IMG/VR virus record: IMGVR_UViG_3300042465_001373
Coordinates: 1 to 33,802 of that record
Length of the DNA: 33,802 bases
Source: a virus
Strand: one strand, 5' to 3'
This document shows, one piece after another, positions 1 to 33,802 of this stretch. Position numbers and translations under genes: made by a program. The notes below the pieces were generated by a model. That model did no database searches. It saw only the letters and a program-made list of their open reading frames with translations, and was not told where the DNA came from. The stretch's first letter is position 1; every line of letters begins with the position of its first letter.

Positions 1-403
1 CAGCGGTGTTTACACTCTGTACAACTGCATCCGTGGGTTCAACGATACTACTGCAGCATCTCATTTGACCTCTGCGGTTATCTACAAAGTCAACACCCCG
101 ACCGTGACTGTTTGGCCGACTCCGAACGCTGGTGGTGGGTATCAACTTGTGTACTGGCGACTGCGTAGAACGCAGGATGCAGGTGATGGCAGTAACGTGA
201 TGGACGTGCCGTTCAGGTTTATTCCTTGTATGGCGGCTGGCCTTGCGTACTACATCGCTGGGAAGATTCCTTCGGGCTATGAGCGATTGCCTATGTTGAA
301 GCAACAGTACGACGAAGCATGGGCGCTCGCGTCTGAAGAAGATCGTGAGAAGGCTGCAGTTCGGTTCGTGCCCCGTCAACAGTTCATTGGCAGTGGTCCG
401 TAA
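1..403 (+). CDS. Tail accessory / P22 gp4-like structural protein, C-terminal part
   Basis: The reading frame is open to the left edge (first full codon at base 2), so this is the 3' end of a longer gene; the TTG at 65 is not a convincing start. Bases 32-64 encode RGFNDTTAASH, a motif seen twice more in the gp10-like protein of this window. After it come a WPTPN segment, a YWRLRR strand and a helical tail with IPCMAAGLAYY and an ERLPMLKQQYDEA stretch. From memory this tail matches a conserved head-completion or tail-accessory protein of environmental podoviruses, similar in role to P22 gp4. That would place it at the portal-tail interface. The stop overlaps the next start as TAATG. The function is inferred from family resemblance and position. 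Confidence 0.6.
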   Translation, partial: SGVYTLYNCIRGFNDTTAASHLTSAVIYKVNTPTVTVWPTPNAGGGYQLVYWRLRRTQDAGDGSNVMDVPFRFIPCMAAGLAYYIAGKIPSGYERLPMLKQQYDEAWALASEEDREKAAVRFVPRQQFIGSGP

Positions 404-792
404 TGGGCAATAGGTTTGCCTCTGGTAAGAATGCGATCGCTGAATGCGATCGTTGCGGGCAGCGTTACAAATTAAAGATCCTTCGTCGAGAGATCATCAA
501 GACTAAGAACTATGACTTGATGGTTTGTCCTGAGTGCTGGGACCCTGATCATCCGCAGTTGCAGTTAGGTATGTATCCTGTGGATGACCCCCAAGGGCTT
601 AGGAACCCAAGGCCGGATAAGAGCTACGTTATTTCTGGTGTTCTATCCGATGGTTATTTGGGTGAAGGTAGTCGTATTTTTCAGTGGGGTTGGAATCCGG
701 TCGGTGGTTCTCGTGCGAACGATGACGGGTTGACACCGAATAACTTGGCTCTGTCGATACAACTTGGTACAGTTACAGTCGTAACTACTTAA
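403..792 (+). CDS. Zinc-ribbon phage protein
   Basis: This is a 129-residue protein with two CxxC knuckles, C15/C18 and C42/C45, separated by a basic, Lys/Arg-rich linker, which is the pattern of a treble-clef or zinc-ribbon fold. The middle holds a Pro-rich stretch with QLQLGMYPVDDPQ and RNPRPD, and then FQWGWNPVGG. I recall this combination from a conserved uncharacterised family in uncultured aquatic phages, always in the head-tail gene cluster. Zinc binding is likely from the spacing, but the role is unknown; it may be a minor virion protein or an assembly factor. It is translationally coupled to the upstream gene by a one-base overlap. Confidence 0.7.
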   Translation: MGNRFASGKNAIAECDRCGQRYKLKILRREIIKTKNYDLMVCPECWDPDHPQLQLGMYPVDDPQGLRNPRPDKSYVISGVLSDGYLGEGSRIFQWGWNPVGGSRANDDGLTPNNLALSIQLGTVTVVTT

Positions 793-802
793 GGAATTCA
801 TC

Positions 803-982
803 ATGGATGCTAAAAAAGCTGTCCACAAGCACGAACGGGCCATGCACCCCGGTAAACCCCTTACTAAACTGGCTAAGGGTGGTAAGACTAACGAGCAGAT
901 GCGTAAGCTTGGACGTAACTTGGCGAAGGTTGCCAACCAAAAAGTCTCGTCTTTCAAGTACAAATCTTCGCGTGGGGGTTGA
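803..982 (+). CDS. Small basic phage protein (59 aa)
   Basis: The ATG at 803 follows an AAGGA Shine-Dalgarno sequence at 791-795. The 59-codon product is very basic and begins MDAKKAVHKHERAMHPGK, with KLAKGGKTNEQMRKLGRN in the middle. The density of Lys, Arg and His suggests nucleic-acid or packaged-DNA contact, but that is inference. The next gene starts one base after its stop (TGA then A then TG at 984), which supports both calls. I recognise it as a conserved small gene of this phage group, without known function. Confidence 0.75.
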   Translation: MDAKKAVHKHERAMHPGKPLTKLAKGGKTNEQMRKLGRNLAKVANQKVSSFKYKSSRGG

Positions 983-983
983 G

Positions 984-1247
984 ATGGCTAAGTTCAGCAT
1001 GAAGCAAGGCGGCAAAGAGGTCGGCCCCGCGTCGGTCTATGCGCCCCCGCATACCATGACGGGTAGCTCAAAAGTCAAGTTGGGTAACGGCTACGACGCT
1101 GAGCCCACCAAAGCCGACAGCGTTAATATGTCTGTGTACGGTGTGGACCGTCATGGCTATAGCCCGGAAGCAAAAACCACTGGCATCAAGATGCGTGGCA
1201 CGGGTGCGGCGACTAAGGGTGTTATGTCCAGAGGGCCGATGGCGTGA
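984..1247 (+). CDS. Small conserved phage protein (87 aa)
   Basis: The frame is open further upstream, but the ATG at 984 is the credible start because the previous gene ends at 982. The 87-residue product is Gly/Lys rich and low in hydrophobic residues. It ends in TGIKMRGTGAATKGVMSRGPMA-type sequence; that GAATKG and SRGPMA tail is a conserved hallmark I recall from related aquatic phages. It is probably a minor virion component; its location between head-completion and adaptor genes fits. The stop TGA at 1245-1247 overlaps the GTG start of the next gene. Confidence 0.75.
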   Translation: MAKFSMKQGGKEVGPASVYAPPHTMTGSSKVKLGNGYDAEPTKADSVNMSVYGVDRHGYSPEAKTTGIKMRGTGAATKGVMSRGPMA

Positions 1248-1939
1248 ATTATTCTGAGTTGGTAAATGCAATTCAGTCTTATACTGAGAACCAGTTTCCG
1301 GCGACTTTTCTTGCTGATGGTTCTTCGGTATCGAGTACTAGCCAGATCAATCGAATCATTGAGCAGGCTGAGCAGCGCATTTACAACTCGGTACAGTTCC
1401 CTTCGCTGAGGAAAAATCAGACAGGTATCGTATCTACCTCTACGCCCTACCTTTCGGCCCCCTCGGATTTTCTGTCGTCTTATTCGTTTGCTGTTATCGA
1501 CTCTACGGGTCGGTACAACTACATGCTCAACAAGGATGTGAACTTCATCCGCGAAGCTTATCCCAGCCCTTCAACTACAGGCTTGCCTAGGTTTTACGCC
1601 CTATTCGGCCCAACCGTAACGGGCGGTGTTATTACTAATGAACTCTCGTTCATACTAGGCCCCAAGCCGGATACGACCTATACGGTAGAGCTGCACTATT
1701 ATTACTATCCCCAGTCAATCACAACTGCGGGTACTACTTGGCTTGGTGACAACTTCGATACGGTGCTGTTGTACGGGTGCCTTATTGAGGCATATACCTA
1801 CATGAAGGGGGCGCAAGACATAGTCACCCTTTATGACACCAAGTACAAAGAAGCGCTGGCTCTGGCTAAACGTCTTGGCGACGGTATGGAGCGTCAGGAT
1901 GCTTATCGGTCTGGGCAGTATAGACAGGCGGTGACCTGA
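1244..1939 (+). CDS. Head-tail adaptor / tail tubular protein A-like (gp11-like)
   Basis: The 231-residue protein starts at a GTG that overlaps the upstream stop. The N-terminus is helical and contains INRIIEQAEQRIYNSVQFPSLRKN, followed by a beta-rich middle (LSAPSDFLSSYSFAVID, NYMLNKDVNFIREAYP). The C-terminal half has ELHYYYYPQSI, then TWLGDNFDTVLLYGCLIEAYTYMKG and a final amphipathic helix. This arrangement matches the T7 gp11-like adaptor or tail tubular protein A family, which forms the dodecameric ring between portal and nozzle. It precedes small structural genes, and the gp10-like nozzle protein lies about 8 kb downstream. The family is fairly secure; the exact ring position is inferred. 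Confidence 0.75.
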   Translation: MNYSELVNAIQSYTENQFPATFLADGSSVSSTSQINRIIEQAEQRIYNSVQFPSLRKNQTGIVSTSTPYLSAPSDFLSSYSFAVIDSTGRYNYMLNKDVNFIREAYPSPSTTGLPRFYALFGPTVTGGVITNELSFILGPKPDTTYTVELHYYYYPQSITTAGTTWLGDNFDTVLLYGCLIEAYTYMKGAQDIVTLYDTKYKEALALAKRLGDGMERQDAYRSGQYRQAVT

Positions 1940-2352
1940 TGGCTTTTACCGGCAATTACACCTGTGACGTGTTCAAAACGGGCTTGTTGACTGGCTCGTT
2001 TAATTTTACTGGGGGGTCATTTTATATGGCTCTCTATACGAACGACGCCACACTCAACGCAAGTACGACTGCGTACACGACTATTGGTGAAGCTTCGGGT
2101 GGGTCATATAGTGCTCCCGGTCAACTCCTTGCTAACGCTTCTGTTGCGATAAACAACAACATCGCTTACTTGACCTTCGACAACCCAAGCTGGACCGGGT
2201 CAATCACCGCTCGTGGGGCGCTGATCTACAAAGCCGGTGACAACGGTGCTGTATGTGTTTTAGACTTTGGTGCAGACAAAACTTCCACTAATTCTTTTGT
2301 GGTTCAGTTCCCAGCGGCAACCAGCACATCTGCGATCATTAGGCTTTCATGA
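1939..2352 (+). CDS. Small structural protein, paralogue A
   Basis: The ATG overlaps the upstream stop as TGATG. The 137-residue product is rich in Ser, Thr, Ala and Gly and looks all-beta, with FYMALYTNDATLNASTTAYTT, a GEASGGSYSAPGQ turn and a closing GALIYKAG / VLDFG / FPAATSTSAIIRLS block. The protein encoded at 3285-3761 shares the same order of motifs (ALY, NASTTAY, GE/NEVSG-Y, LIYN, FGS, P-AxLRL), so the two are diverged paralogues. Similar proteins in phage genomes are annotated only as structural. It may decorate the virion. It overlaps the glycosyltransferase start by ATGA. Confidence 0.7.
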   Translation: MAFTGNYTCDVFKTGLLTGSFNFTGGSFYMALYTNDATLNASTTAYTTIGEASGGSYSAPGQLLANASVAINNNIAYLTFDNPSWTGSITARGALIYKAGDNGAVCVLDFGADKTSTNSFVVQFPAATSTSAIIRLS

Positions 2353-3062
2353 ACATACTTATTGCTACCCCGATGTACGGTGGTATGTGTACGGGCGAGT
2401 ACACACGGTCAATGCTTAATGTGTCGTCTGTTTTAGGTGCTGCAAACATCAAGCACTCTGCTGCTTTTGTGTACAACGATAGCCTGATTACAAGTGCTCG
2501 GAACAAGCTGGCGACGCTGTTCTTAAAGACGGACTCCACTCACCTGCTTTTTATTGACGCCGATGTTGCCTTTGAAGCTAAAGACATCGTTAGTATGGTT
2601 GTAGCTAACAAGCCCGTCATTGCCGGTATATACCCCAAAAAGCGTTTGAACTGGGCTCGGGTTGAGATGGCCGTTAAAGCGGGTGTCCCTGCTGATCAGT
2701 TAGAACATCACACGGGTGATTTGGTCATTCGGCTTACCGACGATGAGATGGAGCGTGAAGTCAAAGTCACTGACCCCGTCGAAGTTTGGGGGGCGGGTAC
2801 TGGTTTTATGTTGATCCAACGATCGGTGTTTGAGTCGCTTTACGACAAGGTTGACCACTATCAAGACGAAGATGGCTCGCCGTTGCACGAGTATTTTTTC
2901 CTGAAGAAAGACCCAAAACTAAACAAGCAGCTGACCGAAGACTACGCGTTTTGTCAGTTGTGCCGCGAAAACGGGATTAAAGTTTATGCTGCCCCGTGGG
3001 TTCGTTTGAGTCACACTGGGACGTATACTTTTACTGGTTCTGTTATCCCTACAACGGTTTAA
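2349..3062 (+). CDS. GT-A fold glycosyltransferase
   Basis: The 237-residue protein starts with the Rossmann-like strand MNILIATPMYGG. It has a YNDSLITSARN helix and the metal-binding DxD motif in LLFIDADV (D70, D72). Further on, EVWGAGTGFMLIQRS resembles the acceptor-site strand of family 2-like enzymes, and EDYAFCQLCRENG followed by a His in RLSHTG supplies the likely catalytic acid and metal ligand. It would transfer a sugar from a nucleotide-sugar donor. The acceptor is unknown: virion proteins, or host surface glycan to block superinfection. Its start overlaps the upstream gene by four bases, so it belongs to the late structural operon. The fold is confident; substrates are not readable. 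Confidence 0.85.
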   Translation: MNILIATPMYGGMCTGEYTRSMLNVSSVLGAANIKHSAAFVYNDSLITSARNKLATLFLKTDSTHLLFIDADVAFEAKDIVSMVVANKPVIAGIYPKKRLNWARVEMAVKAGVPADQLEHHTGDLVIRLTDDEMEREVKVTDPVEVWGAGTGFMLIQRSVFESLYDKVDHYQDEDGSPLHEYFFLKKDPKLNKQLTEDYAFCQLCRENGIKVYAAPWVRLSHTGTYTFTGSVIPTTV

Positions 3063-3071
3063 GGAGAAGTT

Positions 3072-3269
3072 ATGGGAATGATCATGACTACGAAGGGCGA
3101 GATGGATGAGTCTCAGCTTGAAAAGAAAACGGGAAGTGTCGATAATGACCACGAATACACGGCTTGGGTCGAGTATTGGTTGGATGGCGAGCTTGTTCAC
3201 CGTTCGGTGCATGTTCAGTTGAAGAAACCCCCCACTTTTGCTGGTGCCGAAACGGCATCGTTCGGTTAA
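3072..3269 (+). CDS. Small conserved phage protein (65 aa)
   Basis: A strong Shine-Dalgarno AAGGAG at 3062-3067 precedes the ATG. The acidic N-terminal half (GEMDESQLEKKTG) leads to a beta-like segment, EYTAWVEYWLDGELVHRSVHVQLKK. Related phages carry the same small gene in the tail region, as I recall, with no known function. The length is complete and the gene fits neatly between the glycosyltransferase and the next structural gene. Confidence 0.75.
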   Translation: MGMIMTTKGEMDESQLEKKTGSVDNDHEYTAWVEYWLDGELVHRSVHVQLKKPPTFAGAETASFG

Positions 3270-3284
3270 TGAAAGGAAGCTGCA

Positions 3285-3761
3285 ATGGCTAACACACAGT
3301 CTATGTGTACGTCGTTCATGAGTGAACTTCTTACGGCCACTCATAACTTCGGCACCGCGCCAACTCGTGGCGCTAGTACAGCTGACACCTTCAAAGCGGC
3401 TTTGTACTTGGCAACCGCGACGGTCAACGCTTCAACCACCGCTTACTCGGTTACGAACGAAGTGTCGGGCGCCGGTTATACCGCTGGTGGGGTTGCTGTG
3501 ACGAATGCTACGGCGCCCACATCTACCAATGCGTCCGCAACGGCGGGCGTAGCGTACTGGACCCCTTCTGCTTCTATTACCTACAGCAGTGTGACCCTGT
3601 CGACCGCTTTTGATTCCGTGCTGATCTATAACAACACGCAGTCAAACAAGGCGGTGAGTGTTCACACGTTTGGTTCGCAGACGGTGACCTCCGGTACCTT
3701 CACTTTGACGATGCCGTCGAACACAACGACTGCTGCTCTGTTGCGTTTGGCTACAACCTAA
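3285..3761 (+). CDS. Small structural protein, paralogue B
   Basis: The 158-residue protein is preceded by GAAAGGAAG. It is Thr/Ala/Ser rich and predicted all-beta. It has FKAALYLATATVNASTTAYS, an EVSGAGYTAGGVAVTN turn and a C-terminal VLIYNNTQSNKAVSVHTFG block ending in AALLRLATT. These motifs occur in the same order in the 137-residue protein at 1939-2352, so this is its paralogue, with about 20 extra residues near the N-terminus. It is likely a virion surface or decoration protein. The two copies are separated only by the glycosyltransferase and a 65-residue gene, suggesting local duplication. Confidence 0.7.
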   Translation: MANTQSMCTSFMSELLTATHNFGTAPTRGASTADTFKAALYLATATVNASTTAYSVTNEVSGAGYTAGGVAVTNATAPTSTNASATAGVAYWTPSASITYSSVTLSTAFDSVLIYNNTQSNKAVSVHTFGSQTVTSGTFTLTMPSNTTTAALLRLATT

Positions 3762-3794
3762 CGGGGCGCGGGGTAAACCCCCGTGTAGTCGTCC

Positions 3795-5549
3795 ATGTTC
3801 AGTGACGCCCCGTTTTCAGCTGCGCCTTTTAGCTCACAGGCGCAAGCTAACGCCATTACCGTTGCGTTGTCTGGCGTTTTTGCTTCCGGCGCGGTCGGTA
3901 CTGTTGCTGCTTCTTTGTCTGTTGCCGAGACAGGCAACGCTGCCTCTGGAGCCGTAGGCTCTGTCACGACCTCTCGTACCGTAGCCCTTAGCGGTGTTTC
4001 AGCCAGCGGGGTTGTAGGTTCAGTTGCTGATTCTTTGTCTGTTGCCGAGACAGGCAATGCTGCCTCTGGAGCCGTAGGCTCTGTTGCTGCTTCTTTGTCG
4101 GTTGCAGAGACAGGCAATTCAGCCTCTGGGGCCGTAGGCTCTGTTACTACCTCCCGTACTGTAATCCTTAGTGGTGTTTCAGCCAGTGGGGCGGTCGGTT
4201 CTGTCGCAACTTCTAGAAGTGTTGCTATCAGCGGAGTTTCATCCTCCGGTTCAGTAGGCTCTGTCACAGCGTCTTCGTCTTCTGCAGAGAACAGTACAAC
4301 TGCCGTTGGTTCGGTGGGCTCTGTTGGATCAACCACTACGGTTGCGCTTAGCGGCGTTTCTGCTACTGGGGATGTTGGTACAGTAGGCGTTACTATTGTC
4401 CAACTAGCTGAGTTAACGACTGTTTTAGCTTCTGGAGCCGTAGGCTCTGTTACAACTTCTCGTACTGTTGCTATCAGCGGTGTCTCTGCTTTTGGAGCCG
4501 TGGGTTCAGTTACCTACGCGCAAGCGTTAAGCGGGGTTTCGGCTTCTGGAACTGTAGGTTCCGTTGCGGCTTCTCTTTCGGTTACGGAAACGGGCAACTC
4601 TGCTTCCGGTTCCGTTGGTTCCGTCACAACTTCTCGCACCGTTGCGCTGAGTGGGGTAGCTGCTGCGGGATCTGCCGGGGATGTTGGGTTTGCTCGGCCC
4701 ATAACGGGTGTCTCTGCAGCTGGTGCTGTTGATTCTCTTACCGCTTCTAACGCTGTCGCTCTTAGCGGAGTTTCATCCTCTGGAGCCGTAGGCTCTGTTA
4801 CTACCTCTCGCACTGTTGCTCTTAGCGGAGTTTCTGCTTCTGGGTTGACTGGATCTGCCACAGCTTCTAACACCGTTGGCTTGAGTGGAGTTTCCGCATC
4901 AGGAGTCGTCGGTGATGTAGTGAAAAACATCCCCCCGCAAGATGGTGTCGTTGCCACAGGTCAAGTTGGTAATGTCGGTTTGACCACTACGGTTGCTCTT
5001 TCTGGTGTCGCAGCTTCAGGTGACGTTGGTACTGTTGCTGGGGGTCATCTTGTTTCCGGTGTAGAGGCAACCGGTGCGGTTGGTAATGTAGGTAAGTCGG
5101 TTACGGTTGCGTTATCCGGGGTATCCGCTTCGGGTCAAATTGGTACCGTTAGTGGCAGTAATGCTGTCGCACTTACCGGTGTTTCCGCAGTGGGTGAGAC
5201 TGGGTCTCTAACTCCAGAGTTTGTTTTTTCAGTAGCTTTAACCGGTGTTCAGGCAACGGGCCAAACGGGTTCCTTTGGTATTGAGCACACTCGCGCCATC
5301 ATTGGGAACATCATCAATGGTGAGGTTGGCACTGCGCCGCCTCTTTGGAGCCTGATTGATGACAGCCAAGACGGTAACTGGCAGAATGTGAACACTGACT
5401 TGCCCGGATCATGGAATGTTATCGGTACAGTGCCTTTGCTTGTCGTTGCCTCGTTTGCGTCTACTCCGTTCGCATCTACACCATATTCAGCTGGGCTAAC
5501 TACCGTGACAGAAACAACGTCACCTGACTGGCAGCTCATTGAAACTTGA
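3795..5549 (+). CDS. Repeat-rich fibre-like structural protein
   Basis: The 584-residue protein is dominated by about 25 tandem repeats of 18-20 residues from about residue 23 to 510. The consensus is V-A-[LI]-S-G-V-S-A-S-G-x-V-G-[ST]-V plus a Ser/Thr-rich linker. A second type, VAETGNxASGAVGSV, alternates with it in the first third. One repeat is lengthened by an insert (VTIVQLAELTT). The ends carry related capping motifs: FSDAPFSAAPFSS at the N-terminus and FASTPFASTPYSA near the C-terminus. A separate C-terminal piece has WSLIDDSQDGNWQ. The regular Gly and Val spacing suggests a beta-solenoid or fibrous shaft, which is inference. No good Shine-Dalgarno precedes the ATG; an inverted repeat lies just upstream. 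Confidence 0.75.
   Translation: MFSDAPFSAAPFSSQAQANAITVALSGVFASGAVGTVAASLSVAETGNAASGAVGSVTTSRTVALSGVSASGVVGSVADSLSVAETGNAASGAVGSVAASLSVAETGNSASGAVGSVTTSRTVILSGVSASGAVGSVATSRSVAISGVSSSGSVGSVTASSSSAENSTTAVGSVGSVGSTTTVALSGVSATGDVGTVGVTIVQLAELTTVLASGAVGSVTTSRTVAISGVSAFGAVGSVTYAQALSGVSASGTVGSVAASLSVTETGNSASGSVGSVTTSRTVALSGVAAAGSAGDVGFARPITGVSAAGAVDSLTASNAVALSGVSSSGAVGSVTTSRTVALSGVSASGLTGSATASNTVGLSGVSASGVVGDVVKNIPPQDGVVATGQVGNVGLTTTVALSGVAASGDVGTVAGGHLVSGVEATGAVGNVGKSVTVALSGVSASGQIGTVSGSNAVALTGVSAVGETGSLTPEFVFSVALTGVQATGQTGSFGIEHTRAIIGNIINGEVGTAPPLWSLIDDSQDGNWQNVNTDLPGSWNVIGTVPLLVVASFASTPFASTPYSAGLTTVTETTSPDWQLIET
3861..5340 (+). repeat. Tandem array of about 60-bp coding repeats
   Basis: Within the fibre-like gene the DNA itself repeats with a 60-bp period. 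The unit starting at 3901 recurs nearly unchanged at 4021 and 4081, and the alternate unit at 3961 recurs at 4141. The core GGAGCCGTAGGCTCTGT is found near 3948, 4068, 4437 and 4784. Later units are more diverged at both DNA and protein level and vary from 54 to 66 bp. Near-identity among early units points to recent duplication or gene conversion. Confidence 0.85.
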
Positions 5550-5558
5550 GGTTACATC

Positions 5559-6218
5559 ATGGCACTTGTCGTAAAAGATAGAGTCAAAGAAACCACGACC
5601 ACGACCGGTACTGGTACATATACCCTTGCTGGGGCTTCAACGGGGTTCCAGTCGTTTTCGGTCATTGGAAACGGCAACACAACCTATTACACCGTCACGG
5701 ATAATACTAATTGGGAAGTCGGCATCGGGACTTACACGTCATCTGGTACGACTCTCAGCCGAGACACGATCCTTGCGTCATCCAACGCAGGCGGTGCTGT
5801 CAACTGGAGCGTTGGTTCTAAGGACGTATTCGTAACTTATCCCGCTGAACGTGCTGTTGCTACAGACTTTTCTCAAACATTAAGCAACAAGACCATCACC
5901 AATCTGATCTTTGATGGTGATTACACGGAAGAGGTTTTTACCATTACAGATGGCGCGTCCGTAGATCTTGACCCATCAAATGGTACAGTCCAATTATGGA
6001 CGTTGGGGGCAAGTAGATCACCTACAGCCACGGGGTTTGCAGCCGGTCAATCAATGACGCTTATGGTCAATGATGGTTCGGCCTATACTATTACGTGGCC
6101 TTCAGTCACTTGGGTGGGAGGATCTGCGCCTGCGCTGGCTACCTCCGGGTACACCGTGATTGAACTGTGGAAGGTAAGCACGACGTTATACGGGGCATTG
6201 GTTGGGAGCGTAGCATAA
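5559..6218 (+). CDS. Tail fibre-type structural protein
   Basis: The 219-residue protein follows a GAGG Shine-Dalgarno and begins MALVVKDRVKETTTTTGTG, a start I recall in many phage fibre or tail-tip proteins. Residues 1-105 form that conserved domain (TYTLAGASTGFQSF, NWEVGIGTYTSSGTTLSRDTI, DVFVTYPAERAV). The rest is a beta-rich domain with DGASVDLDPSNGTVQLWTL and a TITWPSVTWVGG stretch. It is likely a fibre or baseplate-equivalent component. The TAA overlaps the next ATG as TAATG, so translation is coupled to the next fibre gene. Confidence 0.65.
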   Translation: MALVVKDRVKETTTTTGTGTYTLAGASTGFQSFSVIGNGNTTYYTVTDNTNWEVGIGTYTSSGTTLSRDTILASSNAGGAVNWSVGSKDVFVTYPAERAVATDFSQTLSNKTITNLIFDGDYTEEVFTITDGASVDLDPSNGTVQLWTLGASRSPTATGFAAGQSMTLMVNDGSAYTITWPSVTWVGGSAPALATSGYTVIELWKVSTTLYGALVGSVA

Positions 6219-7573
6219 TGCTGTTACCTCATGCTTTGCGAGCGGTCAATAAAGTTACTCCACCTGTGTATGTCGGCGGCGTAACCCAAGGATTTTTGGG
6301 TGCTACGGTTCTTGCAGGTTATACAGTTTCTCTGACATCTCTAACCGGAGGGATTGCATCTCAGCCAGCAGAAGGCGATGTTATTGTTGTAGTGTTTTCA
6401 ACGGGCAGTATTAACAATCGAAGAATCCGGATGCTTACGTCTGGATATTTACTTGTTGGCACCAAGTCTTATGTCAACGATACCTATGACAATAACTTGC
6501 TCGTAGCGGTAAAAGTTGCTGGGGCAAGTGAAACCTCGGTTAACACGACGGCATCGGGTTCTGGAAACGATTCAGCAGCGATTGCTGTGCAGGTTTGGCG
6601 GGATGTTGATAAAGACATTATTGTTGAAGAGCTTGCCCAAGCCTCTGGAACCGATACGGCTCTAATCAATCCACCGTCTATTACGCCCATAACTCAGAAA
6701 GCCGTGGTATTGGCTGGGGGTGGCAGTGGACACATCACGAGCCTGACATACAACACGCCGTCAGAGTTAAGCAACTTTATTCAAACGAATGGCTTGGATG
6801 ATACATACGATACTACGGTCGCTGTGGGAAGCGTAAGCTGGAACTCAGGTGCTGTGGATGTTGGTGCATTCTCTTTAAGCTCAGGAACCGATTCAACTAG
6901 CTACAGTTACAACTCATTTGCATTTGCTCTCAAGCCCGGACCTACACAGTCGTCAAATTACCCAACTATTGTGGATGCCACGAGCGCAGCAGGTACAAAT
7001 TCCACAGCAACAGTCACAAAGCCCACGGGGACGGCCAGCGGTGACCTAATTGTCATCATCGTGGTGGTCGCTCAGAATAGTCCGCTTGTGTTTACAGGGC
7101 CGAGTGGATTCTCAACGGCTGACACCTATGACGGCACCGCCTTGGTAAAGTACGTGTATACCAAGGTGGCTGGAGGCAGCGAGCCTGCGGATTACAGCGT
7201 GTCGTGGACGAAATCCGGATCTCCGGTCAGCCAAGCGTTTTCAATCGCTTGCATTACGTTAAGAGATGCTACAACGACGGGTGCTGTATACGGAACAAAC
7301 ACAGAAGCTACGACTGCGGACCCATCGGCATCGGGATTAACGTTAAGCTCGCGGGGAGTGCTTATGGCTGTGTACGCATCATCGGCTGCTTCAACAGCTG
7401 TTGCCCAGTTTTATAGCCCTTCGATGTGTACGCTAACAGAAAGCATTGAGACTCCGAGCGCAATTTTTTTGTACACACGCAAGCAAATGGCGGTTAACAC
7501 AACGGCTCTAAGTCTTTCGACGCTAACCAACACCACTTATGTGTCTCAACAACTTTTTTTCCCGAGGTCTTAG
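6218..7573 (+). CDS. Tail fibre-like protein with two beta-sandwich repeats
   Basis: The ATG at 6218 overlaps the upstream stop; the frame continues further upstream but only as a shadow of that gene. The 451-residue product has two related halves. Each has an A-Q/K-P-[AT]-[EG]-G-D-[VL]-I-V strand (EGDVIVVVFSTGS in the first, SGDLIVIIVVVAQN in the second). In each, a GY/GF...TYD segment and a VAGASE or VAGGSEPADYSVSW strand follow. This looks like duplication of a beta-sandwich common in phage tail and receptor-binding proteins. The protein ends in an aromatic Q-Q-L-F-F-P-R-S. A chaperone-like gene follows directly, supporting a fibre role. Confidence 0.65.
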   Translation: MLLPHALRAVNKVTPPVYVGGVTQGFLGATVLAGYTVSLTSLTGGIASQPAEGDVIVVVFSTGSINNRRIRMLTSGYLLVGTKSYVNDTYDNNLLVAVKVAGASETSVNTTASGSGNDSAAIAVQVWRDVDKDIIVEELAQASGTDTALINPPSITPITQKAVVLAGGGSGHITSLTYNTPSELSNFIQTNGLDDTYDTTVAVGSVSWNSGAVDVGAFSLSSGTDSTSYSYNSFAFALKPGPTQSSNYPTIVDATSAAGTNSTATVTKPTGTASGDLIVIIVVVAQNSPLVFTGPSGFSTADTYDGTALVKYVYTKVAGGSEPADYSVSWTKSGSPVSQAFSIACITLRDATTTGAVYGTNTEATTADPSASGLTLSSRGVLMAVYASSAASTAVAQFYSPSMCTLTESIETPSAIFLYTRKQMAVNTTALSLSTLTNTTYVSQQLFFPRS

Positions 7574-8005
7574 ATGGCATATATTTTGATTAAGAACGGA
7601 TCGCTGCTTTGTCCGTTTGAAATACACATGTTACGAGACCATTATCCAAACACAAGTTTTCCGGACGATCTGTCACGGGTCAATCTTCCAGAGTTTGGTG
7701 TGTTTCCTTTGACCATTAACCCACAGCCCTCGTATGACCCAATGGTTCAGAGTGTTGCGCTTGGTGTTCCAGTTCAACAAAACGATAAATGGGTACGTGA
7801 GTGGGTGGTTGAGCCTAAGCCAGTAGATGTGGCTGCTCGAAACATTCGTGAAAAACGCAATGACTTATTAAGTGCAAGCGACTGGACGCAGCTATCTGAC
7901 GCATCGGTTGATAAAACAAGTTGGGCGCAATACCGGCAAGCCTTGCGTGATCTACCGGGCCAATCTGGATTTCCTTACTTGATTAACTGGCCGGTTTCCC
8001 CATAA
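7574..8005 (+). CDS. Tail fibre assembly chaperone-like protein 1
   Basis: The ATG directly follows the stop of the fibre gene. The N-terminal part has FEIHMLRDHYPNTSFPDDL, a feature of phage tail assembly chaperone families. Residues 95-143 hold the typical C-terminal module: IREKRNDLLSASDWTQLSD, WAQYRQALRDLPGQSGFP and INWPVSP. That module is shared with Phage_tail_APC/DUF4376-type proteins, which aid fibre folding or oligomerisation. Its position directly after a fibre gene fits. A second chaperone-like gene lies at 9482-9910. Confidence 0.75.
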   Translation: MAYILIKNGSLLCPFEIHMLRDHYPNTSFPDDLSRVNLPEFGVFPLTINPQPSYDPMVQSVALGVPVQQNDKWVREWVVEPKPVDVAARNIREKRNDLLSASDWTQLSDASVDKTSWAQYRQALRDLPGQSGFPYLINWPVSP

Positions 8006-8019
8006 AATTTGGAGGGTGC

Positions 8020-8130
8020 TTGGCGAATGGTACGGACAAAGACGCATACGAAGCCTTTATGCAGTCGCAGATCGATCAGCAGATTCATCCGCCTTATATC
8101 ACCCCGGAACTTCCTTGGGCAAACGCATGA
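8020..8130 (+). CDS. Small conserved phage protein (36 aa, TTG start)
   Basis: The TTG at 8020 lies just after GGAGG at 8011-8015. The product begins MANGTDKDAYEAFMQSQI, continues DQQIHPPYITPELPW and ends ANA. It has normal amino-acid composition and recalls small genes in related phages. Its TGA at 8128-8130 overlaps the next ATG (8127) as ATGA, a strong sign that both are translated. A competing frame from GTG 8016 runs into the next gene, but its upstream residues (Arg/Ser rich) look like a shadow. The role is unknown. Confidence 0.6.
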   Translation: MANGTDKDAYEAFMQSQIDQQIHPPYITPELPWANA

Positions 8131-8288
8131 AAGAAATCACTCTAACTCTGACCGTAGACGAGTTGAACGTGGTGCTAGCGGGTCTCGGTAAACTTCCTCT
8201 TGAGGTAGTGCTGAACGTCTTTGGTAAGATCAAGGCGCAAGCAGAGCCTCAAGTAAATAGTGCACCGCCCGCCGAGTCTATCAATTAA
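8127..8288 (+). CDS. Small conserved phage protein (53 aa)
   Basis: The ATG at 8127 overlaps the stop of the 36-codon gene. The product starts MKEITLTLTVDELNVVLAGL and continues GKLPLEVVLNVFGKIKAQ, giving a beta strand followed by two helices, then a disordered Ala/Pro tail. Homologues beginning MKE-TLTLTVDE- occur in many phages, as I recall, without known function. The longer frame from GTG 8016 is rejected in favour of this start. The next gene begins 14 bases downstream after GAGG. Confidence 0.7.
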   Translation: MKEITLTLTVDELNVVLAGLGKLPLEVVLNVFGKIKAQAEPQVNSAPPAESIN

Positions 8289-8302
8289 CGACAGAGGTCA
8301 TC

Positions 8303-9472
8303 ATGGCAAGCACCGCTTCTCAAATCCTTCGCCTTGAGCTTATCGGCACTGGTGATCAAGCTGGTACGTGGGGTACAACGACAAACACCAACCTCGGTAC
8401 TTTACTTGAGGGTTCGATAGCGGGGCTAGCCTCAGTCTCTGTTACCTCGGCTAATCAAGCTCTGGTTGCTACCGACTATGCCGCAGATCAGGCGCGGATG
8501 GCGATCCTTACGCTGACAACTACCACTAGTGCCAACTTCAGCATCTACGCCCCTCCGGTATCCAAGACCTACGTTGTCTACAACAACTCGGCGTATGACG
8601 CGACGATCTATAACTCTACGGTGCTGGGCAATACGACAGCTGCGGGTACGGGCATCACGATCCCTGCCGGTAAGATCCTCTCCGTCTGGTCAAACGGTAC
8701 TAACTTCTACAAGCAGTCCAACTTGCTTGTTAGCTTGACCACCGACGTCACTGGTACTCTCCCAATCGCCAACGGTGGTACGGGACAAACCACAGCGCAG
8801 GCTGCACTAAATACTCTCGCTGCTTCTACTTCTTCGGGTCAGTACCTTCGTGGTAACGGTTCGAACGTAGTGATGAGCGCCATTCAAGCCGGGGATGTGC
8901 CGACCCTGAACCAGAACACGACGGGTTCGGCGGGATCAGTTGCAAACGCGGTGACGTTTAATTCTTCTGGTGGTGCTGCTGCAGGTACTACTTTCAATGG
9001 CTCTGCAGCTAGGACAGTTGACTACAGCACGGTGGGTGCGCCGAGTACGTCGGGTACCGGGGCAAGTGGAACGTGGGGTATCAGCATCAGCGGTAATGCT
9101 GCTACGGCATCGAGCGCTACTACTGCAACAAATGTTACTAACGTAACCACGAACCAAGTATTGACCGCAATTGCTGCCGGGTCTGCCGGAGCCGTTGGGA
9201 CTTATGCATTTCTTGGGACCGGACAAGGCGGGCCAGACGGAGGGTCAAATTATACGGCCCGTAACTTTGGAGACACGATTGCCGGGTCGGTATTGCGCCC
9301 GACTGGAACATGGAAAGGATCATCAGCCGGAACCAATGATGCTCCAGACAGTAGCAATGGCGATGCATGGATTGGGTCACAGGACTCTGCGCGATCTGGG
9401 ACATGGATGTGCATGGGCTACATTCGAGGGGCATCAGGCTGGGAAACGACCCTGTGGCTGAGAATTTCGTAA
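8303..9472 (+). CDS. Tail fibre protein
   Basis: The 389-residue protein has a conserved N-terminus, MASTASQILRLELIGTGDQAG, with TWGTTTNTNLG next, a start common in phage tail fibres. The beta-rich region to residue 150 is followed by the fibre hallmark LPIANGGTGQTTAQAALN at 153-170. A Ser/Thr/Gly/Ala shaft runs from about 175 to 285. The C-terminal tip (about 300-389) has TGTWKGSS, DSSNGDAWIGSQ and TTLWLRIS, and is likely the host-binding head. A chaperone-like gene follows after nine bases. Receptor recognition is inferred from architecture. Confidence 0.85.
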   Translation: MASTASQILRLELIGTGDQAGTWGTTTNTNLGTLLEGSIAGLASVSVTSANQALVATDYAADQARMAILTLTTTTSANFSIYAPPVSKTYVVYNNSAYDATIYNSTVLGNTTAAGTGITIPAGKILSVWSNGTNFYKQSNLLVSLTTDVTGTLPIANGGTGQTTAQAALNTLAASTSSGQYLRGNGSNVVMSAIQAGDVPTLNQNTTGSAGSVANAVTFNSSGGAAAGTTFNGSAARTVDYSTVGAPSTSGTGASGTWGISISGNAATASSATTATNVTNVTTNQVLTAIAAGSAGAVGTYAFLGTGQGGPDGGSNYTARNFGDTIAGSVLRPTGTWKGSSAGTNDAPDSSNGDAWIGSQDSARSGTWMCMGYIRGASGWETTLWLRIS

Positions 9473-9481
9473 GGAATAAAA

Positions 9482-9910
9482 ATGCAGCTTGAATATGCAA
9501 AAGACCCAAAATGGTCAAATCCGCAACATACCGCCATTGATTTGATTGTAAAGTTTGACGCAATCAATCGAGAGTTGCCGTTTACTGCCGATCCGAATGA
9601 TGTTGAAGAGCACGGGCGACAGATTTATGCAAACTGCATCGCAGGGCAATATGGCAGCATTGCAGAATATATTCCTCCCGTTCCAGTTCCTCCGACTGCT
9701 CAAGAAAATAAAGTGGCTGCTATAGAAGCCTTGCAGCAGACAGATTGGGTTAATCAACCAGATGTTACTAATTTGGCTATTAATCCACATCTGATCAATC
9801 ATGCTGCGTTTATATCGTATAGGGCAGCGCTTAGAGCCATAGCCGTAAATCCACAGCCCGGCAATTTGAGCTGGCCTGTGAAGCCCGATGAGCAGTGGAG
9901 TGCAGGTTAA
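9482..9910 (+). CDS. Tail fibre assembly chaperone-like protein 2
   Basis: An AAGGA Shine-Dalgarno lies at 9471-9475, close to the ATG. Residues 1-65 hold a DPKWSNPQHTAIDLIVKF segment, DPNDVEEHGRQIYANC and a GQYGSIAEY strand, a domain I recall in phage proteins located after fibres. The C-terminus has AAIEALQQTDWVNQPDV, YRAALRAI and a closing NLSWPVKP, the same layout as the chaperone at 7574-8005. The N-terminal domains of the two differ, so each may serve its own fibre. Function is inferred. Confidence 0.7.
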   Translation: MQLEYAKDPKWSNPQHTAIDLIVKFDAINRELPFTADPNDVEEHGRQIYANCIAGQYGSIAEYIPPVPVPPTAQENKVAAIEALQQTDWVNQPDVTNLAINPHLINHAAFISYRAALRAIAVNPQPGNLSWPVKPDEQWSAG

Positions 9911-9927
9911 TTTTATTCAGGTGAACC

Positions 9928-12348
9928 ATGCCACTTCAGAAACTATCTTTTCGACCGGGCGTTAACAAGGAAAGCACGACCCTTGCTAATGAGGGTGGGT
10001 GGTTTGCCTGTGACAAGGTTAGATTTCGCTCAGGTTACCCAGAGAAGATAGGTGGATGGACGCTTGATACAGGTCTTACCGCTAGTACTAACATCCCGCC
10101 GAGTGGGTCGTTCTGGGGTGTGTGCCGTTCTTTGTGGAACTGGGCGACGTTGGCGGGGAACAATCTGCTCGGTCTCGGTACCAACCTAAAGTTCTACATC
10201 CAGCAGTCTTCGGGCGGTTCGTTTTACGACGTGACTCCCTTGCGTCGAATTGGGGGGACCGTCACTCCTACGGTAGCCAACTGCTTCACTGCTGCATATA
10301 GCACTTTGAGTTCAGGCATCAATGCCACTGATACGTCTCTTACTGTCGCCTCCGGTACTAACTTCCCAAACTCGGGTGTTGTTCAGATCGACTCTGAGAT
10401 CATTGCTTACTCGGGTAAGTCGACAAACATCCTTACGGGCCTTACCCGTGGGTACAACGGTACCACTGCTGCCTCTCATCTGTCTGCTGCTGGTGTGGGC
10501 TCCTATCTTCTTCGGGTTACCCATGCGGGTCATGGTGCCCAAGCTAACGACTTTGTGACGTTTGCCTCTGCCGTATCGCTTGGCGGCAACATGACTGCTA
10601 CGGTGCTCAACCAAGAGTTCCAAATCATCGCAGTTGAGTCGAGTAGTGTGTACACAATATTGGCGCAAGCCTACGCTACGCTCAATGGGAACATTGGGTC
10701 CTCTAATACTTCCATGACCTTAGCACCCATACCTCCCGCTGTAACTATAGACTTTCCTTCTACTGGCGGTGTACTGAAGATCGGTGCTGAGCAGGTCTAC
10801 TTTGCGGGCGTAAGTGGTAACACCCTGACTGGTCTTGTGCGCGGCTTCAACAGCACGACGGCAGCGGCGCATAACTCAGGCGTAGTTGTATACGCTCCGG
10901 TACAAGCAACTTCTGCTGACACTGGCGATGGTGGAGCTTCTACGACTGCCCAGTACCAAATCAGTACCGGTAACGCTACGTACTCGACGGCAACAGGCTG
11001 GGGTGCGGGTGGTTGGGGCGGTGTAACGACCGGCTTCACAAGTACCGGTTGGGGTCGGTCTGCTGCTGTGGGTGTGGGCGTAGACATTCGTTTGTGGAGT
11101 CAGGACAACTACGGGCAAGACTTGATCATTAACGCTCGGGGTGGTCCGCTTTATTATTGGGCAGTGAACAGCTCGCCATCTACATATGATCGGGCACAAT
11201 TAATTTTTGCTTCAGGTACCGTCAGTATTCGTGGGTCTAGTGTTACGTGCGATGCTACGACCCCCAGCCTAGTCAACTTCATGGCGATCTCGGATGCGTC
11301 ACGGTTTGTGATTTGTTTTGGTACGAACGATCCGACAGGTGTGTACGCCACGACTGCCTTGGACCCCATGCAGATACGGTGGTCTGATCAGGAAGCTTTC
11401 AATACTTGGACCCCTGCTATTACTAACCAAGCCGGTGGGTTTAGGTTGAGTCATGGTTCTGAGATCATTACTGCAATGCAGACGCGTCAGGAGATACTAG
11501 TCTTTACTGATTCTGCTTTGTACTCGATGCAGTTTGTTGGGGCTCCGTATGTTTGGAGCCTTCAGATTCTGGCGGACAACATCTCAGTGATCGGCCAAAA
11601 CGCGGTGGCTACGGCGAACAACATTACTTATTGGATGGGCACTGATAAGTTTTACATGTACACCGGTAGGGTGGATACGCTGCCATGTTCGTTGCGGCAG
11701 TATGTGTTTTCAGACATCAATCTGACTGAGTCGTCTCAAGTTATGGCTGGTACCAACGAGGGCTATAACGAGATCTGGTGGTTCTACTGTTCAGCCAACT
11801 CAAACACTATCGACAGGTACGTCATCTACAATCATCTTGAGCGTACTTGGTACTACGGTACGATGTCTCGTACCGCTTGGTTAGATAGTTCACTGCGTGA
11901 CTTTCCAATGGCGACAGGCTATAACGGCCAGCTCATTTACCATGAGAATGGGGTCGATGACGGTACTACTAATCCTCCTTCCCCGATCACTGCGTACGTG
12001 CAGTCCTCTGACTTTGACATTGGTGACGGCCATAACTATGGGTTTGTGTGGAGGATGATCCCCGACCTTACGTTTAACGGGTCGTTTGCAAACACTCCGT
12101 CTGCGACGATGTCACTTCTGCCAAGGGTGAACCCCGGTTCGAACTACAGCACTACAAACTCTCCGTCGGTTACAAGCACTCAGAACTACACCTCGCAGCG
12201 CTCTTATGAGGTTCAGCAATTCACTCAGTTGATCTACACTCGTGTGAGGGGTAGGCAGATGTCGTTCAAGGTGCAGTCCACCGGACTAGGTGTTCAGTGG
12301 CAGCTCGGTGTGCCCCGTATAGATTCTCGCCCAGACGGTGAGCGTTAA
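9928..12348 (+). CDS. P22 gp10-like packaged-DNA stabilisation / tail hub protein
   Basis: The 806-residue protein follows an AGGTGA Shine-Dalgarno. Residues 1-110 start MPLQKLSFRPGVNKEST with GGWFACDKVRFRSGYPEKIGG. Two inserted modules follow, each with a TSLTVASGTNFP- or FPSTGGVLKIG-type strand ending in RGYNGTTAASH (174-184) and RGFNSTTAAAH (305-315). Between them is an FCCH-like segment, HAGHGAQANDFVTF to about residue 247. The remainder is a beta-propeller-like body: DIRLWSQDNYGQDLIINARGG, RWSDQEAFNTWTP and WMGTDKFYMYTGR. This matches the gp10-like nozzle or stabilisation family of short-tailed phages that plugs and extends the portal. The family is fairly secure; its exact place in the tail is inferred. 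Confidence 0.75.
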   Translation: MPLQKLSFRPGVNKESTTLANEGGWFACDKVRFRSGYPEKIGGWTLDTGLTASTNIPPSGSFWGVCRSLWNWATLAGNNLLGLGTNLKFYIQQSSGGSFYDVTPLRRIGGTVTPTVANCFTAAYSTLSSGINATDTSLTVASGTNFPNSGVVQIDSEIIAYSGKSTNILTGLTRGYNGTTAASHLSAAGVGSYLLRVTHAGHGAQANDFVTFASAVSLGGNMTATVLNQEFQIIAVESSSVYTILAQAYATLNGNIGSSNTSMTLAPIPPAVTIDFPSTGGVLKIGAEQVYFAGVSGNTLTGLVRGFNSTTAAAHNSGVVVYAPVQATSADTGDGGASTTAQYQISTGNATYSTATGWGAGGWGGVTTGFTSTGWGRSAAVGVGVDIRLWSQDNYGQDLIINARGGPLYYWAVNSSPSTYDRAQLIFASGTVSIRGSSVTCDATTPSLVNFMAISDASRFVICFGTNDPTGVYATTALDPMQIRWSDQEAFNTWTPAITNQAGGFRLSHGSEIITAMQTRQEILVFTDSALYSMQFVGAPYVWSLQILADNISVIGQNAVATANNITYWMGTDKFYMYTGRVDTLPCSLRQYVFSDINLTESSQVMAGTNEGYNEIWWFYCSANSNTIDRYVIYNHLERTWYYGTMSRTAWLDSSLRDFPMATGYNGQLIYHENGVDDGTTNPPSPITAYVQSSDFDIGDGHNYGFVWRMIPDLTFNGSFANTPSATMSLLPRVNPGSNYSTTNSPSVTSTQNYTSQRSYEVQQFTQLIYTRVRGRQMSFKVQSTGLGVQWQLGVPRIDSRPDGER

Positions 12349-13028
12349 TGGCTACGTCAAAAAATATTACCCGGCTTGTTACGCCTGTAGCTCCCCGGCT
12401 ACTGGGCGCTCCGGTTGAGTACGAACCCAGATATTTTGAGCAGTATTCCAACGCCCTGCGTCTGTACTTCAACGGGGTTGATACGACATTTTCTGCGCTT
12501 CTTGGGTCACCTAAAACGGGTACCGTATTGCATCCGGGGGGTTCGTACCTTAACTTCCCTTATGCTGCAGTGCAACGAACTACCGATAAAACCTTCACCG
12601 TTAACACTGCTACGTTAATCACATTTGATGAGACTGACTTCCTCAACGATTGCCGTAATGACACGACTAACGGTCTGTACGTAAACAACGCTGGCATCTA
12701 CAACTATCAGTTTAGTGTGCAGTGGAGAAATACAGACTCACAGGATCACGACGCGTGGATCTGGTTGCGGCAGAACGGTGCTGATATAGCTGGTACTGGT
12801 AGTCAAGTCACTGTCCCTTCTAAGCATGGGTCTGTTGATGGGCACTTGATCGTAGCGGCTAACTTTTTTGTGCAGTTGGACGCTGACGATTACGTCGAGA
12901 TGTGGGCTGCTGTGGACAATATCGCGGTGTCAATGGAGCAGTATCCCGCGCAGACCACCCCCTTCCCAAGACCTGCTATCCCGTCTGCAGTTGCTACACT
13001 ATCGTTTGTTTCCTCCATACCTGCTTAA
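12348..13028 (+). CDS. Structural protein with jelly-roll-like domain
   Basis: The start overlaps the upstream stop as TAATG. The 226-residue protein begins with a Pro-rich arm (residues 1-30) and ends in a Pro-rich tail. Between about residues 105 and 190 is a beta-rich domain with NNAGIYNYQFSVQWRNT, DAWIWLRQNGADIAGTGS, VTVPSKHGSVDGHLIV and DADDYVEMW. The order and the GIYxxxFSVQW start resemble C1q/TNF-like jelly rolls found in virion surface proteins. It may be a head or tail spike component. I know this family only as a phage structural protein. Confidence 0.6.
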   Translation: MATSKNITRLVTPVAPRLLGAPVEYEPRYFEQYSNALRLYFNGVDTTFSALLGSPKTGTVLHPGGSYLNFPYAAVQRTTDKTFTVNTATLITFDETDFLNDCRNDTTNGLYVNNAGIYNYQFSVQWRNTDSQDHDAWIWLRQNGADIAGTGSQVTVPSKHGSVDGHLIVAANFFVQLDADDYVEMWAAVDNIAVSMEQYPAQTTPFPRPAIPSAVATLSFVSSIPA

Positions 13029-13037
13029 GGAACGGTC

Positions 13038-14372
13038 ATGACCTTCCACAACACCGCCAGCCAACTAGCCGCCCGAGGCAGAAACGGAGACTCCGTCCTT
13101 GTCCACATGTCAGGGGGAGAGCTCAAAAGTCTTCAGGATCTTGCGCTGGCTGCGGGCGGGTCGTTAACGATCAACCCAGATACGGGATTGCCGGAGGCAA
13201 GCTTCCTTAAAAAACTTCTGCCGACGATCCTCGGTGCGGGGCTATCTCTGATTCCGGGTGTCGGCCCTCTCATGGCTGCTGGGATTGTGGGTGGTGGTAC
13301 GGCTCTGGCTACGGGCGATCTCAGTAAAGGTCTGATGGCGGGTCTGGGCGCGTACGGTGGTGCAGGGTTGGCGGGTGGTCTGGCGGGTGCTGGGACGGCA
13401 GCTGCAGCTCAAGGGGCTGGGACTGCTGCTTCTTCGGCGGGTCTTTCTGCTGCTGACGCTGCCCTATCTGCTGCTGATCCTACCTTTGCTACCCTTGCAG
13501 CTAAAGACGCTGCGTTGGCCTCCCCGCTTTCCACTATGGGTCAAGGCCTTACTTCTATAGGCGCCTCCGGTGCCGCAGGTGAAGCTGCTCGTCAAGGGTT
13601 TATGAGTGGTGTCGGTGGGCTCGGTGGGTTGGCTAAATACGGATTGGCTGCAACATCTCCTTTCCTTGCCGGTGCTGGCGAGACTAAACAGCCCGAAATT
13701 AAGCCGACCCCAACCATGAATCGGTTGCGATATGAAGCTCAGCCTGTTACGCCTACCCCCACCCCTGATGTGCCGGGGTACGATGATCTTGGCAGGGATT
13801 TCGGTCGGCAACGTGCTTACTTTGATGGTCGCTATGTAGACACCGGCCGTAAGTTTGTACCGGGGGACTTTGGCACGGTTACTCCTATGCCGACTATGGC
13901 TAACGGAGGGATGTCCAGTTTTGATGGTATCGGCGGTAACGAGACTTATCCGCTTTCAAACATTCCGCAAGCTCAATATAAGCCCAGTATCCAAGACCCT
14001 CAGCAGGCCAACGTGCTGCGTAATACTCCGGTTGCTGAAGTAGATCCTTACACTGGAGAAGAGCGGTTTGCCTCTGGTGGTCTTTCTCACCTTGGGGGAT
14101 ACTCGGACGGCGGACGTATGTTGCGTGGGCCCGGAGATGGTGTGTCTGACTCTATCCCTGCGACAATCGGCGATAAACAGCCTGCTCGTTTGGCCGACGG
14201 AGAGTTCGTAGTACCTGCCCGCATCGTCTCTGAGATTGGTAACGGGTCGTCTGAAGCTGGCGCTCGTAAGCTCTACGCCATGATGGACAGGGTGCAGAAC
14301 GCCCGTAAAAAGTCTGTCGGTAAGGGTAAAGTGGCAGTCGACTCTAAAGCTGAAAGGCATCTGCCTGCATGA
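13038..14372 (+). CDS. Internal virion / membrane-active structural protein
   Basis: The 444-residue protein follows AAGGA. Residues 20-50 contain VLVHMSGGELKSLQDLALAAGG and then SLTINPDTGLPEA, a conserved phage start. Residues 55-130 are a Gly/Ala-rich hydrophobic stretch with likely membrane-inserting helices (LLPTILGAGLSLIPGVGPL, AAGIVGGG). The middle (about 215-360) is Pro/Gly rich and disordered. The C-terminal module (364-416) reads GPGDGVSDSIPATIG, QPARLADGEFVVPARIVSEI and AGARKLYAMMDRV, widespread in podovirus internal proteins. It probably takes part in DNA ejection. The next gene overlaps by ATGA. Confidence 0.65.
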   Translation: MTFHNTASQLAARGRNGDSVLVHMSGGELKSLQDLALAAGGSLTINPDTGLPEASFLKKLLPTILGAGLSLIPGVGPLMAAGIVGGGTALATGDLSKGLMAGLGAYGGAGLAGGLAGAGTAAAAQGAGTAASSAGLSAADAALSAADPTFATLAAKDAALASPLSTMGQGLTSIGASGAAGEAARQGFMSGVGGLGGLAKYGLAATSPFLAGAGETKQPEIKPTPTMNRLRYEAQPVTPTPTPDVPGYDDLGRDFGRQRAYFDGRYVDTGRKFVPGDFGTVTPMPTMANGGMSSFDGIGGNETYPLSNIPQAQYKPSIQDPQQANVLRNTPVAEVDPYTGEERFASGGLSHLGGYSDGGRMLRGPGDGVSDSIPATIGDKQPARLADGEFVVPARIVSEIGNGSSEAGARKLYAMMDRVQNARKKSVGKGKVAVDSKAERHLPA

Positions 14373-14824
14373 ATGCCCAAGGCAAACTTGAATGGTTTGG
14401 CGGTAACCAAGATGCCCTGAATATGTTCAGGGCGTTTGTATTTTTGTTGCACACTTGGGATGACTTGGTAGACAAAGATCAGGCAGTCCCTGAAGTAGAC
14501 GTAAATAATGCGTTTTTAACTGCACTTGTCTACTTGCCCGCAAACCCCTTTTATCGTGCCATACAAGATGCCATACTCCCTATGTGGATGGTTGTGGTGT
14601 CTTCTTATGAAACCGCTAACAAGTTTGAACGAGACAAAGACCCGCACGGTATTGAGATAGCGCATGGGTTGCGCTACGCAGCTGGGAACATCATGGCTTA
14701 TGCGGTTCACGTTTGTGTTGGCCCTGAGAAAGCTAGAGAGTATCTTCCAGAGATGTGGAAGACTGTATTTCATGAGCGGTTCGATGCGTACCGCAAGGAG
14801 CACTTAGATGCTGATCCGAAATAA
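14369..14824 (+). CDS. Conserved helical phage protein with Asp-rich motif
   Basis: The 151-residue protein is mostly helical with no export signal. It has FVFLLHTWDDLVDKD at residues 23-37, an Asp-rich patch (D31, D32, D35, D37). A second helix block contains GIEIAHGLRYAAGNIMAYAVHV. I recall related uncharacterised proteins between internal virion genes of aquatic podoviruses. The Asp-rich segment superficially resembles the DDxxD motif of isoprenoid synthases, but only one motif is visible and the protein is about half that family's usual size. It overlaps the previous gene by four bases and the next by 17. Confidence 0.65.
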   Translation: MNAQGKLEWFGGNQDALNMFRAFVFLLHTWDDLVDKDQAVPEVDVNNAFLTALVYLPANPFYRAIQDAILPMWMVVVSSYETANKFERDKDPHGIEIAHGLRYAAGNIMAYAVHVCVGPEKAREYLPEMWKTVFHERFDAYRKEHLDADPK

Positions 14825-17264
14825 ATTCAACGGGTACTCCACCGACGGCGTTCGTACTTATTATTTTGGTAGTGGTGGAGGTGGAGAGAGTAATCCTAGC
14901 CAAACCCAAACTCAGATTGCAGAACTCCCTGAGTGGGCGCGGGGGTACGCTCAGCAAACACTTGCTCAAGGCGAAGCTCTGGCCCAAAAGCCTTATGCTC
15001 GGTACACAGAACCTAGGTTTGCTGGGTTTTCTCCGCTTCAACTTCAAACGCAACAACGAATCGCAGGTATGGGTCCCGCCGGTCAGATCGGCGAAGCTTC
15101 AGATATCGCTAGTCTTGCAGGTGCTAAGGCTTTCCAAGCGGGTCAGTATGATCCGGGGCAGTTTTCTGGTGGTATGTTTACTCCCGGTGCTGCGGGGTTC
15201 TACATGTCCCCGTTCATGGAGCAAGCGATGGCTCCTCAGCTTCGGGAAGCCCAGCGAACATCTGACATTCTAGGTACGCAGCAGGCGGGTCAAGCGGTTC
15301 AGGCCGGTGCGTTTGGTGGTTCCCGTGCTGGTCTTCTTGAAGCTGAGAGGCAGCGAAATCTTGGTACTCAGTTAGGTGACATTCGCGCCCGTGGGTATCA
15401 GACTGCGTACGAACAAGCTGCTCAACAGTTCAATCAAGACATGCAGCGTCGGATGCAAGCCCAGCAATTGGGTGAACAGTCTCGGCAGTTTGGTGCAGGG
15501 CTTGGGATTCAGGGTCTTGGTACAGCTCTACAAGCCGCAAGCCAGTTGGGTCAGCTGGGTCAGCTTGGGTTTGGGCAGCAAAAAGACATCCTCGGTATGC
15601 AGAAGGAAGCCGGTGCCGAGCAGCAAGCGCTTCGCCAAAAAGGACTTGAGCAGTCTTATCAAGACTTTCTTGCTGAACAAAACTATCCGTACAAACAACT
15701 TGGTTTCATGTCTGATTTGATCCGAGGGCTACCCCTTGGGCAGCAGTCATCCCGGCAGATTTATGAAGCAGGTCCCACTCCTTTGCAGACTATTGGGTCC
15801 ATCGGGGCAGGGCTGTACGGCGCGAAGCAGTTGGGGATGTTTGGTAGTAAAGAAGGCGGCGTTGTCAGCTCGATGGCCGAGGGTGGCTCGGTTACTGACG
15901 AACGGTTTGTGGCCGGTGCGCTTGAAAAACTCTCAGATCAACAGCTTGCTCAAGCCGAGCAGGTTGCTATGGCTAGGGGTGACAGACAGCGGCTTGCGAT
16001 GATCGCTGAAGAAAAAGCTATCCGGGCCTCCGAGCGCCGTGGGCTGGCTGGTGCGTTCAATCAGATCCCGCAAGACCAACAGGAGCGGATGGCTCGTGGT
16101 GGAATCGTGGCTTTTGATGACGGCGGGGATGTGGATGAGTCGGCAGAACCGGTAGCTGCCCCTATGCCCGCTTTGCTTTCTCGTTACTACGGACAGCAGA
16201 TTGAAGGTTTGCAGGCCCCTGAAGCCCGTACACCTGAGCAACTGCAAGAGCGGATAAAGTCCCTGTCTGATCTTTACGGCCCCGGCATCACTAAGCAGTA
16301 CATGGACAAACTCGAAGCGGATCGTGCTGCGCTTGCGGGTCGGCGTGAAGAGAACAAAGGGCTGATCGCTCTTGCTGCTGCTCAAGCACTGTCCAGAGGC
16401 TCGGGGTTGCGTCAGGGTCTGGGCAACATGTTTGGTGCTATCGGTACCGAAGCGGGTCGGCTTAGTAAAGACGTAAGAGACTCAGAGCAGTTGATTAGAC
16501 GCTCCGAGATGGAGCTCGCTCGGGCGGAGCAGGCTCGTAAAGATGGACTTAACGACAAAGCCACACAGTTGGAACGTCAAGCGTACACCGACGCAGTTGC
16601 TGCTCATAACACCAAGCAGACTGCGCTCTACCGTCAACAACAGCTTGAGCAGGCTAAGGAGCTTGCTGCGGCTCGGGAACGAAAAGACTTGCTGCTTGAG
16701 GAAGAGAGAAGCAGACGGGCTGAAGCCACCGCTAAGACTGCGCACGAGAGGGCTGTGGAAGTTGCTAGGATTCAAGCGGAGAGGGATAGGACTACTACCG
16801 CTGATAGAGAAATAGATGTGCTCCAAGCCGACATTAAAGCTAGAAACTCAGAACTTTCGGATTCAGCTGCAAGGGCACAGGCGATTCGTGAGCGTCTAAG
16901 TATGATGGGTCGGGTTCCGGGTGATGTTCGAGCGGAACAGGTTGCTGACCAACTTAGAGCCGGGATCGAAAAAGACATCAATGCCCAAACCAGCCTTCTT
17001 AAAACCCGGCTAAGTACTACTAAAGATCCAAAAGTAAAAGCCGAATTACAAGCTGAAATCAATGCGATCGAAGAGAGAGAGCGCCGCAAGTTCCCGTCGC
17101 TGTATCCTAGCGGAGCTGCTCCGACTTCTGCTCCGGCTCCTAGTTCCGGTGCGCTACCAGTGCCTTCTAAAAGAGAAGATCTTAAGCAAGGACAAATTTA
17201 TAGCACCGCTAGAGGGCCAGCTACTTGGGATGGAGAAAAATTTAACCCAGTATCTACTAGGTAA
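14808..17264 (+). CDS. Large internal virion / ejection-type protein
   Basis: The ATG at 14808 has AAGGAG at 14795-14800, which decides the start despite a 17-base overlap. The 818-residue product begins with a Gly/Ser linker, then LPEWARGYAQQTLAQGEAL and YTEPRFAGFSPLQLQTQQ. Residues 110-330 are Gln/Gly rich with GAFGGSRAGLLEAERQRN and repeated GQLGQLG. A Gly-rich junction (EGGVVSSMAEGG, later MARGGIVAFDDGGD) leads to a long charged coiled coil, roughly 556-700. It ends with QGQIYSTARGPATWDGEKF. The architecture resembles podovirus core or ejection proteins; no catalytic motif was found. Confidence 0.65.
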   Translation: MLIRNKFNGYSTDGVRTYYFGSGGGGESNPSQTQTQIAELPEWARGYAQQTLAQGEALAQKPYARYTEPRFAGFSPLQLQTQQRIAGMGPAGQIGEASDIASLAGAKAFQAGQYDPGQFSGGMFTPGAAGFYMSPFMEQAMAPQLREAQRTSDILGTQQAGQAVQAGAFGGSRAGLLEAERQRNLGTQLGDIRARGYQTAYEQAAQQFNQDMQRRMQAQQLGEQSRQFGAGLGIQGLGTALQAASQLGQLGQLGFGQQKDILGMQKEAGAEQQALRQKGLEQSYQDFLAEQNYPYKQLGFMSDLIRGLPLGQQSSRQIYEAGPTPLQTIGSIGAGLYGAKQLGMFGSKEGGVVSSMAEGGSVTDERFVAGALEKLSDQQLAQAEQVAMARGDRQRLAMIAEEKAIRASERRGLAGAFNQIPQDQQERMARGGIVAFDDGGDVDESAEPVAAPMPALLSRYYGQQIEGLQAPEARTPEQLQERIKSLSDLYGPGITKQYMDKLEADRAALAGRREENKGLIALAAAQALSRGSGLRQGLGNMFGAIGTEAGRLSKDVRDSEQLIRRSEMELARAEQARKDGLNDKATQLERQAYTDAVAAHNTKQTALYRQQQLEQAKELAAARERKDLLLEEERSRRAEATAKTAHERAVEVARIQAERDRTTTADREIDVLQADIKARNSELSDSAARAQAIRERLSMMGRVPGDVRAEQVADQLRAGIEKDINAQTSLLKTRLSTTKDPKVKAELQAEINAIEERERRKFPSLYPSGAAPTSAPAPSSGALPVPSKREDLKQGQIYSTARGPATWDGEKFNPVSTR

Positions 17265-17273
17265 AGGTTAGCG

Positions 17274-20200
17274 ATGAGCACTTCCTTTACTTTTGAAGAA
17301 GCCCTGCAGCCAGCACAAGCCCCCAAAGAAACTTCTTTTAGTTATGAAGAAGCTTTGCAGTCGGCGCAACCAACCTCCTTTACCTTTGAAGACGCTTTAG
17401 ACGCCCAACAAAAACAAGAAGCCGCTCAGCAAGGTGTGTTGCGCTCTGCTGCAGACGTACCCCTAAAAGCTGCGGGTGCGTTTACAGGGGTTGTTCGAGC
17501 GGTTGCCGATATGTTTGGTGCGGACAATCCTGTATCCAAGCAGCTACGGGGGGCCGAAGACTGGATCGAGCAGTTCTATAGCGCTCAGTCTAAACAGGAC
17601 TCTAAAGAGATTGCCCGCCTTATGGACGAGGCAAAAGACAAAGGAGTCTGGGAGCAAGTTAAAGCCGCAGGGCAAGCGTTTGCTACGGCCCCGATTGATT
17701 TCGCTGCTATGGGTCTGGGCTCTGCTGCGCCTTTCATTATTGCTTCACTTGGCGCTTCGGTGTTTGGCGCACCCGCCGCACTTCTTACAACACTTGGTCT
17801 TGGTGCTGCTTCGGGTACGGGTGCTGTCAAGGGTGCTATCTACGATGCGGTTAAAGAAGAGCTTAAGAAAACCAACATGCCCGCCGATGAGATCGAGAAG
17901 CGGGCTGTTCTGGCTCAACAGTACAACGGCAAAAACCTAGATGTAATTTTAGGTGGTACTGGTCTTGGCTTAGTTACATCTCGCATGGGTGTTGAAAAAG
18001 CTGCTCTTAACTCTGCAGTTGCCCGAGTACTTGCTAAAAAAGCAGAAGCCGAAGCAGCAGAAACCGCTGCTAGGGAAGCCGCACGAGCGGCTACTAAAAC
18101 CGCTGCTGAACGAGGTGCTGTACGACAAGCGGGCGTAGTTGCGGGTACAGAAGCAGCTACAGAGTTCCCTCAAGAAGCTTATGAGTCTGCGATCGCCGGG
18201 AACATTGCGCGTCAACGTGAGGGATCTGACGTACCTACTTTTCAGGGCGCTGTTGGTGCTGGTACGTTGGGTGCCCTTACTGCTGGCCCTGTTGGTGCGG
18301 GCTTCGGTGCTCGTGAAGCGGTTGTGGCTCGGCAAGAACAAGAAAGGCTTAACCGTCTCGACCAGATCAATAAGACTGTCAACGTAGCGCCTCCTGCGCC
18401 TGATGCTACGCCCGATGAGAAAGTGTCGGCGCTTACTGAGCAGTACCAGAACTTGATGCCTGCGGATATCGCCGAGTCGCTCGCCCGTAGGATGGTTGAG
18501 GATGAACAGCGTCGTGCAGAAGAAGCGGCTGAGGTGGGGGTCGCCGTCCCTACAGACATTAAAGTTGACCCGGAAAGGGTAGCTCAAATAGAAGACGATT
18601 TAATAGCTGATGGCATCACTCCTGAGGCTGCTCGTGCCGAGGCTATCGCACAAGCTCGTGATGAAGCATATTACGACTATCTCTACGAGCAAGAGGAGCA
18701 AAGACGTGCTGGAGAACCTGTCACCCCACCAAGTGGAGAAGGCGTTCGAGTGGCTGGAGGACCCGAGCCCGAGTCCGCCGCCGGAGGACCTCCTGTCGTT
18801 GAGCCAGCTGGAGTGGTTCGTACTGAGGAAGATGCTGGACTCCCTGTGGGAGGAGAAAAAGCAGAGCCCGTTGCAGTAACCCCAACCGAAGGAGCCCCCA
18901 GTGGCACTGAAGCCCCTCAAGCCGTCGAAGCAAAAGAAGAAAGACCTGCGGTACCTGCAGAAGGACCAACTGCAGTTGAACCCAAGAAACCCGAAGAACC
19001 CGCTAAACCCCAAAAACCCCTTGGGCCGATCCAGCTTGCCAAGAAGCTAGCGAATGACGTAGCTGCAGAAGCAGCTACAGGTGAACAACGAGTAACTTCA
19101 ATAGCGGCTAAGCGCGAAGAATTAGCTAACCTTCCTGAAAGTCAGCGCAAGGTCGCTGAGATATTTTTCAATAAAGAGTTAACTAAGCTTGGCGCTGTCA
19201 AAGATATAAAAGATCCTGAGTTTGCTGAGGTACCTCAAGCCCCAGCTTTGTATCGTGCGTCTACCGAGAAAGACCGGTATCCGGGTAAGTTTTGGACGTC
19301 TATCAAAGAACTCGCCGAGCGATATGTTAAGAAATCTACAGCAGGTGAACAACGTGCTGTCCAAGAGGCGGCTGAACTGCCTAAGAAATCTTTGAATGTC
19401 ACTAAACTTGCAGCCGCAGATAAATCTTTACGCGATGAGATGCTTGCTGACTTTGAAGGGTGGATTGAGAAGAACAGCACCAAAGATCCTGAAGACTCTC
19501 GGTTATATGACGTTTTCGCCGAAGGTGAAACGGATTTTGCCTATCCAACCGTAGACGATGTTCGATACCTAAAAAGCAAAGGATACGACTCGGTATTTTT
19601 TGCTGAAGAAGGCGGTGAGCCTGCGAACACATGGTTCGTGTTCGATAAAAAAATCAAAGCTACTGGGTTGGGTGGGCGTCCCAAACTAACTCCTGAGCAG
19701 CAACAAGCTCGGCAAGAAGAGCGAAACAGGAAACGCAGAGAAAAGCGGGCTGCTGCGGAGAAGAAGCGCGGTCGGCCAGCAAAGCCCGAAGAAGAGAAGA
19801 AAGCTACTGCCGAGGCTAAACGGGAAACGGATAAGAACCGAGTTCGAGATTCTCGTAAGCTTGAGAGCGTCAAGAAGGACATCGCAGGCTATCCCGGCTT
19901 AGACAACCGTACTTCGCGTGAAGTGCTCATCACTGATGCACTGACGGACCTCTATGCGCTGCAGAAAACCGCTGCGTCCACGCCTCTGCGGAAAGAAGCA
20001 AAGGAGCTGTTCAACTCCTTCCTAACCTCTATCACTGGGGTTGAGAAGGTTCACGCCGACCGGGTTGTTGCCAACCTAAAAGCCGCTCCTCTCTCGTCTG
20101 TCTTTAAGTCTCTCTCAAAAGTCACTAAAGCAGATCCTGCGCTTAACGATATCGACAACGGTTACGCCGCAGCTACGTACATATACAAGAATGCCAAGAA

Positions 20201-23200
20201 CGCCTTCCAAAAAGTAATGGCTTGGCGTATCAGGAACGAACTAAAGAAGTCAAACGCTAAGATAAAAGTTCTTCAGTTGGGTGAAGAAGAACCCGACATC
20301 CTTAAAGATCCGTACGTTCAAGCTCGGTGGAAAGAAAGCAGAGGTTTGTACATTCCTTCCACGAATACTGTGTATGTGCGCGGTACTTCTTTTGGTAATC
20401 AGCAAGGCGTCAACAACGTCACCCTGCTGCATGAACTCCTCCATGCAGCCACCGCGAGTAAGCTTCGTACTGGCAGGATCGAGCTTAAGCGCTCTATTCG
20501 TACGCTGTCTAAGCTAACCCCAGAGGCGCAGTTTGCATCTGATCTTAGCCGCTTGATGAACCATGTCGAGTCTGAGTTCCGACTGCAGAAAAAGCTTGGC
20601 GTGCTCGACCCCACGGTGCAGAAGTTTGTAGAAAGCAAACTGACGCTTACCAAATCAAATCAGCTAGACAACCTCGTCTTTAATGACCTTGATGAGTTTT
20701 TAGCTTACGGGTTGTCAGATCCAGTCTTTCAAGCGTATCTGCAAACATTACCGGGTACTACAGCCAACGAAAACGCTTTCTCTTGGTTCTTAGATATTCT
20801 TCGTAAGCTGTTTGGTATCCCTCGTGGGGAGATGACAGCGCTCTTTGAGCTGGCCCATATCGCTGATCAAATAATCACGGAGCAGCCTTCTTCACGCGAC
20901 ATCAAAGCTACAGTGCAGAAGATCCCCGAGTCTGAGCGAGACATCACGGATGCTGAGCTGGAGCTATTTGCCCAAGCTATGGAGGATGTACCTTCTACTC
21001 CAGAAGCAGAATCAGTACAAAAGAAAGCCGCAGCTAAGTCAAAGTCCACTAATGAGACGCTGGCTAAGGTCGAGCGCTCTACCGTTGACCAACCTAGGTT
21101 CTGGAACGGCGTAGAGAGGCTGGTCAAAGATCGTGATCCTGATCTGTTTGTCGACGGACTCTCGGCTAAAGCCGCTTCGTTTCAGGGTGGTACGTTGCGC
21201 CAGCTTCTGCCGACTTTACAGACTGAGACGCTGGTCGATTGGGCTAATCGCCTCGGCTTGACGAACATCAAGCGGTCCTTCGACATCATCAAGGACATGA
21301 ACGCCCTGCGCACCAAGATGACTGCGTCGGCGGCACCTATAAGCGAGAGGCTTCTCAAGCTGCAAAGAACCAACCCGGACATGTACGAAGCTCTGGGTAA
21401 GGTCATGCACTATTCAACGCTCAGGGGAAAAGATCCGTCGGTCGAAGCAGACTATAAGTCGAGTCCTGCACTAGCCCAGTTGTGGGATGCGCTAGACCCT
21501 GAAGCTGCTCGACTCTACAAAGAAGTGCGTGACTACTACAAGGCATCGCATGATCTCTACTACCTCACGCTGATCGATCGTGTCGAACAGTCTGGGGCTC
21601 CGGGGTTTGCCGACGATGCAGCCACACCCAAGGGTAAGCTGATTGCTTCTATCCGCAAGATGTACGAGAAGTCCAATAAGGTCCGACCGTACTTCCCCCT
21701 CGTGCGCTATGGTGAGTTCTGGGTGCGGCTCGGTAAAGGCAAGACCGGCAAGTTCTACATGTTTGAGTCGCAGGCCGAGAAAGAACTCTTCATCAAGCAG
21801 TGGTTCCGTAAGCAGAAGGAAGCCAATCCTGACGTAACGCTAGCGGATCTTTACGACGGTGGTGACATCGAAGATGGCAACAAGATTAGGGATGCGCGTA
21901 AAGATGTAGCGCAGACCAGCATGTTGCTCAAAGAGATGTTCGAGCTGATCGACACCGCTAAACAAACGAGCGGTGCAGTGGTCGATGACTTTGGCACTGA
22001 GGTAAGAGACCGCGTAAGTTTTGATATCGATAAGCTCAAGGATGATGTTTATCAGCTAGTTCTGCAGACACTGCCCACAGAAAGTTTTCGTCGCCGATTC
22101 ATCCACAGGCAGGGTAAAGAGGGCTTCTCTAAGGACATCTCTAGAAACTTCGCCACGGTGTCGAGCGCCACTGCAAACCAGATCGCTCGTATCAAGTACG
22201 CACCAGAAGCTATTCGTGCAGTAGACGCAGCCAAAGATGCTCTGAAAGGTAACCCCGATCAGGCCAAGCTCAATGAGTTTGTGGCTGAGATGCGAGCCCG
22301 TGTAGAAGCGGAAGCATCCCCTGATCCTGAGAACACGCTCGGCAACCAAGTAGCTAACTTCGCTAACAAAGCGGCGTTCCTCTACATGATGACGAACGTC
22401 AAGACTGCGGTTGCTCAGTTCTCGGCGTTGCCTGTCTTCTCGGCTCCGGTTCTTGCGTCTAAACACGGTGTGCTAAAGACTGCCAAGGCTTTCGGTAAGT
22501 TCCTGCCGGTATGGAATAGCTTCGGTGTGCGTAGCACTGCACGAGACGGAACTACCTCGTTCGTAGCACCTACAGTTGCTGAGTCCACGCAGGTCAAGCT
22601 GAACCCTGAAGAACGCCGAGCGGCTCAGTACATGATCGATCGCGGGCTGACAGAAACCACGCTTGCCTACGATCTCGGCAACCGCAAGAAGATGCCCACT
22701 GAGGTTCAGAACTCTGCGCCTAGGCGAGTCATCAACACCGTCACTAACATCATGACGGGGCTCTTTCATAGCGTCGAGCGTATCAACCGTGAAATCACAT
22801 TCATGGCGGCGTTCCGGCTGGCTAGGGATGCAAACCCGGATATGCCTTTTGAGCAAGTGGTAAAGCTCGCCGAGCAGGACACCTATACCGCGCTGGGTAA
22901 CTTTGCTACGATCAACCGCCCGCGAGGAGTCGGTGCCACTGCCGAAGGGGATGTGCTTCTCAATGCTCACAAGCCACTAGGTCGGGCGATCCTGCAGTTC
23001 AAGATGTTCCCGGCGTTTGTGACTACCTACTTCGTGCGTAACTTCTACAGGATGCTCGGGCCTGAGTACACGAAGCAAGAACGCAAGGAAGCAGCGACTC
23101 AGTTCTTCGGCACCCTCTTCATGTCTCTCGGCCTCGCTGGTGTCATGGGCGTACCGGGCTTCTCGCTTGCGATGGGTCTGCTCTCCGGCTTGCGCAAACT

Positions 23201-24026
23201 GCAGATGGATGAGGACGATGAAGATCCGCTTGAGATGCGTGATCTGGAGCTTTGGTTCCGCAATGTTTGGCTCCCCCAGACCTTTGGTGATGTGAAGGTC
23301 GGAGACAAGTCTCTCGCCGAGTTGCTCGACCGGGGTGTGATTGCTGCACTTACGGGCTACGACATCTCTAGCAGCTTGTCGCTCAACAACATGTGGTTCC
23401 CCGAGTTGAAAGAACAGCCTACAGCACAGGCAGAGATGCAGGATTACGCGATCTCATTGCTTGGTCCGTTTGCTTCGCTAACCATTAATCAGATCCCCGC
23501 TGCCATCGACAAGTTCAACCAAGGCAAAGTGATTCAAGGGATCGAGGGTCTGCTGCCTGCCATGATGCGAGCACCTCTAACGTCTTACCGGTTATCCCAA
23601 GAAGGTGCTACTACGGTAACCGGTGCGCAGATCAAGGCGGCTGACGAGTTCACGACCGGACAGTTGATTGCTCAGGCTATGGGGTTCTCGACCGAGGGGC
23701 TCGTTGCTCAGCGGGAGACCATGTTCAAAGCAAACTCTCTCAAGCTTAAGGTTCAGTTTGAGCGCCGTAACTTGCTTGATCGGCTCGGCACAGACTTCCG
23801 AGGTGCTGAGGATCTTGGTCCTACACTCGACAAGATCATGGCGTTCAACCGTAAGAATTGGTTCGACCCGATAGATGGCAGTACGATTTCAGACTCTCTT
23901 AAGAATCGTATGAAGCGAGCCCTAGAGACTGAACGCGGGTTGCAGATTGAGCCTAAGTACTATCCGCAGCTTCGTGCTTTGTTCGGCCCTTCGATCGAGA
24001 AGCTGGAGCGCGAAGCCGCCAAATAA
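17274..24026 (+). CDS. Giant polyvalent protein: ART-like, HExxH metallopeptidase, LPD38-like C-terminus
   Basis: This 2250-residue protein begins with three copies of SF[ST][FY]E[ED]AL (residues 4-11, 21-28, 35-42). Hydrophobic Gly/Ala segments near 140-190 and 315-345 could contact membranes. A disordered acidic/Pro region (about 400-600) precedes an ADP-ribosyltransferase-like domain (about 645-797) with LYRAS (R661), KFWTS (673-676), LKSKGYDSVFF and TWFVFDKKIK (786-795). A basic stretch carries an AT-hook-like RGRP (832-835). HELLH at 1053-1057 with a downstream DEFLAYGLSDPVFQ (E1141) fits a gluzincin-type metallopeptidase. The helical C-terminal third has NKAAFLYMMTNVKTAVAQ, SVERINREITFMAAF, ILQFKMFPAFVTTYFVRNFY and a hydrophobic helix near 1943-1973, resembling LPD38-type polyvalent proteins. 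It is probably injected with the DNA. Confidence 0.75.
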   Translation: MSTSFTFEEALQPAQAPKETSFSYEEALQSAQPTSFTFEDALDAQQKQEAAQQGVLRSAADVPLKAAGAFTGVVRAVADMFGADNPVSKQLRGAEDWIEQFYSAQSKQDSKEIARLMDEAKDKGVWEQVKAAGQAFATAPIDFAAMGLGSAAPFIIASLGASVFGAPAALLTTLGLGAASGTGAVKGAIYDAVKEELKKTNMPADEIEKRAVLAQQYNGKNLDVILGGTGLGLVTSRMGVEKAALNSAVARVLAKKAEAEAAETAAREAARAATKTAAERGAVRQAGVVAGTEAATEFPQEAYESAIAGNIARQREGSDVPTFQGAVGAGTLGALTAGPVGAGFGAREAVVARQEQERLNRLDQINKTVNVAPPAPDATPDEKVSALTEQYQNLMPADIAESLARRMVEDEQRRAEEAAEVGVAVPTDIKVDPERVAQIEDDLIADGITPEAARAEAIAQARDEAYYDYLYEQEEQRRAGEPVTPPSGEGVRVAGGPEPESAAGGPPVVEPAGVVRTEEDAGLPVGGEKAEPVAVTPTEGAPSGTEAPQAVEAKEERPAVPAEGPTAVEPKKPEEPAKPQKPLGPIQLAKKLANDVAAEAATGEQRVTSIAAKREELANLPESQRKVAEIFFNKELTKLGAVKDIKDPEFAEVPQAPALYRASTEKDRYPGKFWTSIKELAERYVKKSTAGEQRAVQEAAELPKKSLNVTKLAAADKSLRDEMLADFEGWIEKNSTKDPEDSRLYDVFAEGETDFAYPTVDDVRYLKSKGYDSVFFAEEGGEPANTWFVFDKKIKATGLGGRPKLTPEQQQARQEERNRKRREKRAAAEKKRGRPAKPEEEKKATAEAKRETDKNRVRDSRKLESVKKDIAGYPGLDNRTSREVLITDALTDLYALQKTAASTPLRKEAKELFNSFLTSITGVEKVHADRVVANLKAAPLSSVFKSLSKVTKADPALNDIDNGYAAATYIYKNAKNAFQKVMAWRIRNELKKSNAKIKVLQLGEEEPDILKDPYVQARWKESRGLYIPSTNTVYVRGTSFGNQQGVNNVTLLHELLHAATASKLRTGRIELKRSIRTLSKLTPEAQFASDLSRLMNHVESEFRLQKKLGVLDPTVQKFVESKLTLTKSNQLDNLVFNDLDEFLAYGLSDPVFQAYLQTLPGTTANENAFSWFLDILRKLFGIPRGEMTALFELAHIADQIITEQPSSRDIKATVQKIPESERDITDAELELFAQAMEDVPSTPEAESVQKKAAAKSKSTNETLAKVERSTVDQPRFWNGVERLVKDRDPDLFVDGLSAKAASFQGGTLRQLLPTLQTETLVDWANRLGLTNIKRSFDIIKDMNALRTKMTASAAPISERLLKLQRTNPDMYEALGKVMHYSTLRGKDPSVEADYKSSPALAQLWDALDPEAARLYKEVRDYYKASHDLYYLTLIDRVEQSGAPGFADDAATPKGKLIASIRKMYEKSNKVRPYFPLVRYGEFWVRLGKGKTGKFYMFESQAEKELFIKQWFRKQKEANPDVTLADLYDGGDIEDGNKIRDARKDVAQTSMLLKEMFELIDTAKQTSGAVVDDFGTEVRDRVSFDIDKLKDDVYQLVLQTLPTESFRRRFIHRQGKEGFSKDISRNFATVSSATANQIARIKYAPEAIRAVDAAKDALKGNPDQAKLNEFVAEMRARVEAEASPDPENTLGNQVANFANKAAFLYMMTNVKTAVAQFSALPVFSAPVLASKHGVLKTAKAFGKFLPVWNSFGVRSTARDGTTSFVAPTVAESTQVKLNPEERRAAQYMIDRGLTETTLAYDLGNRKKMPTEVQNSAPRRVINTVTNIMTGLFHSVERINREITFMAAFRLARDANPDMPFEQVVKLAEQDTYTALGNFATINRPRGVGATAEGDVLLNAHKPLGRAILQFKMFPAFVTTYFVRNFYRMLGPEYTKQERKEAATQFFGTLFMSLGLAGVMGVPGFSLAMGLLSGLRKLQMDEDDEDPLEMRDLELWFRNVWLPQTFGDVKVGDKSLAELLDRGVIAALTGYDISSSLSLNNMWFPELKEQPTAQAEMQDYAISLLGPFASLTINQIPAAIDKFNQGKVIQGIEGLLPAMMRAPLTSYRLSQEGATTVTGAQIKAADEFTTGQLIAQAMGFSTEGLVAQRETMFKANSLKLKVQFERRNLLDRLGTDFRGAEDLGPTLDKIMAFNRKNWFDPIDGSTISDSLKNRMKRALETERGLQIEPKYYPQLRALFGPSIEKLEREAAK

Positions 24027-24030
24027 AAAA

Positions 24031-24051
24031 GCCCCGGTGGGATTCCGGGGC
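24031..24051 (-). terminator. Rho-independent terminator for the leftward operon
   Basis: A perfect 7-bp GC stem, GCCCCGG (24031-24037) with CCGGGGC (24045-24051), encloses a 7-base loop. Read on the minus strand, the hairpin is followed at once by six U residues and then AUUU. The U-tract overlaps the stop codon of the giant rightward gene. On the plus strand no U-run follows, so it looks tuned to leftward transcripts, although the hairpin may also slow rightward ones. Confidence 0.88.
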
Positions 24052-24106
24052 CAACTCATATGGGCTATGAGGGAAGGAGAAGCAACGCAATCCAGCGTAC
24101 TATAGC
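24052..24106. other. Intergenic gap between convergent modules
   Basis: This short gap lies between the terminator hairpin and the stop of the last leftward gene. No second hairpin, promoter or convincing ORF was seen; a plus-strand ORF from 24060 is only the antisense of the 64-residue gene. Confidence 0.5.
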
Positions 24107-24301
24107 TCAAACCCTCCAGACTCGCAAGCCCTTCACTCCTTCCTCAATCACTACCTTCATCTCTACTTCGATCTCCAGCCGCTGCATCACACGCAGTATC
24201 TCTTTCTTAGCGGCTTTGTGGTCTAAACAGGGTACGAAAAAAGAGTACCCCTTGTGATACTTAGACCAATCAATTTGGTACGTCACTGACTCGATCTTCA
24301 T
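24107..24301 (-). CDS. Small conserved phage protein (64 aa)
   Basis: The product begins MKIESVTYQIDWSKYHKG, continues SFFVPCLDHKAAKKEI and ends in VVIEEGVKGLRVWRV. Alternating strands and a helix suggest a compact alpha/beta fold. I recognise the pattern, MKIE-VTYQVDW...FFVPCLD...VIE-G-KGLR-WRV, as a widespread small gene in phage replication modules, without known function. It overlaps the end of the primase-helicase gene by 32 bases. It is the last gene before the terminator. Confidence 0.75.
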   Translation of the reverse strand: MKIESVTYQIDWSKYHKGYSFFVPCLDHKAAKKEILRVMQRLEIEVEMKVVIEEGVKGLRVWRV

Positions 24302-27110
24302 CTGGTCTGATGTAGTTGTCTAGTTGGATCAAATCAAAGTGAGTTGCGTCAAACTTGATAGCTCTAACCGGTGGGGACACGACCTTCATACCCCGGCTCA
24401 GCCGCTTGCTGCACGACTCTACATACACCCCAAGCTCACCTAGCGTCTTTAGCGTATCTCGGTAATTGATCTGCCGACTGACACAATACTTCTTGAACGG
24501 TGCTGCTGCGATGTAGAGGGCTTTCGTATCTGGCTCAAACCGAATGAGCAGCTCACCTTTAGGCTCGGCGAGCGGTAGTGGGGCCAGACTGTTACGTGCA
24601 TCGACTGCTTCGTTCACCACCAGCGAATTGTTCAGGTAGATGTTGATGAACTCACCCAGTATGGTGACGGGCGAAGTCTCCGGCGGCTTAACCTCTTCGC
24701 GCATCTCGCCGAGCATCTTCAGCATCCAGTCATAGATGCGCTTCATGTCGTAGTCATGCAGAGCCAAGTTTTTGGCAATCAACCCGCCTGTGATGATGCA
24801 GGCGCACACACCCGACCAGAACCGCTCACGGCTTGTGAACTGCGCCTCTTTATCAATCCTAGCTTGTACCTTTGCAAGCAGTCCTTTGGCATCTTCAAGG
24901 TTGTTGATCAACCACTGAGCATACGGCTCGCCAGCATGACCAAAGTTTTCAAACAGCTGATGGTCGAACATGGCTTTGCCGAGCGCAACGTCAATGATGT
25001 TGTTCGGTTCGATGCGGTACTCCAGTAGGCGCATCATCTCGCCATCGGGGCTGTCCTTAGCATTGCCGAGCTTCTCGTAAAAAGATGCGTTAGACGAGCA
25101 CAAGGTGATGCCTTGCCATGAGGTGTTGTTGTTCCTCATCTCGTTGCTGTGCGTCTTCATGCGGTTCTTGCCTCGACCTTGGCTGATGCTATAAGCCAGA
25201 TCAGAGAACTCTTGTGCCGTAGTGTTCGTGATCTCGTCGATGGTGTTGGCTAGATTGTTCATCACACCAAGCATGTGCATTTTGGTGTTCATCGTATCTT
25301 TCCAGATCGACCCGAGCTTCTTCGGGTGCCCGATGACACTGTTGCATACGTATAGCGTCGTAGACTTACCTGATCCTGAGCGCGGGTAGATGACGTTGAC
25401 GATCGCACCCTCTAGGCCTGTGAACCTAAGTAGGGGGGAGCCAAACGAAACCAACGCAGCAAACGCATGAGGCTCAAGCCCCGGTGCGCTGTACATGTTG
25501 AACACTTCCTTCCACTTCTCGAAAGAGCCTTGCGGGTGGATGTGCGCAACTACAGACTTCGTTATTGTTGACGGAGGGCTGTAAAACACACCGTCTTTAG
25601 TGATCTCTCGATCACCCAAAATAAACTTGTTGTCCTTTTCAGTCCAACCAAATTGCGTCCTCATGATCTCTGCCTTCTTTTGATACTGGAGGTTTTTGAT
25701 AAACGCCATCACGTAGTAGATGAATACTTCCAACTGCTTGGGGGTCAGTATCACCCCGTGATGCGCGATGCTCTCTCTAAGTTTTTCCTTCACAACAATC
25801 GCCGTCATTGGTACAGAGAACTCTTTCACTCCGTCCCTTGGCAGATGCAGCCGGAACAAAGCCACCTCCCCAAGCTCGTCGTGCTTCATTCTCTTAACTA
25901 CGTACAAGTCATGCTCGTACACCAGTGACGGTTCATCTTCTTCGTCCACAGACTTTTTGTAGATCCCTCCGTTCTTGCCCCTGAAGAAAGGAAACGGGTA
26001 CTCTGGTATTTGATACTCAACTTCTTCCTGCTCACCATCAGCACCTTCCTCCTGCACCACCACCGTATCGTCGTCGGCCTCCATGACCTCAGCGCCCAAC
26101 AAGATCGGCGATTTGATGTGGCCTTTGTGCGGGCAGTTGATGCAGCCAGTCGGGTTGAGTTTCTCAAAGGTAGCGCAGGTGTAAGGACCGCCCTTCGCTA
26201 CGATGTAGTCAAGCTTCTTCTCTACCTCTGCCTCGTTATAGCTTGGGTACTTGTCCGACATCTTGTGAGCTGCAGTTCTGCCGTCAACACAGAAAGCGGT
26301 GATCGATAGTGCAGCCCGCCACAGTGGTTCCTCAAGCGTCTCCTGATTCTCGTAACAGTGAATGAGCTGAGCACACCCATCACCGTTCGCCGAGCGGATC
26401 ATGATCTTCTTAAAACTCTTAGTGCGGTTGCCCAGTAGGGCTTCCATCATCGGACTCATCCCCCGAGGGACGAAGTCGGGTGCAGGTTCACGCGGGGGTG
26501 CAGACCCCAGTAACGCTTGCAGTTCCTCGTACTTGATACGGTTTGAGTTTTCGCTAATAACGCGAACTTCTACTTGCGTACCAAATTTGAAATTGAACGT
26601 GCCCGGTATGCGCAGAACCCTTGATGCTTCAAACACTGCCGGGTCTACGATCAGACCATGTTCATTGCATAGCTCTCTCAGTCTTTTGGCTAACGGCTCC
26701 CATTGATGTCGGCGAAGTACTTCTTCAATAAGCCAGTAGATGTGCAGACCATAGCCCGAGTCCACGATGACGGGCTTGGGTAGGTTTGTCTTTCCGCAGA
26801 ACTCACGCAGAGCCAATAGCCCTGCTTCCTGATCGGCATACCCCTTCTTCTCTTCAACTTTGACCGCACCGCAATCAAGATCAATCCACAGAGACCTGAA
26901 GTACTCGGCGTTCTCTTGGGTTCGGTTTTCCTGCTCGCCAAACTTAGCGCAGGCAAAAAATGCGTTCTTTCCTTGAGAGACAAAAGTCTTTGCTATGTTG
27001 TCCAGTTCTTCACGGGTGTTAACTAACCTCTGGTCTGGGTACTTGCTTATCCCTATGACGCAATAGCGTCCTTCTGCCGGTAGTACGGCGTCGAGTAGGT
27101 CAAAGCTCAT
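24270..27110 (-). CDS. Primase-helicase fusion (AEP primase plus DUF927-like helicase)
   Basis: The 946-residue protein joins two activities. Residues 1-200 resemble an archaeo-eukaryotic primase: LWIDLDCG supplies the metal-binding D77 and D79, SGYGLHIYW supplies His123, and VDPAVFEASRVLRIPGT is the third conserved segment. A Cys/His cluster (C312, C323, C326, H328) precedes an acidic linker at 343-365. Residues 480-800 form a P-loop ATPase of DUF927 or superfamily III type, with PRSGSGKST at 576-584 and NTIDEIT (D625, E626) as Walker B. It would unwind DNA and lay primers for PolA. Its ATG overlaps the regulator stop as TAATG, with only a weak ribosome site. Confidence 0.85.
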   Translation of the reverse strand: MSFDLLDAVLPAEGRYCVIGISKYPDQRLVNTREELDNIAKTFVSQGKNAFFACAKFGEQENRTQENAEYFRSLWIDLDCGAVKVEEKKGYADQEAGLLALREFCGKTNLPKPVIVDSGYGLHIYWLIEEVLRRHQWEPLAKRLRELCNEHGLIVDPAVFEASRVLRIPGTFNFKFGTQVEVRVISENSNRIKYEELQALLGSAPPREPAPDFVPRGMSPMMEALLGNRTKSFKKIMIRSANGDGCAQLIHCYENQETLEEPLWRAALSITAFCVDGRTAAHKMSDKYPSYNEAEVEKKLDYIVAKGGPYTCATFEKLNPTGCINCPHKGHIKSPILLGAEVMEADDDTVVVQEEGADGEQEEVEYQIPEYPFPFFRGKNGGIYKKSVDEEDEPSLVYEHDLYVVKRMKHDELGEVALFRLHLPRDGVKEFSVPMTAIVVKEKLRESIAHHGVILTPKQLEVFIYYVMAFIKNLQYQKKAEIMRTQFGWTEKDNKFILGDREITKDGVFYSPPSTITKSVVAHIHPQGSFEKWKEVFNMYSAPGLEPHAFAALVSFGSPLLRFTGLEGAIVNVIYPRSGSGKSTTLYVCNSVIGHPKKLGSIWKDTMNTKMHMLGVMNNLANTIDEITNTTAQEFSDLAYSISQGRGKNRMKTHSNEMRNNNTSWQGITLCSSNASFYEKLGNAKDSPDGEMMRLLEYRIEPNNIIDVALGKAMFDHQLFENFGHAGEPYAQWLINNLEDAKGLLAKVQARIDKEAQFTSRERFWSGVCACIITGGLIAKNLALHDYDMKRIYDWMLKMLGEMREEVKPPETSPVTILGEFINIYLNNSLVVNEAVDARNSLAPLPLAEPKGELLIRFEPDTKALYIAAAPFKKYCVSRQINYRDTLKTLGELGVYVESCSKRLSRGMKVVSPPVRAIKFDATHFDLIQLDNYIRPDEDRVSDVPN

Positions 27111-27340
27111 TACTTAAGTTTTCCGATGTAGCGCTTGATACGCTCTGTTACCCGAGGACTCGGAATGTTTGCGCCCTTGAACCAGTTGTACACCGTCATT
27201 CGGCTCACACCAAAGTAAGACGAGACGGCGTACACACTGATGTCTTGAGCAATGCAGTAGCGCCCCAAGGCTACACCCGGATGCTTGGCGTTGGCTTGTT
27301 TGTTAGCCTCAACCAAGTTCCGGCTGTAACCTATAGCCAT
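27110..27340 (-). CDS. Helix-turn-helix DNA-binding protein
   Basis: The 76-residue protein has a clear HTH at about residues 37-58 (YAVSSYFGVSRMTVYNWF followed by KGANIPSP). The N-terminus is basic (SRNLVEANKQANAKHPG). The SRMTVYNWFKG recognition helix resembles small phage Cro/XRE-type regulators. GAGGAG precedes the ATG and contains the upstream stop. The gene lies between the Cys4 protein and the primase-helicase, so it may regulate early genes or act in origin recognition; the sequence does not decide. Confidence 0.8.
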   Translation of the reverse strand: MAIGYSRNLVEANKQANAKHPGVALGRYCIAQDISVYAVSSYFGVSRMTVYNWFKGANIPSPRVTERIKRYIGKLK

Positions 27341-27342
27341 AT

Positions 27343-28215
27343 TTACTCCTCAGTCCATTCTTTGAGTACCGCGTTGAGATCTTTCTTCTCTTGCGGCTGG
27401 GCCTCTACCTTCTTGGACTCGCGCTTGACCGGCGGGGCCACCTCTTCGCTCTTGGGTGCTGCAAGCTGAGCTGGAGCACGACCAGACACATCCGCTTGAT
27501 ACGGTGTCATGACAACCATCTTCTTGACTTCAGCCCGACCACTTGCCGCAGTTGCAACGTCGTACTCTTTGCGGTTTATGTGGCGGTTTGCAGCAAACAG
27601 CACCGACTGATTGTCGTTGTCTTCATTGAACATTATTGAGGTAACTAAATGGTCAATGTTCTTGCCGTTGTTCTGAACGTATTTGACGTAGCTCTCAAAC
27701 ATATGAACTTTGTCCGAGGGGCTATCACCAAACAGCGACTTGGAGGCCAGATTCATCTGATACACACGACCTTCAAGCGTAGTGCCAAAGTCTTCTTCGA
27801 GCAGCACAGCCAGTCGGCGAGAGTAACGGCAAGCCTTTGAGTTACCTTGGCCCGAGCCTTTGATGTTGTTGGGGCATGTATCGCAGCGATCACTCTGCGG
27901 GTTAGCAGCCCCGGCATCCGGTACCTTGCCGTCGTTAGAGAAACAGTCGGGTGCGGTGGGCTCGGCATCAGGACTCCATGCCTTAGCGTAGAAGATACGA
28001 CCCACGTGCGGTGATGCGTTCACGATAATCGTGTTGATAGGCCCTTTGACTTTGCCCATCTCTTCACCGCCGACTACCTTACGGAAGATCCCGTTCTTGG
28101 GCACGATACGAGGGACACCACCCCCACCACCCGCAAGCTGTTTGGTAAGCTCGCTAACTCCTGAGCTCTGCAGGAAGTCGGGCAGGTCTTGGTTCATCAC
28201 AGTAAGTTCATTCAT
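27343..28215 (-). CDS. Cys4 replication-module protein, possible ssDNA-binding protein
   Basis: The ATG at 28215 is preceded by AAAGGAG (28222-28228) and lies two bases after the upstream stop; the frame is open 17 codons further, but without such support. The 290-residue product has a Gly-rich stretch (GGGGGVPRI) and a beta-rich N-terminal half. Cys91, C111, C114 and C129 fit an inserted zinc-binding knuckle (CDTCPNN, GNSKACRYSRR). The C-terminal 60 residues are Lys/Glu/Pro rich and end in an acidic KEWTEE tail. A beta core with zinc insert and acidic tail recalls T4 gp32-like or gp2.5-like ssDNA-binding proteins. That assignment is inference from layout and neighbours. Confidence 0.6.
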   Translation of the reverse strand: MNELTVMNQDLPDFLQSSGVSELTKQLAGGGGGVPRIVPKNGIFRKVVGGEEMGKVKGPINTIIVNASPHVGRIFYAKAWSPDAEPTAPDCFSNDGKVPDAGAANPQSDRCDTCPNNIKGSGQGNSKACRYSRRLAVLLEEDFGTTLEGRVYQMNLASKSLFGDSPSDKVHMFESYVKYVQNNGKNIDHLVTSIMFNEDNDNQSVLFAANRHINRKEYDVATAASGRAEVKKMVVMTPYQADVSGRAPAQLAAPKSEEVAPPVKRESKKVEAQPQEKKDLNAVLKEWTEE

Positions 28216-28216
28216 T

Positions 28217-28642
28217 TCAAGCTCCTTTGGAACGTCTAACAACCACGGTGTACTCACTCTCAACATTCAGGCCCGCAGGCTGAAGGTTTGGATTCTCTGA
28301 AAGGAACTCCTTCATGTGCGATTGATGAAGGCGCTTCTCTAGCAGGGCAAACGCATCGTGATCACGGATGAACCGATACATAGAATCCCAATCATTCGTC
28401 CAGTACCGTGACTTGATCGAACGGATGATTGTCCCAAACGGTGTGCGGATGCTGTCCGCGCCGATCTGCTTGCAGGCGTCCAACATGCTCTGCTCTAACG
28501 TCGTCGCTTGTTCTTCTAACACCTTGTCTTTCGCTTCATACTCTGACTTAAGAACAGCTCTGGCATCTCTGATCTTGATGAACGCTTCCGCTAACTTGTC
28601 GAACTGCGGGGGAAGAGATCCCCCCTCTGATGATTCCAACAT
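28217..28642 (-). CDS. Gp157-like phage protein
   Basis: The start at 28642 (ATG) has GAGGAG six bases upstream; a GTG at 28645 would leave only three. The 141-residue protein has a long helical, charged N-terminus (FDKLAEAFIKIRDARAVLKS and an AKDKVLEEQATTLEQ coiled coil). Then come GADSIRTPFGTIIRS and a helical part with DSMYRFIRDHDAFALLEKR. It closes with NPNLQPAGLNVESEYTVVVRR, a pattern I associate with Gp157-like proteins of phage replication modules. Its stop lies one base from the next ATG, so it is coupled to the Cys4 protein gene. The function is unknown. Confidence 0.7.
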   Translation of the reverse strand: MLESSEGGSLPPQFDKLAEAFIKIRDARAVLKSEYEAKDKVLEEQATTLEQSMLDACKQIGADSIRTPFGTIIRSIKSRYWTNDWDSMYRFIRDHDAFALLEKRLHQSHMKEFLSENPNLQPAGLNVESEYTVVVRRSKGA

Positions 28643-28670
28643 CACTAACTCCTCAAGGTTGGGGAAGGCT

Positions 28671-28699
28671 ATGTTACAAGCCTAATTTTACAATGTCAA
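28671..28699 (-). promoter_or_regulatory. Sigma70-like promoter
   Basis: On the minus strand a perfect TTGACA (28699-28694) is separated by exactly 17 bases from TAACAT (28676-28671), a 4/6 match to TATAAT. The spacer is AT rich. It lies in the only gap between the helicase stop (28696) and the Gp157-like gene, about 29 bases before that start. It would let host polymerase transcribe the Gp157-to-primase block separately. Confidence 0.65.
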
Positions 28700-30081
28700 G
28701 AGGTTGCTACCTCTTCCTTGTAGAGATCTACGATCTTGCTGTGATTACGAATCCCATCTCGTAGCATCCCGTACAACTTGGTCTCGACAGGGCTGCCCTT
28801 GATGTGGACGATGGTCATGTTGTGCTTCTGACCGGGCCTGTCGATACGTGCGTTTGCCTGAAGGTACGTCTCTACACTCGTTATTGGCGCATACCAAATG
28901 ATGGTGTCTGCCGCAGTGAGGGTGAGCCCGTGCGATGCAGCCTGTGGCTGGATGATCAGGACTTTGGTGTTGCCTCCGTTCTGGAAGCGGCTAACGATGT
29001 CGGTGCGCTTATTGACGCTGACATCCCCGCTGATTGTCTCCGAGAAAATATTGTTTTTGGCTAGGTACCGCTCAAGAAGCTGGATCGTATGCGAGTAAGG
29101 CACGAAGATCAACACTTTATTCGCCGACTCATCGATGACCTCCTGCACTACAGCTAGCCTAGGCGATACGTCGAAGTCGATGACCTCTCCTGTGTCAGTG
29201 TAGACGGAGCCGCAGGATATCTGCACGAGCTTGCTTATCTTTACCGCCGCATTGATAGCAGAGACGTCTTCGTCCCCAATCTCCAGCAGCATGTCCTTTT
29301 TTAGCTTCTCGTAGTAGGCAAGCTGCTGTTTGCTCATCGGTGCCTCTCTGAACACATTCGTCACCGGAGGCAGGTCAAGGCATTCACGTTTCTCGAAGCG
29401 GATGGCAGGCTGAAGTATCCTATGGACTACAGCGTCGGCGTTAGATTTAGGTACGTACTTGAATTGAGTAAGCTTGTGCATGACCAAGTCACGGTACTGC
29501 CCAAAGAACGGGGGCACACCGGACGGGTTGATCAACTTAGCTAACCCGTACGCATCTACCGGCGACTGAGCTGCTGGCGTACCCGTTAGCATCCACAAGC
29601 CCTTCACCGTCCGCATAATGTCCCGCAAGCACTTCCAGCGATTGGTCTGTGCGTTCTTGTAGGCTGATGCTTCATCGACAACGATCAAGTCGAACTTGCC
29701 CTCGATGATCTCTTTCTTAACGATCTCTACGCCATCGAAGTTAACGATGACGAACTCGGCGGGGCTAAGAACAAGCTTCTTGCGGACCTCTGCTTGTGAG
29801 TGATGAGCTACGACTACGCTGCGGTGCGTAGCGAACTTGAAGAGGTCTTGTTGCCATGCAGAGCGCATGATTGAAAGCGGGCAGATGACCAGCACACGCT
29901 TTATGAGGCCGAGCTTCATCAGATAGTCAACAGCCCAGATCACCGACGCTGTCTTACCCGTACCTTGCTCGTTGAAGCAGAAAGCCTTGCGGTTACTTAT
30001 CAAGAACTCAGATGTTTTCTTCTGATGCGCGAACGGCTCGATCCCCAGTGGCGCAGGCCACTGATATTCTTCTAACGTCAT
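28696..30081 (-). CDS. SNF2-family helicase/ATPase
   Basis: The 461-residue protein carries the superfamily 2 motif set. Motif I is NEQGTGKTA (K43), motif II is VVDEAS (D136, E137) and motif III is LTGTPAAQSP (about 166-173). In the second RecA-like domain, KVLIFVPYSHTIQLLERYL, an SGD loop, LIIQPQAASHGLTLTAAD and motif VI QANARIDRPGQ are in order. The RIDRPGQ form is typical of SNF2/Swi2 proteins. It probably translocates on dsDNA in replication or recombination with the neighbouring nucleases. Size and domains are complete. The ATG has only a weak ribosome site. Confidence 0.9.
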   Translation of the reverse strand: MTLEEYQWPAPLGIEPFAHQKKTSEFLISNRKAFCFNEQGTGKTASVIWAVDYLMKLGLIKRVLVICPLSIMRSAWQQDLFKFATHRSVVVAHHSQAEVRKKLVLSPAEFVIVNFDGVEIVKKEIIEGKFDLIVVDEASAYKNAQTNRWKCLRDIMRTVKGLWMLTGTPAAQSPVDAYGLAKLINPSGVPPFFGQYRDLVMHKLTQFKYVPKSNADAVVHRILQPAIRFEKRECLDLPPVTNVFREAPMSKQQLAYYEKLKKDMLLEIGDEDVSAINAAVKISKLVQISCGSVYTDTGEVIDFDVSPRLAVVQEVIDESANKVLIFVPYSHTIQLLERYLAKNNIFSETISGDVSVNKRTDIVSRFQNGGNTKVLIIQPQAASHGLTLTAADTIIWYAPITSVETYLQANARIDRPGQKHNMTIVHIKGSPVETKLYGMLRDGIRNHSKIVDLYKEEVATS

Positions 30082-30087
30082 GTGAAC

Positions 30088-30354
30088 TCACTTAGGTGTG
30101 TGGTCGCTCTTCCTTGGGTACGACCGGTTGTCCGAGGCACTCTTTACACGCAGATTGCTACGGGTAGAAGTACCACCTTTGCTCAGGGCTTGCTTGTGAT
30201 CGACATCCTTGCCGTCACCTTTCTTGACCAGCCCCTCACTCTCCATCATACGCCGAGCCTTGTTACGCGCAGCGCGCTTTTTCTTAACGCTAGGGGTACC
30301 GTCATACTGCTCGTATTCTTTTTTGTAGGGTCTAGGTTTATTGACGTAGGGCAT
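30088..30354 (-). CDS. HNH endonuclease (small)
   Basis: The ATG at 30354 has GGAG six bases upstream. The 88-residue protein is very basic. It contains VKKKRAARNKARRMMESEG, KGDGKDVDHKQALSKGG and SNLRVKSASDNRSYPRKS. The HNH residues are D52-H53, N67 and N76, in the usual order. No flanking CxxC zinc sites are present, which is common in small phage versions. It lies between the helicase and the Cas4-like nuclease. It may act as a host-DNA or recombination nuclease; it is not clearly a free-standing homing element. Confidence 0.88.
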   Translation of the reverse strand: MPYVNKPRPYKKEYEQYDGTPSVKKKRAARNKARRMMESEGLVKKGDGKDVDHKQALSKGGTSTRSNLRVKSASDNRSYPRKSDHTPK

Positions 30355-30356
30355 GA

Positions 30357-31022
30357 CTAACTCCTATTAAACTCACATGCCGTAACAGGGCAGAATTTAC
30401 ACAACGGACCTTGCACCGGGTTCCACACCTCCGAACCAAGCGCCTTCTCTATGCGGGCTACGCTCTGCGCAGATTTCTCAATGTACTTGTCAGCGTCCGC
30501 AGCAACGTGCTCGGCTTTTACAATCTCGTTACTCACCACAAACAACAGCGCAGACTTGATGCGCTCGATCTCGGGGAACTTTTTGAAGAGCCCTACGGCT
30601 ACAAGATCAAGCTGAGTTTTGTCAGCATAACGAGCGTTCTTGTTGGTCTTGAAGTCAACTGAGTACGCTAGCTTCTTCTCTTTGTTGATGATGACCAAGT
30701 CGGCGATACCGTGCCACCAAACGTCCTTAGCATCGAAATCGCAAGCGGTCAGGTCTCTCGTTAGCCCAAGCTTAAGCTCGCAGTGCTTCTCACCTTCCAC
30801 ACTTTTAAGTTGATCCAGCAATGGCTTGATGTATCCGTACTTCTCAGGGATCGGCTTACCACTCTTGATGTAGTACTCGGCGGCAGAATGCACCGCTTTG
30901 CCATAAAGGGTTGCTTCCGTATCCCTAAACTCTACGTCTTTGAGAATTTTGGTATGGAAGTACTTGCGAGGGCACTGCTCAAAAGTCTTGAGACTGCTGA
31001 AAGACCAGACCACCTTGTTCAC
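30357..31022 (-). CDS. Cas4/RecB-like PD-(D/E)XK nuclease with Fe-S cluster cysteines
   Basis: The start is a GTG that overlaps the upstream stop (GTGA), with GGAG eight bases before. The 221-residue protein begins SFSSLKTFEQCPRKYFH. It has H45, D108 in GIADLVII and the D123-F-K125 core in SVDFKTNK. C17 at the N-terminus and C208, C211 and C216 (CKFCPVTAC) at the C-terminus match the four-cysteine iron-sulphur arrangement of Cas4 and AddB. It is probably a single-strand exonuclease for recombination. No cas1 or CRISPR array is nearby, so it is a phage recombination nuclease and not CRISPR-linked. Confidence 0.87.
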   Translation of the reverse strand: MNKVVWSFSSLKTFEQCPRKYFHTKILKDVEFRDTEATLYGKAVHSAAEYYIKSGKPIPEKYGYIKPLLDQLKSVEGEKHCELKLGLTRDLTACDFDAKDVWWHGIADLVIINKEKKLAYSVDFKTNKNARYADKTQLDLVAVGLFKKFPEIERIKSALLFVVSNEIVKAEHVAADADKYIEKSAQSVARIEKALGSEVWNPVQGPLCKFCPVTACEFNRS

Positions 31023-31213
31023 TTATAAAGCTCCCGCATCTCTTTCAACGCGTTCAGCATCAGCTTGGTTTCAGCCAACGCAACAAACGCTTGCTCAATA
31101 GCAGCATCAAAACTTTTTTCCAGCACCGCGTTGTGGGCGGCTTTTATTGAGTTTAGTGCTTGCATCATCGGCATGGCGTAGTCAATGATGCCGTCTTGTT
31201 TAGCAGTCTCCAT
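31019..31213 (-). CDS. Small helical protein (64 aa)
   Basis: The ATG at 31213 has GGAG (31223-31220) six bases upstream; a GTG eight codons earlier lacks such a site. The product, beginning METAKQDGIIDYAMPMMQAL, is predicted as two or three helices, with IKAAHNAVLEKSFDAAIEQA and ALKEMRELYK at the end. It overlaps PolA's end by 14 bases and the nuclease start by four, so it is translationally coupled to both. No known family is recognised. Confidence 0.6.
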   Translation of the reverse strand: METAKQDGIIDYAMPMMQALNSIKAAHNAVLEKSFDAAIEQAFVALAETKLMLNALKEMRELYK

Positions 31214-33065
31214 ACGATGCTCCGTAACCTGATTCACAGTTAAGGGGTAGATCAGGTGCCCACTTAGGCCTGATCCTCATGCATAGCTCAATAAATTCAA
31301 CTGCTCTAGTGGCTTCCTCCTCTGGTGCTACGATTGCTATGGCGTCGTGTACAGTAAGCACGACTCTGTATTTTTTGGCAACCAGCTTCATCTGCTCGCC
31401 GATTGCGATGCGGGCTAATGCTTGGCATACGTTCTCTACAATCTTTCCACCGTAGATACGCGTCGGTACGGACTGCTTACCTTTTTTGGTGTCGTAGACG
31501 TACTCTTCTTTACCCTCTTCGGTTCGCACTTTCCTAAGATTGGGGTACTTGAGGTACAGCCCGTTGGGCAATCTGATGCCCCGCTCGCCATCAACCTTCA
31601 GGATACCTCCTCTCCCGAACTCTGCATAGTTGTTGCCCATGATTGCGGCTATTACAGAATGGGCGTCTTTCCATAGCTTCACTACATTCGGGTTAGACGT
31701 TCGATAGGTATCGACAATGTGTTCTGCGTCTTCCTCTGTGATATCTACGCCGGAGGCTTTGAGCTGCGTCTTGAACCGGGTGGGGCCGAGGTTGTATCCG
31801 CAACCTAACAACGCCGTCTTACCCATGAAACGCTCGGAGTCAGTTATGTATTGGGTAGGTTTGCCGTAGATTCTGGATGCCATCAGTTTGTACGGGTCGT
31901 ACTGGAAGTTCTTCTTATCAACCCCTGCTGCTATCTCCTCGTTGTTCTTGTTAAAGACCTCGACCATGTCTTCCTGCTCGGCGAGCCATACCAGCGTACG
32001 GGCCTCGATCTGAGATGAGTCCGCATCAATAATTACGTGTCCTGATGGCGCATGGATGGCGTATTTGAGCGGGGACTTGCGCGGCAAGTTTTGAAGGTTC
32101 AACTTGTCATCGCCACCCCATCGACCCGTGTGTGCTGCGTAGTACCGCAAAGGTACCGGCAGTAGTGGATTGCGGTTCGCCATGTCGATGAACCGCTGAG
32201 TCCTTGTGTGCTCCAGCGTAGACTTAGCTCCCAGCCTAGCCGCTACTAGGTGCTGCACATTAGGGTCTTCATGCTCCAGCAGGGCTTTGAACTCTTCATC
32301 CGTTTTAGAGAACGCATACGTCTGCTTGCCCGTCGTCGGGCTCTTCTTCATGGGCGGCTCAACCCCGAAGCTACGGAGCGCGTCGGCAAACTGCGGGTTA
32401 CTCATGAGACTTTTCTCGTCGTACGCAAGTAGCAGCGCTTGACGCTTATGCTGCAAATGCTCTAGGTGCTTGGCGAGAACCGATGACTCCAGCACTAAGA
32501 CAGGGTCGGAGTACATCTTGATGGTGAGGTCGATGAGCGTAAGCTCCGATACAGGGAACCCGCTGTCGATCATCGCTTGGAACAGCTTGTAGGTCAGAGC
32601 GACGTCGTTCTTACAGTACTCACCGTACCGGGCAAGCTGATCTGCGGGGAAGTCTGTGCGCCGCAACCCCTTGGCATTGATCACCTCGGTGCCCTTCACC
32701 CCCAGCCCATAGTGCTCGGCGAGCACAGCCAGACTTCCTCCTACCTCAGTGCCATGCAGCGCTCGGCCCATCGACAGGGTGTCTAGCCACTTCTTAGGCT
32801 TACGCTCGAACAACCACGTCAGGATGGCTGCATCGAACGCAGCGTTGTGGGCAAGGGCAAAGTTGTTCTCAAAATCAAACTGCCTGAGCCACTCCTCCGT
32901 ATCGCTCATGGTGCCGCTGAACCACTGTGGTTCGCCGTCATCGACCTGCACTGACACACCGATCACTTCGAACTCTTCGCCTCGCACGTACTCCTCAGTG
33001 GTCATTTTGGTTAGTGAGTACTCTTGTGAGTAGAACGTCTCAAAGTCAATCGTCATCACTGACAT
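31200..33065 (-). CDS. polA: Family A DNA polymerase with 3'-5' exonuclease (Leu762 type)
   Basis: The ATG at 33065 has GGAAG upstream; other starts are 33083 and 33056. Numbering here is from 33065 (621 residues). The exonuclease triad is present: TIDFET (D7, E9), LAHNAAFD (N74, D78) and YCKND (D154). The polymerase core has motif A DADSSQIEAR (D349), motif B R412-x3-K416-x7-Y424 and motif C VHDAI (H573, D574). The residue matching E. coli Pol I Phe762 is Leu420 (codon 31806-31808). Motif C has Ala575 where HDE is canonical. No 5' nuclease domain is present. It is the replicative phage polymerase, working with the primase-helicase. It overlaps the upstream gene by 20 bases. Confidence 0.95.
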   Translation of the reverse strand: MSVMTIDFETFYSQEYSLTKMTTEEYVRGEEFEVIGVSVQVDDGEPQWFSGTMSDTEEWLRQFDFENNFALAHNAAFDAAILTWLFERKPKKWLDTLSMGRALHGTEVGGSLAVLAEHYGLGVKGTEVINAKGLRRTDFPADQLARYGEYCKNDVALTYKLFQAMIDSGFPVSELTLIDLTIKMYSDPVLVLESSVLAKHLEHLQHKRQALLLAYDEKSLMSNPQFADALRSFGVEPPMKKSPTTGKQTYAFSKTDEEFKALLEHEDPNVQHLVAARLGAKSTLEHTRTQRFIDMANRNPLLPVPLRYYAAHTGRWGGDDKLNLQNLPRKSPLKYAIHAPSGHVIIDADSSQIEARTLVWLAEQEDMVEVFNKNNEEIAAGVDKKNFQYDPYKLMASRIYGKPTQYITDSERFMGKTALLGCGYNLGPTRFKTQLKASGVDITEEDAEHIVDTYRTSNPNVVKLWKDAHSVIAAIMGNNYAEFGRGGILKVDGERGIRLPNGLYLKYPNLRKVRTEEGKEEYVYDTKKGKQSVPTRIYGGKIVENVCQALARIAIGEQMKLVAKKYRVVLTVHDAIAIVAPEEEATRAVEFIELCMRIRPKWAPDLPLNCESGYGASYGDC

Positions 33066-33471
33066 CAGCTTCTTCCCTTGCAAAGTCTTTCGTCGTTACC
33101 CACGTTTTGTAGTTGAACCGGAAGGCTCGACGATCTTCGGGGGTTATGGTCCCAATCATTACGGCTGTGTTGTCTTCCATTGTTTTCAGCAATTTCCTAC
33201 GAAATTGACTAGAGTCAAAATCAAGCCACGTCGCGTACTCCTTCAACCCTGAACATCGATCGTCAAACAAAAACCGCATCGCGGTGAATGCATCGGTGTC
33301 CATGTCCCCTACCGACCGGCCTCGTTTGGTAGTCGTCGGCCTTATGCAGGCGTCCTTAATAGCTAGATGAACTACGGAAGCTAGAATTCTTTGGCAGGCA
33401 CGAGTCTGTTCTTTCTCGTCTAGAAAACTTTTTGGTGCGTAGTTGATCAAGCTGTCAAATACGGCGCTCAT
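33046..33471 (-). CDS. Conserved phage protein of unknown function
   Basis: The ATG at 33471 follows AAGGAG. The 141-residue product is mixed alpha/beta. It has ACQRILASVVHLAIKDACIRP in the first third, DAFTAMRFLFDDRCSGLKEYATWLDFD, then SQFRRKLLKTMEDN and RRAFRFNYKTWVTTK, and an acidic end. The YATWLDFD and RRAFRFNY blocks recall an uncharacterised protein in aquatic phage replication modules. It overlaps the nuclease stop by four bases and PolA's start by 20, so it is part of the same operon. No catalytic motif is recognised. Confidence 0.7.
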   Translation of the reverse strand: MSAVFDSLINYAPKSFLDEKEQTRACQRILASVVHLAIKDACIRPTTTKRGRSVGDMDTDAFTAMRFLFDDRCSGLKEYATWLDFDSSQFRRKLLKTMEDNTAVMIGTITPEDRRAFRFNYKTWVTTKDFAREEADVSDDD

Positions 33472-33770
33472 TTCTTCTCCTTCAAAAGGCTGATGAACCC
33501 ATCAAAGCTATCAATGTTTGCGTCATTGATGACCATTGTTACGCCTCCCCCTTCCTGAATAGACTTTAAGTTCCTCAACTGCAAAGCAGTCGGCTGATTG
33601 TTTCCAGCTTTTGCCTCGATTGCCAAGAACTTACCTTCAACACAGCATAGGAAGTCAGGCACCCCGGAGTTGCCGTAGCCTGTCCCGATAGGCATGGCGT
33701 AGTAGATGTTGTGTTTGCTGAGAACGTCGCGTATGCGTTTCTTTATTTTTGCTTCTGGTGTAGCTGCCAC
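33468..33770 (-). CDS. VRR-NUC domain nuclease
   Basis: The GTG at 33770 has GGAGG upstream at optimal distance. The 100-residue protein is almost wholly a VRR-NUC domain. It contains EAKIKKRIRDVLSKHN, GYGNSGVPDFLCC (D39), FLAIEAKAG (E52, K54) and PTALQLRNL (Q64), the usual PD-(D/E)XK-fold order for this family. Such proteins cleave branched DNA, such as Holliday junctions. It is the first gene of the leftward operon in this window. Only about 30 bases lie beyond it before the edge. Confidence 0.9.
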   Translation of the reverse strand: MAATPEAKIKKRIRDVLSKHNIYYAMPIGTGYGNSGVPDFLCCVEGKFLAIEAKAGNNQPTALQLRNLKSIQEGGGVTMVINDANIDSFDGFISLLKEKK

Positions 33771-33802
33771 GGGACCTCCAAATAAAAAGGCGGGAAGATG
33801 AC
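33771..33802. other. Upstream edge of the leftward operon
   Basis: These bases hold the ribosome site for the VRR-NUC gene (GGAGG on the minus strand) and an AT-rich stretch. No promoter can be judged because the window ends here. Confidence 0.4.

What the first reader, a model, noticed from the sequence alone, without database searches (positions are those of the whole stretch)
17274..24026. Giant polyvalent ejection-type protein with ART-like and metallopeptidase signatures
Seen: one uninterrupted 2250-codon gene holding an ADP-ribosyltransferase-like stretch (R661 in LYRAS, FWTS at 673-676, VFDKKIK near 789-795), a downstream HELLH (1053-1057) with a possible third ligand E1141, and a membrane-rich helical end. 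Known: polyvalent phage proteins combine such domains and are thought to be injected to act on host targets. Inferred: this one could modify host proteins and cleave peptide bonds on entry, as well as help DNA cross the membrane.
Basis: partly seen in the sequence, partly recalled or inferred. Interest (0 to 1): 0.75.

Follow-up and report, generated by a model that had tools for sequence, protein, structure and literature searches.

The report
Giant phage ejection protein with cargo
This is a very large internal virion protein of an uncultured short-tailed phage, built like the injected RNA polymerase of phage N4 but carrying a probable protein-modifying (ADP-ribosyltransferase-like) domain in place of the polymerase; it adds a member to a known class of injected multidomain phage proteins.

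Summary
One intact 2250-codon gene (17274-24026, +) has every motif at the stated residues. The metallopeptidase call is right. Residues 958-1220 form a zincin homologous to domain C1 of the phage N4 virion RNA polymerase (profile-profile probability 97%; structure match Z 10.0) and to the phiKMV-type internal virion protein 9sfn. H1053/E1054/H1057 are kept in 45/45, and E1141 in 46/46, distinct relatives fetched without using those motifs. The ART call is probable, not proven. Residues 645-800 are the only part of the protein that resembles the polyvalent ART family (PF18760), with R661 where that family has His. The AF2 model is poor, no Pfam hit exists, and only two other phages carry this cassette. 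The C-terminal module (LPD39 plus 'PLxRFG/DarB-like') resembles T7/phiKMV internal core proteins and is shared by more than 50 uncultured phages. The 'membrane-rich helical end' is overstated: two weak hydrophobic stretches. Best reading: a 'polyvalent' ejection protein with a conserved zincin-helical chassis and a swappable cargo slot that here holds a divergent ART. Cleavage of host proteins is not supported over self-processing or a purely structural role. New member of a known kind (Iyer et al. 2017).

The parts
17274..24026 (+). Whole gene, 2250 aa giant ejection-type polyvalent protein
17391..18458 (+). N-terminal module, residues 40-395, with a weak hydrophobic stretch at 143-173; shared by a subset of relatives
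18471..19193 (+). Low-complexity linker, residues 400-640
19206..19667 (+). ART-like cassette, residues 645-798 (LYRAS R661; FWTS 673-676; GYDSVFF; VFDKKIK)
19254..19256 (+). Codon of R661, aligned with the His of the YHGT motif of ART-PolyVal
19671..19928 (+). Lys/Arg/Glu-rich linker, residues 800-885
19935..20144 (+). Conserved pre-zincin segment, residues 888-957
20145..20933 (+). Zincin-like metallopeptidase domain, residues 958-1220, homologous to N4 vRNAP C1 and phiKMV-type gp37
20430..20444 (+). HELLH motif, residues 1053-1057
20694..20696 (+). Codon of E1141, third zinc ligand in (D)EFLAYG
21261..21587 (+). LPD39 (PF18858), residues 1330-1438
21687..23960 (+). C-terminal helical module (NF032893 tail-700/PLxRFG; phrog_10089 'DarB-like'), residues 1472-2229
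14808..17264 (+). Upstream neighbour, DNA ejection protein (phrog_4287); a homologue lies upstream in 40 of 56 relatives' loci
24270..27110 (-). Convergent primase/helicase gene just downstream; homologue in 53 of 56 relatives' loci

Best explanation
The gene encodes an internal virion (ejection) protein of a short-tailed phage, packaged in the head and expelled into the host with the DNA. It is built on the same plan as phage N4's injected RNA polymerase: an N-terminal region with a hydrophobic patch, a flexible linker, a cargo enzyme, a zincin domain, then a long helical C-terminal module of the internal-core type. Where N4 has an RNA polymerase, this phage has a divergent ADP-ribosyltransferase-like domain. 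The likely course is as follows. The chassis is packaged and threads through the tail. It helps form or line the trans-envelope channel and places the ART-like cargo at or inside the inner membrane, where it ADP-ribosylates a host macromolecule early in infection. The zincin most likely processes the protein itself to free the cargo, or is a structural/regulatory element. Shown: zincin fold and conserved ligands, chassis conservation, genomic position, rarity and exchange of the cargo. Inferred: packaging, injection, catalysis by either domain, self-processing, host target.
For: Zincin: N4 vRNAP residues 2124-2359 match the model at Z 10.0 over 188 residues; profile-profile 97% to N4 and 98% to LKD16 gp37; 9sfn_G internal virion protein at E 2.5e-6 by single sequence and 4e-18 by profile; catalytic residues invariant in an unbiased set. 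Chassis: LPD39 E 4.9e-10, NF032893 E 5.7e-94, phrog_10089 E 2e-64, 56 distinct giants with the same module order. Ejection type: predicted-structure matches to 'internal core protein' of Pseudomonas phage Ab05 (E 6e-12), Ralstonia phage RSB3 (E 1.6e-10) and 'internal virion protein D' of Roseobacter phage CRP-5 (E 5.4e-8). Location: directly after a DNA ejection protein gene, last large gene of the late block, convergent with replication genes, as in N4. ART: hhalign score 29.3 against 34 ART-PolyVal sequences, best of 100 column shuffles 17.5, reversed 13.3; of 53 tiles of the protein, 641-801 scores highest (30.3) and non-overlapping tiles reach at most about 16. The cassette is conserved (55-62% identity) as well as the chassis (50-54%) while its flanking linkers are not alignable. 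The slot holds recognisable ART-PolyVal-like domains (YHGT/YHGS) in other relatives (L067, L029, L080, L164).
Against: The AF2 model of the ART region has mean pLDDT 52, with no Foldseek match; an ART (2hw2) is only second in a weak list at Z 2.8. PF18760 does not match the window. Only two other phages carry the cassette. R661 replaces the family's His and F673 its Tyr, so activity could be lost. The paper on the N4 homologue reports no degradation of vRNAP (PMC12633501), which speaks against obligatory self-cleavage. Homology of the C-terminal helical module to N4 C2 was not shown (score 31.9 against 19.3 reversed). The upstream genes show no detectable homology to N4 gp51/gp52. No proteomics.
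Confidence: 0.6

Rival explanations
1. Structural ejection protein only: the zincin is a non-catalytic scaffold/regulatory domain (as may be the case for N4 C1) and the ART-like cassette is a decayed or binding-only domain; the protein only builds the DNA channel.
For: N4 vRNAP with the homologous HExxH domain shows no degradation, and its C-terminal part acts as an autoinhibitor (PMC12633501). The ART-like domain has R and F where the family has H and Y and is missing in most relatives.
Against: All three zinc ligands and the general base are invariant in every distinct relative examined, which a scaffold alone does not require. The cassette is as conserved as the chassis in the three phages that have it.
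Confidence: 0.22
2. One reading: the zincin is an effector that cleaves host proteins on entry, in addition to ART modification of host proteins.
For: A true zincin site. Iyer et al. 2017 (PMC5512222) list host proteolysis as one possibility.
Against: The zincin is the fixed part of the chassis and is hardly ever missing among more than 50 relatives with different cargo slots. That fits a role in handling the protein itself better than a host-specific effector.
Confidence: 0.13
3. Antirestriction protein (DarB-like), as the annotation of relatives says: protects entering DNA from restriction.
For: phrog_10089 'DarB-like antirestriction' E 2e-64 and the annotation of phages hit by tblastn.
Against: The match covers only the C-terminal module 1458-2228. 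No methylase or helicase domain of the kind that goes with the DarB name was found in this protein. The name is transferred from the shared C-terminal end.
Confidence: 0.03
4. The ART-like reading is a coincidence of short motifs; residues 645-800 are an unrelated small domain on an otherwise true ejection/zincin protein.
For: No Pfam hit, poor AF2 model, no structural match.
Against: Best-scoring segment of the whole protein against the ART-PolyVal profile, well above shuffles; the forced full alignment pairs LYRAS-YHGT, GKFWTS-G-YFT, GYDS-GYDG and VFDKKIKA-vaFs.tqvKS in order; the same slot holds ART-PolyVal-like domains in relatives.
Confidence: 0.3

Closest known systems
Polyvalent proteins (Iyer et al. 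2017, PMC5512222)
   Same: Large phage multidomain protein combining a zincin metallopeptidase, an ART-like domain and an LPD (LPD39), near virion genes; proposed to be injected.
   Different: The ART-like domain is below Pfam detection and has Arg where the class has His; the specific order N-module/ART/zincin/LPD39/PLxRFG in this phage group is not described in the parts of that paper read here.
Phage N4 virion RNA polymerase gp50 (PMC12633501; PDB 9pnr, 9pnq)
   Same: Homologous zincin (C1) domain, same order of N-terminal region, linker, cargo, zincin, long helical C-terminal part; last gene of the late block next to other ejection proteins, convergent with the replication genes.
   Different: No RNA polymerase domain; cargo slot holds the ART-like cassette; homology of the C-terminal helical part and of the neighbouring ejection genes to N4 not shown.
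phiKMV-type internal virion protein gp37 (LKD16; PDB 9sfn chain G) and T7 gp16-type core proteins
   Same: Homologous zincin (98% profile-profile with LKD16 gp37); predicted-structure match of the long model to internal core proteins; third of three consecutive virion genes of rising size.
   Different: LKD16 gp37 is 1337 aa, far shorter; the matched part is the zincin by sequence, the rest by predicted structure only; the endolysin domain of its annotation was not found here.
ART-PolyVal (PF18760)
   Same: Same ordered motifs at profile-profile level.
   Different: Not reached by the Pfam model; His to R661, Tyr to F673.
T4 Alt (virion-packaged ART)
   Same: Proposed working analogy: an ART carried in the virion that modifies host proteins at entry.
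   Different: Alt belongs to the R-S-E Alt/VIP2 clade and is a separate protein (PMC5512222); no homology shown.

Membership tests
Zincin-like metallopeptidase of polyvalent/vRNAP proteins | HExxH plus downstream Glu ligand, conserved | tested here: met
   H1053/E1054/H1057 in 45/45 and E1141 in 46/46 distinct relatives fetched without those motifs; 55/55 and 56/56 in the motif-fetched set
Zincin-like metallopeptidase of polyvalent/vRNAP proteins | Core fold: N-terminal helix, three-stranded sheet, HExxH helix, Glu-bearing helix | tested here: met
   AF2 pLDDT about 80-90 over most of the domain with that order of elements; N4 C1 match Z 10.0, 188 aligned
Zincin-like metallopeptidase of polyvalent/vRNAP proteins | Peptidase activity | not testable with these tools
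   needs biochemistry
Polyvalent proteins (Iyer et al. 2017) | LPD or other polyvalent-associated domain | tested here: met
   LPD39 E 4.9e-10, above curated cut-off
Polyvalent proteins (Iyer et al. 2017) | Two or more domains of disparate activity in one polypeptide | tested here: inconclusive
   zincin well supported; ART-like domain probable only
Polyvalent proteins (Iyer et al. 2017) | Delivered into the host with the DNA | not testable with these tools
   only indirect support: position next to an ejection gene and structural match to core proteins
ART-PolyVal (PF18760) | Match to the Pfam model at its curated cut-off | tested here: not met
   no match for residues 601-810 or the window at E up to 10
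ART-PolyVal (PF18760) | His in strand 1 and Tyr in strand 2 of the H-Y-D site | tested here: not met
   R661 and F673 occupy these columns in the forced full alignment
ART-PolyVal (PF18760) | Distant profile relationship | tested here: met
   score 29.3 against at most 17.5 for 100 shuffles; top tile 641-801
ART fold in general | ART fold in a confident structure | tested here: inconclusive
   mean pLDDT 52; no Foldseek match; rifampin ART at Z 2.8, weak
N4-like virion RNA polymerase | T7-like RNA polymerase domain | tested here: not met
   no polymerase family in the Pfam scan
T7 gp16 / phiKMV gp37 internal core proteins | Structural similarity of the long C-terminal part | tested here: inconclusive
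   BFVD matches to internal core proteins at E 6e-12 to 5e-8, but with low TM-scores (0.22-0.37); sequence homology shown for the zincin only
T7 gp16 / phiKMV gp37 internal core proteins | Presence inside the virion | not testable with these tools
   needs virion proteomics
DarB antirestriction | Methylase/helicase domains | tested here: not met
   no such domain in P0001

The most novel reading that the evidence does not exclude
The cassette is a new ART clade with an Arg-Phe site in the HYD-type fold, carried by an N4-vRNAP-like ejection chassis whose cargo slot is swapped between phages (ART-R, ART-H, SLT and mostly unknown cargos), so that the chassis is a general phage protein-injection vehicle released by its own zincin.
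Probability: 0.25. Interest if true: 0.65.

Novelty: new member of a known kind. Interest (0 to 1): 0.42.

Why it matters
It ties three things together in one abundant group of uncultured phages: polyvalent proteins, the N4 injected RNA polymerase and phiKMV core proteins share a zincin, and the region upstream of it is exchanged between phages. If the slot really carries cargo into cells, its many unknown occupants (no Pfam hit in about 48 of 53) are candidate early host-takeover enzymes, and the chassis would be a natural vehicle for protein delivery into bacteria.

Tried and rejected
Whole protein and single domains as queries in viral contigs returned only a 99.98% identical copy; the zincin alignment with Parlo and 9sfn opened the family. 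The ART alignment found only the same three contigs; plasmids gave no match and phages only chance-level matches. ART-PolyVal Pfam model on the window: none. AF2 of the ART region with three sequences: low confidence; Foldseek none, VIA weak. PDB Foldseek of the 1200-residue model: nothing significant; glutamate-transporter rows in the VIA list (Z 5-6) are taken as chance helical matches. Homology of the C-terminal module to N4 C2 (an apparent E 6e-9 for the full query appears to be the zincin score realigned elsewhere, so it was discarded) and of the neighbours to N4 gp51/gp52: not found. Prophage forms in bacterial genomes: one weak relative in about 85,000 species, so no host could be named. 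'Antirestriction' rejected as a name taken from the shared C-terminal end. Selection bias of the HELLH conservation (the fetch pattern contained it) was removed by a second retrieval with C-terminal patterns.

Full report
OBSERVATION. The gene at 17274-24026 (+) is one open frame of 2250 codons beginning with ATG. It starts 9 bases after a gene of the 'DNA ejection protein' family (phrog_4287, E 8.9e-17), is the last large gene of the forward (virion) block, and faces a reverse block with primase/helicase, SNF2 helicase, PDDEXK nuclease and DNA polymerase. The record is a 33.8-kb viral contig with no larger assembly held.

DOMAINS FOUND BY FAMILY SEARCH. Pfam: LPD39 at 1330-1438 (E 4.9e-10). 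NCBIfam: NF032893 'tail-700, PLxRFG domain-containing protein' at 1472-2229 (E 5.7e-94). PHROGs: phrog_10089 'DarB-like antirestriction' over 1458-2228 (E 2e-64). tblastn in isolated phages hits only this C-terminal part, about 25% identity, mostly in about 60-kb phages and in Microcystis phage Mel-JY34, which has the same convergent gene order.

ZINCIN. The region around HELLH matches PDB 9sfn chain G, 'internal virion protein' (E 2.5e-6); the 9sfn segment is identical to LKD16 gp37 of the phiKMV group, 1337 aa. It also matches phrog_2206 'virion RNA polymerase' (E 5.5e-9). Serratia phage Parlo carries the same motifs (HELVH, DELLAYG). An alignment of the three opened a family of more than 300 viral contigs. 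Among 56 distinct giants the ligands are invariant wherever the column is covered. Because the fetching pattern contained the motif, I repeated the retrieval with C-terminal patterns only: 57 of 58 proteins long enough have the zincin, with H/E/H in 45/45 and E1141 in 46/46 distinct domains. AF2 on residues 958-2157 with 46 sequences gives pLDDT about 80-90 over most of the domain, with the order helix, strand, strand, strand, HExxH helix, Glu helix. The best structural match is N4 vRNAP 2124-2359 at Z 10.0, the C1 domain that the N4 paper describes as carrying an HExxH motif as found in zincin metalloproteases (PMC12633501). Profile-profile comparison agrees: 97% to N4, 98% to LKD16 gp37.

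ART-LIKE CASSETTE. Two other contigs (L007, L022) have residues 645-800 at 55-62% identity with R661, PGKFWT, GYDS and NTWFVFDK all kept; the flanking linkers do not align. Pfam ART-PolyVal does not match. Against a profile of 34 ART-PolyVal sequences the cassette scores 29.3 by hhalign, while 100 column shuffles reach at most 17.5 and the reversed alignment 13.3. In a scan of 53 tiles of the whole protein, tile 641-801 scores highest, and tiles that do not overlap the cassette stay at about 16 or less. The confident part of that alignment is GYDS...VFD; the forced full alignment pairs LYRAS with YHGT and GKFWTS with G-YFT, so R661 takes the place of the His and F673 that of the Tyr of the H-Y-D site given for polyvalent ARTs (PMC5512222). 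AF2 with three sequences is not confident (pLDDT 52), and structure searches are uninformative. I take an ART-like fold as about 65-70% likely and catalytic activity as about even.

CARGO SLOT. The chassis (pre-zincin, zincin, LPD39, C-terminal module) is collinear in 56 distinct giants, with the ejection-protein gene upstream in 40 loci and the convergent primase/helicase in 53. The region before the zincin varies: the R-type cassette in one clade (window, L007, L022; support 100), ART-PolyVal-like domains with YHGT/YHGS in L067, L029, L080 and L164, an SLT transglycosylase in Parlo, and no recognised domain in about 48 of 53. A second site between zincin and LPD39 holds an ATPase plus a YgjP-like peptidase segment in eight, one of them also with an ART-PolyVal.

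EJECTION TYPE. The long model matches, in the viral structure library, other LPD proteins first, then 'internal core protein' of phiKMV-like and Ralstonia phages and 'internal virion protein D' of a Roseobacter phage; TM-scores are low, so this is support, not proof. Hydropathy gives two weak membrane-type regions only. The family is almost absent from bacterial genomes, as expected of non-integrating phages.

MECHANISM. The order N-module, linker, cargo, zincin, long helical C-terminal part is that of N4 vRNAP (NTD, linker, RNAP, C1, C2; PMC12633501). The most economical reading is an injected chassis in which the polymerase is replaced by an ART-like enzyme. Iyer et al. proposed that polyvalent zincins process the proteins themselves and that the ARTs modify host proteins in the manner of T4 Alt (PMC5512222). 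The fixed presence of the zincin next to changing cargo fits self-processing or a structural role better than a host-directed protease; the absence of degradation in N4 warns against assuming cleavage. Packaging, injection, catalysis and target remain inferred.

NOVELTY. The class, the zincin and ARTs in such proteins are known. New here are this member, the R-for-H version of the ART motif, and the view of the slot as exchangeable across this phage group. The link of N4 and polyvalent zincins was already made by Iyer et al.; its extension to the phiKMV-type protein is from this work. I file it as a new member of a known kind.

Noticed in passing
L071, L066, L009, L010, L052, L077, L084, L083 (between zincin and LPD39): About 840-980 aa insertion with an HATPase_c/Hsp90-type ATPase (8 members) and a second HELAH, YgjP-like peptidase segment.
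   Followed up: partly
L022 giant, residues about 775-860 (DNA from about 7020): Directly after the R-type ART cassette a further stretch YVYHAVRNDADIGDIVANGLK...SFD...ILVF looks like another ART-like motif set; no Pfam hit.
   Followed up: no
window 14369-14824: 151-aa gene overlapping both neighbours, with LLHTWDDLVDKD; a homologue was seen in only 2 of 56 relatives' loci and no family matches.
   Followed up: partly
window 13038-14372: Late gene with unusually high local identity (often 75-90%) to its counterparts in relatives whose giant proteins are only about 30% identical.
   Followed up: no
53 cargo slots (alignment A4): About 48 of 53 regions upstream of the zincin have no Pfam match; candidate unknown injected domains.
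   Followed up: no
L004 (Serratia phage Parlo) giant: Has two zincins: one of the window type (residue 1195) and one of another type just before LPD39 (residue 2557), plus an N-terminal SLT domain.
   Followed up: partly
window 2349-3062: Weak glycosyltransferase-like match (Anp1 / Glyco_transf_21) in the structural gene block.
   Followed up: no
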